Assembly (NCBI GenBank): GCA_009693575.1
Contig: SHWZ01000003.1
Span: 1 to 64,000 of the forward strand
From: Flavobacteriaceae bacterium
Lineage (GTDB): Bacteria; Bacteroidota; Bacteroidia; UKL13-3
Direction: 5' to 3'
DNA: 64,000 bases
Part shown: positions 1-64,000 of the stretch, in pieces
Numbering within the stretch: position 1 is the first letter of the stretch
How the letters are laid out: every line of letters starts with the position of its first letter
Translations under genes and position numbers: made by a program
Notes under the pieces: generated by a model
Seen by the model: only the letters and a program-made list of their open reading frames with translations
Told to the model about the DNA's origin: nothing
The model's database searches: none

Positions 1-1029
1 CAGGAATTTGTACTTCTCCTTCATTGCTTCGTTGTAGCAATGGAATGTAAAGTCGTAGCCCAAATAGGCGGTGAGTAGCATCAACAGAGTGCTTTCGGGC
101 TGGTGAAAGTTGGTAAGCAAGGTTTCCACCAATTTGAATTTGTAGGGAGGATAGATAAACTTGTCTGTCCAACTGATATTCGGGTTGAGCCTGAGAGCCG
201 CACTTACTGATGATTCCATAGCCCTGAGAGTAGTGCAACCCACCGCACACACCTTTTTCTTATTATCAATGGCTGTGTTCACTATGTTGCAACAATCTTC
301 AGGAATCATATATTTTTCTGAATCCATTTTGTGCTTGGTAAGATCTTCTACCTCCACCTGTCTGAATGAGCCAAGGCCAGCCACAAGTGTTAGTTCGGCA
401 AATTTCATCCCCTTAATTTCCAAACGCAACTTCATTTCTTTACTAAAATGTAGGCCGGCACTTGGAGCTTGCACCGCTCCAATTTCTTTAGCAAAGATGG
501 TTTGAAACCGCTCTTTGTCTTCCTTCTCCACTGGTCTGGTTATGTATTTAGGGATAGGCGGTTCACCTAGCGTTTCTATTAGTTTCCAAAGTTCTTCGTT
601 GGTGCCATCATAAAGGAAACGGAGTGTGCGGCCTCGGCTTGTGGTATTATCAACTACTTCAGCTATCAGGTCTTCATTCTCGCCAAAGAACAGCTTGTTG
701 CCAACTCTTATTTTCCTAGCGGGATCCACCAACACATCCCATAGTCGGAGTTCCTTGTTCAATTCACGCAGCAAGAAAACTTCAATTTTGGAACCTGTCC
801 GCTCTTTGCTGGCCCAAAGGCGAGCATTGAATACCTTGGCATTGTTAACTACAAACACATCACCTTCTTTGAAATATTTGCCAATGTCCTTGAACGTTTT
901 ATGCTCAATTTTTTGAGTATCGCGGTGCACCACCATCATTCGTGCTTCGTCTCTGAAGCGGGGTGGGTGTTGGGCTATAAGCTTTTCAGGAAGTTCATAT
1001 CTGAACTGAGCCAGTTTCATTAATGCCAT
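1..1029 (-). CDS. queA: S-adenosylmethionine:tRNA ribosyltransferase-isomerase (QueA), 3' end cut by window edge
   Basis: Minus-strand reading gives [53 protein letters not shown]...[12 protein letters not shown]...[32 protein letters not shown], characteristic of QueA. The start may be 1020 or 1029. Confidence 0.95.
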
Positions 1030-1089
1030 AAAGAATATTAAATAATAGGGAATGAGTGATAGGGGGCAAGACTTCCCCCAATTTTGCGG

Positions 1090-1097
1090 CAAAAGTA
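1090..1097 (-). promoter_or_regulatory. Bacteroidota-type -7 box (TACTTTTG) upstream of queA
   Basis: Forward CAAAAGTA is TACTTTTG on the minus strand, matching TAnnTTTG; a TTGAC lies about 18 nt further upstream as a -33 candidate. Confidence 0.55.
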
Positions 1098-1240
1098 CCG
1101 AAATAAAATAGGGAAGTCAAGTTTATTTACAAATAAAAAAAAACAGCTCCAATGCAATCATTACGGGGGCTTGAAATGATTGCTGGTTGTTGGCGAGGAG
1201 GCATACTAGAATCTAACAGATTTATTGGGTGAAGTCAATA

Positions 1241-1272
1241 AAAAGGGCAGCACAATTGTGCCGCCCTTTTTA
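1241..1272. terminator. Rho-independent terminator-like hairpin
   Basis: aaaaGGGCaGCACAATTGTGCcGCCCttttt: strong inverted repeat flanked by A and T tracts. Confidence 0.7.
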
Positions 1273-1343
1273 TTAAAACCAAAACCTATCAATATGGTCT
1301 TTTACGAAACCGCCTATTTTTGTGAAATAGTCCGAAAGTACGC

Positions 1344-1517
1344 CTACTTGTCGTCTAAATGTTTCAGATGCGGATGAATACTTCTTGACATTCTCAGCAT
1401 CTCTTTCAATGAGTATTGTCGCTTCTTGCAGTCCTCTACCCCCTTCTGTGCGGCCTCGCTCCGCTTCCAGTGAAAGTCGTTGAGGTAGCGTTCCGTATTT
1501 TGCTCTGAGCTGTTCAT
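1344..1517 (-). CDS. Possible short hypothetical protein (57 aa, MNSSEQNTERYLNDFHWKRSEAAQKGVEDCKKRQYSLKEMLRMSRSIHPHLKHLDDK)
   Basis: Charged, non-repetitive ORF inside the 120-aa track ORF; the upstream part of that ORF is just translated tRNA. No family recognised. Confidence 0.3.
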   Translation of the reverse strand: MNSSEQNTERYLNDFHWKRSEAAQKGVEDCKKRQYSLKEMLRMSRSIHPHLKHLDDK

Positions 1518-1616
1518 CTGATTGAAAGATAAGTCAGAGTTATCGTCCGCACCAATATTTGCTGCGGAATTATGTGGTGATGGGCAACAAATCGGCAAAG
1601 GAGAAGCTGATTGGGT

Positions 1617-1648
1617 AAATAAAAAAAAGCCCCTGCTTTCACAAAGGC
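1617..1648 (-). terminator. Terminator downstream of tRNA-His
   Basis: On the minus strand: GCCTTTG-TGAAAG-CAGGGGC followed by TTTTTTTT. Confidence 0.65.
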
Positions 1649-1664
1649 TCTCTAATCTTCGGAG

Positions 1665-1738
1665 GGTGGACGACGGGGCTCGAACCCGCGACAACCAGCA
1701 CCACAAACTGGGACTCTACCAACTGAGCTACGACCACC
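1665..1738 (-). tRNA. tRNA-His (anticodon GTG)
   Basis: Minus strand folds as a cloverleaf: G-1, GTGGTCG, TA, GCTC..GAGT D arm, CCAGT-TTGTGGT-GCTGG anticodon arm, GCGGG-TTCGAGC-CCCGT T arm, CGTCCAC, C73. The G-1/C73 pair is typical of tRNA-His. One T-T mismatch in the acceptor stem. Confidence 0.93.
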
Positions 1739-1861
1739 GTGTTGAGGCTACAAATATACGGGGTTAGCTATTTTTGCCAAAAACCAAAGGAACGATTTTT
1801 GAGATTAGCTTCCAACCATTCCTTCGTTTTACCCATCTACACCCAAAGCCAAAAGCTATTT

Positions 1862-2929
1862 ATGAAACACCTGCTCATTACTGTCCTCTTACTTTCTTCT
1901 GCACTATTTACCAATTCGCAAACCATAGTGTTTGACCGCACCGACCACAACTGGGGCACCATGCACGAAGAAAAAGGCAAAGTGGATGCGACGTTTTATT
2001 TCACCAATGCGGGTAGCACCCCGCTTGTGCTTACCCAAGTGATACCATCATGCGGCTGCACCGCTACCGAATACACTACTGACAGCGTGAAGCCCAACCA
2101 AAGTGGATTTGTGAAAGCCATTTTTGACCCCGACCACAAACGAGGGCAGTTCAACAAAACGATAACTATAATGAGTAATGGACAACCTTCTGTGCTATTG
2201 CTGAGCATAGCGGGAAACGTGATAGCAAGGCCAAAAGGCCCGGAGGATTGGTATCCTACCAAGTTGGGTGGGCTGCGGTTCAATACCAATTATTTTAATT
2301 TCAATACGGTGAAAAACAATGCTAAGGGTTCGTACACTGCCACGATATATAACGAATCGGAGAAGACCATACACATACTTGGTTTTGAGGGCAGAAGCTA
2401 CTGTAAGTTTATACCAGAAAAAATGGAGATAGGTCCCAAGCAGGCTATAAAGTTATCAGGCGAATTTGACGGAAAACTTTACGGCGATTTAGGAGATGAT
2501 TTTCAACAATGGACAATGACAACAGATGATGAGGAGAATCCAAAAAAAACTATTTATGTAAGTGCATTTGTTGAGCAATATTTTCCAAAACTGAGCAAGA
2601 AGGATTCGTTATTGGCACCACATATCTATTTCATCAAAACCAAGCACGACTTTGGCTTGATAAAGGACAGCAGCAAAGTGACAACGGTATTTCATTGCAA
2701 AAACATTGGAAAAAAAAACTTGGAATTGTTGCGAGTGAAAAGCAGTTGCGGCTGCACCCTTGGCCAACCAGATAAAACGTTATTAAAGCCAGGAGAAAGC
2801 ACAAACATAACCGTGACATACACCCCTGCAGGCCGTGAAGGTGAAGACGAAAAGACTATAACCATCATCAGCAACGATCCCTATAACCAAACAATGGTGT
2901 TGAAGATAACTGCATCAGTGAGGAAGTAA
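1862..2929 (+). CDS. DUF1573 domain-containing secreted protein (two DUF1573 repeats)
   Basis: Signal peptide MKHLLITVLLLSSALFTNSQ, then two DUF1573-like units (FYFTNAGSTPLVLTQVIPSCGCTATEY; FHCKNIGKKNLELLRVKSSCGCTLGQ). The annotated 1739 start runs through the tRNA, so 1862 is preferred. Confidence 0.88.
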   Translation: MKHLLITVLLLSSALFTNSQTIVFDRTDHNWGTMHEEKGKVDATFYFTNAGSTPLVLTQVIPSCGCTATEYTTDSVKPNQSGFVKAIFDPDHKRGQFNKTITIMSNGQPSVLLLSIAGNVIARPKGPEDWYPTKLGGLRFNTNYFNFNTVKNNAKGSYTATIYNESEKTIHILGFEGRSYCKFIPEKMEIGPKQAIKLSGEFDGKLYGDLGDDFQQWTMTTDDEENPKKTIYVSAFVEQYFPKLSKKDSLLAPHIYFIKTKHDFGLIKDSSKVTTVFHCKNIGKKNLELLRVKSSCGCTLGQPDKTLLKPGESTNITVTYTPAGREGEDEKTITIISNDPYNQTMVLKITASVRK

Positions 2930-3029
2930 GGGAAGGTGGGAGTTAGAGTCGTTGCAAGGTATGATCTATTTGTAACACACTTCTTCCCTCTTCCTTGCAA
3001 ATTCGTAAATCCTAAATCGTACTTTATCT

Positions 3030-6000
3030 GTGCAACCTTTTGCCCCTTACCTTCGTCTAGTGAATTGGGTGCAGAAACTTAAACTATTTATTTTGACTAG
3101 CTTGGTGGCGAACACTGTTGCCGGTCAAGCTTTGTTTGAGGAGAATAAAGGGCAATGGCGAGCAGAAGTATTGTACCGCTGCCGCTTGCAAAATGGGAGT
3201 TTGTTGATTGAAAAAAATTCACTCACTTGGATGTTGTATGAGAATTCAGGATTGCAACATCCGCAGATCTCTGCAGGAATAAAAAGCAAGTCAAATAAAG
3301 GATTTGAATCAGCAGATCCTGCAATTTTACCTCAAGTAAATGGCCATGCTTATCGGATAGATTTTGTTGGAGCAAATGTAAATTCAATTATCCTACCAGA
3401 ACGAAAGGTAGAGCAATACTATAATTACTTTATTGGCAACGACCAAAGAAAGTGGGCTAGCCATGTGCTGGCTTTTGAAGCTTTGCTAGTAAAGAACATT
3501 TACCCTGGAATAGACCTTGAACTCACCAGCAGCGAAGGCCAGTTTTTTAAGTATAATTTTTATGTGAAGGCCGGGGTTGATATTTCACAAATCTTACTGC
3601 GATACAGCGGAACGGATGGGCTCAGTTTGAAAAACGACAAGCTGCTGATAAAAACCAGTATTAACACGGTGACCGAAGAGCCTCCACTGGCATGGATGGC
3701 TGATGGAAGCAAGGTGAATTTCAACTACCAACTTACTGACAGCACCCTGCGTTTTGTAACTACCAAAAATATATTTGACCAAGTCCTCACCATTGATCCC
3801 AAAGTGGTGTTCAGCAGTTATAGTGGCAGCACTTCTGACAATTTTGGATTCACTGCCACTTTTGATAATTTAGGGAACAGTTATTCTGGAGGGATTGTTT
3901 TTGGCATCAGTACGGGTGCAATTTTTCCAGTGACTTTGGGTGCTTTTCAAACATCGTATGCAAGTGGAACGACGAACGGGCAAGATATAGGCTTGCTAAA
4001 GTATAAACCCGATGGAACAGGTGTTGTTTGGGTTAGTTACCTTGGAGGAAGCCTTAACGAACAACCACACAGCTTAGTAGTAAACAGTACTAACGAGCTT
4101 CTCGTTTTTGGCACTACTTTCTCTACAAATTTTCCTGTCACAACTGGGATTATTCAAGCAACAAATAGAGGAGAATCAGATATTTTTATTACCAAAATTT
4201 CTACCGATGGATCGACCATAACAGCATCTACCTACCTTGGCGGATCTGAGCGTGATGGACTCAATGGTACATTGAACAGTACTAACGAAAATACTATACC
4301 TTTGGGCTGGAACTATGGTGACATTTATCGTGGCGAAGTAAATGTGGACGAAAACGACAACGTATATATTGCTAGTTGCACCGAGTCGGATAATATACCA
4401 GTAAATGGTAGCCTTCACCAAAGCTTCCTAGGAGTACAAGATGGCTGTGTGTTCAAGCTGAAAGCCAACTTGAGCCAGATACTTTGGGGCTATTACGTGG
4501 GAGGCAATGCGTATGATGCTTGTTACGGAATTTTTCCTACACTAGATGGCTCTGTGTATGTATGTGGCGGCAGCAACAGTGCTACCTTGAACATGGCCAA
4601 CAACACTGGTGCTTATCAAAGCGGAAACGCAGGCGGCACAAGCGATGGGTTTATATTGGCACTCACCAAACAGGGATCAATAAATGCAGCGAGTTTTGTG
4701 GGCACAAGCGGCAGCGACCAAGCCTATTTGGTGCAAGCCGACAAGTATGGTTTTCCTTATATTTATGGTCAGACAACGTCAGACAATTGGAAGATTACCC
4801 CACCTATTTATTCCAACTTCAAAGGCAAGCAGTTTATCACCAAATTCGACAAATCACTAAGCAATATTATTCGCTCTACAGTGTTCGGTGCTGGCAGGGC
4901 TAACACGGATATCTCACCTTCGGCCTTTTTGGTGGATAAATGTGACCGGGTGTTTGTAAGTGGTTGGGGAGGTGAAGTGAATGATAACCCACACGGCCAC
5001 GGCGGCAGAACCACCAATATGCCACTAACCTTCAATGCATTTCAGAGCAATACAGACGGTAGCGATTTTTATTTAGCAGTCTTCAATAAAAATATGGATG
5101 ATCTGCTATATGCTACCTATTTTGGTGGAACGGTAAAGAAACCTAACGGTGAAGTGATGGCCGAGCATGTCGATGGTGGCACAAGCCGCTTCGACTATGA
5201 AGGAAAAGTATATCAATCGGTATGTGCTGGTTGTGGTGGTTCTTCTGCTTTTCCGACCACTCCAGGGGCTTTCAGTAGGGTCAACAAATCTACCAACTGC
5301 AACAACGCTCTTTTCAAAATTGACTTTGAAAACTTGAATCACAAGCCACAAAGCAGCGATGCCATTCTGGAAGGATATGCAACGGATACGCTAATTTATA
5401 CACTATCAGCAACTGACCAAGACAAGTACGATTCGCTTTACATCAGCATCAAAGGCAATGCGTTTGCAGCTCCAACAGCACCTGATTTTGCCATCATGCC
5501 CGATACTTCGGGAATAGGTACTGCCAGCTCTACTTTTAGCTGGAAAACTGGCTGCCAGCATATCAGCAATGATACTTACTATGTGAACATAATCATCCAC
5601 GATAACAATGCCTGCCCCAAGAGTGACACTGGCTATGCTACTATAAAAATACTAGTGAAGGAACCGCCTCTCATAAAGCCCCCCGCTGTGGTGTGCGTAG
5701 CACACATCGATGACAAAACAGTAAAAGTGAGCTGGGAGGCTCTGGATGAGAATCGCTACTTTGGTTACTACCTCCTTTACCGCCGCGACCCTAGCGGTAA
5801 CACTTTCGTAATAGACACCATTTTCAGGAATGGGAAGAAGGAACTGCTTGACAAGAACACCCCAAATCACCAAATATGGAACTATTGCTATTTTATGCAA
5901 GGTGTAAATATATGTGGGAGATTTGGCGACACCAGCTACAAAGCCTGCTCCGCCGATGAATTCCAGAAGCCGATTGATTCATCGTATGTGTATACAGCTA

Positions 6001-6803
6001 CTGTTGAAGAAAACAAATTTATTCGCATCAATTGGAAAACCTCCACCGAGCCAGATTTTGGTTCTTATTTGCTTTTCAAAAGTTCTTCTGGCATTAAAAA
6101 TTTCAGTACACTTTATCGTTCCTTCTACAATTTGACCGACACTACGTTTCTTGATTCTACTGTGAACGTGAAGGATTCTTCCTATTGCTATACCCTGAAG
6201 GTGACTGACAAATGTGGACACATCAGCCGCTACAGTAATATGGGTTGTACCATAGTGCTAAAAGGCGAAAGTAAACCCTACCTCCACGACTTGTATTGGA
6301 ACCCATACATCGACTGGAAGAAGGGGGTAAGCCGTTATGAAATATACCGTGCCGATTCCGTAGACAACAAATTTGAACGCATAAACCGCACATGGTCGCC
6401 AGTGGTGTACTACCCCGATACCACTATGTTTTACGATTGGGGAATATATACCTACCAAATAGTGGCCAAGGAAGCACCAGGAGGATACGCAGCCCAAAGC
6501 ATGAGCAACCAAGTACAGCTAGTACAGAAGCCTTTGTTGTGGGTTCCATCAGCCTTTTCTCCCAACGATGATGGCCTTAATGACCAATGGGGCTACATGC
6601 CTGTTTTTGTCAAAGATTTTCACCTAAAAGTGTTCAATCGATGGGGCGAACTGGTGCACCAAACGGATGATAAACACCAACAATGGGACGGTAGTTTTCG
6701 CAATAAAGTTTTCGACAATAACTTATACATTTGGGTGGTAACATACACGGGTTTCGATAATAGCATGCACTCTCAACGTGGAAAGGTGCTCACGATTGAT
6801 TAG
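3030..6803 (+). CDS. Large secreted SBBP-type beta-propeller protein with gliding-motility-associated (T9SS type B) C-terminal domain
   Basis: N-terminal LFEENKGQWRAEVLYRC (DUF7948-like), SBBP-like repeats (TYLGGSERDG, TYFGGT), Fn3-like segments, C-terminal PSAFSPNDDGLNDQWGYMPVFVKDFHLKVFNRWGELVHQTDDKHQQWDGSF. GTG start. Confidence 0.9.
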   Translation: MQPFAPYLRLVNWVQKLKLFILTSLVANTVAGQALFEENKGQWRAEVLYRCRLQNGSLLIEKNSLTWMLYENSGLQHPQISAGIKSKSNKGFESADPAILPQVNGHAYRIDFVGANVNSIILPERKVEQYYNYFIGNDQRKWASHVLAFEALLVKNIYPGIDLELTSSEGQFFKYNFYVKAGVDISQILLRYSGTDGLSLKNDKLLIKTSINTVTEEPPLAWMADGSKVNFNYQLTDSTLRFVTTKNIFDQVLTIDPKVVFSSYSGSTSDNFGFTATFDNLGNSYSGGIVFGISTGAIFPVTLGAFQTSYASGTTNGQDIGLLKYKPDGTGVVWVSYLGGSLNEQPHSLVVNSTNELLVFGTTFSTNFPVTTGIIQATNRGESDIFITKISTDGSTITASTYLGGSERDGLNGTLNSTNENTIPLGWNYGDIYRGEVNVDENDNVYIASCTESDNIPVNGSLHQSFLGVQDGCVFKLKANLSQILWGYYVGGNAYDACYGIFPTLDGSVYVCGGSNSATLNMANNTGAYQSGNAGGTSDGFILALTKQGSINAASFVGTSGSDQAYLVQADKYGFPYIYGQTTSDNWKITPPIYSNFKGKQFITKFDKSLSNIIRSTVFGAGRANTDISPSAFLVDKCDRVFVSGWGGEVNDNPHGHGGRTTNMPLTFNAFQSNTDGSDFYLAVFNKNMDDLLYATYFGGTVKKPNGEVMAEHVDGGTSRFDYEGKVYQSVCAGCGGSSAFPTTPGAFSRVNKSTNCNNALFKIDFENLNHKPQSSDAILEGYATDTLIYTLSATDQDKYDSLYISIKGNAFAAPTAPDFAIMPDTSGIGTASSTFSWKTGCQHISNDTYYVNIIIHDNNACPKSDTGYATIKILVKEPPLIKPPAVVCVAHIDDKTVKVSWEALDENRYFGYYLLYRRDPSGNTFVIDTIFRNGKKELLDKNTPNHQIWNYCYFMQGVNICGRFGDTSYKACSADEFQKPIDSSYVYTATVEENKFIRINWKTSTEPDFGSYLLFKSSSGIKNFSTLYRSFYNLTDTTFLDSTVNVKDSSYCYTLKVTDKCGHISRYSNMGCTIVLKGESKPYLHDLYWNPYIDWKKGVSRYEIYRADSVDNKFERINRTWSPVVYYPDTTMFYDWGIYTYQIVAKEAPGGYAAQSMSNQVQLVQKPLLWVPSAFSPNDDGLNDQWGYMPVFVKDFHLKVFNRWGELVHQTDDKHQQWDGSFRNKVFDNNLYIWVVTYTGFDNSMHSQRGKVLTID

Positions 6804-6811
6804 GAAAATCC

Positions 6812-7555
6812 TCACCAACCTCCACTGGCACCGCCACCGCTGAAGCCGCCACCACCAAAGCCACCGAAGCTGCTGCCTCCTCCCCCACTGCTACCACCGC
6901 CAAAGCCAACGAACCCGCCACCACCAAAATAGGTGAAGCCTCCTATGCCCATCCCTCCACTGCCACCACCAAAGCGATTGCGACGACCAAAGATGATTAA
7001 CACGATAATGAGTCCAATGATGCCCAGTATAGTTTTCACCATTTTACCAGGTCGGGCTTTTTTGCCTGAGCCTTTGAATTCGCCGGAAGCCAAACGTATT
7101 ATTTCGTCAGTGGCTTCATTCAAGCCATTATAGTATTTCCCTTCGCGGAAATTCGGTTCAATAATATTGCGGATAATGCTACCCGCTTCGCCATCAACTA
7201 TAGGGCCTTCCATGCGTGTGCCCAATTCTATGCGTATCTTGTGTTCGTCCATAGCACACAGGATAAGGATGCCATTGTCGGTTCCTTTTTGGCCAGCACC
7301 CCAATCCCGTGCCCAGCGTATGCTCAGTTCTTCCAAAGCATCTTCTTTCAGTGATTTGATGGTGACTATCACAATGGCCGAGGATGTGCTATCTGTATAT
7401 GCCCGCAGTTTTGCCTCCAGTGTCTGCTGCTCACTGGCCGACATCACCCCAGCGTAATCATTTACTGCCTTGGGGGGGTTGGGTCGTGGAGGCACATCAA
7501 AAGCTTGAGCAACTAAGGTGAAGCAGAATAGAAATCCTAAAAATATATTTCTCAC
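6812..7555 (-). CDS. TPM domain-containing protein with Gly-rich C-terminal tail (YgcG family)
   Basis: Signal peptide; VNDYAGVMSASEQQTLEAKLRAYTDSTSSAIVIVTI; DNGILILCAMDEHKIRIELG; GGGSGGGGSSFGGFGGGGFSGGGASGGW tail. Confidence 0.9.
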   Translation of the reverse strand: MRNIFLGFLFCFTLVAQAFDVPPRPNPPKAVNDYAGVMSASEQQTLEAKLRAYTDSTSSAIVIVTIKSLKEDALEELSIRWARDWGAGQKGTDNGILILCAMDEHKIRIELGTRMEGPIVDGEAGSIIRNIIEPNFREGKYYNGLNEATDEIIRLASGEFKGSGKKARPGKMVKTILGIIGLIIVLIIFGRRNRFGGGSGGMGIGGFTYFGGGGFVGFGGGSSGGGGSSFGGFGGGGFSGGGASGGW

Positions 7556-7986
7556 GAGGTAGAAATATCGTTAGGTAGCTCGTTGAGGTCGCTGTCTTGC
7601 CATGGGAAGTACATTTTTAGTTTTTCTCCCGACTCTCGGACCGCATGAGCTATTCCTTCGGCAAATTTGTTCTGTGCAAAGTAGGTTTTCATGGATTCCT
7701 TCACCGAATCCCAAAAGGAATCGGTAACGGCATCGTGGATACCTTGGTCGCCGATGATGGCAAATTTTTTATCATCGAAAGCAAGGTATATAAGCACGCC
7801 GTTTTTAAGCGTCGTATTGTGCATATTCAGCTCTTCAAAAACTGCTACTGCCCTTTCATAAGGATCTAATAAGCAATCTTTTTCTATATGCACCCGCAGC
7901 TCGCCCGAAGTAGTTTTTTCGGCAGATGCGATGGCATCCACAATTAGCTTTTCTTCATCCTTGCTCAGGAAAGATGGGCTGCTCAT
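7552..7986 (-). CDS. TPM domain-containing protein
   Basis: FLSKDEEKLIVDAIASAEKTTSGELRVHIEKDC...NGVLIYLAFDDKKFAIIGDQGIH; overlaps the next TPM gene by 4 nt. Confidence 0.88.
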   Translation of the reverse strand: MSSPSFLSKDEEKLIVDAIASAEKTTSGELRVHIEKDCLLDPYERAVAVFEELNMHNTTLKNGVLIYLAFDDKKFAIIGDQGIHDAVTDSFWDSVKESMKTYFAQNKFAEGIAHAVRESGEKLKMYFPWQDSDLNELPNDISTS

Positions 7987-8586
7987 TTTTTGAAAAGTTC
8001 CCGCACCTTGGGCGTTTTGTCAGCATCTTCTTCGGCTTTGAAGTATGGACGCTCGGCGAAACCAAACATGCCAGCTACCATATTTACAGGAAACCTGCGA
8101 ATCTTGGCATTCAAGGTTTTTACTGCCTCGTTATAGTCTTTGCGGGCAATAACGATTCGGTTTTCGGTACCAGTAATTTCGTCTTGCAATTTGTTGAAGT
8201 TTTCGTTGGCTTTCAAGTCAGGGTATTTTTCTTGAAGTGCCAGTACACTTTTCATAGCCCCTACTAACATATTTTGGCTTTGCTGAAATTGCTTCATAGC
8301 TTCTGGGTCTTTCAATAATTCAGGGGTTAGTTTGAAACTTCCTAGACTTGAGCGGGCTTCTGTCACCTTTATCATCACTTCCTTTTCGTAGGCCGCATAT
8401 TGCTGCACAGTAGCTACAAGGTTGTCGAACAGGTCAAGCCTGCGTTGGTATTGGGCTTCAAGGTCGCTGGAAGTTTTGTTTACATTTTCGTCAATGTTCA
8501 CGAGGCTGCGTTGAGCACCCATCATCCAGAAGGCAATCAGCAGAATTACTCCGCCGATGATGAGCCATGGCATGTACTTTCTCATT
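7983..8586 (-). CDS. LemA family protein
   Basis: MRKYMPWLIIGGVILLIAFWMMGAQRSLVNIDENVNKTSSDLEAQYQRRLDLFDNLVATVQQYA...YPDLKANENFNKLQDEITGTENRIVIARKDYNEAVKTLNAKIRRFP. Start preferred at 8586 rather than the longer ORF; 7983 overlaps the TPM start. Confidence 0.93.
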
Positions 8587-8608
8587 TGTGTTTTTGGTTT
8601 AATTGTTT

Positions 8609-8616
8609 GCAAACTT
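8609..8616 (-). promoter_or_regulatory. -7 box TAAGTTTG for the lemA-TPM-TPM operon
   Basis: Forward CAAACTTA, about 22 nt before the LemA ATG. Confidence 0.5.
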
Positions 8617-8717
8617 ATTAGACAAAGCACCTACCAAGCATTTTTTTTGGAACAAAATGTCAGTCTATTTTTTTAAAATGGCTGCCATGCCCCATCTTCG
8701 CAACAAAATAAATTACA

Positions 8718-9431
8718 ATGCTAAATCAATTAGACCTCACCAATGTGCTGAGCATTGACATAGAAACCGTGCCACAAAAGGCCAGCTACCATGAACTTGA
8801 AGACCACTGGAAAGAACTCTGGGATATGAAATCCAAACAGAAATACCCAAACGAAACCCCGGAAGAAAGCTACCCCAAGGCTGGCATCTATGCTGAGTTT
8901 GGAAAGATAGTGTGCATTTCAGTTGGGGCATTTGTACGTTGGGGTAAATCGTATCAACTGAAAATAAAATCATACTATGGCCACGATGAGGCCAAGTTGC
9001 TTGAAGAGTTTAGGAGTATGTTGGAAAAATACATGAAAACCCCCTTGAACACATTGGCAGCCCACAATGGCCGCGAGTTCGACTACCCATACATTGGCCG
9101 CAGAATGGTCATCAACCGCATTGAAGTACCATTTATACTTGACCTTGCAGGAAGAAAACCTTGGGAAATAAACCTAATCGACACTATGGACTTGTGGAAA
9201 TTTGGCGATATAAAAGCCTATACCAGTTTGGTGCTTATAGCTGCTGCACTTGGCATACCGACACCCAAAGACGATATAGATGGCAGCATGGTTTGGAGTG
9301 TGTATTGGAAAGACAACGACCTAGAGCGTATACGCACCTACTGCCAAAAAGACGTAGTTACCCTGAGTCGCCTGCTGTTGCGTTACAAAGGAGAAAGCGA
9401 TTTGCTTGAGCAAAACATCATCATAGCCTAA
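8718..9431 (+). CDS. PolB-like 3'-5' exonuclease
   Basis: LSIDIETVPQ (ExoI-like DIE motif), LAAHNGREFDYPYIGRRM, YCQKDVVTLSRLLLRY. Confidence 0.85.
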   Translation: MLNQLDLTNVLSIDIETVPQKASYHELEDHWKELWDMKSKQKYPNETPEESYPKAGIYAEFGKIVCISVGAFVRWGKSYQLKIKSYYGHDEAKLLEEFRSMLEKYMKTPLNTLAAHNGREFDYPYIGRRMVINRIEVPFILDLAGRKPWEINLIDTMDLWKFGDIKAYTSLVLIAAALGIPTPKDDIDGSMVWSVYWKDNDLERIRTYCQKDVVTLSRLLLRYKGESDLLEQNIIIA

Positions 9432-9432
9432 G

Positions 9433-10488
9433 ATGAATCTACGCCTGCCTGGCAGGGAAATCCTTGTATTCACACACCCGCACCGGACATACGACTACGC
9501 CCAATACCGACAGCATCACGAAGAAATGATGAGTTGGAGCGAAAAGTATGGCTGTGAAGGAATGCTATGCAGCACCAGCAGCTACGACTATTTCGACCCT
9601 TGGCTATGGGCTCAGTTTCTCTGTTCAAAAACAGAAAATCTCAAACCATTCATCGCTATCAACCCCATTTATATGCACCCATTTTCGGCGGCAAGGATGG
9701 TGGCTTCGCTTACTCATTTGTATGGCAGAAAAATATGGGTGAATTTTATTACTGGCTCTGCCAAAGCTGACTTAGAGCAACTGAACGACAGCCTTGCCAA
9801 ACCAGAACGCTACGCAAGGCTTGGCGAATATTTTGGAGTGATGATGCAGTTACTGAGCAGCAAGCAGCCTATATATTTTGCAGGCAAACACTATACCCTG
9901 AACGGTGCAACTTTGATGACCCATCTAGAACCTGAACTGATACCCGGAATTACTTGGAGCGGCGAATCGGAAGTATCGATAAAGATGGCCGCTGAACTGA
10001 ACCTACTCAACTTGCAAATGCTGCCAAGCGGCGAAGTGAACGACTCCAATTGCAAAAACAAAAGCCTTGCATTTGGAATAGTGGCAAGAGAAACCCCTGA
10101 AGAAGCTTGGGAAGCAGCTAACAAAATATATCCACCAGATCGCTTTGGACAAAAGCTATTAAAGGTGAGCATGGAACGCAATGAAACCGACTGGAAGGCA
10201 AGGATAGGAAAAGAGATGGAAAGCCTCTCAACCACCTCTCCACCAATAGTCATTAGGGCAGGCTCAGAGCAAGGGGTAAGACCTAAAAATCCCCTTTATT
10301 GGCTTGAGCCTTTCAAAAACAAATATGCCGACTGTCCCTATTTGGTTGGCAGCTACGCAGAGTTGGCTGAATTTGTAGCAACATTAGCAAAACACGAGGC
10401 TCATTCATTTGTCCTCACCATCAAAACCGAAGAAGAGTTTGGACATATTGACAAAGTTTTTAGGATGGTGGAGATAAATTCACCTTAA
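9433..10488 (+). CDS. LLM class flavin-dependent oxidoreductase (luciferase-like monooxygenase)
   Basis: WSEKYGCEGMLCSTSSYDYFDPWLWAQFL...AINPIYMHPFSAARMVASLTHLYGRKIWVNFITGSAKADLEQLND...PGITWSGESEVS; begins directly after the exonuclease stop. Confidence 0.85.
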   Translation: MNLRLPGREILVFTHPHRTYDYAQYRQHHEEMMSWSEKYGCEGMLCSTSSYDYFDPWLWAQFLCSKTENLKPFIAINPIYMHPFSAARMVASLTHLYGRKIWVNFITGSAKADLEQLNDSLAKPERYARLGEYFGVMMQLLSSKQPIYFAGKHYTLNGATLMTHLEPELIPGITWSGESEVSIKMAAELNLLNLQMLPSGEVNDSNCKNKSLAFGIVARETPEEAWEAANKIYPPDRFGQKLLKVSMERNETDWKARIGKEMESLSTTSPPIVIRAGSEQGVRPKNPLYWLEPFKNKYADCPYLVGSYAELAEFVATLAKHEAHSFVLTIKTEEEFGHIDKVFRMVEINSP

Positions 10489-10533
10489 TTACACCCTTTC
10501 TTCAACTTTTTAGTTCTCCTATTTTCTCAAAAT

Positions 10534-12918
10534 ATGAAATATACTCTTTTATTTAGTTTAATCATTTCTCAATTTACAGCCATAGCCCAGATCAAAAATA
10601 CGGTGAGTGGTAAAGTGTATGAAAAAGGCAGCCGTGAACATTTGCCTAATGTGAATATTTCGGTAGTAGGCAAAAACATCAGTACTACCAGCAATGCGTA
10701 TGGGTTTTACTCCATCACTCTTCCTGTAGGAACATATACCTTGGCGTTTTCATTCGTGGGATTTGGGCGGGTGGTGGATACAGTACGATTGACAAAAAAC
10801 ATTGACCTTGATGTGGAAATGAGCGGCCTTACTGAGCTAAAAGAAGTGAAAGTGAGCGGTGAGAAGCGAGAGAAGGTGAGCGAGCAAACCCAAATGAGCA
10901 CCATCAATATACCTGTGCAAGCGGTGAAGGATGTGCCTGCCCTGCTCGGCGAAAAAGATGTGCTGAAGGTGATACAACTGATGCCCGGCGTGCAGAAAGG
11001 CAGTGAAGGCCAAAGCGGTATCTATGTGCGTGGCGGCGGCCCTGACCAAAACCTCATTATACTTGACGATGCAACAGTCTACAATGCCTTTCACTTGTTT
11101 GGCTTTTTCAGTTTGTTCAATGGCGATGCGTTGAAAAGTATAGAACTCATTAAAGGCGGTTTCCCTGCAAGGTATGGTGGTAGGCTTAGTTCGGTGATAG
11201 ATATGCAGATGAAAGACGGTAACAAGGCCAAGCTGAAAGGGGAAGGCGGGCTGGGGGTGATTGCTTCACGGTTGGTATTAGAAGGCCCGCTGTTACCAAA
11301 ACAACTAAAACACAAATCCTCATTCCTTGTTTCCGGAAGAAGCACCTACATTAACCTACTGATGCGGCCAATCATTAAAGCTGCTAGCCAAGGACTGAAC
11401 GATGGAGGCTATAATTTCTTTGACTTGAATGCCAAGTTGAATTATGAAATTGACAAGAACAATAAGGTATATCTCAGCGGTTATTTTGGTCGTGACAAAT
11501 TCTTCTTTCAGCAAAACGAACCTGCACCCAGCAAAGACTATTTTCGCGGCGGTTTCCTTTGGGGAAATGCCACAGGTACCTTGCGTTGGAACCACAAATA
11601 CGACAGTAAATGGTTCAGCAACACCTCCCTTATTTTTAGCGATTACAAGTTTGAGGTGTTTGCCAAACTGAAAGTAAGTACGGAGACCTTTGACCTCAAT
11701 TTCAAATCGGGCATCAGGGATATCGGGTTAAAATATGACAACGATTATTTCCATAGCCCTGAGCATCACCTGAAGTTTGGGGCGGTAGTCACCTACCACC
11801 AATTCAGGCCAAGTGCCGTTGTTATCAAATCCAGCATAGACACATCGCAAAATGTGCGGGAAATTAATACCATCAAAACATACGAAAGTGGTATCTACAT
11901 TGAAGACCTTTGGAAATACAGCAACAAACTGAAACTGAATCCCGGCTTTCGTATCTCCACTTTTTCGGTTGGAAATATTACCTATGTAAAACCTGAACCT
12001 CGCATATCCATTGCATATACCATCAAGGCAAATTTGGCAGTAAAAGCTTCGTATGCCATGATGAACCAATACCTGCACCTGCTCAGCAATTCGGGCATTG
12101 GCCTGCCCACCGACCTATGGGTGCCCGCTACTGGGAAAGTGAAACCAATGCAAAGTGAACAAGTAGCCATTGGCATAGCCAAAGACATAGACAAACCAGA
12201 CCTAAGCATTACGGTGGAAGCTTATTACAAAAAGATGGACAAGGTGCTGGCCTACAAAGAAGGAGCTTCCTTTTTGTCATTGGATGCCGGCCCGAACAAT
12301 GGGAACGGTAGCACAAATAAGTCTACTTGGGAAGATAAAGTAACGCAAGGTCAAGGCTGGAGTTACGGAGCTGAGTTTTTTGTACAGAAAAAAGTGGGGC
12401 AATTCACTGGGTGGATTGGATATACATTGAGCTGGACGCAACTGCAATTTGACGAGCTGAACTTTGGCAAAAAATACTATGCTCGTTACGACCGCCGCCA
12501 CGACCTCAGCATTGTGGGCATGTATAAGATAAACAAAGAGTGGAAGATTTCGGGCACGTTCATTTTTGGCACCGGGCAAGCCATCACCTTGCCGCTGCAA
12601 GTATATCCATTGCAAAGCCACACACCATTGGACAAAAACGGACAGCCTATCAACTATTGGGGCAGCCCCATTGGGCAATACCAAGGCTTGAAAAACTCAG
12701 CCCGTATGGAGCCTTACCACCGCATGGACATAGGTGTGCAGCATACCAAAAAGAAAAAGTGGGGCGAAAGCACGGTGGAGTTCAGTGCCTACAATGTGTA
12801 TAGCCGCTGGAATCCTTATTTCTATTATATTGGCAGCGATAATACTGGAAAACCTACACTCCAAAAAGTATCTCTTTTCCCAATAGTGCCAACCGTTACC
12901 TGGAACTTCAAATTTTAA
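10534..12918 (+). CDS. TonB-dependent receptor with carboxypeptidase-regulatory-like domain
   Basis: Signal peptide, VSGKVYEKGSREHLPNVNISVVGKNISTTSNAYGFYSITLPVGTYTLAFSFVGF, plug LLGEKDVLKVIQLMPGVQKGSEGQSGIYVRGGGPDQNLIILDDATVYNAFHLFGFFSLFN, C-terminal beta-barrel. Confidence 0.94.
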   Translation: MKYTLLFSLIISQFTAIAQIKNTVSGKVYEKGSREHLPNVNISVVGKNISTTSNAYGFYSITLPVGTYTLAFSFVGFGRVVDTVRLTKNIDLDVEMSGLTELKEVKVSGEKREKVSEQTQMSTINIPVQAVKDVPALLGEKDVLKVIQLMPGVQKGSEGQSGIYVRGGGPDQNLIILDDATVYNAFHLFGFFSLFNGDALKSIELIKGGFPARYGGRLSSVIDMQMKDGNKAKLKGEGGLGVIASRLVLEGPLLPKQLKHKSSFLVSGRSTYINLLMRPIIKAASQGLNDGGYNFFDLNAKLNYEIDKNNKVYLSGYFGRDKFFFQQNEPAPSKDYFRGGFLWGNATGTLRWNHKYDSKWFSNTSLIFSDYKFEVFAKLKVSTETFDLNFKSGIRDIGLKYDNDYFHSPEHHLKFGAVVTYHQFRPSAVVIKSSIDTSQNVREINTIKTYESGIYIEDLWKYSNKLKLNPGFRISTFSVGNITYVKPEPRISIAYTIKANLAVKASYAMMNQYLHLLSNSGIGLPTDLWVPATGKVKPMQSEQVAIGIAKDIDKPDLSITVEAYYKKMDKVLAYKEGASFLSLDAGPNNGNGSTNKSTWEDKVTQGQGWSYGAEFFVQKKVGQFTGWIGYTLSWTQLQFDELNFGKKYYARYDRRHDLSIVGMYKINKEWKISGTFIFGTGQAITLPLQVYPLQSHTPLDKNGQPINYWGSPIGQYQGLKNSARMEPYHRMDIGVQHTKKKKWGESTVEFSAYNVYSRWNPYFYYIGSDNTGKPTLQKVSLFPIVPTVTWNFKF

Positions 12919-12922
12919 TTTT

Positions 12923-13852
12923 ATGTCAATGAACAAAATACTTTTATCAGCGATAGTAGCTTTGACAATCTCAGCTTGCACCAAAAACGCAGGCAATGTA
13001 AAGCTGCCCAAAACTGAAAAGCTACTGGTGGTGCAGTGCATTCTGTCGCCTTACGACGTAAGGACAACAGTGAGCGTTGACTGGTCGCAAGATTATTTCA
13101 ATAACCCGAATCAGAATCCGATATCAGCAGTAGCCAAATGTGTAGTTCTGATCGCCTCTAATGACACTACTTTTACACTGACAGAAAAGCAGGCAGGGGT
13201 TTATTCAATTGACACCACTACCATGAAAGTAATCCCTGGCCAAACTTACAACTTATATGTGAAAGAACCTGGCGGGAAAGAAGCCAGAGCAGTTTGCACG
13301 GTGCCAGTTATATCCAAATCAAGTTTAAATTTTGTGAGCATGGATTCACAAATAGTTAAAATAAGAGGACAAGAGGAAAAAAGCTTCTTTATGAAATGCA
13401 GGTTGGATGATGATGGGGCAACGAAGGATTTTTATACTATATACCCTGTTTGCTATTATGGTGTTTGGGAATATGAATACAACCAGTTTGGTGCAATCAT
13501 AGACTCATCATGGACAGAACAAACTCAAGAAACATACCTTGATATTGAACAAAAATACGTGAATGACCAAGACTTTAATGGACAAAAGAAAAACATGACT
13601 TTTACATTTCAAGACCCCAATAGGTGGGGTGGGCCGGGTGGACCAAGTCCAACTGTAAGCCGCTACGATACCCTTGAACTCCTGACCATCCAATGTGACG
13701 AAGCGTATTTCAAATATCACCGCTCGGTAGAGAGTTTTAGCCAAAACGAAGGCAACCCTTTTGCCGAGCCTACCTTCATTTATTCAAACATCACAGGGGG
13801 CATTGGTATCTTTGCCGCGTATATCCAGAAAAGGGTGTTGGTAAAACTGTGA
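12923..13852 (+). CDS. DUF4249 family lipoprotein
   Basis: Lipobox-like LTISAC; DUF4249-like layout; directly follows a TonB receptor, as is typical. Confidence 0.85.
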   Translation: MSMNKILLSAIVALTISACTKNAGNVKLPKTEKLLVVQCILSPYDVRTTVSVDWSQDYFNNPNQNPISAVAKCVVLIASNDTTFTLTEKQAGVYSIDTTTMKVIPGQTYNLYVKEPGGKEARAVCTVPVISKSSLNFVSMDSQIVKIRGQEEKSFFMKCRLDDDGATKDFYTIYPVCYYGVWEYEYNQFGAIIDSSWTEQTQETYLDIEQKYVNDQDFNGQKKNMTFTFQDPNRWGGPGGPSPTVSRYDTLELLTIQCDEAYFKYHRSVESFSQNEGNPFAEPTFIYSNITGGIGIFAAYIQKRVLVKL

Positions 13853-13863
13853 CATTGTTCTAA

Positions 13864-13897
13864 CCTCACCCCAACCCCTCTCCACGGGAGAGGGGCA
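13864..13897. repeat. Short dispersed palindromic repeat (ctcaccccaacccctctccacgggagagggg type)
   Basis: CCCCTCTCC-acg-GGAGAGGGG perfect stem in the DUF4249-ychF intergenic region; related to sequences at ~41655 and ~43381. Confidence 0.65.
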
Positions 13898-13935
13898 AAA
13901 CTCCGACCCCAAACTAAGAACTATAAACTCTCTCA

Positions 13936-15024
13936 ATGCCTTTACAATGTGGAATCGTTGGCTTACCCAACGTAGGAAAATCAACCCTCTTTAACTGCCT
14001 GAGCAATGCAAAAGCACAGGCCGCCAACTTCCCTTTTTGCACCATCGAGCCCAATGTGGGCGTTATCACTGTTCCTGATGAACGGCTGGAGGTGCTTACC
14101 AAACTTGTGAGTCCACAGAAAGTGGTGCCAACAACCATTGAAATAGTTGATATAGCAGGACTGGTGAAAGGAGCTAGCAAAGGCGAAGGCCTGGGCAATC
14201 AGTTTTTGGGAAACATACGCACCACCGATGCCATCATCCATGTACTACGTTGCTTCGATGATGATAATGTGATTCACGTGGATGGCTCCGTTGACCCAGT
14301 GCGTGACAAGGAAATCATTGACATGGAACTGCAACTGAAAGACCTTGACAGTGTAGAAAAGAAACTCGCCAAGGTTAGCAAGTCTTCGGTGATGTCTGAT
14401 AAGAAAGCAGTAGAAGTTTTATTGAAAATAAAAGCTACTTTGGAGCAAGGAAAATCAGTCCGAGCAATTGGATTGGATGAAACAGAACTAGAACACATCG
14501 AAGACCTGGGGTTGCTTACCGCCAAGCCCGTGCTATATGTATGCAATGTGGACGAAGCAGCCGTGGTGAACGGCAACGCCCATGTGGACAGCGTGAAGCA
14601 AGCCATTGCTACCGAAAATGCAGAACTGCTCATTATATCAGCAGCCATAGAAAGCGAGATAACCCAACTGGAATCGCTTGATGAGCAATTGGAATTTCTA
14701 CAAAGTATGGGGCTGAACGAAAGTGGCGTTTCTAAACTGATTAAATCTGCTTACAAGCTACTGACTCTGCAAACCTATTTCACAGCCGGGGTGCAGGAAG
14801 TGCGAGCCTGGACAATAACCGCAGGCACCAAAGCTCCACAAGCTGCCGGAGTTATCCATACCGACTTTGAAAAAGGATTTATTCGTGCGGAAGTAATGGC
14901 CTACCTTGATTTTGCGACCCTTGGTTCAGAAGCAGCATGCCGCGAAGTGGGCAAGCTACGAGTGGAAGGGAAAGAATATACCGTGGCCGATGGCGATATC
15001 ATGCACTTCAGGTTTAATGTGTGA
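13936..15024 (+). CDS. ychF: Redox-regulated/ribosome-binding ATPase YchF
   Basis: MPLQCGIVGLPNVGKSTLFNCLSNAKAQAANFPFCTIEPNVGVITVPDERL...VDIAGLVKGASKGEGLGNQFLGNIRTTDAIIHVLRCF...GTKAPQAAGVIHTDFEKGFIRAEV. Confidence 0.97.
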   Translation: MPLQCGIVGLPNVGKSTLFNCLSNAKAQAANFPFCTIEPNVGVITVPDERLEVLTKLVSPQKVVPTTIEIVDIAGLVKGASKGEGLGNQFLGNIRTTDAIIHVLRCFDDDNVIHVDGSVDPVRDKEIIDMELQLKDLDSVEKKLAKVSKSSVMSDKKAVEVLLKIKATLEQGKSVRAIGLDETELEHIEDLGLLTAKPVLYVCNVDEAAVVNGNAHVDSVKQAIATENAELLIISAAIESEITQLESLDEQLEFLQSMGLNESGVSKLIKSAYKLLTLQTYFTAGVQEVRAWTITAGTKAPQAAGVIHTDFEKGFIRAEVMAYLDFATLGSEAACREVGKLRVEGKEYTVADGDIMHFRFNV

Positions 15025-15052
15025 GGTATTAGAAGCCAAATTATCAATATAA

Positions 15053-15084
15053 TAAAGCCCCCGACATTGCTGTCGGGGGCTTTA
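15053..15084. terminator. Bidirectional terminator between convergent ychF and the T9SS giant gene
   Basis: taaaGCCCCCGACattgctGTCGGGGGCttta with flanking A/T tracts. Confidence 0.85.
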
Positions 15085-15099
15085 TACTTTTAGTTTTGT

Positions 15100-18000
15100 C
15101 TATCTCGCAATCTCAAACCTTGCAATGGCTATTTTTCCATCATTCACCGATTTGAGGATATAGATTCCAATTGCTAATGAAGTAGTGTACAAAGACCCAT
15201 TTTCGCCCTTGATAGTTTCGGTCAGCACTTGCTTACCAGCCGCATCATAGAGCGTTATGATATTCAAACCCTTGCTTAGTCCGTTTACGTTGAGTAAATC
15301 GTTGGTAGGGTTCGGCCAAAGGATAATTGGCGAAAGTTCGTTCACCGAACGAATGCCATTCGTGTTAACAAGGAAGGTTCGTGTTGCACTATCCGTATTT
15401 CCTGATGGGTCAGCAACTATATACCATGTGTAATATGTTCCTGGTGCTGTTGCAGGGTTGGCAAAAGTGCTGCTGCTTTGAAGCAATGTCATTAGAAGGT
15501 TACTGCTATAGTAGGCATCACCGATGGAGTTTACACCAGGGTCCCCGTAAGTTTGGTTTACAAAAAGGTATACAGTATCCTGCCCATTGAGATATATTAT
15601 AGGTTTCGTGGTTTTTCTCACAATGACATCTCTATTTGTAATACTTGTATTACCCGATCCATCAGTTGCGGTGTAGGTGAGTGTATACGTTCCCAACACA
15701 TTTGGATTCACAGGTCCTCCTGTAATTACTGGAGTAATGCCTGTATAAAAATTGTCGGTTACCGAAGCCCCAGGTTCTGTATAGCTTGTCTTCACTTCAT
15801 GGTAAAATGGGCTGCTACCGTTTAGTGTAATCACGGGGGCTATCAGATCTTCTACTATTACTACACGGGTTTTGGTAGAGGTGTTTCCAGTGGCATCCTT
15901 GGCCGTATAAGTTATCGTGGTGGTTTGCAGTACTGATGAATCAATTTTTGCAGGGCTCACAGTCACCGTTGGGTTAGGGTCGTAGTTGTCATTCACGCTC
16001 CAACCTGCATCTACATATTGAACAAGCACTGCTAGATGAATGGTGTCTTTTCCATTCAATGTCAGGCTTGGAGGGGCTATATCCTGCACTATCACTGTCC
16101 GCATCACACTGTCTTTGTATCCTTTGCTATCTTGGGCATAATACCAGATGCTGTAGTTGCCAAGAACGGCGGTGTTCACCGTGCCTGAAGTTGTAATGTT
16201 ATTTATGTTTCCATCCACCGAGTCGTAGGCTGTAGCCCAAGGGTCGGTGAAAGAGGTGTTCACATTTTGGTAGTAAGGATTGTTGCCCAAAAGTGTTATC
16301 ACGGGTGCTGATTTGTCTACCGTCACTTCCACTGTGCGATATACAGGATATGCATGATTACCAGCCTTGTCTTTGGCATCATACTTCACCCAATAGTACC
16401 CAAGGTTTGCTGTGTTTAGGTTGGTAGAGGGAATGGTTGGAATATATCCATCAAGTGCATCAAATGCTATTGCCCCAAGGTCTTTATAGGTCAGCCCTTG
16501 TTCAGTCTTCAACGTGTCAGAACCTATTAGCGTAATAACTGGAGCGGTTAAATCGTCGATAATGTAAATGCTGTAGTCTTCAAATTCTCCAGTGGCATTT
16601 GTTCCACAGTTTAAGAACTGTTTAGTAGGGTCAGTTATACCTACCCGCATGATGGTGTAGCCCCAAAGCACATTAGAAGCTAGTTTGTTAATCTTAATTG
16701 AGTCTGTCCAAAATTGGGTAGTTAATTTTACATTCGACTTCACCACTTCACCCGCATCTGCAAAGTCTCCATCCTGATTATAGTCAATCCATATTGCAGC
16801 ACGGGCATCTGAAGTTATAGAGCCACGCTTAACCGAGAAACCATACTTGGTGCCACTCTCAACACATGTTATAGGTGCACCTGCATAACTTGAATAGCCA
16901 GTATTGGTGGTCGATGTTTGAAAAATATCCTTAAATGAAAACTCTGATATTCCCCAATAAGCATTGGTCTTGGTAGTAACGGTAGGTATGCAATGTGGAT
17001 TTACCACTTTTATTATGTTCAGAAATGTATCAAGGCTGGAACCAGCAGCATTGGTTACTTTTAGGCTGATTGTATAAGTACCTAACGAATAAAATGTAAT
17101 ATTCGGATTCTGAATGCTGTTGCCATTATCCCAGCTATAGTTGGCAGCACTCGTCCCAACTACTTCCCACTCCCATGCAGTTGGGGCTTTGCCTGATTTG
17201 TCAAGTAACATCACACTCAAATCCTTCTCTATGGCCCACAATGCCTGAGGTTTTATTTTACAAGCACTTCCACTTGTTACGTCCACCACAAATTGCACTG
17301 GTTCTGGTGGCGTAGTCGGGTCTAACACCAGCACATCTTTGGTCACTGTATCTATTCCTCCACAACTTGTGGCGTAACAAACGCAAGTATAAGTTCCTGC
17401 TGCCCCAAAGGTATAATCACCTGTGCGGCCTTGAAAGTCAATTGTTCCATCGTTATTATAATCCCAGTCATAGGTCACACCAGTCTTATAGTATTTCACT
17501 TCGTAGGTTTGTATTCCGTATGAATAACCTGTATCTGGGGTGTTTATACTTGCTGGAGCTTTAGGTACATATTTATATTGTGTGTTCCAGTTAGCTTCCC
17601 AGCCCGATAGCGTTGAACCTGCTAGCGATTTCCAAAGAATGAACATATTGCCACTTTGTGCAGTGAAACTGTTACCTGCTTTAATCGCTTTTGGACTCAG
17701 TAACTTTCCAGTGATATCAAAGCCATCATATACCTTAAGGCTGCAACGCACACTGTCGTAGTTCATTTTAATAAAAGTCAACGTCACTGGACCTGAGCAG
17801 GGGCTTATCAATAAATCACAAGTGGTACCCTTGCTTGGATAATTTGCTGTTTTACCTCCCTCATCATAAAAATGTCCGAATATATCAGCTACTGAAGTTG
17901 TTCCGTTGCACATGCTTACACTTCCATTTACTTTAATATAGGCTTTCTTGCACACCTGGGTGCTGCCAATAGAATTAGTGGCTGTGAGGCAAACTTCATA

Positions 18001-20589
18001 TAGGCCAGAAGTGTAAAAAAGCACCTTTGGATGCTGTGACATGGAATCGCCAATAGTATAATCATAGTCAATACCTACCCCAATTCCCAAACCACCGGTG
18101 ATGGTCCATAGCCAAGAAGTTGGTCCTATCAAACTTGAATCGGTAAATTGAACTTCTTCGTTCACTTCTATGTCTACAACATCAGCTCTAAAAAATACTA
18201 CAGGTACTTTGGTGGGATTCACAACTTGGATAGTTTTTGTTGTGTCGTGACTGCCAATACAGTTGGTCGTTGTTAGTTTCATCGTGTGACTACCTAAACT
18301 TGTGTAGGTATGCCATGTATCCTGCGAAGTGTAGTCAGGGGATGAGGAGGCGTCGACATACCAGTCAAAGTATTTTCCCTGCATGAAGCTTCCGCTATTG
18401 GTGAATAAAATGGGGCTGTTAAGGAACGCCGTATCTGAAACTGAAAATTTGGAAACTGGCAATCCAGCATTATACTTTGACTCATCAGCTCCAACAGTTG
18501 GAGCTATAGTACAACGGCTTTCGTTATCATAATCTACAGTTACTCCTACCTTATAATCTCCATAGGCTGGTATGGCTGCCGCAAGGTGAAGATTCCTAGG
18601 AATAGATCCTATATTCACAAAAGGAGGAGTGGTGTTGCTGGAACTCAAATTATAGCCAAACTGGCCTTTCAGGGCTGCCAAACTTGTATAATCTGAACCC
18701 AAGTAAACAAATTTACTGCTGCTTTTACCATTGTGATATTGGTTGAAGTCGAGGTAAGCAAACTGATTTGCAGTGGCGGCATATAACGAATATGCATTAC
18801 CACCGTTCATCGAAAGGATATTGTTTCGCATATCCATATTTGTCGAATTAACGACATTGCAAGCATTGCCAGCATAACGCGTGTTATAAATTGTATTATG
18901 ATAAATGAATCCATCAGTACAATAATTCATTTGAAGTGTGTTCAAAGTCGTGGAGTCAGCACTCAGAATATTATTGACAAACAAAGGGGTTGTTTGATAA
19001 TTTAAATAGACCAGTGTCGCTGCATTACCATGAAACTCATTTCTGCTGAAATTATTCTCACTTCCATATAACGCATATATTCGGAAGTTAATTCCGCTGT
19101 ACATGCTGTTTTCGGAAATCAAGGCTGAATCTTGAAAATAGACGTATAAACTAACGCGATAGGTATAGAATTTATTGCGAACTACCTTGTTTCCATAAGC
19201 TCTGTTTGCATTGGTAGCGTTCATATAGATTCCATATCCCACGTCTTTAAAAACACAATTGCTGATTGTCATATAGGAAGGCCTACCATTCCCTCCTAAT
19301 GGCACGGTGCGGAAATAGATACCATAAGCAGTACTTAAGGAAGTAACGGAGGGAATCGTTCTAAAATTGCATGAATCGACAAATGCGTCTGAGCAGTTGC
19401 CTCTAAAATCTAGTCCAGACTGGGCATTGGCTATTTTAAAAGTCAGGTGCTTAAATTTAATATTGGTTACATCTTCCAACATAAAAACCGTACTGGCAAA
19501 TGCCTGTATTATCCTGGTAGCAGTGTCCACCCCATCAAATGTAACAGTGTTTGAGGCTGACGAACCATTTATGGTGTTAAGTGTCACTGAATCCAGATAG
19601 GTGCCAGCTGCGATTGTAAAATATACTGGCCCTGAAATACCGCAAGTATTCAATGTGGTAACTGCATCGGTGAAATTCTTAAAATTGGTACCGCTACTGG
19701 CTTGAGTTCCATTGATAGTATAGTTTCCGCTCAAAGCTGCACACACAGCGAGCGTTGCGGTATCATTGCCAACATTAGCATCTGGATTTGTACCATTTGG
19801 ATACTTTACCCAAGCTTTTATATTGTACATCCCATTGCTCACTGAAAACTGGGTTGAAAATGTATGAATATATTCAGTACATGAAGCCAGTGATAATCCA
19901 GTAATATTCTCTTGAACAATGCTACCGCCATTTATTTGATAATAAACCCTGGCACTATCTATTGCACTATTCGAATTGTTTCTCAATTTGAGCTTTAAGT
20001 CATGGTTGCCTACTGAGAGCACCGAAGAAGTAGCAAAACCTGAAGCTGAAATATCGAGATTCGATGACGCTGTTGTATAGAGTTTGAAATCATAGAAGTC
20101 TCCGTAGTAAACTTTGCATGGGTCAAATGTGGTTTTACCTCCTATATAATAAAAATAATAATCAGCAAGAACACGTATCCTGAAAGAATCTCCACAAATC
20201 ATTGGAGTAAAAGAAATGGTGTCAATTTTATTTGCAGTTAGGACAGTTCTATAATAGATAATTTCATTAAACTCAAAGGTGTCGTTCTTATTCCAATCCG
20301 CCCACATACACACAGAGGTGTTGTTGGTGACTGAGGCCTTCAGATAAAAGGTGTATTTAGACCCTGCTACCATGCTGGTGGCATTTGAATCGTATCCATC
20401 AGTGTATATTCTGGTGGTGGAATACGACGTGGAATCAAACAAAGTAGTGTTCCCAACAAGCATCTTATTTATACCCATTGTACAACATTTGTTATATGGT
20501 GCCACATTTGTGGGTGTACATATCTGTGCATTAATTGTTGTTTCCGTTACCAATATGAGAAGAATCGAAATATAAAAAAAGTGTTTCAT
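15100..20589 (-). CDS. Giant multidomain T9SS type A secreted protein (paralog A): GEVED, parallel beta-helix, PKD, CUB-like and five DUF5011-like Ig domains
   Basis: Signal peptide MKHFFYISILLILVTETTINAQ; GEVED-like AAIWIDYNQDGDFADAGEVV...GEFEDYSIYIID; five APVITLxG..-type units; C-terminal RSVNELSPIILWPNPTNDLLNVNGLSKGLNIITLYDAAGKQVL...IYILKSVNDGKIAIARFEI. Confidence 0.9.
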   Translation of the reverse strand: MKHFFYISILLILVTETTINAQICTPTNVAPYNKCCTMGINKMLVGNTTLFDSTSYSTTRIYTDGYDSNATSMVAGSKYTFYLKASVTNNTSVCMWADWNKNDTFEFNEIIYYRTVLTANKIDTISFTPMICGDSFRIRVLADYYFYYIGGKTTFDPCKVYYGDFYDFKLYTTASSNLDISASGFATSSVLSVGNHDLKLKLRNNSNSAIDSARVYYQINGGSIVQENITGLSLASCTEYIHTFSTQFSVSNGMYNIKAWVKYPNGTNPDANVGNDTATLAVCAALSGNYTINGTQASSGTNFKNFTDAVTTLNTCGISGPVYFTIAAGTYLDSVTLNTINGSSASNTVTFDGVDTATRIIQAFASTVFMLEDVTNIKFKHLTFKIANAQSGLDFRGNCSDAFVDSCNFRTIPSVTSLSTAYGIYFRTVPLGGNGRPSYMTISNCVFKDVGYGIYMNATNANRAYGNKVVRNKFYTYRVSLYVYFQDSALISENSMYSGINFRIYALYGSENNFSRNEFHGNAATLVYLNYQTTPLFVNNILSADSTTLNTLQMNYCTDGFIYHNTIYNTRYAGNACNVVNSTNMDMRNNILSMNGGNAYSLYAATANQFAYLDFNQYHNGKSSSKFVYLGSDYTSLAALKGQFGYNLSSSNTTPPFVNIGSIPRNLHLAAAIPAYGDYKVGVTVDYDNESRCTIAPTVGADESKYNAGLPVSKFSVSDTAFLNSPILFTNSGSFMQGKYFDWYVDASSSPDYTSQDTWHTYTSLGSHTMKLTTTNCIGSHDTTKTIQVVNPTKVPVVFFRADVVDIEVNEEVQFTDSSLIGPTSWLWTITGGLGIGVGIDYDYTIGDSMSQHPKVLFYTSGLYEVCLTATNSIGSTQVCKKAYIKVNGSVSMCNGTTSVADIFGHFYDEGGKTANYPSKGTTCDLLISPCSGPVTLTFIKMNYDSVRCSLKVYDGFDITGKLLSPKAIKAGNSFTAQSGNMFILWKSLAGSTLSGWEANWNTQYKYVPKAPASINTPDTGYSYGIQTYEVKYYKTGVTYDWDYNNDGTIDFQGRTGDYTFGAAGTYTCVCYATSCGGIDTVTKDVLVLDPTTPPEPVQFVVDVTSGSACKIKPQALWAIEKDLSVMLLDKSGKAPTAWEWEVVGTSAANYSWDNGNSIQNPNITFYSLGTYTISLKVTNAAGSSLDTFLNIIKVVNPHCIPTVTTKTNAYWGISEFSFKDIFQTSTTNTGYSSYAGAPITCVESGTKYGFSVKRGSITSDARAAIWIDYNQDGDFADAGEVVKSNVKLTTQFWTDSIKINKLASNVLWGYTIMRVGITDPTKQFLNCGTNATGEFEDYSIYIIDDLTAPVITLIGSDTLKTEQGLTYKDLGAIAFDALDGYIPTIPSTNLNTANLGYYWVKYDAKDKAGNHAYPVYRTVEVTVDKSAPVITLLGNNPYYQNVNTSFTDPWATAYDSVDGNINNITTSGTVNTAVLGNYSIWYYAQDSKGYKDSVMRTVIVQDIAPPSLTLNGKDTIHLAVLVQYVDAGWSVNDNYDPNPTVTVSPAKIDSSVLQTTTITYTAKDATGNTSTKTRVVIVEDLIAPVITLNGSSPFYHEVKTSYTEPGASVTDNFYTGITPVITGGPVNPNVLGTYTLTYTATDGSGNTSITNRDVIVRKTTKPIIYLNGQDTVYLFVNQTYGDPGVNSIGDAYYSSNLLMTLLQSSSTFANPATAPGTYYTWYIVADPSGNTDSATRTFLVNTNGIRSVNELSPIILWPNPTNDLLNVNGLSKGLNIITLYDAAGKQVLTETIKGENGSLYTTSLAIGIYILKSVNDGKIAIARFEIAR

Positions 20590-20608
20590 TTAGTTGATTA
20601 TTAACGTA

Positions 20609-20616
20609 CAAACTTA
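20609..20616 (-). promoter_or_regulatory. -7 box TAAGTTTG for paralog A
   Basis: Forward CAAACTTA about 20 nt upstream of the start codon. Confidence 0.55.
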
Positions 20617-20690
20617 ATGGCATAATCATCAAAAACCAAAAATAAAATTCTGAGTCGATATCAGTTATTGGATTGTTGCCAAATATTGCA

Positions 20691-20730
20691 AAAAGCAAAG
20701 CCCCCGACCTTACTGCCGGGGGCTCTTTGC
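20691..20730 (-). terminator. Terminator of paralog B
   Basis: gcaaagCCCCCGaccttactgCCGGGGGctctttgc; nearly the same hairpin as at 15053-15084. Confidence 0.8.
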
Positions 20731-20748
20731 TATTCTTAGTCTTCTTGT

Positions 20749-23700
20749 CTATCTCGCTATCTCGAACCTTGCTATCGACATTTTTCCGTCGTTCACGGCT
20801 TTAAGGATGTACACACCAGCAGCCAATGTTGCAGTGTTCAATGTGCCGTTCTCCCCCTTGATTTTTTCGGTCAATACTTGCTTGCCGGCTGCATCGTAGA
20901 GGGTTACTTGATTCGTGCCGTTGCTCAGCCCCTTTATGTTCAGCATATCGTTGGCAGGGTTTGGCCACAGGGTTATTGGCGAAAGTTCGTTCACCGAACG
21001 GATACCGGTAGTTTCTACAATGAAGGTACGCGTGGCTGTGTCGGTATTACTTGACGGGTCGGTCACGAAATACCAAGTATAATAGGTGCCAGGGGCTGTG
21101 GCTGGATTGGCAAACGTGCTGCTGCTCTGCAATAGTGTTATCAATTGAGCACTGCTGTAGTAGTTGTCGCTGATTGAGTTTACTCCAGGGTCGCCGTAGG
21201 TTTGGTTCACAAGAAGGTATACTGTGTCTTGTCCGTTGAGGTGTACCGTAGGTTTGGTCTTCTTCTGCACTATCACGTCACGGTCAATGGAAGCTGTGTT
21301 GCCTGAAGCATCGGTGGCCGTGTAGGTAAGTGTATATGAGCCAATCACATTGGGGTTCACAGGGCCACCGGTTATTACTGGAGTGATGCCCGTCGTGTGG
21401 TTGTCGGTAACTATCGCTCCTGGCTCTGTGTAGGTGGTCTTTACTTCGTGATACAGTGGGCTTGCTCCATTTAGGTTAATCACGGGGGCTATCAGGTCTT
21501 CCACTATTACCACACGGGTTTTGCTGCTGCTGTTGCCAATGGCATCCTTGGCCGTATAAGTTATCGTGGTGGTTTGCAGTACTGATGAATCAATTTTTGC
21601 AGGGCTCATAGTCACCGTTGGGTTAGGGTCGTAGTTGTCATTCACGCTCCAACCTGCATCTACATATTGAACAAGCACTGCTAGATGAATGGTGTCTTTT
21701 CCATTCAATGTCAGGCTTGGAGGGGCAATGTCTTGCACTACCACTGTCCGCATCACACTGTCTTTGTATCCTTTTCCATCCTGGGCATAATACCATATCT
21801 GATAGCTGCCTAGAACGGTGGTGTTCACTGTGCCTTTGGTAGTAATGTTGTTGATGTTGCCGTCCACCGAGTCGTAGGCTGTAGCCCATGGGTCGGTGAA
21901 ACTAGTGTTCACGTTGTGATAATATGGGTTGTTGCCCAGCAGCGTAATAACTGGAGCAGACTTATCAGCCGTAACCTCAACAGTGCGGTAAACAGGATAT
22001 GCATAGTTGCCGGCCTTGTCTTTGGCGTCATATTTCAACCAATAATACCCAAGGTTTGCGGTGTTTAGGTTGGTTGAAGAAATGGTTGGAATATATCCAT
22101 CAAGTGCATCAAATGCTATTGCCCCAAGGTCTTTATAGGTCAGCCCTTGTTCAGTCTTCAACGTGTCAGAACCTATTAGCGTAATAACTGGAGCGGTTAA
22201 ATCGTCGATAATGTAAATCAAATAATCCTCGAACTCACCAACCGAATTATTGGCACAAGTAAAAAATTGGTTTGACGGGTCAGTAATTCCAACTCGCATG
22301 TGTGCTTGACCCCACAAAACCATGTTTGATAATTTGCTTATTTTAAAGGAATCGCTCCATGTCAAAGCATTCAAGTTCTGAGTTGATTTTACCAATTCAC
22401 CTGCATCTGTAAAGTCTCCATCCTGATTATAGTCAATCCATATTGCAGCACGGGCATTGGTTGTGGTGCTGCCACGTTTTAGTGCAAATTTGTAAAATGT
22501 ACCACTTTCCACACAAGGCATTGGACTAGCAGTTTGGCTGTATCCAGTATAAGCAGAAGTATTGGTACTAATATCCCTAAAATTAAATCTAGTAATACCA
22601 AAATAATCAGGCCCTGGAGAAGTGACTGTTGGTGTACAGTGTGCATTCACCACTTTTATTACTTGATAGAATGTATCTACATTGCTACCTGCAACATTGG
22701 TTACCTTAAGACTTATAGTATAAAAACCATTCACTACGAAGGTGATAGTCGGATTCTGAATGCTGTTGCTATTGTCCCACGAGTAGTTGGCAGTATTTGC
22801 TCCTACTACTTCCCACTCCCATGCAGTTGGTCCTCTTCCCGATTTGTCCATTAAGGTGACGCTTACCCCATTCTCCACCGCCCAAATGGTGCGTGGCCTT
22901 AGTTTGCAAGCACTTCCATTGGTTACGTCCATTACAAATTGAACAGGCTCGGGAGGTGTAGTAGGGTCTAATACAAGTACGTCCTTGGTCACAGTGTCCA
23001 CTCCACCACAACTGGTTGCGTAGCACACGCAGGTATAAGTTCCAGCAGCTCCGTAAGTATAATCGCCCGAGCGACCTTGAAAGTCAATCGTTCCATCATT
23101 ATCATAATCCCAGTCATACTGCACACCTGCCGTGTAATATTTAACTTCATACGTTTGAGTACCGTAAGAGTAACCTGTGTCTCCTACGTTTATGCTAGCT
23201 GGAGCTTTAGCCACATACTGACTCTTTGTATCCCAACTCGCTTCCCAACCTATATAACTTGTCCATGCTTGCTGTTCCCACAATATGAACATTGAACCAG
23301 TTTGAGCCGTCAATGTTGCTCCTGGTTTCACTCCGTTTTTGTTTAGTTGTTTGCCAGAGGCATCTACCCCATCATAAATCTTTAGCGTAGCCGAGTTTGA
23401 ATCAAAATTAACTGAGGTAAAAGTCATTATGACGGGGCCGGAACATGGTGCAATCAGGTCGGCACAAACTTTAGGTTGAGCAGAGTTGTTGGTTGCGTAT
23501 CCTGCCTTGCCACCCTCATCATAAAAGCGACCAAACATATCAGCAACTGTAACACCTGAACACATCATCATTAGGGAGTTCACTTTGATGTAATTTGTTT
23601 TGCAAAGTGTTGTTGCCCCGACAGAGTTGGTAGCGGTAAGACAAATGGTGTAGAAGCCAGCATTATAAAATTGTACTTTAGGGTGCTGCGACATAGAATC

Positions 23701-26259
23701 GCCCACTGTATAATCAAAATCAATTCCTAAACCTAAACCAGTACCGCCAGATATAGTCCAGTTCCAACTCACGGCACCAATTGTACTAGAGTCCATGAAC
23801 TGAACCTCATCCGAAATTTCAATATTAGTTTTGTCAGCCCTAAAATATACAACTGGGGCTTTTGTCGGTGTAACAATCAGTACATATTTAGATGTATCAT
23901 GGCTACCGGTGCAATTGATCGTATTCAGTTTTACTTCTTTACTGCCAGTAGCATTGAAAGTATGCCAAGCATCTTCTGAGGTATAAGTTGGCTGTGCGGC
24001 CCCATCCATATACCAGTCGAAGAATTTACCTTGGGTATATGAACCTTTATTCTTAAAAAATACTGGGCTGTTTATATAGCCAGTATCAGGGCAAACGAAA
24101 TCTGAAACAGGCATAGTAATCACATATTTCGACTCATCTGCTCCAATGGTTGGGGCAATGCTGCAACGGCTATTGCTATCAATATCAATGGCTACTCCAA
24201 TAGTATAATCGCCATAACTCGGAATGGTAGCGGACGAGAGGTGCAGATTACGAGGTGTCGAACTAATATTTACGAAAGGTGGCTTGGCATTCACAGCATA
24301 CATATTGTAGCCAAATTGGCCTTTCAAAGCAGCCAAATCTTTGTAATCGCCACCCAAATAGGCATAATTAGAACTGTTGTTAGCATTGTGGTATACGTTA
24401 AAATCAAGGTATGAAAACTGACCTGAAGTTCCACCGTAAAAGCAATAACTGTTTGTTCCGGTCATATGAAAAATATTGTTGCGTACATCAGCATTTGTAC
24501 ATGAAGAAAAGCTGCCGGCGTAACCAGAAGTATTACTATTATAGCAAGTATTATGATAGAATTGGAAATCTGAACATGTTTGGAGTTGAACAGTACTGCT
24601 TACATTACCACCTCCACTAAAAATATTATTTACAAATCCAGTATTTGATTGATTATAAAACATACCGCATACACTGCCATCCATATCCACATCATTTCGT
24701 GTAAAGTTATTATAATCGCCTTCGTAAGCATAAATTCCATAGGCACCTGCACTGCGAACGATATTTTCTGAAACAAGCAGGGAGTCTTGATATTGGATGA
24801 TCATTCCATAAGTAGTTGCACCTACTTTGTTGCGTAAGATAATATTATTAGCACCATTGGTATTTCCACCATTCATCCAAATTCCATATCCCATTTCTTT
24901 AACAACACAATTTGAAATTGTCACATGCGTGGCAGGGCTATTTCCACCTTTATTGGCGTTAAAATTAATGCCATATGATGCAGGTGTCGCAGTGCTTACA
25001 ACTCTAAAATTGCATGAATCAATTAATATATCTGTACAACCACCGGCCAACTCCATATCATAGCCAAATTGGCCAGCTTTGAATGTAATGTGCTTAAATC
25101 GTATAAAGGATGCTTCATCCAAAGTAAATGTAATTGCTCCGCTAACCGTGGACTGAATAATGCGATTCGCCGTATCAACTCCGTCAAATGTTATCGTATT
25201 AGTAGCTGATGCTCCATTCACAGCACCCAATATCACAGACTCAGTATATGTGCCAGCAGCAACTGTAAAAATTACTGGACCTGAAATTCCACATTGATTA
25301 ATTGCCGCCACTGCTGATGAAAAGTCAGAATAATTGTTTCCTGAAGTTGATTGGCTTTTGTCGATGGTATAGTTGCCAGACAGAGATGTACAAGCTGTTG
25401 TTTGCATACTGTCGTTTGACTGATTTGCGTCAGGTTGACTTCCATTGGCGTAGCTCACCCACATTTTTAAATCATAATTCCCAGCTTGCGAAATACTAAG
25501 GTTCTGGCTAAAAAGGAATGTATCAGTTTCACAAGTGGCGAGATTTAAGGTGCTTCCAGAACGTGTTTTTGTTACTGATTCTGTCACGGCACTTCCACCT
25601 TTCAGAGCGTATCCAGCTATAAATGAATCAATGTTATTTCCGGCCAAATTTGTATAGGTAAATTCTACAGGATTATTATTGCTGATGGTTAAAACATAAG
25701 GTTGTAAAACACTTTCAATACCAAGGTCAGTGCCCCCTGAACCAACCACTGCTATTTTTAAGTCTACAAAGTCACCATACTGATGACCAGTACATGGATC
25801 GAATGCTCCTCCACCTGCGTAATAGTTATACCAATCAACCATCACCCGCATCCGGTAATTCCCTGAAGTTTGATTGCTAGGAACAGGTAATGAGTCATCC
25901 AATTTGCCACCTGCCGCAATCTGATTCGTAGACATTATGATTTCGCTACTTGAGAAAGTATCATTTTTATCCCAGTCAACCCAGACACAAATCGCTTGTT
26001 GATTTGCTCCGCTTTGCGTTGTTACCGATAGAAAATATTTTTTACCTGCGGTTACACAGGCTGAATAGTTTGGATACTCATTGTAGTAAGAGATTCCTGT
26101 GTTGTAATTACTAATCGAGTAATTAATTGAAGTACTTACAGAAATGTTACTGATTCCAATGTTGCAACATTTTGTTGCCATGGTTGGTGTACAAACTTGT
26201 GCTGAAGCATAAAAGCTAGTTAACAATAAGGAGAAAAGGATGAGTTGAATTTTTTTCAT
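20749..26259 (-). CDS. Giant multidomain T9SS type A secreted protein (paralog B of 15100-20589)
   Basis: Same domain order and length (1836 vs 1829 aa), signal peptide MKKIQLILFSLLLTSFYASAQ, same DUF5011-like block and T9SS type A tail RSVNELSPITLWPNPANDMLNIKGLSNG. Confidence 0.9.
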   Translation of the reverse strand: MKKIQLILFSLLLTSFYASAQVCTPTMATKCCNIGISNISVSTSINYSISNYNTGISYYNEYPNYSACVTAGKKYFLSVTTQSGANQQAICVWVDWDKNDTFSSSEIIMSTNQIAAGGKLDDSLPVPSNQTSGNYRMRVMVDWYNYYAGGGAFDPCTGHQYGDFVDLKIAVVGSGGTDLGIESVLQPYVLTISNNNPVEFTYTNLAGNNIDSFIAGYALKGGSAVTESVTKTRSGSTLNLATCETDTFLFSQNLSISQAGNYDLKMWVSYANGSQPDANQSNDSMQTTACTSLSGNYTIDKSQSTSGNNYSDFSSAVAAINQCGISGPVIFTVAAGTYTESVILGAVNGASATNTITFDGVDTANRIIQSTVSGAITFTLDEASFIRFKHITFKAGQFGYDMELAGGCTDILIDSCNFRVVSTATPASYGINFNANKGGNSPATHVTISNCVVKEMGYGIWMNGGNTNGANNIILRNKVGATTYGMIIQYQDSLLVSENIVRSAGAYGIYAYEGDYNNFTRNDVDMDGSVCGMFYNQSNTGFVNNIFSGGGNVSSTVQLQTCSDFQFYHNTCYNSNTSGYAGSFSSCTNADVRNNIFHMTGTNSYCFYGGTSGQFSYLDFNVYHNANNSSNYAYLGGDYKDLAALKGQFGYNMYAVNAKPPFVNISSTPRNLHLSSATIPSYGDYTIGVAIDIDSNSRCSIAPTIGADESKYVITMPVSDFVCPDTGYINSPVFFKNKGSYTQGKFFDWYMDGAAQPTYTSEDAWHTFNATGSKEVKLNTINCTGSHDTSKYVLIVTPTKAPVVYFRADKTNIEISDEVQFMDSSTIGAVSWNWTISGGTGLGLGIDFDYTVGDSMSQHPKVQFYNAGFYTICLTATNSVGATTLCKTNYIKVNSLMMMCSGVTVADMFGRFYDEGGKAGYATNNSAQPKVCADLIAPCSGPVIMTFTSVNFDSNSATLKIYDGVDASGKQLNKNGVKPGATLTAQTGSMFILWEQQAWTSYIGWEASWDTKSQYVAKAPASINVGDTGYSYGTQTYEVKYYTAGVQYDWDYDNDGTIDFQGRSGDYTYGAAGTYTCVCYATSCGGVDTVTKDVLVLDPTTPPEPVQFVMDVTNGSACKLRPRTIWAVENGVSVTLMDKSGRGPTAWEWEVVGANTANYSWDNSNSIQNPTITFVVNGFYTISLKVTNVAGSNVDTFYQVIKVVNAHCTPTVTSPGPDYFGITRFNFRDISTNTSAYTGYSQTASPMPCVESGTFYKFALKRGSTTTNARAAIWIDYNQDGDFTDAGELVKSTQNLNALTWSDSFKISKLSNMVLWGQAHMRVGITDPSNQFFTCANNSVGEFEDYLIYIIDDLTAPVITLIGSDTLKTEQGLTYKDLGAIAFDALDGYIPTISSTNLNTANLGYYWLKYDAKDKAGNYAYPVYRTVEVTADKSAPVITLLGNNPYYHNVNTSFTDPWATAYDSVDGNINNITTKGTVNTTVLGSYQIWYYAQDGKGYKDSVMRTVVVQDIAPPSLTLNGKDTIHLAVLVQYVDAGWSVNDNYDPNPTVTMSPAKIDSSVLQTTTITYTAKDAIGNSSSKTRVVIVEDLIAPVINLNGASPLYHEVKTTYTEPGAIVTDNHTTGITPVITGGPVNPNVIGSYTLTYTATDASGNTASIDRDVIVQKKTKPTVHLNGQDTVYLLVNQTYGDPGVNSISDNYYSSAQLITLLQSSSTFANPATAPGTYYTWYFVTDPSSNTDTATRTFIVETTGIRSVNELSPITLWPNPANDMLNIKGLSNGTNQVTLYDAAGKQVLTEKIKGENGTLNTATLAAGVYILKAVNDGKMSIARFEIAR

Positions 26260-26285
26260 TTAATTTGGTTGTAATTTTTGCCCTA

Positions 26286-26293
26286 CAAACCTA
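26286..26293 (-). promoter_or_regulatory. -7 box TAGGTTTG for paralog B
   Basis: Forward CAAACCTA about 27 nt upstream of the start codon. Confidence 0.55.
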
Positions 26294-26413
26294 GTCGTTT
26301 TTTTGGTTCAAAACAAGAAAAAAACAAAAGAATCTACCTTTGCTTTTTCAACCATCGTTGGTTGTAATCATTTAGAAGCTTTTTAATACACTCCACAAAC
26401 AATTTAAGCTATT

Positions 26414-27088
26414 TTGTTGCTTTGCATCGAAACCTCCCAACAAACTTGCTCGATCGCCATTTTTGATGTTGGCGGCATGCTATCGTACGCATTTTCGGAT
26501 GCGGCCAACATTCACGGAAAGCTAATCACAATGCTGATAGAAGAAGCAGCCACGAAAGCCGGGATTGAGTTGAAAGAACTCAAAGCAATTTGCCTAAGTG
26601 CCGGCCCTGGCAGCTACACTGGCTTGCGGGTGGGTAGCAGTACCGCCAAGGGTTTAGGCTACGGATTGAAGATCCCATTGATTGCCATTGACACCTTGCA
26701 AATAATGGCATTGGCTATGCAAAAGCAAATGCCTGAAATGCACTATTGTCCACTGGTTGATGCAAGGAGGATGGAAGTTTTTACTGGATTGTATGATTCT
26801 AGTCTTTGTCCAACCTTACCCGGCCATCCAGCCATTGTTGATGAAGGATTCATGCTTCCCGCATTGCAATTTAAGCAAGTAGTTTTTGGTGGAAATGGTT
26901 TGGAGAAATGCAAGCCTTTCTTACAATCAAACCCCAATGCCATTTTACAAGAAAACATTAAGCCCACCGCCGATTTGATGGGAGCACTTGCCTTTGATAA
27001 ATTTACTACAAACCACTTTGCGGACATGGCGTATTTTGAGCCCAACTACTTAAAAGAATTTCAAGGCACAAAACCGAAAGTAGCTTAA
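26414..27088 (+). CDS. tsaB: tRNA threonylcarbamoyladenosine biosynthesis protein TsaB
   Basis: LCIETSQQTCSIAIF...IHGKLITMLIEEA...AICLSAGPGSYTGLRVGSSTAKGLGYGLKIPLIAIDTLQ; TTG start. Confidence 0.94.
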   Translation: MLLCIETSQQTCSIAIFDVGGMLSYAFSDAANIHGKLITMLIEEAATKAGIELKELKAICLSAGPGSYTGLRVGSSTAKGLGYGLKIPLIAIDTLQIMALAMQKQMPEMHYCPLVDARRMEVFTGLYDSSLCPTLPGHPAIVDEGFMLPALQFKQVVFGGNGLEKCKPFLQSNPNAILQENIKPTADLMGALAFDKFTTNHFADMAYFEPNYLKEFQGTKPKVA

Positions 27089-27158
27089 TTTTGTTTAGAA
27101 TTATCGAATAAAGCAGACCTCACAACTGACTACTTATAACACACAACTTATTTCTAAC

Positions 27159-28550
27159 ATGTACATCCAACAACTATACACCAATTGCCTGGCTCAGGCC
27201 GCCTACTATATTGAAAGCAATGGCGAAGCCGCCATCATTGACCCTATCCGCGAAACCACACCATATACACAACTGGCAGCAGAACGTGGTGCCAAAATCA
27301 AATATATTTTGGAAACACATTTCCATGCCGACTTTGTGTCAGGCCATGTGGATTTGGCGAAAGCTACAGGTGCCACTATCGTCTATGGCCCTGGCACACA
27401 AACAGGGTTTGAATCTAAGGTAGCTACTGATGGCGAACTGCTTCCACTTGGAAATATCAACCTAAAAGTGCTGCATACTCCTGGGCATACACTTGAGAGT
27501 AGTTGTTATTTATTGATAGATGAAAATGGAAAAGAGAATGCAGTCTTTTCGGGAGACACCTTATTTGTTGGCGAAGTTGGTCGCCCCGATTTGCTTGACG
27601 GAATAATGACCAAAGAAGAACTTGCGGGCATGATGTACGACTCGCTGCGAAACAAGTTGATGCCGCTGCCTGATGAAGTTTTACTTTACCCAGCACATGG
27701 CCCAGGCTCGGCTTGTGGAAAGAATATTGGCAAAGAAACCTGGAGCACCATGGGCCAACAAAAAGAAACGAACTATGTTCTGCAACAAATGAGTAAAGAA
27801 GAATTTATTTCAGCAATCACCACGGGCATTGCCCCCGCACCCGCGTACTTTTTTGAAGATGCGAAGATGAATAAAAATGGCACATTCTCAATAGAAGAAA
27901 TAGAAAAGAACGGCCTGCAATCGTTGAGTTTGGAAATTTTTGAAAATGAAACAAAAGGTGGTGCAACAATTTTGGATTGCCGCCCTGCTGCCTTGTTTGA
28001 ACTTGGTTTTATTCCCGGCAGCATCAATGTAGGCTTAGATGGGCAGTTTGCTATCTGGGCTGCCAATGTGCTGAACCTGCACACTCCACTGCTCATTGTT
28101 AGCGAAGTAGGAAAAGAAAAGGAGGCTGTTGATAGGCTAGCAAGGGTGGGATTCGCCACCATGAAAGGCTACCTTGAAGGCGGCTTTGAAGTATGGCAAA
28201 ATGCAGGCAAACGAATAGATATGATTATTAGTATAGATGCGGAGGAATTTGCTTTGGATGCCAAGCACAGCAAGGCTATTGTGCTTGATGTACGCAAACC
28301 AAGTGAGCAGGAAAGCGGCTATGTGGCGGGAGCCAAACTGTTGCCCCTTTCAGATATACAAGCCAACTTGAATGAACTAGACAAAGAACAAGAATATATT
28401 ATACACTGTGCAGGTGGTTACCGTAGCATGGTGGCAGCTTCGCTTTTGAAATCGAAAGGTTTCCAGCGGGTGAAAAATGTGTACGGTGGCTTTGGCCAAA
28501 TAAAGACTACCGATATTCCTCTGGAAATGCCCAAGGCTGTTGGGGTGTGA
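27159..28550 (+). CDS. MBL-fold persulfide dioxygenase-like hydrolase with C-terminal rhodanese domains
   Basis: ETHFHADFVSGHVDLA, HTPGHTLESSCYLL, FSGDTLFVGEVGRPDL; rhodanese-like LDCRPAALFELGFIPGSINVGL and IVLDVRKPSEQESGYVAGAKLLPLSD...YIIHCAGGYRSMVAASLL. Confidence 0.92.
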   Translation: MYIQQLYTNCLAQAAYYIESNGEAAIIDPIRETTPYTQLAAERGAKIKYILETHFHADFVSGHVDLAKATGATIVYGPGTQTGFESKVATDGELLPLGNINLKVLHTPGHTLESSCYLLIDENGKENAVFSGDTLFVGEVGRPDLLDGIMTKEELAGMMYDSLRNKLMPLPDEVLLYPAHGPGSACGKNIGKETWSTMGQQKETNYVLQQMSKEEFISAITTGIAPAPAYFFEDAKMNKNGTFSIEEIEKNGLQSLSLEIFENETKGGATILDCRPAALFELGFIPGSINVGLDGQFAIWAANVLNLHTPLLIVSEVGKEKEAVDRLARVGFATMKGYLEGGFEVWQNAGKRIDMIISIDAEEFALDAKHSKAIVLDVRKPSEQESGYVAGAKLLPLSDIQANLNELDKEQEYIIHCAGGYRSMVAASLLKSKGFQRVKNVYGGFGQIKTTDIPLEMPKAVGV

Positions 28551-28564
28551 AAATATAAAAATAC

Positions 28565-29344
28565 ATGATCCTCAACCTTAACCAAAAAAATGCCCTTGTT
28601 TGCGGCTCTACACAAGGTATTGGGCTGGCCACAGCAATAGAACTGGCCACACTTGGAGCCAATGTAACGCTGCTTGCCCGCAACGAAGAAAAACTAAAAG
28701 CAGCACTTCAAACACTACCCAAAACAGATAGCCAACAGCATGGCTATTTGGTGGCAGATTTTGCCCACCCCGAGAAGTTGAAAGAAGTGGTGGATGGATT
28801 TTTAGAAACTATACATATACTTGTGAATAACACAGGTGGTCCCGCTGCTGGCCCTGCACACATAGCATCCATAGACGAATTTAGAATAGCATTCAATCAA
28901 CACCTTGTTTGCAATCAAATCTTGGTGCAACGGTTTGTTGATGGCATGAAGTCGGCCAAGTACGGTCGCATCATTAATGTGATTAGCACCTCTGTTAAAG
29001 TACCTCTTAAAGGGCTTGGGGTGTCCAATACCATTCGAGGTGCTGTGGCAAGTTGGAGCAAGACCTTAGCTAACGAACTCGCATCCTTCGGCATCACAGT
29101 GAACAATGTGCTGCCTGGTGCTACACAAACCGAAAGGCTTGCACAGATTATTCAGAACAAATCAACCAAACAACATATAGAATTGGCCGAAGTAGAAAAA
29201 GAGATGTTGGCCGAAATTCCTACCGGACGATTTGCCCAAGCCAACGAAATAGCGAATGCCATTGCCTTTCTTGCCAGCCCAGCTGCTGCCTACATCAACG
29301 GCATAAACCTGCCTGTGGATGGCGGAAGGACGGGAAGTTTGTAG
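28565..29344 (+). CDS. SDR family oxidoreductase
   Basis: NALVCGSTQGIGLATAIELATLGANVTLLARN; ILVNNTGGPAAGP; C-terminal FLASPAAAYINGINLPVDGGRTGSL. Confidence 0.93.
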   Translation: MILNLNQKNALVCGSTQGIGLATAIELATLGANVTLLARNEEKLKAALQTLPKTDSQQHGYLVADFAHPEKLKEVVDGFLETIHILVNNTGGPAAGPAHIASIDEFRIAFNQHLVCNQILVQRFVDGMKSAKYGRIINVISTSVKVPLKGLGVSNTIRGAVASWSKTLANELASFGITVNNVLPGATQTERLAQIIQNKSTKQHIELAEVEKEMLAEIPTGRFAQANEIANAIAFLASPAAAYINGINLPVDGGRTGSL

Positions 29345-29524
29345 GAAGTACGATAGACAATTTACGAGGTACGATTTATTAAGTGTACAATTTGTAAATC
29401 TTGTTTTTCAAATGCTTTCCAATTTGATGTAGCAAAATGCGACCGTAATTGGTTTTGATTGGGCTATCAAAAACTTTTAAGTAAGCCTTTACTTTGTGGT
29501 TCATTTCTTTGAGTGAAATAAAAC

Positions 29525-30964
29525 ATGCAAAAAATAACCAACTACATAAATGGAAAAGCTGCTGAACCCACAGCTGGCAACTACCTTGATAACCCAAACC
29601 CCGCTACTGGAAAGACCTACAGCCTTTGCCCCGACAGCGATGCAGCCGATGTGCAACTGGCGGTAGAAGCAGCTTTGGCAGCCAAAACTTCATGGGCCAA
29701 TACGACTGCTGAGCAAAAGTTTCAGGTGATGAGCAAAATTGCAGACCTGATTGACCGTGACAACGAACGACTGGCACTTGCAGAAACCACCGACCAAGGA
29801 AAACCGCTTTGGCTTTCGCGAAACGAGGTGACCCGTGCCGCACAGAATTTTCGCTTCTATGCCACGGCTACCATGCAAATGGCCAGCGAAGCACATATCA
29901 CCGAAAACCAAGCTGTGAACTATACTATTCGTCAGCCGATAGGGGTGGTAGGTTGCATCAGTCCCTGGAATTTGCCATTATATCTTTTCACCTGGAAAAT
30001 AGCCCCTGCCCTTGCCGCCGGTAACTGTGTGGTGGCAAAGCCCTCGGAGGTTACTCCCATGACTGCTTACCTGCTCGGAGAACTTTGCATAGAGGCGGGG
30101 TTGCCTGCTGGAGTGTTGAACATTGTGCATGGACTTGGCCCAAAAGTGGGGCAGGCATTGGTAGAGCATCCACAGGTGAAAGCTATATCGTTCACGGGTG
30201 GGTCAGCTACTGGGAAGCACCTGGCAGCTACTGCTGCACCCATGCTCAAGAAACTTTCGTTGGAATTGGGTGGCAAGAATCCCAATATCATTTTTGCCGA
30301 TTGCGATTTGGAGAAAACGTTGAAGACAAGTATCAATTCCTCGTTTTTGAACCAAGGTGAAATATGTCTTTGCGGAAGTAGAATCTATATTGAACGCAGT
30401 CTGTTCGAAACGTTCAAAACACGATTTCTAGAATTGGTGAAAAGGCTGAAGACGGGCAACCCGCTGGAGGATGATACCCGCATTGGGGCGATTGTAAGCC
30501 AGCAACATTTCGACAAAGTGATGGCTTGCATTGCTATTGCAAAAGCAGAAGGCGGCAACATTTTGACTGGTGGAAATTCCGTACAACTAGAAGGTGAGCT
30601 TGCTGATGGTTGGTATATTCAACCAACGGTATTTGAAGGCTTATCGGTAGACTGCAAAACACAACAGGAAGAAATTTTTGGACCAGTGGTTACCCTCACA
30701 CCTTTTGATACGGAAGAGGAAGCGATAGCCCTTGCGAATAGTAATAGCTACGGACTCGCCGCAAGTATATGGACAGAAAACCTAAGCCGTGCCCATCGTG
30801 TTTCGGCAGCGGTTGACAGCGGCATTATCTGGGTGAACTGCTGGCTATACCGTGACCTGCGTACGCCCTTTGGCGGGATGAAAAACAGCGGTGTTGGCCG
30901 CGAAGGTGGCTGGGAAGCAATCCGTTTTTTTACAGAAGCTAAAAATATTTGTATAAAGCTGTGA
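29525..30964 (+). CDS. Aldehyde dehydrogenase (semialdehyde/muconic-semialdehyde type)
   Basis: GVVGCISPWNLPLYLFTWKIAPALAAGNCVVAKPSEVTP; FTGGSATGKHLAATAAPMLKKLSLELGGKNPNIIFADCDL; LNQGEICLCGSRIYIE; GIIWVNCWLYRDLRTPFGGMKNSGVGREGG. Confidence 0.95.
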   Translation: MQKITNYINGKAAEPTAGNYLDNPNPATGKTYSLCPDSDAADVQLAVEAALAAKTSWANTTAEQKFQVMSKIADLIDRDNERLALAETTDQGKPLWLSRNEVTRAAQNFRFYATATMQMASEAHITENQAVNYTIRQPIGVVGCISPWNLPLYLFTWKIAPALAAGNCVVAKPSEVTPMTAYLLGELCIEAGLPAGVLNIVHGLGPKVGQALVEHPQVKAISFTGGSATGKHLAATAAPMLKKLSLELGGKNPNIIFADCDLEKTLKTSINSSFLNQGEICLCGSRIYIERSLFETFKTRFLELVKRLKTGNPLEDDTRIGAIVSQQHFDKVMACIAIAKAEGGNILTGGNSVQLEGELADGWYIQPTVFEGLSVDCKTQQEEIFGPVVTLTPFDTEEEAIALANSNSYGLAASIWTENLSRAHRVSAAVDSGIIWVNCWLYRDLRTPFGGMKNSGVGREGGWEAIRFFTEAKNICIKL

Positions 30965-31042
30965 GGAGTGTTGCGAACTAGGGGTCAATCTCTCAAGCAT
31001 CTTATGTCTTAAATCCTAAATCTAATTACTAGAATAAAACAC

Positions 31043-32995
31043 ATGACAAAAAAAATATTCCTCTGGACCTTCCTCATCCTCATCCTTGGCATTGGGGGCT
31101 ACATAGCTTACGCCTTATGGCTGAAGAAAACTCAGAACCTTGATGCCATGCAGGTGATACCTGCTGATGCCTTGTACATCATTGAAACAAGTCAGCCTAT
31201 CAAGAGTTGGAAAAGCATCAGCAAGAGCAAAGTGTGGCAGCACATAAAACACCACCCAACCTTTGCTGAGATTGGCCGCGGTGCCGATGCCATGGACTCA
31301 CTCATCACCGATAACGACCAACTATTTGCATTTCTGGGAGAGCGGGAAACTTATATTTCTGCCCACAAAACCACCTTGCGTGATTACGATTTTTTGTATG
31401 TGGTAGATATGCAGAAAGGAGCCAAGTTCGATTTTCTGCAAACCATGATAGAGCAGATAGTCAAAACTGCAGGATGGAGGCCTACCGACCATGAATATAA
31501 AAAATATACCATCAGCGACCTGCGGTACAAAAACACGGGCAATGTGCTACACCTCTGCATTGTCGAAAATCAACTGGTGTGCAGCTATACTGGCAAGCTG
31601 GTAGAAAATGCCATTGATGCAATAGAAGAACCGAGTTTGGCGGCAAGCGATAAGTTTAGGGAGATAGCAGACCGAACCCCTGATGGCGGGCTGTTCAAGT
31701 TGTTTGTGAATGCTGACCGATTCGATGATTTTATGCAATGCTACCAGCAGCCGCTTGCTACAATGACCTTGGACATTAGCCAGATTTTGCGATATACTGG
31801 ACTAAGCCTAAACGTGGCCGACGACTACCTGAAAATGCAGGGTGTAATGAACCTAAACGACAGTTTGGAAAGCTACCTGAAAGCTATGCTGCTAAACGGG
31901 AACGGCAAAATATCCGCTGCCGAAATCATCCCTGAAACCGCCGCATTTTATACCGCCCTTGGCTTTGCCGATTTCCCACGCTTCATGGATCAGTTTGAAC
32001 AACTGATGCAACGCGATTCGATGAAGTGGGAAGGATACAAAAAGAACTATCATCTGCTGGAGAAATTGCTCAACCTGAAAATTAGGGATGAGTTTGTAAG
32101 CTGGATTGGCAGTGAGGTTGGCTACGTTATAATGCCGCCCCACGATTCGCTGCTGGTAAAGGATTTTGCCTTGGTGATAAAAGCCAACGATATAGAAAAG
32201 GCCAAAGAGCATTTGAAAAATATACACAAGAAATTGAAACGGAGGTCGCCACTCAAGTTTAGGAGCAAAGAATATAACGGCTACGAAATAAACGAGATGC
32301 GGGTGAAAGGCTTTTTCAAGCTGCTGTTCGGCAAGTTGTTCGATAAGTTTGAAAAGCCTTATTATGTTATTATAGACGACTATGTAGTGTTTTCAAACAA
32401 TGATATTACCCTTCGAACATTCATAGACGCAAAGACCAACGAGAAAACTTTGGCCAACAATGAACGCTTCAAAGATGTGCACGACAACTTTGCTGAAACG
32501 GGCAGTCTGTTTACCTACATCAATATGCCAAGCTACCTGCCGCTGAGTCGGGAAAGTATGTCTTCCGAAACTTTCCATTCCATGCAGAAAAATAAGGATT
32601 ATATTAACTGCTTTAACACCGTTGGCTTCGGGCTAAAGGGCAACGACAAGTATTTTGATGTAAAATTGTATAGTTACTTCAAATTGCCCGATACATCTGC
32701 AGCTAAACTTTCGGAGGAAGTAATGATGGATTCGATGACTATAGCTGACAGTACCTTAGCAAGCCCACTAACAGACGAAGGCTGGAAAAAGGAATTTTAC
32801 CCAGATGGGAAAACGAAAAGCGAAACTGCTGTGGACGAAGAAGGAGTAGCTGATGGTGTTTACCGCGAATTCTACCCTGACGGCACTTGGAAGGTGAAAG
32901 GAAAATATAGGGAAGGAAAACAAACAGGCACTTGGAAATACTATGATGAGTCAGGGGAATTTATCAGAAAGGAAGATTTTGAGGATGAAAAATAA
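31043..32995 (+). CDS. DUF3352-like membrane-anchored protein with C-terminal MORN-type repeats
   Basis: N-terminal TM segment, LDAMQVIPADALYIIETSQPIKSWKSISKSKVWQHI; C-terminal EFYPDGKTKSE..GVYREFYPDGTWKVKGKYREGKQTGTWKYYDESGEF. Confidence 0.75.
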   Translation: MTKKIFLWTFLILILGIGGYIAYALWLKKTQNLDAMQVIPADALYIIETSQPIKSWKSISKSKVWQHIKHHPTFAEIGRGADAMDSLITDNDQLFAFLGERETYISAHKTTLRDYDFLYVVDMQKGAKFDFLQTMIEQIVKTAGWRPTDHEYKKYTISDLRYKNTGNVLHLCIVENQLVCSYTGKLVENAIDAIEEPSLAASDKFREIADRTPDGGLFKLFVNADRFDDFMQCYQQPLATMTLDISQILRYTGLSLNVADDYLKMQGVMNLNDSLESYLKAMLLNGNGKISAAEIIPETAAFYTALGFADFPRFMDQFEQLMQRDSMKWEGYKKNYHLLEKLLNLKIRDEFVSWIGSEVGYVIMPPHDSLLVKDFALVIKANDIEKAKEHLKNIHKKLKRRSPLKFRSKEYNGYEINEMRVKGFFKLLFGKLFDKFEKPYYVIIDDYVVFSNNDITLRTFIDAKTNEKTLANNERFKDVHDNFAETGSLFTYINMPSYLPLSRESMSSETFHSMQKNKDYINCFNTVGFGLKGNDKYFDVKLYSYFKLPDTSAAKLSEEVMMDSMTIADSTLASPLTDEGWKKEFYPDGKTKSETAVDEEGVADGVYREFYPDGTWKVKGKYREGKQTGTWKYYDESGEFIRKEDFEDEK

Positions 32996-33038
32996 TTTTG
33001 CCGTTTGCTACAATAAATCAAAAAGATTCACATTTTTT

Positions 33039-33046
33039 GGGGGGGG
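33039..33046 (+). repeat. G8 homopolymer tract
   Basis: cattttttGGGGGGGGccac, 4 nt upstream of a -7 box. Confidence 0.9.
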
Positions 33047-33050
33047 CCAC

Positions 33051-33058
33051 TAAGTTTG
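33051..33058 (+). promoter_or_regulatory. -7 box TAAGTTTG of the outer-membrane barrel/GLPGLI operon
   Basis: Exact TAnnTTTG match 14 nt upstream of the TTG start at 33073. Confidence 0.6.
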
Positions 33059-33072
33059 CAGAGTAACCCTAT

Positions 33073-35901
33073 TTGACACATTTGAAATACGCGAATTGCT
33101 TTATAAAATACAGAAAAAAAGGATTCCTTGCCTTGGGAATGTTTCTGGTAAGTTTCTTTTGCGGAAATGAACTGGCGGCACAGATTTCCATCAAAGGAAT
33201 AGTGGCTGATACTGCTGAAAACCGAAGGGTGGAAAATGCTTCATTCACGCTGATAACCCGCACCGATTCTCTGCTGGTGAAGTTTTGCCGCAGCCAAAAA
33301 GACGGTAGTTTTCAGCTAAAAGACCTTGCTGCCGGAAAATATATCTACATCATCTCTTGCCCCGGCTACGCTGAATACGCAGAGTTTGTGGAGCTGAAAG
33401 AAAACGAAGAAAAAGACCTTGGCATTATCTCTCTGTTTCTTACTGAAAACTTGCTGAAAGGAATAATAGTGAGGGATAGGGTGGCGGCAATAGTTGTGAA
33501 AGGGGATACTATTGAATTTAAGGCTGACAGTTTTGCTACCCGCGAAGGTGCAACAGTGGAGGATTTATTAAAGAAATTACCCGGAATGCAGGTGGACAGA
33601 AATGGGAATATTCAAGCATTTGGAAAAGCAGTGGAGCAGGTGTTGGTGGATGGTGAAGAGTTTTTTGGGAACGACCCTACCATGGCTACCCAAAACCTGA
33701 AAGCGGAATCGGTGGACAAGGTGCAGGTATTTGATAAAAAGAGTGACCAAGCAACCTTTACTGGGGTGGATGATGGCGAAACCAAACGCACGATAAATAT
33801 ACAGTTGAAAGACGAGGCCAAGAAAGGGTATTTCGGGAAGGTGTCCGCTGGAAGTGATTTTCAGAAGTATTACGATGGGCAATTGATGGGCAACTATTTT
33901 AAGAAAAAATTGAAGGTGTCGGGCTTTGCAATTACCAACAATTACAAATATTACGGGCTGGGCTGGGACGATCTGCAGAAGTATGCAGGCAAGGAGTATG
34001 ACTATGATGAAGACAACGGCTACTTTTTCTCTTACTGGGAAAGCGATAACGATAACTTGGGTGAAAAAGGATTCCCGAAGAACTTTGAAACCGGGGTGCA
34101 TTTTTCCAATAAATGGAAAGACAATAAACATCAACTTACCTTCAATTATGGATATGAACAGCAGTTCATTAAATATAACGATACCAGCTATACACGTTCG
34201 CTTTTCCCAAACGACTCAACATTTTTAGAACAAAATTTTTCAGAGGAGTCGCAGAACAAGCAGAAGCACAACATTACTTTCAAATATGAACTGCGGATTG
34301 ATTCACTTACCAGTATAAAACTAACAGGCAGTGTGGGGCAGCGTGACAAAACCAGAGCCTCTGATATTTTTAGTAAATCTGCTGCCAATGAGATAGACTC
34401 GGTGAACGACAGCAAGAGAATCGCTGGTAATGTGAGCGATAAGCAGAATGGAGATTACACACTGTTGTTCAAGCGAAAGTTCAAGAAACTGGGCCGGACA
34501 ATGGTGCTCAATTTTAACCAAACCATGATGGCCGAAAACTCCGACGGCACACTTGTTTCTGAAAATAATTTATACTCAAGTCTGCTGCCCGATTCGGTTT
34601 ACAAAATTGACCAGTTGAAGGTGAACGACTATAAAAGCAACAAGGTTTCCACTTCACTTACCTACACAGAACCTATCAACAAAAAAGTGCTGATTGAAGG
34701 ACAGTATTCCTACACTTGGTCCAATGAAGTTTCCTCACGACTTTCGTATAACGACACCATTGGCCAAGACAATCTCGACACACTTTTCAGCAACAGTTTC
34801 GACTATGGGCTTGTGACGAATAGGGGAGGGCTGTATTTGAAAGTAAACCAGAAAAAATATACCCTGAAAGCTGGTGCAGCATTGAACTATGCCACCTTCC
34901 ACACGACAAATCAATTTACAGGTATCACCCAAAAATTCAGTTACCCGAATATATTTCCGCAGGTGAATTTTAGCTATAAATTCAGCAAGCAAAAAACGCT
35001 GGGGCTGAATTACAGTGGCAGCACCCGCCTGCCTTCGCTGTTTCAGTTGCAGCCCTTGCGAGACAATAGCAATCCTTTCAACATCGGCTACGGAAACCCA
35101 AACTTGAAACAAGAGTTTTCGCAAACTGTTTCGATAAGCTACAACTATTACAAGGTGTTGAGTGGAAGTGGATTTTGGGGAAGCCTACAATATACAAATA
35201 CCAAAAACGATATTGTTTCATCAGTCGATGTGGACGAATATGGAAAGCGGAATTATCAGTATACGAATGTGAACGGCAACTACACTGTTTGGGGCTATGG
35301 AAGCTATCACCACAGTATGAAAAAGATTCATAGCAGCATTTACACCCGTACTCAGATGAACATGAGCCGCTCCTCCAACTATTTGAAAGGGATGTTGAAC
35401 GTGAACAAATATAGCAATATCTCTCAGTCTATTGGCTATGGGTTTGAGAAAGAAAAGAAGCCTGAATTTGGGATTTCCTACGAGCCAGAGTATAATACAA
35501 GTAAGTCTTCATTAAACGAGGGAGGCAACTTAAACTATTGGACTCACTCAATTCAGGCCAACGTTTTCTGGCCGTTGCCAAAGAAGTTTGAGCTAAAGAC
35601 GGATGTGGATTTTACTTTCCGGCAAAAGCTTGACCTGAACAGCAAAAACAACAATTTCGTGATTTGGAACGCATCCATTTCTCGCAAGGTATTTAAGGAC
35701 AAGTCGGGTATATTTTCATTTGCTGTGAATGATATACTGAAACAACGTCTTGGCTTTAGCAGGAACGCTTGGGGCAATACCATCTCCGAAGATTACTACA
35801 CACTCATAACTCGTTACTGGTTGCTGAAGTTCACTTGGAATTTTACCGACAAAGCAAGCAGAGCTAAAAAAGATGCAGAGGAGGACGAAGACGATGAATA
35901 A
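33073..35901 (+). CDS. Outer-membrane beta-barrel (TonB-receptor-like) protein with N-terminal carboxypeptidase-regulatory-like domain
   Basis: Basic plus hydrophobic signal KYRKKGFLALGMFLVSFFCGNELAAQ, ISIKGIVADTAENRRVENASFTLI, EDLLKKLPGMQVDRNGNIQAFGKAVEQVLVDGEEFFGNDPTMATQNLKAESVDKVQVFDKKSDQATFTGVDDGE (TonB-plug-like). TTG start. Confidence 0.9.
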   Translation: MTHLKYANCFIKYRKKGFLALGMFLVSFFCGNELAAQISIKGIVADTAENRRVENASFTLITRTDSLLVKFCRSQKDGSFQLKDLAAGKYIYIISCPGYAEYAEFVELKENEEKDLGIISLFLTENLLKGIIVRDRVAAIVVKGDTIEFKADSFATREGATVEDLLKKLPGMQVDRNGNIQAFGKAVEQVLVDGEEFFGNDPTMATQNLKAESVDKVQVFDKKSDQATFTGVDDGETKRTINIQLKDEAKKGYFGKVSAGSDFQKYYDGQLMGNYFKKKLKVSGFAITNNYKYYGLGWDDLQKYAGKEYDYDEDNGYFFSYWESDNDNLGEKGFPKNFETGVHFSNKWKDNKHQLTFNYGYEQQFIKYNDTSYTRSLFPNDSTFLEQNFSEESQNKQKHNITFKYELRIDSLTSIKLTGSVGQRDKTRASDIFSKSAANEIDSVNDSKRIAGNVSDKQNGDYTLLFKRKFKKLGRTMVLNFNQTMMAENSDGTLVSENNLYSSLLPDSVYKIDQLKVNDYKSNKVSTSLTYTEPINKKVLIEGQYSYTWSNEVSSRLSYNDTIGQDNLDTLFSNSFDYGLVTNRGGLYLKVNQKKYTLKAGAALNYATFHTTNQFTGITQKFSYPNIFPQVNFSYKFSKQKTLGLNYSGSTRLPSLFQLQPLRDNSNPFNIGYGNPNLKQEFSQTVSISYNYYKVLSGSGFWGSLQYTNTKNDIVSSVDVDEYGKRNYQYTNVNGNYTVWGYGSYHHSMKKIHSSIYTRTQMNMSRSSNYLKGMLNVNKYSNISQSIGYGFEKEKKPEFGISYEPEYNTSKSSLNEGGNLNYWTHSIQANVFWPLPKKFELKTDVDFTFRQKLDLNSKNNNFVIWNASISRKVFKDKSGIFSFAVNDILKQRLGFSRNAWGNTISEDYYTLITRYWLLKFTWNFTDKASRAKKDAEEDEDDE

Positions 35902-36619
35902 AATACTTATATCTATTTGCTTTTTGGCCTCATTAAGTTTGCAGGCTCAGCAGTTTGTAGGTGGTGGCATCATTGAATTTGAATTCAAAGTGAGTATGCA
36001 CAAACTGATGAAAGAACAATCACCTGAATGGTATGAGAAAATGAAAGACAAAACCCCCAAGTTTGATATTCATTACAACAACCTTTTGTTCAACGACAGC
36101 CAAAGCCTGTTTACTGAAGGCCGTGAACCGGATGTAAAAACACGTAGTTTTTGGTATGGCACTTCTAACGAAAACTACATTTACAACGACTTCAATAAAC
36201 ACACATACACTGCCAGTAAACAAGTATATGAAGAAACCTTTTTGCTCAACGACAGCACCCGAAAAATTGTGTGGAAACTGACCAACGACACCCGCAACAT
36301 TGCTGGCTACGAATGCAAAAAGGCTGTGGGCTGGATGTTTGACACGGTGTATATCGTTGCATTTTATACCGATAAAATCATTTGCCCAGGTGGGCCTGAA
36401 TCCATCACTGGCCTGCCGGGTATGATACTGGGTGCGGCCATCCCTCGAATTTATAGTACCTGGTTTGCCACCAAAGTTGATTTGACCCCCGTAAAAGAGG
36501 GCAGCATCAGAATACCAACCAAGGGCAAAAAAATATCATTCAAGGAGTTACAAATTAAGCTCACCGAAACCTTTAAAGACTGGGGAAAAGGAAGCATGGT
36601 GCTCAGGAGTTTGATTTGA
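35894..36619 (+). CDS. GLPGLI family protein
   Basis: Signal MNKILISICFLASLSLQAQ; YTDKIICPGGPESITGLPGMILG is the GLPGLI signature. ATG overlaps the upstream stop (ATGAATAA). Confidence 0.93.
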   Translation: MNKILISICFLASLSLQAQQFVGGGIIEFEFKVSMHKLMKEQSPEWYEKMKDKTPKFDIHYNNLLFNDSQSLFTEGREPDVKTRSFWYGTSNENYIYNDFNKHTYTASKQVYEETFLLNDSTRKIVWKLTNDTRNIAGYECKKAVGWMFDTVYIVAFYTDKIICPGGPESITGLPGMILGAAIPRIYSTWFATKVDLTPVKEGSIRIPTKGKKISFKELQIKLTETFKDWGKGSMVLRSLI

Positions 36620-36763
36620 ACCAAATTCGTGAACAGCTAGCAACGGTAGAATAATATATTGGGCAAAAAATGATATGGCAAAAAATGATTTTAGCACTTC
36701 ATGCTTGCTCAAAATTTTCAGTTCGACTTGGTAAATCCTATTCATCCCCATCTTTGCATCCTT

Positions 36764-37312
36764 ATGTCTTTGCTTTCACGATTTTTAAAGGAACATTCCC
36801 TTCGTAAACTTATCACTATACAACTGGAAGAGTATGGCGGTTTTTTGGTACGCGGCCTGCCCGGACTGATGGGTATTTTAGTGAGGGGTGTTTTCTATAA
36901 ACTTACCTTCAAAAAACTGGGACGATTTTCCCTAATCTACCGCAGTGTTCAGCTTACGCATTCATACGGCATCAATGCTGGAAAGAAACTGAGCATATAC
37001 TACAACACAGTGTTGGATGGCCGTGGTGGTATCGAAATTGGCGACAATGTGATGATAGGTCCTAACACAATCATCATGAGTTTCAATCACGACCATATGC
37101 AAACCACGACAGCAATGAACGAAAAGGGAGCCGTTGGTCAGCCTATCATCATCGAAGACAATGTGTGGATAGGAGGCAACGTCAGTATTGTGGGCGGGGT
37201 GCGGATTGGCAAAGGCAGTGTGGTGGCAGCTGGAGCGGTTGTTACCAAAGATGTACCTGCCAATACCATAGTTGGAGGCGTTCCTGCGAAGGTGATTAAG
37301 GAAAGGGTGTAA
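36764..37312 (+). CDS. Hexapeptide-repeat acyltransferase (left-handed beta-helix)
   Basis: IEIGDNVMIGPNTIIMSFNHDH...PIIIEDNVWIGGNVSIVGGVRIGKGSVVAAGAVVTKDVPANTIVGGVPAKVIKERV. Confidence 0.9.
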   Translation: MSLLSRFLKEHSLRKLITIQLEEYGGFLVRGLPGLMGILVRGVFYKLTFKKLGRFSLIYRSVQLTHSYGINAGKKLSIYYNTVLDGRGGIEIGDNVMIGPNTIIMSFNHDHMQTTTAMNEKGAVGQPIIIEDNVWIGGNVSIVGGVRIGKGSVVAAGAVVTKDVPANTIVGGVPAKVIKERV

Positions 37313-37349
37313 TTTATTGCCTTGTTGGTATCATCAAGTATTTCCTGTT

Positions 37350-38744
37350 TTAGTACCCCAATATATCCATCATGTCCTTGGCTTTTTGCTGCTCTGCAAA
37401 TATTTCATAGCTGAGCTTGCCTTTCTTGTCACAATCTATCAGTAAGTGTCTCGGAGCTGGAATAAGACAATGTTGGATGCCTCCATACCCACCCAACGAT
37501 TCCTGATAAGCCCCTGTATGAAAGAATCCTAGATATAAATCGTCATCACTATGAATCTTGGGCATGAACACTTGGTTTGTATGCGTATCGCTGTTGTAAA
37601 AATCTTGGCTGTCGCAGGTGAGCCCGCCCATGTTGATGCGTTGAAATTCGCGATTCCAGTGGTTCACCGCCATCAAGATAAATTTTTGCCCAATGCCCCA
37701 AGTATCCGGAAGCGTGGTGATGAAACTACTGTCAATCATATACCAAAGTTCCTTGTCGTTCTGCTGCTTTTGGCCCAGTACTTTGAACAATGTAAACCCA
37801 CTTTCGCCAACTGTGAACGAACCAAACTCAGTAAACAACTGCGGCTCAGGCACTCCACGGTCGTTGCAGATATACTTAATGATATATACAATTTGGTCAA
37901 TCATGTATTCGTAATTGTGCTCCACTCCAAGGCTCGTGTATATCGGCATACCTCCACCAATATCGAACCATTCTAGCGTATTACATTCCTCACGCATATC
38001 GCAGTATACAGTAACAAGGCGGGTAAGTTCACTCCAATAAAACGATGTATCTCTGATGCCTGAGTTCACAAAAAAGTGCATCATTTTCAAGGTGAACAAA
38101 GGGTTATCTTTGATGCGTTGGCTATATAACCGGCTTAGTTTTTTGCTGCTAATGCCGAGCCTACTTGTATAAACCGAGAATCCCGGTTCTTCTTCCGTAG
38201 CTATTCGTAGGCCAATGTTCATGGGTACAGTTGCGTGTTCCTCCAGCAAGTCTATTTCATCTGGATTGTCAAGCACACACACCAAATTTGTGAAGCCCAT
38301 TTTAACCAATTCCACCATGCCTTTCACATACGCTTCTGTTTTATATCCGTTGCAAATAATGAATTTGGTTTTAAGCAACTTTTTCTTTTTGTATAAACTC
38401 TTTATTATCTCCAAATCAAAAGCACTCGAGGTTTCAATGTCAGTATGATTTTTCAGGCATTGGTTTAACACAAAACTAAAATGACTACTTTTGGTGCAGT
38501 AGCAATAATGGTAACTGTTTTTGTACCCATGCTTATCAATGGCTTGTGCAAAAAGCTCACGTGCCTTCGTTATCTGCGAACTTATCTTAGGTAGGTAAGA
38601 AACTTTTAGTGGTGTTCCGTATTTGCCAATCAAATCCATCAAGTCAATGCCTTGAAAATGGAGGCTACCGGCCTTGGCTTGAAACCCATGGCGGGGGAAG
38701 AAAAAAGTCTGCTCTACGAGGTCAATGTACTTGTTCTTTATCAT
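37350..38744 (-). CDS. speA: Arginine decarboxylase-type PLP enzyme (alanine racemase fold)
   Basis: [62 protein letters not shown]; matches the short Bacteroidota SpeA-like decarboxylases. Confidence 0.8.
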
Positions 38745-38798
38745 TCGTGCCGCAATATTATCTACTGAGGGTTTAGGAATCGTAAAGAAAATTCAGGC

Positions 38799-38806
38799 TA
38801 CCTTTG
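38799..38806 (+). promoter_or_regulatory. -7 box TACCTTTG immediately ahead of thrS
   Basis: Exact TAnnTTTG match ending 8 nt before the ATG at 38815. Confidence 0.55.
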
Positions 38807-38814
38807 CCGCCATT

Positions 38815-40746
38815 ATGATAAATATTACCCTGCCCGACGGGTCGGTTCGTTCGTATGAATCAGGCATCAGCGGGCTCGACATTGCAAAATCCATTAGCGA
38901 AGGACTTGCCCGAAACGTGCTTGCCGCCGAAGTGGATGGCCAGGTGTGGGATGCCACCCGCCCCATCAATGCTGATGCAAACGTAAAACTCCTCACTTGG
39001 AACGATGACAATGGTAAAAGCACCTTCTGGCATTCTTCAGCCCACTTAATGGCAGAGGCTTTGGAGGAGCATTTCCCTGGGATGAAATTTGCCATTGGCC
39101 CACCCATCGAACGTGGTTTTTACTACGATGTTGACCCAGGGGATACAATTATCAGCAGTGACGATTTTAAGAAGATTGAAGACAAAATGCTGGAGTTGGC
39201 CAAAGTTGCAAATACATTCAACCGCAGCGAGGTGAGCAAGGCCGATGCCCTTAAATATTTTACCAAAAAAGGGGACGAGTACAAACTAGAACTGATAGAG
39301 GGGTTAGAGGACGGACAGATAACCTTTTATCAGCAAGGGAATTTCACCGACCTATGCCGAGGACCACATATTCCAAACACGAGCTTTGTAAAAGCAGTAA
39401 AGCTATTGACGGTAGCAGGAGCCTATTGGCGTGGTGATGAAAAACGCAAACAACTAACCCGTATTTATGCTATCACTTTCCCTAAAAAATCAGAACTCGA
39501 TGAATATTTAGTGTTTTTGGAAGAGGCAAAAAAACGTGACCACAGAAAAATAGGCAAAGAGATGGAACTTTTTGCTTTTAGTGAGAAAGTTGGTGGTGGC
39601 TTGCCACTATGGTTGCCAAAAGGAACAGCGGTGCGAGAACGCCTTGAACGTTTCATGCGTGATGCCCAAATAAAAGCTGGTTACTTGCCTGTAATCACCC
39701 CGCACATTGGAAGTAAAAAGCTATACGAAACCAGCGGCCACTGGGACAAATACGGGGCAGACAGCTTTCAGCCGATACACACACCCAATGAAGACGAGCT
39801 ATTCATGCTTAAACCCATGAACTGCCCTCACCATTGCGAAATTTATAAAACCAAGCCAAGAAGCTACAGAGATCTTCCACTTCGGTTTGCAGAATTTGGC
39901 ACTGTATATCGGTATGAACAAAGTGGAGAGCTCAACGGATTGACGAGGGTACGTGGATTCACACAAGATGACGCCCACCTTTTTTGCCGACCCGACCAGA
40001 TAAAAGAAGAGTTCATCAAAGTGATTGACCTTGTAATTGAGGTTTTGGCCAAACTCAAATTCGATAAATTTACTGCCCAGATATCGCTTCGCCACCAAAC
40101 CGACCGAGCAAAATATTTAGGCACTGAAGAAAACTGGGAGAAAGCGGAAAATGCAATCATTGAGGCTAGTGCAGAAAAAGGATTGCCAACTGTGACTGTT
40201 TATAATGAAGCAGCTTTCTACGGGCCTAAGCTTGATTTTATGGTGAAGGATGCACTTGGCCGAAGCTGGCAGTTGGGAACTATACAAGTGGACTACAATC
40301 TGCCTGAGCGATTTGAGTTGGAATATGTGGGTGCCGATAACCAAAAGCACCGACCCGTGATGATACATCGTGCTCCATTCGGTTCGCTTGAACGATTTAT
40401 CGGGGTTTTAATAGAACACTGTGCCGGGAACTTCCCGCTGTGGCTCACTCCCGACCAAGTTGCAGTACTCCCGATTTCAGATAAGTTTGAGGATTATGCA
40501 CAAAAAGTTTTTAATTTGTTGAAAATTGCCGATATTCGCGGCTTCGTAGACAGTCGTAACGAAAAGATAGGAAGGAAGATTAGAGACGCTGAGGTTCAGA
40601 AAGTTCCATTCATGCTAATCGTAGGTGAACAGGAGGAAAATGATGAGCAAGTGGCCGTTCGCAAGCATGGACACGGCGATTTAGGCAAACTAAGCATCCC
40701 CGATTTTGTAAAAACACTGAACGAAGAGATATCAAAAAATAACTAA
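38815..40746 (+). CDS. thrS: Threonine--tRNA ligase
   Basis: [28 protein letters not shown] (TGS), [97 protein letters not shown]. Confidence 0.98.
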
Positions 40747-40770
40747 GCAAAAAGGAGAACCAAAGACCGA

Positions 40771-41322
40771 GTGAGTGCACCATACATCCGCCGGATGCCC
40801 CCAAAACGGGAAGACGAGCATCGTATAAATGAAAAAATAAGGAACGTAGCTGAAGTAAGGTTGGTGGGCGAAAATGTTACAGTAGGTGTTTACCCCTTTG
40901 TCAAAGCATTAGCCATAGCCGACGACTTGGAGCTGGACTTGGTAGAGATTTCACCCAATGCCACTCCCCCTGTGTGCAAAGTTGTTGACTATAAAAAGTT
41001 CTTGTACGAGCAGAAGAAGAAACAGAAAGAAATAAAGGCTCATGCTGCCAAAAACGTGGTGAAAGAAATACGTTTTGGTCCAAACACCGACGAGCATGAC
41101 TTCAATTTCAAAGTGAACCATGCCAAAGCGTTTTTAGATGATGGAAGCAAAGTGAGGGCTTACGTGTTTTTCAGGGGACGTAGCATCGTGTACAAGGAGA
41201 GAGGAGAAGTGTTACTGTTGCAGTTTGCACAAGCCCTAGCAGAACAGGGCAAGGTGGAACAACTACCCAAACTTGAAGGAAAGAAAATGTTTCTACTGCT
41301 TGCACCTAAAGCGAAAAAGTAA
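40771..41322 (+). CDS. infC: Translation initiation factor IF-3
   Basis: [68 protein letters not shown]. Exact start uncertain (GTG 40771 or a later codon). Confidence 0.97.
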
Positions 41323-41442
41323 AAGAGTAAAGTATAATAATAAATTGAGTAAAGTAGTTGAATTGTAAAGAAGAATGAGGATATCCATATTCGCCATTTC
41401 ACTTAATTCAACATTTTAGACCACCCCAAACACACCAAAGCA

Positions 41443-41643
41443 ATGCCAAAGCAAAAGACCAACTCAGGAGCCAAGAAACGTTTCTCACTCACCGGAACAG
41501 GTAAAGTAAAAAGGCAACACGCCTATAAGAGTCATATCCTGACCAAGAAATCAACCAAACGCAAACGTGGACTTACACACTCAGGCTTGGTGCACGACAC
41601 CGACATGAGCCGTGTGAAGCAGATGCTTTGCTTGGGAAAATAA
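41443..41643 (+). CDS. rpmI: 50S ribosomal protein L35
   Basis: [44 protein letters not shown]. Confidence 0.97.
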
Positions 41644-41653
41644 GTTCGTCGTG

Positions 41654-41690
41654 GTCTTACCCTTCCCTCTACAAAGGAGAGGGTGAAACA
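41654..41690. repeat. Diverged copy of the palindromic repeat in the rpmI-rplT intergenic region
   Basis: cttaCCCTTCCCTCTacaaaGGAGAGGGTGaa. Confidence 0.5.
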
Positions 41691-41806
41691 ACAGAACAAT
41701 ACTTCCATCTCCCCGCTTCCAACCAATAAGCAATCTTTAACCGGATAAAGGCTAACAAGAGCAGGCCAGTGAGCCAGCCGCCTCATCCACAAAACCAAAC
41801 AAATAA

Positions 41807-42151
41807 ATGCCAAGATCAGTAAATCATGCAGCATCAAGAGCCAGAAGGAAAAAAATCCTAAAAATGGCCAAAGGCTATTGGGGAGCACGTAAAAACGTGT
41901 GGACTATTGCCCTCAACGCAGTCGAAAAAGGACTTCAGTACGCATACCGCGACCGCAAAACCAAGAAACGCAACTTCCGTAACCTATGGGTAGCCCGTAT
42001 CAATGCCGGTGCTCGTCAGCATGGCATGAGCTACAGCGTATTCATGGGCAAAGTGCACAAAAAAGGGCTAGAGATAAACCGCAAGGTGCTTGCCGACTTA
42101 GCTATGAACCACCCCGATGCTTTCAAGGCTGTGGTGGATGCAGTAAACTAA
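41807..42151 (+). CDS. rplT: 50S ribosomal protein L20
   Basis: [77 protein letters not shown]. Confidence 0.98.
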
Positions 42152-42165
42152 TTGGGTGTGTTGGC

Positions 42166-42192
42166 ATTGTCACCCTGAGCGAAGTCGAAAGG
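42166..42192. repeat. Degenerate copy of the TGTCACCCTGAGCGAAGTCGAAGGGTGACA-type repeat
   Basis: attgtcaccctgagcgaagtcgaaagg; resembles a palindrome frequent in intergenic DNA of many Bacteroidota. Confidence 0.5.
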
Positions 42193-42216
42193 TTGCCAAA
42201 TATCACCAACGAAATT

Positions 42217-42240
42217 GTGGCCGCAAGGCCACTTTTTTTT
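42217..42240 (+). terminator. Terminator downstream of rplT
   Basis: GTGGCC-gcaa-GGCCAC-TTTTTTTT. Confidence 0.88.
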
Positions 42241-42273
42241 CTCCCCGTCTCTTTGTTGAGGCGGGGAGTTTTG
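42241..42273 (+). terminator. Second tandem terminator downstream of rplT
   Basis: CTCCCCGtCTCtttgttGAGgCGGGGAGttttgttt. Confidence 0.75.
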
Positions 42274-42337
42274 TTTTGGAAATTGAGGAGATTTACATTC
42301 CCAAATCTTCATATCGTACTATCATCAAATCACTTCC

Positions 42338-42345
42338 TACCTTTG
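42338..42345 (+). promoter_or_regulatory. -7 box TACCTTTG ahead of the zinc-finger microprotein and GH92 gene
   Basis: Exact TAnnTTTG match ending 4 nt before the ATG at 42350. Confidence 0.55.
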
Positions 42346-42349
42346 CCCA

Positions 42350-42493
42350 ATGCCAACCTGCGGATACACCTGCCCCCAATGTGAAGGACGTGGCCACACG
42401 GCTGATGGAGAGGTATGCGATTGGTGTACCGTGACTGAAGAAAAACCCAAAGAGGCAACAAACGAAATTGGCGACACAACCGCAAATGAATAA
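42350..42493 (+). CDS. 47-aa DnaJ-type zinc-finger microprotein (MPTCGYTCPQCEGRGHTADGEVCDWCTVTEEKPKEATNEIGDTTANE)
   Basis: Translated by hand; below the length cutoff of the ORF track. CPQCEGRG...CDWC resembles the DnaJ Cys-rich CxxCxGxG motif. Confidence 0.65.
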   Translation: MPTCGYTCPQCEGRGHTADGEVCDWCTVTEEKPKEATNEIGDTTANE

Positions 42494-45281
42494 AAGTATG
42501 AAGTACTCAATAAAAATCGGGTTGAGGATTTTGTTATTCCTAATTCCTAATTTTGGATTCTTAATTCCTTCCGTCGCCCAATTCACCCAATACGTCAACC
42601 CATTCATCGGCACTGGTGGACATGGGCATACCTTCCCTGGGGCGGTTACTCCGTTTGGGATGGTGGCTTTGAGTCCGGATACGCGGATTGATGGCAGTTG
42701 GGATGGATGCAGCGGCTATCATTATGATGATTCGTTGATATATGGCTTCTCGCATACGCATCTAAGTGGCACGGGCTGCAGCGATTTGGGTGATGTGGCT
42801 TTTCTTCCGATGTTTGGTAATTCTCCAAACATTTTCGCCTACATGCAGGATACATTTCGGGTGGAATTTTCTCATAAAAACGAGGAAGCAAAGGCAGGTT
42901 ATTACAGGGTGCAAATGGACAACGGCATCAAGGTGGAACTTACTGCTAGCCAACGGGTAGGGTTTCAACGGTATGGCTACACAAAAGATGGATACTCATT
43001 GGTGATTCTGAACCTGAAACATAGGGATGAATTGCTGGAAGGAAGACTGATAAAAATAAACAACCAAACCTACAAAGGGCTGAGGCGGAGCAAGGCCTGG
43101 GCAAAAAACCAAAGTGCATATTTCTGTTTCAACCTGAGCAAAGACCCTGAGCAGGCTATGATAACCAAAGACGAAAAAGGCAACGATGCATTGCTGTATA
43201 TGCTTTTCAAAGTGCGGGCTGGGGAAAATATTCTGATCAAGACCGGCATCTCAGCCGTGGACGAAGAAGGAGCGGAACTGAACCTGAATACCGAAATCCC
43301 CCATTGGGACTTTGAAAAAACAAAAAAAGAAGCCGAAGCAACTTGGAACAAGGAGTTGAGTTGCATTGATGTGTTATCATCTCCGCTCTCCTTTGGAAAG
43401 GGGTCGGAGGTGAGGCCAAAGAATATTCCCTCTCTGGGGGATTTAGAGAAGTTTACCATCTTCTACACCGCTATCTACCACTGCTTTATCCACCCAAGTA
43501 TATATAACGATGTGGACCACCGCTACCGTGGGCGTGACAACCAAATACATACAGCAGAAGGTTTCGATTATTATACCGTTTTCTCCTTGTGGGATACTTA
43601 CAGGGCTTTGCATCCTTTGTTCAACATTGTACAGCGTAAACGCAATTTGGATTTCATCAAAACCTTTTTGGCACAATACGACCAAGTGGGTAGGCTTCCC
43701 GTATGGGAACTCTGGGGCAACGAAACCGATTGCATGATTGGCTACCATGCGGTGAGTGTGATTACTGATGCTTACGTTCATGGAATACGAGATTTTGATG
43801 TAGTGAAAGCCCGTAGAGCAATGTATAGCATAGCCAACAGCAATTGGGCAGGTATAGCTATTTATAGAAAGAAAGGATATTTGGAAGTGGATGATGAACC
43901 TGAATCGGTTAGTAAGACTTTGGAGTATAGTTATGATGATTGGTGTATTGATAATTTTGTAGCCTACACTAGTGAAGGAGGACGGGTTGAGAGTAACAAC
44001 ACAGAAAGTTTCTATAATGCCCGCAACCTATATGATGCAGAAAACAAATTTTTCAGACCACGAAAAAATGGAGGGTGGTTAAAGCCATTCGACCCACGAG
44101 AAGTGAATAATCAGTATACTGAAGCCAATGGCTGGCAGTACACTTTTGCTACGCCACACTTGCTTCAATACGTTGATACAACACTCTTGGATAGCCTGTT
44201 TTCTGCGAACACTCAAACTACTGGAAGAACCCAGTCGGACATCAGCGGAATGATAGGCCAGTATGCCCACGGCAACGAGCCTAGCCATCACATTGCATTT
44301 CTTTATTCAGTATTAGGGCATCCAGAAAAGACAGATAGTATCGTTAAATATATCCAAAATAATTTCTATAAGAACACCCCTGACGGATTGATAGGAAACG
44401 AAGATTGCGGCCAAATGAGTGCTTGGTATGTGTGGGCGGCTTTGGGCAAATATCCTGTGACTCCAGGAACCATGACGTATGGTGATTGTAACCCAATTTT
44501 TCGAGTACAGAAATTTGACTCTTTGCAAGCGTTCAAATGGCAACTTAGACCATGGATGCCGCCAGTGGACGAAAATCTGCCAATCATAATTGATGACGGC
44601 GGTCAAATATTTCGTTCAAGTCTTACCATATCAATCAAATATTTAGGCTCGAATCGAGGGGTTAAATGTGAAGTGGAATACGATGACAAAAGCAGAGGAA
44701 AAATGAAGTTTGAGTACACAAAACCATTTACAATATTTGCATCTGCCACGGTGACCGCAAGTGGGTCTTATAAAAATAAACAATCTGTTGCTCACTTCTA
44801 CAAAATTCCCAACGACTATACAACAACCTTAATTTCAACTCCCCGAAAACTATACACGGAGCATGGTGGTCAAACACTGACGGATGGACTGAGAGGTAGC
44901 AAAGAATGGCGAAAAGGCAGGTGGCTCGGCTTTCAATACGAAGATTTTGAAGCAATAATTGATTTGAAAGAAATGAAGAGGGTGAGGAGGGTTGCCATTG
45001 GCTGCTTGCAAGACAGCCGTTCATGGATTTTGATTCCCAATCAAATCACGGTGGAGTATTCTACAAATGGTAAGCGGTTTCGACCATTGGGTAGCATAGT
45101 AACTGATGTAGCAGACACTACCACCGATGTTGTCATCAAAGATTTTGAAGTTCAACTGCTCAAACAAGTGAAAGCAAAATACATAAAAGTAAAAGCTACC
45201 AACTACGGCAAACTCCCAGCTTGGCATCCCGGCAAGGGTGATGAAGCCCTTATTTTTATTGATGAAATAAAAGTCGAGTAG
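42486..45281 (+). CDS. GH92 family glycosidase (alpha-1,2-mannosidase-like)
   Basis: YVNPFIGTGGHGHTFPGAVTPFGMVALSPDTR...GYHYDDSLIYGFSHTHLSGTGCSDLGDVAFLP; FYTAIYHCFIHPSIYNDVDHRYRGRD; GLIGNEDCGQMSAWYVWAALGKYPVTPGT. Confidence 0.95.
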   Translation: MNKSMKYSIKIGLRILLFLIPNFGFLIPSVAQFTQYVNPFIGTGGHGHTFPGAVTPFGMVALSPDTRIDGSWDGCSGYHYDDSLIYGFSHTHLSGTGCSDLGDVAFLPMFGNSPNIFAYMQDTFRVEFSHKNEEAKAGYYRVQMDNGIKVELTASQRVGFQRYGYTKDGYSLVILNLKHRDELLEGRLIKINNQTYKGLRRSKAWAKNQSAYFCFNLSKDPEQAMITKDEKGNDALLYMLFKVRAGENILIKTGISAVDEEGAELNLNTEIPHWDFEKTKKEAEATWNKELSCIDVLSSPLSFGKGSEVRPKNIPSLGDLEKFTIFYTAIYHCFIHPSIYNDVDHRYRGRDNQIHTAEGFDYYTVFSLWDTYRALHPLFNIVQRKRNLDFIKTFLAQYDQVGRLPVWELWGNETDCMIGYHAVSVITDAYVHGIRDFDVVKARRAMYSIANSNWAGIAIYRKKGYLEVDDEPESVSKTLEYSYDDWCIDNFVAYTSEGGRVESNNTESFYNARNLYDAENKFFRPRKNGGWLKPFDPREVNNQYTEANGWQYTFATPHLLQYVDTTLLDSLFSANTQTTGRTQSDISGMIGQYAHGNEPSHHIAFLYSVLGHPEKTDSIVKYIQNNFYKNTPDGLIGNEDCGQMSAWYVWAALGKYPVTPGTMTYGDCNPIFRVQKFDSLQAFKWQLRPWMPPVDENLPIIIDDGGQIFRSSLTISIKYLGSNRGVKCEVEYDDKSRGKMKFEYTKPFTIFASATVTASGSYKNKQSVAHFYKIPNDYTTTLISTPRKLYTEHGGQTLTDGLRGSKEWRKGRWLGFQYEDFEAIIDLKEMKRVRRVAIGCLQDSRSWILIPNQITVEYSTNGKRFRPLGSIVTDVADTTTDVVIKDFEVQLLKQVKAKYIKVKATNYGKLPAWHPGKGDEALIFIDEIKVE
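43381..43450. repeat. Palindromic-repeat-like DNA inside the GH92 CDS
   Basis: ctccgctctcctttggaaaggggtcggaggtgagg followed by attccctctctgggggatttagag; both resemble intergenic repeat sequence and are translated as SPLSFGKGSEVRPKNIPSLGDLE. Confidence 0.5.
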
Positions 45282-45286
45282 GTTTT

Positions 45287-46459
45287 CTACTCTGCGTACA
45301 AGGCCTCAAAGCCGTTGAGCATGGTTTCGCGGGTATGGTGTTTCAAGATTCGTTGGTAGGCAGCTTCGGCCATTTCTGTACGTTGTACTTGTGTCAGTTT
45401 TGTATAGTTGATAACTGCATCGGCCATCGCCTGTGGTTTACGCATCGGCACCATGAATCCGCTCCTCCCATTTTCAATTACCTCAGCCATACCACCACAG
45501 TCGGTGCTCACCACTATCGTTCCAACAGCCATCGCCTCCAACACCACATTAGCCACTCCTTCTTCTACACTTGGCAATAAAAGCACATGACTTTCTTGCA
45601 CTTTTTCTAATACTAAGTGGTGAAGAAGACCATTGATTATTTTTACATGATTTTCAAGTCCAAGTTGACGAATTTGGTAACGCAATTCTTCTGGCAAACC
45701 GCCTTGTGCCACCAATGTATACTGAGCATCAACTCCACTCTTTCGCAACAAGTGTAATGACTGGATGGCATAATTATACCCCTTTTTCCAATGGAATCTT
45801 CCAATCGAAGTAAGCCTTAGTTGGCCACCTATATATTCTTTGGGGGCTTTGTATGTATTAATCACCCCGGGGCTGATTGCTGAATAGATTGTATGTATCT
45901 TTTGTGGAACAGCACCATACTTCTCCGCCTCCTTACCTATTGCATTGCTTACCGCATGAAAGCCTGTCATTTTTGGAAATATTTCTTGGTAAGACTCCGC
46001 CAATCCTTCCCGAACGAGAGGTGCATAATTAATATGAGCACCTCTAAGGCTAAGATAGATAGGGCAAGTTAACAATTCCATCAACTCCGAATAGAAAGGG
46101 GGATGCGATGCCCATTGAAAGTGAAATTTATCTACTTGGTGACGAAGGATGGGCAAGTACAAACTAAGTTTCAAGATGGCAAGTTTCCACTCATTCTTGC
46201 GAAAACATAACTTGACTGTTTTCCACCAAAGTGCCGGATTGGAAAAAAGCATTAACAGCGACTGTTTAAGGACAAAAGGAATGACGCTGTATAGTTTTGT
46301 TGGCGTGGGATAAACATGGATATTGGCAGCAGGGTAGTCTTTCTTCTTTCGCTCATATCCAAAAAGATATATTTGATGGCCAGCCTCTGCTAGTGTCTCA
46401 ATCAAATTTTCAATAAAGGTAGGGGCAGGTATTTCTGCTGCAAAAATGGCTACCTTCAT
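45287..46459 (-). CDS. Glycosyltransferase family 4 (group 1)
   Basis: MKVAIFAAEIPAPTFIENLIETLAEAGHQIYLFGYE...LRLTSIGRFHWKKGYNYAIQSLHLL...VLLLPSVEEGVANVVLEAMAVGTIVVSTDCGGMAEVIENGRSGFMVP. Confidence 0.92.
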   Translation of the reverse strand: MKVAIFAAEIPAPTFIENLIETLAEAGHQIYLFGYERKKKDYPAANIHVYPTPTKLYSVIPFVLKQSLLMLFSNPALWWKTVKLCFRKNEWKLAILKLSLYLPILRHQVDKFHFQWASHPPFYSELMELLTCPIYLSLRGAHINYAPLVREGLAESYQEIFPKMTGFHAVSNAIGKEAEKYGAVPQKIHTIYSAISPGVINTYKAPKEYIGGQLRLTSIGRFHWKKGYNYAIQSLHLLRKSGVDAQYTLVAQGGLPEELRYQIRQLGLENHVKIINGLLHHLVLEKVQESHVLLLPSVEEGVANVVLEAMAVGTIVVSTDCGGMAEVIENGRSGFMVPMRKPQAMADAVINYTKLTQVQRTEMAEAAYQRILKHHTRETMLNGFEALYAE

Positions 46460-47061
46460 TTGCTTTGGTACTTCCAATTACGCCCTTTGCCTTGTGCAAT
46501 CCATTCTATCGCTGTAGTCATGCGTTTTTCGCGGGTAGCTTCTGTTTTGGCTTCTGTTATCCATTCAACATATTCTTTCTTAAAACTATAACTTCCCGCC
46601 TCAAAAATTGTGTGGGCTTTTTTGTCCCGTTGAAGCTCTTTCATTAAATAATCAGGCACTTCAAGTTCTTGGGTTGCTTTACTTTTTGAAGCCTTGGTTA
46701 TTTTAATATTTTCATCGTTTAGCCACTTCGCTTCATTGATGTATTCAATCAGTATTTTTTCAGTTGGTAATTGTTCCTTTGATTCAATCCGGCCAAGGAC
46801 TCCCATTGCTTCCTCGGTTTCCATAATGTTGCACGGGTCTTTCATAATTGAATACTTCCAGAAGCCAAATGTGCAATGCTTTTTGAAAGAAGCCATGCCA
46901 CAAAATAGACCTTTGTAATCGAAGCTTGGCATTCCCCACTTCATCGTTTCGGTCACCTCGGGGCAGGCCTTGTGTACCAACGCCCGCAACCAACTGAGTA
47001 TAGGTTTGGCAAATGGCTGGGCTTTGTCAATATATAAATCTATGCGTGGATCTCGTGTCAA
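46456..47061 (-). CDS. YdeI/OmpD-associated family protein with DUF1801 domain
   Basis: AQPFAKPILSWLRALVHKACPEVTETMKWGMPSFDYKGLFCGMASFKKHCTFGFWK; C-terminal AGSYSFKKEYVEWITEAKTEATREKRMTTAIEWIAQGKGRNWKYQ. TTG start. Confidence 0.88.
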   Translation of the reverse strand: MTRDPRIDLYIDKAQPFAKPILSWLRALVHKACPEVTETMKWGMPSFDYKGLFCGMASFKKHCTFGFWKYSIMKDPCNIMETEEAMGVLGRIESKEQLPTEKILIEYINEAKWLNDENIKITKASKSKATQELEVPDYLMKELQRDKKAHTIFEAGSYSFKKEYVEWITEAKTEATREKRMTTAIEWIAQGKGRNWKYQSK

Positions 47062-47082
47062 TCAAGTTGATTATTAGTAGGG

Positions 47083-47090
47083 CAAAAATA
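47083..47090 (-). promoter_or_regulatory. -7 box TATTTTTG ahead of the YdeI-like gene
   Basis: Forward CAAAAATA, matching TAnnTTTG on the minus strand, about 21 nt upstream of the start. Confidence 0.45.
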
Positions 47091-47165
47091 GTGAGGATTG
47101 CTGAATCACGATTTTTGTTCCTAGACTCACGCTCACACCCCCAATTATCATATTCTCTCATTCAC

Positions 47166-48065
47166 CTAAGCAGCCATCTCAAAGAATTTCACCACCAAGC
47201 TGTCAAATATTTCGTTCAGGCTGAAGTTGCCTGTGAGACGCATCAACATTTGCTCTTGTTGACTTGGGTGCAGTGCAAACCAGTTAGAGGCTACCAGAAA
47301 GGCACGTAGGCTTTCAGGTCCCTCTATGGTTTTTGCCTCAAAATCTACACAGATACACCAAGTGTCGTGGCTATGCATATAGGCCTCCTCTTCCGCTTTT
47401 TCGATGAACAATACCTTGCTACCGCTCACATAAATGGGCATAATAGCTTTCTGTAGATTGTGAAATTGCATCGAATCGGTATAGTCGAGAAACTCTCCCA
47501 AGTAAGCAACCTCATATTTCTCCAGGCGTTGCATCATTTTTTCGCGGGCTTCGCCTGCACTCCAGCCGGCCAGGGCTATGTTTCGAAGTACCCAGCTGTC
47601 GGCGACATATTTACGTAGTTCAGTAAGCACATTTCGGCTATTGTCTATGCCTTTACGGAGTATTTGGTTATACAAAAATTCCATGTACACATGATTGGGT
47701 AAGCCCATTTCAATCAGCACATCTTCGGCCTTGAAACCCATGATCGACGAATGTTCCAGATGAATGACATCAGGCTTAGCCACTTCGTCGAAGTATTGTT
47801 TCGACTCACTTTCAAGCTTGGCTATCAAGCGGTGAATTTCGTTTTCGCCATAGAGATACACCTCGGCCCAAGGCAGTAAGTCGATGTAGAAGTTGCTATT
47901 GGGTAGGCCAAACTTGCGAAGGATGAATTCAGACAAATCCACAGATTCTTCGAGCAGGCGAAGGCTATGGATGTCTTCAATGCGGTCAAACTGAACACCG
48001 TGGCGTTCAAAAAGGGTTTTCAGTACGTTGCAGTAGCTGTTGATGAGGTCAAATGAGGTTTTCAT
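47166..48065 (-). CDS. Hypothetical protein (299 aa), no recognised family
   Basis: Long intact ORF MKTSFDLINSYCNVLKTLFERHGVQFDRIEDIHSLRLLEES...KFFEMAA with normal composition and its own intergenic regions. Confidence 0.8.
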   Translation of the reverse strand: MKTSFDLINSYCNVLKTLFERHGVQFDRIEDIHSLRLLEESVDLSEFILRKFGLPNSNFYIDLLPWAEVYLYGENEIHRLIAKLESESKQYFDEVAKPDVIHLEHSSIMGFKAEDVLIEMGLPNHVYMEFLYNQILRKGIDNSRNVLTELRKYVADSWVLRNIALAGWSAGEAREKMMQRLEKYEVAYLGEFLDYTDSMQFHNLQKAIMPIYVSGSKVLFIEKAEEEAYMHSHDTWCICVDFEAKTIEGPESLRAFLVASNWFALHPSQQEQMLMRLTGNFSLNEIFDSLVVKFFEMAA

Positions 48066-48207
48066 TGTTGTTATTGTTTTTTGTTATTGTTTCTGTGAAT
48101 TGATGCTGCAAAGGTTTTTCAAACTATTCTCAATATGTGAGAAAAAAACATGAGTATAATAAACTTTTCGACGGAGCAAAGACTTGCAGTCCTTCCTTTG
48201 CGGCACA

Positions 48208-49254
48208 ATGGCTAACTACACCGCCAAAGGAGAAAGCTTAGGAAAGCAGGCACATGCCAGTGTTGATGCTGGGGGACTGACCATCAACTGCGGGCACAGA
48301 CACATCGTCTGGCAGGCTGCCTTCATACACAAAAAGATTGAGCGAAAACAAGGCAATTACGTTTTTCAATTTGGCGACAGCCCAGCAGAAACGTTAGAAA
48401 CTTCGGAGAAATTGCTGGTAATACACTTTTTAAAACAGCACAAGAAAAGTGGCCATTACTTGCAAGGCCAACGCAACACAATTTGGCTAAAAGGGATGCT
48501 GCTTTTACTTGGAATCTTGGTGATACTACACCTGCTGGTATACTTCTATCTATTGCCTAGGATGGCTGATGAATTCGTCAAAAGCATCCCGATAGAGCAG
48601 GAGCAAAAGTTAGGCGAAGAAATATTCAGTCAGATGAGTGACATGAACGAAGATGTGGCTAGAAGCAAAGTGCTGAACGCTTTTTTTGCGAAGCTACATT
48701 ACCAGACACCTTACAAGCCCAAGCTGCATTTGGTGAAAGACGAAGTGGTGAACGCCTACGCTACTCCAGGTAGCCATATAGTTGTCACCATGGGCATTCT
48801 CTCTAAGATGAAAAGTAGCAAGGAACTCTCGGCTTTGCTAGCACACGAACTTTCACATATCAACTGTCGGCATATTACCCGTTCACTGTGCCGAAACCTT
48901 GGCAGTTGGGCTTTGTTGAGCGTGGCCGTTGGTGATATTGGTGGTTTGTCGGGAAGGCTGTTGCAGGGAGGGGCACAATTACGAACCTTGAGTTTTTCAA
49001 GGGAATTCGAAGAAGAAGCTGACCATGAAGGTTTTGCTCAATTAATAAAGCAGGGGATAGACCCAAATGGTATGGTGAATCTCTTTCAAAAACTTCAACA
49101 AGATCAAACGATTGATGTGGCCGAATTCATAAGTACCCACCCTGACCTTAAAAGTCGTATTGAATATACCAAGCAAAAGATTGCCAAAAGTCATTCAGTA
49201 TTTTTACCAACACCAACACTTGACAGCATATTTGAGAAGCTACAAAATTGGTAG
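48208..49254 (+). CDS. M48 family metallopeptidase, membrane-anchored
   Basis: LSALLAHELSHINCRHITRSL (HExxH), FSREFEEEADHEGFAQLIKQGIDPNGMVNLFQKL; TM segment GMLLLLGILVILHLLVYFYLLP. Confidence 0.92.
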   Translation: MANYTAKGESLGKQAHASVDAGGLTINCGHRHIVWQAAFIHKKIERKQGNYVFQFGDSPAETLETSEKLLVIHFLKQHKKSGHYLQGQRNTIWLKGMLLLLGILVILHLLVYFYLLPRMADEFVKSIPIEQEQKLGEEIFSQMSDMNEDVARSKVLNAFFAKLHYQTPYKPKLHLVKDEVVNAYATPGSHIVVTMGILSKMKSSKELSALLAHELSHINCRHITRSLCRNLGSWALLSVAVGDIGGLSGRLLQGGAQLRTLSFSREFEEEADHEGFAQLIKQGIDPNGMVNLFQKLQQDQTIDVAEFISTHPDLKSRIEYTKQKIAKSHSVFLPTPTLDSIFEKLQNW

Positions 49255-49280
49255 CTCCCTAATTAAATAGATAAAAAAAA

Positions 49281-49640
49281 ATGACATATACAGTTTCCCT
49301 AAAAGAACTTAAATTTCGAGCAAGGCATGGAGTGTATGCTTTTGAAAAGGAGCAAGGCAATAATTTTGTACTGTCAATTTCAGTGACGTTTAACCTGCCA
49401 GATAATCATAACTTTGATAAATTGGAAAAGACCTACAACTATCAACTGCTGGCACAGATTGCCAAAAAGCACATGGATACCCCTACTGACCTGCTGGAAA
49501 CAGTGTGCCAGGGTATAGCTCATGAGATTAAGGAAAATAATAACATTGTAGGCTTGGAGAAGATTGTAATTTCATTGGCCAAACAAAACCCTCCGATAGG
49601 GATTGAATGCCGAGCATCGGAAGTGATGCTAGAATTTTAA
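49281..49640 (+). CDS. folB: Dihydroneopterin aldolase
   Basis: LKELKFRARHGVYAFEKEQGNNFVLSISVTF...TYNYQLLAQIAKKHMDTPTDLLETVCQGIAHEI...VISLAKQNPPIGIECRASEVMLEF. Confidence 0.93.
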   Translation: MTYTVSLKELKFRARHGVYAFEKEQGNNFVLSISVTFNLPDNHNFDKLEKTYNYQLLAQIAKKHMDTPTDLLETVCQGIAHEIKENNNIVGLEKIVISLAKQNPPIGIECRASEVMLEF

Positions 49641-49690
49641 CTTTCTCAGAGTCACAGCTAGCATATTTACAGTAAAAATAAATAGGAAAC

Positions 49691-51082
49691 ATGGAAAATC
49701 AAGCCAACCCGCAACTATCGTTTATTGACCGACTCAACAAATGGTTTCGGACTTCAATTTCCGTAAAAATGGTCATTGTCGGAATATTGATTCTTATTTT
49801 ACTTATCCCTACCAGTTACATCAGCAACTTAGTATGGGAACGAAAGCAAAGGGCTAGTGAAGTGGTAACAGAGATAAGTGACAAATGGGGAAAGGAGCAA
49901 AGTATTGGCGGTCCAGTGCTTTCCATACCATACACCTTCGACTATCAAGACGATAAGGGAGTAAAATATGTGGGCACTGGTTATGCTCATTTTCTGCCCA
50001 AGTATTTAGAGGTTAATACGCAGATTAATCCAGAGATTCGAAAGAGAAGCATTTTTAAGGCCATCCTATATCAATCAGAATCGAAAATTTCTGGACATTT
50101 TGGGGCATTAGACACAAGCATTTTTAAGAATATTCCTAGACAAAATATTCGTTGGAGTGAGGCTTTCCTTTCATTTGGACTCAGTGATATGCGTGGGATA
50201 GGGAATACTATTATAACAAAATTGAATGGTGCTGAATATCAGATGAATCCTAGCATTCCAACCAATCAGTTATTTAGCGAGGGAGTTAGCATGCCAGTGG
50301 ATTTGGTGGACTCTAACAATGTCGGATTTGAGTTCGCAACTTCGCTGACAATTCGTGGAAGTCAAAATTTGAATTTTATTCCTATTGGAAAAGAAACGAG
50401 GGTGACTGTTACTTCTGAGTGGGACAGCCCGAGCTATGACGGAGCATTTTTGCCAGAAAAGAAAGACAGTTTGACAAGAGGTTTCAAGGCCTATTGGAAA
50501 GTTCTTGACTTAAACAGGAATTTTCCCCAAAGTTGGCTCATGGACCGAAATGATAATGGTGTTTCAAGTAATTCAAAATTTGAATCAACTTCCGGCTTTT
50601 ATCCCCAGTTTGCCAATACAGCTTTTGGGGTAAGGCTCATAGAAACTGTGGACGAGTATCAAAAAAATGAGCGAAGCGTTAAGTATGCAGTGTTGTTTGT
50701 TTTTCTCACTTTTCTCTTGTTTTTCTTCGTTGAAATTTCCCAAAAGCAACGTTTGCATGCATTGCAATATTTATTGATTGGAGCGGCAGTTTGTATTTTT
50801 TATGTATTGCTTATTTCGCTTAGCGAACACATCGGGTTTGACTCAGCGTACCTTTTTGCTTCGATTGCTATCGTCTCCTTAATATCAGCATATATTAAAG
50901 GCATAACTGGAAAATTCAAACTAGCTATGGTAATCGGAGCAATGCTGTCCCTTCTTTATATCTTCCTGTACTTTATCCTGTTATCAGAGGATAATGCCCT
51001 TTTGATTGGAAGTATCGGACTGTTTCTCATTTTGTCAACAGTGATGTACTACTCAAGAAATATAAACACGATAGCAAAGTAA
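49691..51082 (+). CDS. creD: CreD-like inner membrane protein
   Basis: GILILILLIPTSYISNLVWERKQRASEVVTEISDKWGKEQSIGGPVLSIPY...FGVRLIETVDEYQKNERSVKYAVLFVFLTFLLFFFVEI...LHALQYLLIGAAVCIFYVLLISLSEHIGF. Confidence 0.92.
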   Translation: MENQANPQLSFIDRLNKWFRTSISVKMVIVGILILILLIPTSYISNLVWERKQRASEVVTEISDKWGKEQSIGGPVLSIPYTFDYQDDKGVKYVGTGYAHFLPKYLEVNTQINPEIRKRSIFKAILYQSESKISGHFGALDTSIFKNIPRQNIRWSEAFLSFGLSDMRGIGNTIITKLNGAEYQMNPSIPTNQLFSEGVSMPVDLVDSNNVGFEFATSLTIRGSQNLNFIPIGKETRVTVTSEWDSPSYDGAFLPEKKDSLTRGFKAYWKVLDLNRNFPQSWLMDRNDNGVSSNSKFESTSGFYPQFANTAFGVRLIETVDEYQKNERSVKYAVLFVFLTFLLFFFVEISQKQRLHALQYLLIGAAVCIFYVLLISLSEHIGFDSAYLFASIAIVSLISAYIKGITGKFKLAMVIGAMLSLLYIFLYFILLSEDNALLIGSIGLFLILSTVMYYSRNINTIAK

Positions 51083-51303
51083 TTCTACGTCACACACTCG
51101 GCAATTTTGTCAGATTTTCAATTTTGATTTCTTATACCCACCATTCTTTCTCTGCCAAATGCAGGCACTATTTCTATTGGCAAAAAGATTGTTGATGGGG
51201 GCTGAAAAGTAAAATAATTGAATTGGTAAATTCGTAAAATGCAAAGCCACTCAACTTAATTTACTGAATTCATAAACTTTACCCAATTTACCAAACAACA
51301 ACA

Positions 51304-53223
51304 ATGAGCAAAATAATAGGAATAGACCTCGGAACCACCAACAGTTGCGTATCCGTAATGGAAGGCAACGAACCCGTAGTGATTGCAAACAGCGAAGGCA
51401 AACGCACCACCCCATCCATCGTCGCATTTTTGAAAGGTGGCGAACGCAAAGTTGGTGACCCCGCTAAGCGGCAAGCTATCACCAACCCGAAACACACAGT
51501 TTCATCTATCAAGCGATTTATGGGAAACAGCTTCGACCAAGTGAAGCTAGAAATGGACAGGATGCCCTACACGGTAGTGAAAGGCGATAACAACTCACCC
51601 CGCATTCAGATAGACGACCGCAAATACACACCTCAGGAAATCAGTGCAATGATTCTTCAAAAAATGAAGAAGACCGCCGAAGACTTTTTGGGATACGAAG
51701 TGAAAGAGGCTGTTATCACAGTGCCAGCCTACTTTAATGATGCCCAACGCCAAGCTACCAAAGAAGCTGGTGAAATAGCAGGCTTAACTGTAAAACGTAT
51801 CATCAATGAGCCTACTGCCGCAGCCCTTGCTTATGGCATGGACAAGAAAAATAAAGACCAGAAAATAGTCGTGTTCGACTGCGGAGGCGGCACTCACGAC
51901 GTGAGTGTGCTTGAACTTGGCGACGGAGTGTTTGAAGTGAAATCAACTGACGGCGATACCCACCTTGGCGGTGACGACTTCGACCAAAAGATTATAGATT
52001 GGTTGGTGCAGGAATTCAAAGACGAAAACGGCGGACTGGATTTGAGCAAAGACCCTATGGCCTTGCAACGCCTGAAAGAAGCTGCCGAAAAAGCCAAGAT
52101 AGAACTGAGCAGCACAGCTACTTCCGAAATCAACCTGCCCTATATTATGCCTGTGGATGGCATACCAAAACACTTGGTTCGCAGCTTGAGTAAAGCCAAG
52201 TTTGAGCAATTGGTTGACGACCTTATTCAACGAACTATTGAGCCTTGCAAATCTGCCTTGAAAAATGCCGGACTTAGCACTACCGATATTGACGAAATTA
52301 TATTAGTTGGAGGTAGCACCCGCATACCTGCAGTGCAGGCCGCCGTTGAGAAATTTTTTGGCAAAGCCCCCAACAAAGGCGTGAACCCTGACGAAGTGGT
52401 AGCCATAGGTGCCGCTATTCAAGGTGGTGTACTTACAGGCGAAGTGAAAGACGTCCTTTTGTTGGACGTTACACCACTTTCATTAGGTATAGAAACCATG
52501 GGCGGTGTGATGACTAAGCTGATAGAAAGCAATACCACCATTCCTACCAAAAAATCGGAAACATTTAGTACTGCCAGCGACAACCAGCCCAGTGTAGAAA
52601 TACATGTACTGCAAGGCGAACGCCCGATGGCTAACCAGAATCGCACCATTGGCCGTTTCCACTTGGATGGTATACCACCAGCACAACGTGGAGTGCCACA
52701 AGTAGAAGTGACTTTTGATATAGATGCCAACGGTATTTTGCACGTGAGTGCCAAAGACAAAGGCACGGGAAAAGAACAAAAAATACGCATTGAAAGCAGC
52801 AGCGGACTAAGCAAAGAGGAGATTGAAAAAATGAAGAACGAAGCCACCGCCAATGCTGAGACCGACCGCAAGGCCATGGAGGAAGTGAAAAAGTTGAATG
52901 ACGCTGATGCCCTTGTGTTCAGCACCGAAAAGCAACTCAAAGAATATGGCGAAAAGATACCCGCCGAAAAGAAGACAGCCATAGAAGAAGCTTGTGCCAA
53001 GTTGAAAACAGCCCACGAAGCAAAGGACTTTGCAGCCATAGAAACCGGTATAGCCGACCTGAACAAAGCATGGGAAGCGGCTTCGCAAGATTTGTATAAC
53101 GCAAGCCAGCAAGCCCAACAGCCAACTGGCGAAGCCAATACAGGCGATGCAGGTGGCAACCCCGAAAAGGAAGTGACCGACGTGGACTTTGAGGAAGTGA
53201 AAGAAGAGAAAGAGGCAAAGTAA
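51304..53223 (+). CDS. dnaK: Molecular chaperone DnaK
   Basis: [42 protein letters not shown]...[22 protein letters not shown]...[23 protein letters not shown]. Confidence 0.98.
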
Positions 53224-53492
53224 GGCCTAGATACCCTTGGCAACATGCAAATACAAAAAGCACGAATCAGCAGTCGGATTTTTTTGAGAGGAAGAGGCCA
53301 CTAACACCTACAAACACAACTAAGTCAGTTGGATCGTGATGTAATAAGGGAAGAAGACCCGACTGTGAGTTTGTGGGTTTAACTTCTTGCTAATAATTTC
53401 ATTCCAAGAACTGAATAGTGTATTGTCTTCTGCTGCCCAAAGCAGAATATTGCAGCCCCATTTCCAGTTCTCTCTAAAATTAGTACCTTTCC

Positions 53493-54848
53493 TTGGCCAA
53501 ATCTACCTCCATATATGTATGCCAAAGCTGCGGCAACAAAGCCAGTAAATGGCTCGGCAAATGCCCGCAATGCGGTGAATGGAACAGCTATTTGGAAGAG
53601 ATAGCGAGCAAGGACAAAGGCGGAAAACAAGTAGCCACTGGCAAAGCTGTACCGATAGCCTTACAGCAAATAGAAAGTGGCAGCACAGTGCGGATTACCA
53701 CGGCAGATGCGGAACTTGACCGGGTACTGGGCGGGGGCATAGTGCCTGGCAGCCTTATATTGATAGGCGGAGACCCAGGCATTGGCAAAAGCACATTGAT
53801 GCTGCAAGCTGCCCTGAGTTTTGCTGGAGGAAAGGTACTTTATGTGAGTGGCGAAGAAAGCGAATCGCAAATAAAATTGCGAGCTGAGCGACTACCTTTC
53901 AGCGGTGGCAATTGCTATATTCTCACGGAGACCAATTCACAAGCAGTCATCAGGCATGCTAAAGAACTGCAACCCGGGCTGGTAATCATTGATTCCATAC
54001 AGACCCTTCGGAACGAATACATTGAATCAGCACCGGGTAGTGTGAGCCAAATTCGCGAATGTGCAGCTGATTTTTTGCGGTATGCCAAAGACGAAAACGT
54101 TCCAGTGTTTTTGGTTGGACATATAACCAAAGACGGTAGCTTGGCTGGGCCGAAAGTGCTTGAGCATATGGTAGACACGGTGCTCCAATTTGAAGGTGAT
54201 CACCACCATACTTACCGAATCCTCCGAACAGTAAAAAACCGTTTTGGCTCAACCAGCGAAATAGGCATTTACGAAATGCAAGGCAGCGGACTAAGGCAAG
54301 TAAACAACCCTTCGGAAATACTGATTTCGCATCGCGACGAAGCCGTAAGTGGCATAGCGGTGACTGGCACCATGGAAGGACTGCGGCCAATGCTGGTCGA
54401 GACACAAGCTCTTGTAAGTTCGGCAGTGTATGGCACCCCCCAACGCAGTGCCAACGGCTACGATGCCAAGCGGCTAAACATGCTTCTTGCTGTATTGGAG
54501 AAAAAATGTGGCTTCCGGCTAGCGGTCCAAGATGTTTTTGTGAATATTGCAGGCGGCCTCAAAGTGGACGACCCAGCCATTGACCTCGGAATAGTAGCCG
54601 CCATCCTCAGCAGCCACCACGATGTACCGCTTTCGCCACGCTCGGTTTTTATTGGTGAAGTAGGACTCAGCGGCGAAATTCGTGCCGTGAACCGCATTGA
54701 ACAACGACTTGCCGAAGCAGAGAAATTAGGCTACGAAGAAATCTACATTTCTAAAAATAATTTGGCCGGGCTGAATCGCAAGGGATTCAAAATAGCTATA
54801 AAGCCAGTTGGCAAAATGGAAGAATTTTTCGGGGAGGTTTTCGGATGA
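53493..54848 (+). CDS. radA: DNA repair protein RadA
   Basis: MAKSTSIYVCQSCGNKASKWLGKCPQCGEWNSYLEE; GGGIVPGSLILIGGDPGIGKSTLMLQ; KNRFGSTSEIGIYEM; TTG start. Confidence 0.97.
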   Translation: MAKSTSIYVCQSCGNKASKWLGKCPQCGEWNSYLEEIASKDKGGKQVATGKAVPIALQQIESGSTVRITTADAELDRVLGGGIVPGSLILIGGDPGIGKSTLMLQAALSFAGGKVLYVSGEESESQIKLRAERLPFSGGNCYILTETNSQAVIRHAKELQPGLVIIDSIQTLRNEYIESAPGSVSQIRECAADFLRYAKDENVPVFLVGHITKDGSLAGPKVLEHMVDTVLQFEGDHHHTYRILRTVKNRFGSTSEIGIYEMQGSGLRQVNNPSEILISHRDEAVSGIAVTGTMEGLRPMLVETQALVSSAVYGTPQRSANGYDAKRLNMLLAVLEKKCGFRLAVQDVFVNIAGGLKVDDPAIDLGIVAAILSSHHDVPLSPRSVFIGEVGLSGEIRAVNRIEQRLAEAEKLGYEEIYISKNNLAGLNRKGFKIAIKPVGKMEEFFGEVFG

Positions 54849-55813
54849 GCATCGGCACTAATATTGGCATTGCAGCAAAGCTGCTCATGGATGGAGAAAC
54901 CGTTGGCATCGCTACCGAGACGGTGTATGGCCTTGCAGCAAATGCTTTGAACGAAGATGCAGTACTCCAAATTTTCAAGATAAAAAACAGGCCAACTTTC
55001 AACCCGTTGATTGTGCATGTGCATTCAGTGTTAGAGATGGAAAAATTTGTAACTCATATACCTGAGTCAGCACGGAAACTGTTGCAGGCGTTCAGCCCAG
55101 GGCCGCTTACATTGGTGCTTCCCAAAAAAGAAATCGTTCCGGATTTGGTAACCTCTGGACACCCTACAGTAGCAATACGAATCCCTGCTCACCCACTATT
55201 GTTGGAGCTTTTGAAACAACTTCCATTCCCTCTTGCAGCACCCAGTGCCAATCCTTTTGGCTACATAAGCCCAACTACAGCCCAACATGTGCACGACCAG
55301 CTTGGTGCCGATGTCCCGTATATCCTTGACGGCGGTGAATGTGCCGTTGGTGTCGAATCAACCATTGTATCATTTGCAGAAGAAGACACGCCAGAAGTGC
55401 TTCGATATGGCGGTATTACGCTCGAACAGTTAAATGAAGTGATACCAATCAGCAGTAAACAATGGTCAATAGATATTGAATCGCAAATCATAGCACCGGG
55501 AATGACACCAAACCACTATTCACCTAATACCCCTCTTTACCTTGGGAACGTAGATGAATTGATGCGAAATTTTGTAGAAAAAGAAACAGCTATACTTTGT
55601 TTCTGTAAGAAAAATAAAAATTGGCCAAAGGCCAAACAAGTCATTTTAGCACAATCAGGCACCCTTGAAGAGGCAGCTAAAAATCTGTTTTCCACATTGC
55701 GTGCAATGGATAAGGCAGGATACCGCCAAATCATTGCCAGCAAGGTGATAGAGCTTGGTTTGGGTAGAGCAATAAATGATAGATTGCAGCGGGCAAGTGT
55801 AAACATTTGTTAA
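54845..55813 (+). CDS. L-threonylcarbamoyladenylate synthase (Sua5/YwlC/YrdC)
   Basis: LLMDGETVGIATETVYGLAANALNEDAVLQIFKIKNRPTFNPLIVHV; PGPLTLVLPKK; HPTVAIRIPAHPLLLELL; APSANPFGYISPTTAQHV; 4-nt overlap with radA. Confidence 0.95.
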   Translation: MSIGTNIGIAAKLLMDGETVGIATETVYGLAANALNEDAVLQIFKIKNRPTFNPLIVHVHSVLEMEKFVTHIPESARKLLQAFSPGPLTLVLPKKEIVPDLVTSGHPTVAIRIPAHPLLLELLKQLPFPLAAPSANPFGYISPTTAQHVHDQLGADVPYILDGGECAVGVESTIVSFAEEDTPEVLRYGGITLEQLNEVIPISSKQWSIDIESQIIAPGMTPNHYSPNTPLYLGNVDELMRNFVEKETAILCFCKKNKNWPKAKQVILAQSGTLEEAAKNLFSTLRAMDKAGYRQIIASKVIELGLGRAINDRLQRASVNIC

Positions 55814-55869
55814 AAAAAGTTTTTTTTTTAGCTGTTCGTACATTTGTTTTGTGGGTGAATTAATAGCGA

Positions 55870-56259
55870 ATGCTGAAACTTTTACTCATAACAACGTTTG
55901 TAACCCTTTCTGCCTCCTATGCCACCGCTACTGGTGACGATGGACTGTTAAGTAGGAACAATGCCACAGTGGTAGCTGTAGACAATCCATTTCGGCTTAA
56001 TTTCTATCCAAACCCTTGCCCTAAGACACTGAACGTAGATATTGGCCTTGACAAATCGGCCGGATCCCTCATCGAAATTCGTTTTCGTAACCTTATTGGG
56101 AAAGAAATGACTCAAGTGCTAAGGGATGAGAACGTATCCTCAAACAATCATTACGAAATTGACCTTACTGATTTGCCTTCAGGCATTTACCTAATGGAGG
56201 TCACTTCGTATACTGTAGGAGTTCCAAGTAAAGTCACCAAGAGAATTACTAAGTTGTAA
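55870..56259 (+). CDS. Small T9SS type A sorting-domain protein (129 aa)
   Basis: Signal peptide MLKLLLITTFVTLSASYATA; NFYPNPCPKTLNVDIG...IEIRFRNLIGKEM...YEIDLTDLPSGIYLMEVTS...VTKRITKL. Confidence 0.78.
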   Translation: MLKLLLITTFVTLSASYATATGDDGLLSRNNATVVAVDNPFRLNFYPNPCPKTLNVDIGLDKSAGSLIEIRFRNLIGKEMTQVLRDENVSSNNHYEIDLTDLPSGIYLMEVTSYTVGVPSKVTKRITKL

Positions 56260-56271
56260 TTATCGCCAATC

Positions 56272-57420
56272 CTATTCCGCGGCTCCTTCCTCCTTCTTCT
56301 TGTACCGGATGACCATGCCAACTTTCAACTTATCAGTTGTTTTCATCTTGTTCCATAGCCTAAGGCCTGACACATCGGTGCCTAGTCTTTTTGCAACCCC
56401 CTCCATAGAGTCTCCAGTTTTGCATGTATAGCTATGGAATGGTGTATCATTATTGGCCAACAGATGCAAGACTGAGGTAGAATCGGCCATCTCCTCATTT
56501 AGTTTCTCTGCAAATAAAGGGTCAATCACAAAATGTTCCTTGTCTTTTGGAAGCTCCACAAAATATGCCTTACCCGCTTTATTGGAAAGCGTATACCTCC
56601 TGATCCAGGGGTTCAATGTACGAAGAATTTTGTAGTTGACACCCTGTCCTAAAGCCCATTCACTCCAATTAGCTATGCTACTATCTACTTTTACTTTATA
56701 GGTATTCAATGGCTTGTAGCCACTTTCCATACTCATAGCATAGTTGTACTTTTGAGGGTGGGAAAGTATTTCTTTAAGCGAAACTATGCGAAAAATATAG
56801 CGGCTTGTTTCAATATTCAGATACAAGTCGTAATAGCTATGTACCTTTTGAAAATTGAGGCATTTCATAAGACCTGTAGAGCCACAATTGTAGGCTGCAG
56901 TAGCAAGAGTCCAATTGCCGAAAAAATTTCTTAGGTCCCGGAGATACCGACAAGCCGCATCGGTTGATTTCTCAAAATGATAGCGTTCGTCCACTTCTTC
57001 GTTTATCTCAAGGCCATAAGCTTTTCCAGTTTCAGAAATGAACTGCCAGAACCCAGCCGCACCTGCTGGCGACACCGCAGAAGAAAGACCGCTTTCGGCC
57101 ACAGCTATGTATTTGAGGTCCTCAGGAAGACCATACTTTTTCAATATTGCTTCTACCTTTGGGAAATACCTAGTCAGTTTTTTTAAGTGTATTAACGTTG
57201 ATGATTCCCAATACGCATTGGAGGTAAGTTCCCTGTCCAACCTTTCACACACCTCCAAGTCTTCCATCGGCAGCCTTTCGCCACAATAATCAACATTATC
57301 AGGCAATGCTACAGGAACTATTTGATTTGAAAATCCTTGAATTCGATATCCATGAGCAAAAATTTCAAGCATGGCTGCTAAAAAAAACAAGGAGCCAAGG
57401 CAAATAAACATTCTTTTCAT
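56272..57420 (-). CDS. Lytic transglycosylase with LysM domain
   Basis: KYIAVAESGLSSAVSPAGAAGFWQFISETGKAYGLEINEEVDERYHFEKSTDAACRYLRDLRNFFGNWTLATAAYNCG; C-terminal YTCKTGDSMEGVAKRLGTDVSGLRLWNKM. Start preferred at 57420 (MKRMFICLGSLFFLAAMLEIF signal). Confidence 0.92.
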   Translation of the reverse strand: MKRMFICLGSLFFLAAMLEIFAHGYRIQGFSNQIVPVALPDNVDYCGERLPMEDLEVCERLDRELTSNAYWESSTLIHLKKLTRYFPKVEAILKKYGLPEDLKYIAVAESGLSSAVSPAGAAGFWQFISETGKAYGLEINEEVDERYHFEKSTDAACRYLRDLRNFFGNWTLATAAYNCGSTGLMKCLNFQKVHSYYDLYLNIETSRYIFRIVSLKEILSHPQKYNYAMSMESGYKPLNTYKVKVDSSIANWSEWALGQGVNYKILRTLNPWIRRYTLSNKAGKAYFVELPKDKEHFVIDPLFAEKLNEEMADSTSVLHLLANNDTPFHSYTCKTGDSMEGVAKRLGTDVSGLRLWNKMKTTDKLKVGMVIRYKKKEEGAAE

Positions 57421-57482
57421 ACAAACAAAGGTGTGCATGTAGTTCATATCACCCAAGCTCAACTTATCATCGTATGTTGAAA

Positions 57483-57513
57483 ACCAATAAGAAAGCCCCG
57501 CAATGCGAGGCCC
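57483..57513 (-). terminator. Terminator of the thioredoxin-like gene
   Basis: On the minus strand GCCTCGC-att-GCGGGGC followed by TTTCTTATT. Confidence 0.6.
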
Positions 57514-57550
57514 CCTTATAACCAAATATAAAACTAAATCTAAACGTTTC

Positions 57551-58261
57551 TTAGCGACGGCTTGCAGTTTCCTTGCCGCTCATTTTCTTTCTGTTAGATA
57601 CTAACATAGCATCCCACTCTTCCTTATAGCCTTCTTCAAATTCTTTGAAATAAGCAATATTCAATGTACGAAGTTTGATACGATCTTCAAGACTACCGTT
57701 CACATCACGTTTGAAATCTTTGTCGGCATAGGAGCGACCAATAGCACGTAATGCTTCCTTTTCAGTCAGACTTGTTGTAGCCTTATGTAGGGCCAATTGC
57801 TCTATAAGATTATAAGCAGAGACAAAAGCCCTAAACTGTGTCATCATTTCAAATGTGTCTACTTTGAGGTGGCATTGGAACATGATTCCTTTGTCAGGGC
57901 TGTATAATACGATTGCTGGCATAATTAATATTTTGTGCTTGATAGCCATGGAGTTGCCAAATTTTGTAGCTACATCTGCATTCATGCACACAAAACGCTT
58001 ACGCACCAAATTTTTTACTTTTTCATGGTTCATGATATCCCTGCTAAACTTGCGGCTGCTAAAACAAGTTTGCGAGTGAATGTACATAAGTACTGGTTTG
58101 CGTTCTGCCTTTGCAATATCGAATATTCTTTCGGGCGATTCCCCAATCATGTACGCAAGTTTGTTTTGTACTGAAGAGCTTTGAGCGTTAGTGCTGGCTG
58201 CCATACCGATAAATAAGGCTGTACCAGTTGCTGTTTTGATGTTTTTGATGAGCATTTTCAT
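57551..58261 (-). CDS. Thioredoxin-fold secreted protein with non-canonical CFSS site
   Basis: ERKPVLMYIHSQTCFSSRKFSRDIMNHEKVKNLVRKRFVCMNADVA...YKILIMPAIVLYSPD-like thioredoxin layout; signal peptide. Confidence 0.72.
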   Translation of the reverse strand: MKMLIKNIKTATGTALFIGMAASTNAQSSSVQNKLAYMIGESPERIFDIAKAERKPVLMYIHSQTCFSSRKFSRDIMNHEKVKNLVRKRFVCMNADVATKFGNSMAIKHKILIMPAIVLYSPDKGIMFQCHLKVDTFEMMTQFRAFVSAYNLIEQLALHKATTSLTEKEALRAIGRSYADKDFKRDVNGSLEDRIKLRTLNIAYFKEFEEGYKEEWDAMLVSNRKKMSGKETASRR

Positions 58262-58450
58262 GAGCGTATGTTTTTTATTATTTAGCGTTATTAAATATGA
58301 AAGGTTGTTAATTTCTTTTTAATGGTACAAAATTGCAGGTGAATAAAGATATAAAAAAATCAATATCATTAAAATACTTACACAATTTTGTCAAATAAAA
58401 TGTAAGATTTTAACAAGGCCCTTCACGGGTAAGGGTTTTGATGCTAGCCT

Positions 58451-58458
58451 TATCTTTG
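58451..58458 (+). promoter_or_regulatory. -7 box TATCTTTG immediately ahead of thiL
   Basis: Exact TAnnTTTG match ending 4 nt before the ATG at 58463. Confidence 0.6.
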
Positions 58459-58462
58459 CCCT

Positions 58463-59506
58463 ATGTTTGAAAATTCTGGAAGAACAGAACTGTCGGATTT
58501 AGGCGAATTCGAGTTTATTAGTCACATTACCAGCAATTTTAATAAATTTGTGCAAGCAGCAACCATAAAAGGCGTAGGCGATGATGCTGCTGTTTTAGAC
58601 ACAGGATCAAATGGGCTTCATACTATAATAAGTACTGATATGATGACTGAGGGTGTCCATTTTGACCTTAGTTACATGCCACTAAAACACTTGGGATACA
58701 AAACCATAGCAGTGAATTTAAGTGACATCTGTGCGATGAATGCTATACCAACGCAAGTATTGGTGTCTATTGGCATCTCCAACCGCTTTTCATTGGAGGC
58801 TGTTGAAGAACTATATGAGGGTATCCGATATGCTTGTGAAGAATACAAAGTGGACTTGGTTGGAGGCGATACTGTATCCTCGAAGGCTGGATTGGTGATT
58901 AGTGTTACTGCAATTGGTCAAGCCAGCCCTGAATCTATAACTTACCGCAATGGTGCAAAGGAGCATGACCTTATTTGCGTGAGCGGAGACCTTGGTGCTG
59001 CATTTGTTGGCCTAAAATATCTTGAGAGGGAAAAACGCATCTTTTTGGAAAATCCAGAAATCCAACCCGATCTTGTTGGGCATGACTATGTAGTAGAGCG
59101 TCAGCTAAAGCCACATGCAAGACTAGATGTTATAAAAGCACTGAGCCATGCTGGAATTGTGCCTACTAGTATGATTGACATTAGCGATGGCCTCACGAGT
59201 GAACTGATGCACCTTGGTAGTCAAAGTCACAAAGGAATGACCATCTATGAGGATAAACTGCCTATTGACCCAGTTGCCTATCAAGACTGCATAGATATTG
59301 GACTGGAGGCTACCATGTGTGCGTTGAATGGTGGCGAAGATTATGAACTTTTATTCACTATCCCTCAATCTGATTTTGATAAAGTTAGGAATTTGGAGAA
59401 TGTTAGTATTATTGGACACGTAACAGAAGATGAAGGCAAATACGTGATGATAAGCAAACAGCAAAACGAATATAAATTGGAAGCACAAGGGTGGAAACAT
59501 TTGTAA
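58463..59506 (+). CDS. thiL: Thiamine-monophosphate kinase
   Basis: GVGDDAAVLDTG...STDMMTEGVHFDLSYMPLKHLGYKTIAVNLSDICAMNAIPTQVLVSIGI...VGGDTVSSKAGLVISVTAIG...MIDISDGLTSELMHL...LNGGEDYELLFTI. Confidence 0.97.
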   Translation: MFENSGRTELSDLGEFEFISHITSNFNKFVQAATIKGVGDDAAVLDTGSNGLHTIISTDMMTEGVHFDLSYMPLKHLGYKTIAVNLSDICAMNAIPTQVLVSIGISNRFSLEAVEELYEGIRYACEEYKVDLVGGDTVSSKAGLVISVTAIGQASPESITYRNGAKEHDLICVSGDLGAAFVGLKYLEREKRIFLENPEIQPDLVGHDYVVERQLKPHARLDVIKALSHAGIVPTSMIDISDGLTSELMHLGSQSHKGMTIYEDKLPIDPVAYQDCIDIGLEATMCALNGGEDYELLFTIPQSDFDKVRNLENVSIIGHVTEDEGKYVMISKQQNEYKLEAQGWKHL

Positions 59507-59575
59507 AAATGTTGGGTTTTCCTTAATTAGCTCTATTTTGCAACGCGAAAGCCTCCCTAACCTAAACCTAATGAA

Positions 59576-60331
59576 ATGAGCAAGATCAGAACCATCTTAG
59601 TAGATGATGAAGATATCAATCTCAACCTGCTTCGGATGATACTCGAACAACATTGTCCCATGGTGGAAGTGATAGAATCCTGTAAAACTCCTAACGAAGC
59701 AATTGAAGCAATTAACAACCTCAAACCAGATTTAGTATTTGCCGACATTGAAATGCCTGGGATGACTGGTTTTGAGCTAATAGAAAAAGTAGGTGTTACA
59801 GACTTTGATGTGGTTTTTGTGACCGCTTATGACGACTATATGCTCAAGGCTTTCAAATTTTCAGCTATGGATTACTTGATAAAACCACCCAAAGTAGATG
59901 ACTTAAAAATGGTAGTGGATAGAGTGGTTTCGAAACGCCGCAGCAATGTGACCCACGAGCAGTTGAACGAATTGATACGTGCTATTTCGACCCGCGATAA
60001 GGAAAAGCCTAGACTAGCCTTGAACACCCATGAGAAAATCTTCTTTGTAAACATTGACGATATCGTCCGCTGCGAAGCATCGGGTGTCTACACCATCTTC
60101 CATGTGAAAGACGGCAAGAAACACATGGTGAGCAAAAACATCCAGAAATACGAAGATATTTTGGAGGATCATAGCTTCTACCGACCTCACCGCTCTCACA
60201 TTATTAATCTCAACTTTGTAAAAGAGTTTATTAAAGAAGGTGATGGCTACCTTCTGATGAGTGATGGCAGCCGAGTGGATGTAAGCCGCTACCGTAAGGA
60301 CGAAATTTTGAAAAAGTTAGGCAAGGCCTAA
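59576..60331 (+). CDS. LytTR family response regulator
   Basis: IRTILVDDEDINLNLLRMIL...PDLVFADIEMPGMTGFELIEKV...FVTAYDDYMLKAFKFSAMDYLIKPP; C-terminal LytTR FYRPHRSHIINLNFVKEFIKEGDGYLLMSDGSRVDVSRYRKDEILKKL. Confidence 0.95.
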   Translation: MSKIRTILVDDEDINLNLLRMILEQHCPMVEVIESCKTPNEAIEAINNLKPDLVFADIEMPGMTGFELIEKVGVTDFDVVFVTAYDDYMLKAFKFSAMDYLIKPPKVDDLKMVVDRVVSKRRSNVTHEQLNELIRAISTRDKEKPRLALNTHEKIFFVNIDDIVRCEASGVYTIFHVKDGKKHMVSKNIQKYEDILEDHSFYRPHRSHIINLNFVKEFIKEGDGYLLMSDGSRVDVSRYRKDEILKKLGKA

Positions 60332-60537
60332 TCTGAAAAAATCTCATCAAATCTCTGGGTGTTATTTCAGATTACTTCAAATGTTCTTTCGGCAATTTTC
60401 TGAAAGGATAGTAATGACTCACAGCTTTTGAACGAAAGCCACACACCCACTATTGCAATCACTGCAGTGTTACTTTTGCACCACTTTATTAGAACTTTCT
60501 AAAAGTTTTGAACCTTTATAGGGTTGCTCAAATATAT

Positions 60538-63382
60538 GGCGAAAAAATCTCTTGAATTTATTGAAGAAGGCCACCTGGAAGTGTTCGGTGCGAGAATGCA
60601 CAACTTGAAGAACATTGATGTGCAGATGCCCCGCAACCAACTGGTGTGCATCACCGGGCTGAGTGGCAGCGGAAAGAGTAGCTTAGCTTTCGATACTATT
60701 TTTGCTGAAGGGCAGCGAAGGTATATGGAGAGCTTCAGTGCTTACGCCCGTCAATTTATGGGCAATATGGAGCGGCCAGATGTTGACAAGATAAATGGCT
60801 TAAGCCCCGTAATCAGCATTGAGCAAAAAACGGTAAACAAAAATCCACGTAGCACCGTGGGGACGATAACGGAGATTTACGATTTTCTGCGGCTGCTATA
60901 TGCCCGTGCAGGTGAAGCATATAGTTATGTAAGTGGAGAACTGATGGTGCGGATGAACGAGGAGCAAATTATCTCACGGATTGTGGAGCAATTTCATAAG
61001 AAAAAAATCAACTTGCTGGCACCCGTGGTGAAAGGCCGCAAGGGACATTACCGTGAACTTTTTGAGCAGATACGCAAGCAAGGATACACCAAGGTGAGGG
61101 TGGATGGAACTATACTGGAAATCACTGCCAAGATGCAAGTGGACAGATATAAAATCCACGACATTGAAATACTAATAGACCGGCTGCAACCTGGTGTGGA
61201 CAAGGATATTCGCATCAAGGAAAGCATCCGTATGGCACTAAAAGCAGGCAAAGGGATTATCATGGTGGCCGAGGTAGATAGCAAAGAAGTAAAACACTTT
61301 AGTCGCTTTTTGATGGATCCCGTGAGCGGTATCAGCTACGATGAACCGCAGCCCAATACCTTCTCGTTCAATAGCCCCTATGGTGCCTGCCCGATATGTG
61401 GCGGCATAGGTCAGGTAAGTGAAGTAAGCGAAGACAATATCATCCCCGACAAAACCAAAAGCATCATTGGCGGTGGGCTTACTCCGCTGGGAGAATACCG
61501 CGAAAACTGGACATTCAGTATCCTGAAAGAGCTTGCCAAAAAGTATAAATTTTCTCTAAGCGATAGCTTGGGCCAACTGAAACGGGAACAGCTTGATATT
61601 ATACTGAATGGTGCGGAGGAGCCCCTCAAAATTGAATATACTTTCAGCAGCGGCTACAGCCAACAATATAGTCCAAAATGGGAAGGCCTAGTGCCGCTTA
61701 TCACTCGCCAATACCATGAAAAAGGCAACGAAAGCCTGGCAGAGTGGGCGGAGGAGTTTATGGTGCTGAAAACCTGCCACGATTGCAATGGCAGCCGCCT
61801 GAAACGCGAAAGTAATTTCTACAAAATAGACGAAACCAATATTGCTCAACTTGCCGAGATGGATATCATCGGGCTAAACAATTGGTTTGATGGACTGGAA
61901 AGCCGGATGAACGAAAAGCAGAACATTATAGCCACCGAAATATTGAAAGAAATTAGGGGCCGTATCGGTTTTTTGTTGGGTGTGGGATTGGAATACCTAA
62001 CCTTGAATTCGCCAGCAAAAACATTAAGTGGTGGAGAGGCTCAACGCATCCGATTGGCGTCACAAATTGGAAGTCAGCTCACTGGGGTTTTATATATATT
62101 GGATGAACCAAGCATTGGCCTGCACCAACGCGATAATCATAAGCTGATTCAAAGCCTAAAAGACCTGCGTGATGTGGGCAATTCGGTGATAGTGGTGGAG
62201 CATGATAAGGATATGATAGTGGAGGCCGATTATGTGTTGGACATTGGACCTGGAGCTGGTGTGCATGGTGGGCAAGTGGTAGCAAGTGGTACTGTGAAGG
62301 AGTTTATGAAACAGAACTCTACCACTGCACAATTCATAAATGGCACACAGGGAATCTCAATCCCGCTATCACGGAGAAAAGGCAATGGAAATTCCCTTTC
62401 GCTTACTAGCTGCACAGGCAACAATCTGAAAGATGTTTCAGTAATATTTCCATTGGGCAGTTTTATATGTGTAACGGGGGTAAGCGGCAGCGGAAAGTCT
62501 TCGCTCATTAACGAAACTTTATACCCTATCTTGAACCAACATTTTTACAAAAGCAATAAGAAGCCATTGCCCCACAAAAAGGTGGATGGCTTGAAACATT
62601 TGGATAAAGTAATAGAGATAGACCAAAGCCCCATTGGGAGGACGCCACGCAGCAATCCGGCTACCTATGTGGAAGTATTCGCCGAAATCAGGAACCTATA
62701 TACCAACCTGCCCGAAGCAAAAATTCGTGGATATAAGCCCGGGCGTTTTTCGTTCAACGTGAAAGGTGGCCGCTGCGAATCGTGTCAGGGTGGGGGAATG
62801 CGATTAATAGAAATGAACTTCCTGCCCGATGTATATGTTCAATGTGAGGAATGTCAAGGCCGCCGCTACAGCCGCGAGACGTTGGAGGTACGCTACCGTG
62901 GCAAAAGTATATCGGATGTGCTAGACATGAGTATAGAGCAAGCCTGCCAGTTTTTTGAAAGTGTGCCGCATATACTTCGCAAGATTCAAACCTTGGCTGA
63001 TGTGGGGCTGGGATATATTACCCTTGGCCAGCAAAGCACTACCTTGAGCGGAGGCGAAGCTCAACGGGTGAAGCTGGCCACCGAATTAAGCAAACGGGAT
63101 ACGGGCAATACATTTTACATATTAGATGAACCCACTACTGGCCTTCATTTCGAAGATGTACGGGTGCTGCTTGAAGTGTTGAATAAATTGGTGGAGCGAG
63201 GCAATACTGTTCTAGTAATTGAACATAATATGGACGTAATAAAAATGGCTGACCACATTATAGACTTAGGACCTGAAGGTGGTAGAGGTGGTGGTAACAT
63301 TATCGCCACTGGCACTCCAGAACAACTAATAAAAGTGAAAGGCAGCCATACTGCAGATTACTTAAAAAAGGAGTTGAAATAG
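60538..63382 (+). CDS. uvrA: Excinuclease ABC subunit UvrA
   Basis: LEVFGARMHNLKNIDVQMPRNQLVCITGLSGSGKSSLAFDTIFAEGQRRYMESFSAYARQFMGNMERPDVDKINGLSPVISIEQKTVNKNPRSTVGTITEIYDFLRLLYAR; start probably at the MAKKSLEFIEEG ATG rather than 60524 (approximate). Confidence 0.97.
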
Positions 63383-64000
63383 TTACTTTATTGTCCCCAT
63401 TTTTACTACTTCAAAATCTGTAGCTTTAACCTTTTTGAGGGATTGCAACTCAGTGTCATTCCAGCGAGAATCAGGGGCTCCAGTAATAAACATATCCGAG
63501 CCAATGTCGGCCAAGATTATTCCATACGTTTTCATTGCTTTCAAAATTACTTGCACATTGGCTGGGAAAGTGCTCACATCAAAAGAAGCTTTCAAGCGGA
63601 GCTTAGCTCCCATTGGTAGTGATGTGCCAAGTGTTCCGGTGCCATTCACTTTGTGGAGGGCAGGATAAGTGTAGCCTTTATATACTTTCGGTTTGCTCAA
63701 TGAAAATCGAATGCAATGGTCAATTTTGCCAGATAATAATTCGTCGTAACGAACAAGGCAAGGAAGAATAGGAAGTCCAGCTGCATCGGCAGATGTCCAA
63801 CCTTCTGTTCTGTAGGTATTCGTTTTTAGGTCAAATATTGCTCCGCACGAAGCCTCCCAACCACTCCCGCTCTGACTTGAATTATACATTTCGTAGAGTT
63901 TGTTGTTTTCCAAATCAACAGTAAGTACATGGCTATCCCCAACTCCATTGGCTTCGATGGCTGCAGTGAGTGGCACAGGATATGGGCCAGGGTCGCTTTC
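63383..64000 (-). CDS. Conserved hypothetical protein, 5' end beyond window
   Basis: The frame stays open to the window edge (ESDPGPYPVPLTAAIEANGVGDSHVLTVDLENNKLYEMYN...CGAIFDLKTNTYRTEGWTSADAAGLPILPCLVRYDELLSG); the ORF-track start at 63976 is an artefact of truncation. Confidence 0.8.
   Translation of the reverse strand, partial: ESDPGPYPVPLTAAIEANGVGDSHVLTVDLENNKLYEMYNSSQSGSGWEASCGAIFDLKTNTYRTEGWTSADAAGLPILPCLVRYDELLSGKIDHCIRFSLSKPKVYKGYTYPALHKVNGTGTLGTSLPMGAKLRLKASFDVSTFPANVQVILKAMKTYGIILADIGSDMFITGAPDSRWNDTELQSLKKVKATDFEVVKMGTIK

Follow-up and report, generated by a model that had tools for sequence, protein, structure and literature searches.

Two neighbouring genes, here called A and B, are very probably old tandem duplicates, themselves an older mosaic, in which two C-terminal segments have recently been copied between the copies by ectopic gene conversion. 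They lie in the window, that is, the whole stretch of 64,000 nucleotides that was analysed, and the source assembly is an uncultured Bacteroidetes-type MAG of 2.44 Mb that is 92% complete and divided into 86 contigs. Both genes are on the minus strand: A occupies 15100..20589 and encodes 1829 amino acids, B occupies 20749..26259 and encodes 1836. They are direct tandem paralogs separated by a gap of about 160 bp, and their proteins are 63% identical. The A protein is composed of a GEVED domain, a beta-helix, a PKD domain, a further GEVED domain, five Ig-like repeats (PF16403) and a T9SS sorting tail (PF18962), and the overall architecture of B is the same. A domain search found five significant PF16403 stretches in each of the two proteins, and in both the C-terminal Por_Secre_tail sorting domain scores above the gathering threshold. 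The genome also contains a gene for the T9SS translocon protein SprA/Sov (SprA_N, PF14349; E 8.9e-158), a domain that was found in 0 of 14 control genomes. From the sorting domain and the presence of SprA in the genome, A and B are predicted to be giant secreted surface proteins exported by the T9SS. Elsewhere in the window, the 38-bp stretch 1237-1274 is 95% identical to its reverse complement. This makes it an almost perfect long palindrome or hairpin, possibly a terminator.

At an offset of 5649, two tracts of A and B are nearly indistinguishable in DNA. The longer one, T2 (minus strand, 15891..16077 in A and 21540..21726 in B), extends over 187 bp and is interrupted by a single mismatch at 15960, which divides it into exact runs of 117 and 69 bp. 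It covers residues 1505-1567 and begins at codon 1 of Ig-like repeat 3, a single case that may be due to chance. The shorter one, T1 (minus strand, 16432..16569 in A and 22081..22218 in B), is exact over its 138 bp; it covers residues 1341-1387, which form the end of the GEVED domain and the first part of Ig-like repeat 1. The spacer of about 355 bp between the two tracts has 91% amino acid identity, yet its degenerate codons agree in only 56%; with synonymous sites so diverged, what remains is not one continuous copied block. An initial annotation of this DNA had already aligned 15892-16077 with 21541-21726 and reported one difference, which is indeed the only one (C/T at 15960), together with diverged DNA on both sides and, around 17300-17480, a nearly identical protein encoded by altered DNA. 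This last contrast proved real, since 17314-17493 combines an amino acid identity of 0.88 with a dS of 1.8. Its proposal of ectopic conversion within an older duplication is supported by our results but was incomplete, as both T1 (16432-16569) and the older mosaic had been missed.

The statistical evidence for the tracts is of several kinds. Sliding windows of 60 codons along the 5.5-kb A/B alignment (Nei-Gojobori) reveal that dS is not uniform, as the initial annotation had anticipated for a conversion tract, and is low at the tracts only: it is 0.05-0.12 in the two windows that best cover T2, 0.21 at T1, and about 1.0 to saturated in every window clear of both, the flanks included. Over the whole pair, 567 of the 1105 degenerate codons that specify the same residue in A and B are identical (46% outside the tracts), whereas in the tracts all 106 are, as a run of 60 in T2 and a run of 46 in T1. 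The longest identical-codon run obtained in 20,000 permutations was 23, so that the run of 60 in T2 is not attributable to chance. A two-state HMM segmentation recovered both tracts with a posterior >0.999, whichever of the two background rates was used. The tracts together contain 80 synonymous sites and zero changes, which sets an upper bound of <0.037 on pS.

A third identical patch, of 47 bp (minus strand, 16762..16808 in A and 22411-22457 in B), coincides with the GEVED motif RAAIWIDYNQDGDF. It is weaker than the tracts (permutation p 0.004), and a search of 63 other genomes found the GEVED stretch at this position to be conserved in DNA across the family. Conversion was dropped as an explanation for 16762-16808 because of this family-wide conservation, and the patch probably represents the conserved motif itself rather than a conversion tract.

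Could T1 and T2 have a similar origin, purifying selection on the DNA or RNA (a structured RNA, a regulatory site or codon bias) having held them identical in both copies? Their region is also conserved in protein, at about 90% of amino acids, and the GEVED patch does behave like constrained DNA and is the source of the matches in other genomes of the family. The tracts, however, show ordinary synonymous divergence from their relatives, the codon identity of A with its ortholog in the genome G011 and with the C22 pair (C22a and C22b, the other tandem pair in the same genome) being 0.21-0.46 across T1 and T2. Against G011a, their closest ortholog (49% amino acid identity), A and B have a codon identity of 0.44-0.46 in the tracts and 0.29-0.43 outside them; between A and the C22 pair it is 0.21-0.43 in the tracts. 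Close matches to the tract DNA were found in 0 of the 63 other family genomes: a DNA search with the 1.75-kb region returned almost exclusively the 50-bp GEVED motif near 16746-16799, T1 had no match in these genomes, and the sole contact of T2 was one 59-bp, 76% match in G011 at the tract edge. The C22 pair, whose proteins are 59% identical, lacks any tract, its longest run being 11 (p 0.18), and at the T2 region its members share 85% of amino acids with a codon identity of only 0.48. RNA-level constraint had been named in the initial annotation as the competing explanation; the tract DNA is conserved neither in orthologs, nor in other paralogs, nor in the 63 family genomes. We have rejected constraint at the DNA or RNA level for these reasons, and consider it extremely improbable.

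The identity might instead have been created by the assembly or consensus of the MAG, the reads of one copy having been polished into both at the tracts. The fragmentation of the assembly (86 contigs at 92% completeness) would favor such an artefact, as would the breaks seen at such tracts in the contigs of relatives and the length of T1, which at 138 bp is close to that of a short read. Nonetheless, a mis-join at a repeat cannot make a repeat, one difference between A and B survives in T2, the exact runs of 138, 117 and 69 bp match no fixed k-mer length, and the contig is unbroken across A and B; an artefact is very unlikely. There is also a slim chance that a third source, either another paralog or imported DNA with a similar gene, overwrote both A and B. 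Neither GC3 nor codon usage clearly places the tracts with A or with B, and a copy in the unassembled part of the incomplete (92%) MAG could have donated to both. Against this, the assembled genome contains no further copy of a tract, and a third source would have to donate DNA twice for each of the two tracts, where copying between A and B needs a single transfer.

Under gene conversion between A and B, the explanation we prefer, two segments of the Ig-like/GEVED C-terminal region, 138 and about 186 bp long, would have been copied recently, and in one direction, from one gene to the other. Non-reciprocal copying fits because both genes carry one version of each tract; after a reciprocal exchange the versions in A and B would differ. 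The route may have been RecA-type homologous recombination without crossover, and the genome has genes for homologs of RecA and MutS. Two conversion events would be the simplest count, and they were probably separate, since more than 96% of the gene conversion tracts in the duplicate tuf genes of Salmonella are contiguous (PMC5485169). Local GC3 is 0.39 in the tract, 0.43 in A and 0.53 in B (Fisher p 0.01); the tract is nearer to A, which in this local region only leans weakly toward copying from A to B. Neither this lean nor the amino-acid-conditioned codon likelihood is decisive as to the donor. No sister-strain orthologs of A and B were found in a search of genome contigs or in the 63 other family genomes.

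The pair was apparently already composite before these events. The N-terminal module of B, about residues 1-350 (minus strand, approximately 25210..26259), groups with the C22 pair of the same genome and not with A, and the equivalent module of A (minus strand, approximately 19540..20589) groups with G011a, which belongs to another genus. Over residues 1-350, identity is about 0.50 between A and G011a, about 0.35 between A and B, and about 0.53 between B and C22a; beyond residue 380 or so, A and B are mutually closest over most of their length. In trees built from few taxa, residues 20-350 unite A with G011a (support 100/99) and B with C22a and C22b (93/95 only), and residues 380-1340 unite A with B (100/99). 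AU tests, whose p-values are optimistic in that the N-terminal grouping was first spotted in the data later tested, rejected A+B for residues 20-350 (p-AU 8e-5), and rejected A+G011a and B+C22 both for residues 380-1340 (p 0.0016 and 3e-29) and for residues 1340-1829 (p 0.0005 and 1e-7). At the scale of domains, the residues of A and B beyond 380 group by genome and not with the N-terminal ortholog of A. On this phylogenetic evidence the pair is an older mosaic, the N-terminal 350 or so residues of B being assigned to the C22 lineage and its remainder to that of A. In the simplest history, A would first have been duplicated to give B, the N-terminal module of B would have been replaced from (or exchanged with) the C22 lineage, and the C-terminal tracts would have been converted later. 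An N-terminal fragment with which G011:C15 ends was considered as an ortholog of B in G011 and discarded; it belongs to another beta-helix gene.

Tract sharing appears, from the genomes compared, to be recurrent in this family but not universal. More than 100 within-genome pairs were tested and the majority have no tract; the tests were positive in G004, G005 and G027 and weaker in G019, and no conversion tracts were detected in two large tandem clusters, one in G013 and one in G031. Each of these two clusters (G031:C14 and G013:C29) holds about seven paralogs of the family on a single contig. A protein search, counted by eye, located 17 C-terminal family fragments, in ten genomes, whose first base lies no more than about 65 bp from where a contig starts, and a few further fragments sit at contig ends. 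In G004, G005 and G032, exact tracts of 98-149 bp common to different copies of the family lie where contigs start or end. Within one genome, contig starts share exact stretches of 119 bp (G004, twice) or 149 bp (G005 and G032), in G032 followed by exact stretches of 97 and 95 bp. Beyond the shared stretches identity is about 80% in G004 and G005, and the G004 copies further share two exact runs, of 66 and 98 bp, that lie internally between divergent flanks. The exact lengths of 119 and 149 are probably assembler k-mers, and the true tracts would hence run past the contig ends. The shared stretches of G032 could alternatively come from a bin that mixes strain variants. A 149-bp exact stretch is also common to the start of G011:C15 (1-149) and G011:C1:235745-235893. 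Both sites lie within beta-helix repeat genes, and the pattern in this second family of surface proteins resembles the one described above.

Gene conversion is well known in bacteria, and A and B are an instance of it in a little-studied protein family; in a limited literature collection searched for gene conversion among paralogs of Bacteroidetes or of the T9SS, no title or abstract describes this family. The pair is a clear-cut example of conversion in short tracts between tandem paralogs that have diverged strongly and encode large T9SS proteins, and it comes with internal negative controls. It also carries two practical warnings: homogenised tracts in such genes break metagenome assemblies, and orthology based on a single domain can mislead when parts of one protein yield different trees. 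That the giant T9SS surface proteins of this family continually swap segments among tandem and dispersed paralogs is a tentative and rather doubtful generalization. If true, the swapping of N-terminal modules and the homogenisation of the C-terminal Ig-like array would constitute a standing diversification of the surface, with an effect similar to that of antigenic variation.

Several known systems invite comparison. A duplicated PE_PGRS pair of tubercle bacilli (PMC1762029) likewise involves rearrangement inside a bacterial duplicate gene pair; it concerns another protein family and phylum, and we set it beside A and B by description. In Porphyromonas gingivalis, a naturally competent oral species, strain comparison has demonstrated domain rearrangement and allelic exchange in surface proteins (PMC5266723). 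There too recombination has made Bacteroidetes surface proteins mosaic, among them gingipains that carry the T9SS C-terminal domain, but our case involves paralogs within one genome and the unrelated GEVED/beta-helix/Ig-like family. The duplicate tuf genes of Salmonella, which differ at 12 positions in 1185 nt and lie in inverse orientation 762 kb apart (PMC5485169), resemble A and B in the one-way copying of short tracts between duplicates on one chromosome. Unlike them, A and B share 63% protein identity, are directly repeated 160 bp apart, and have tracts bounded by diverged DNA.
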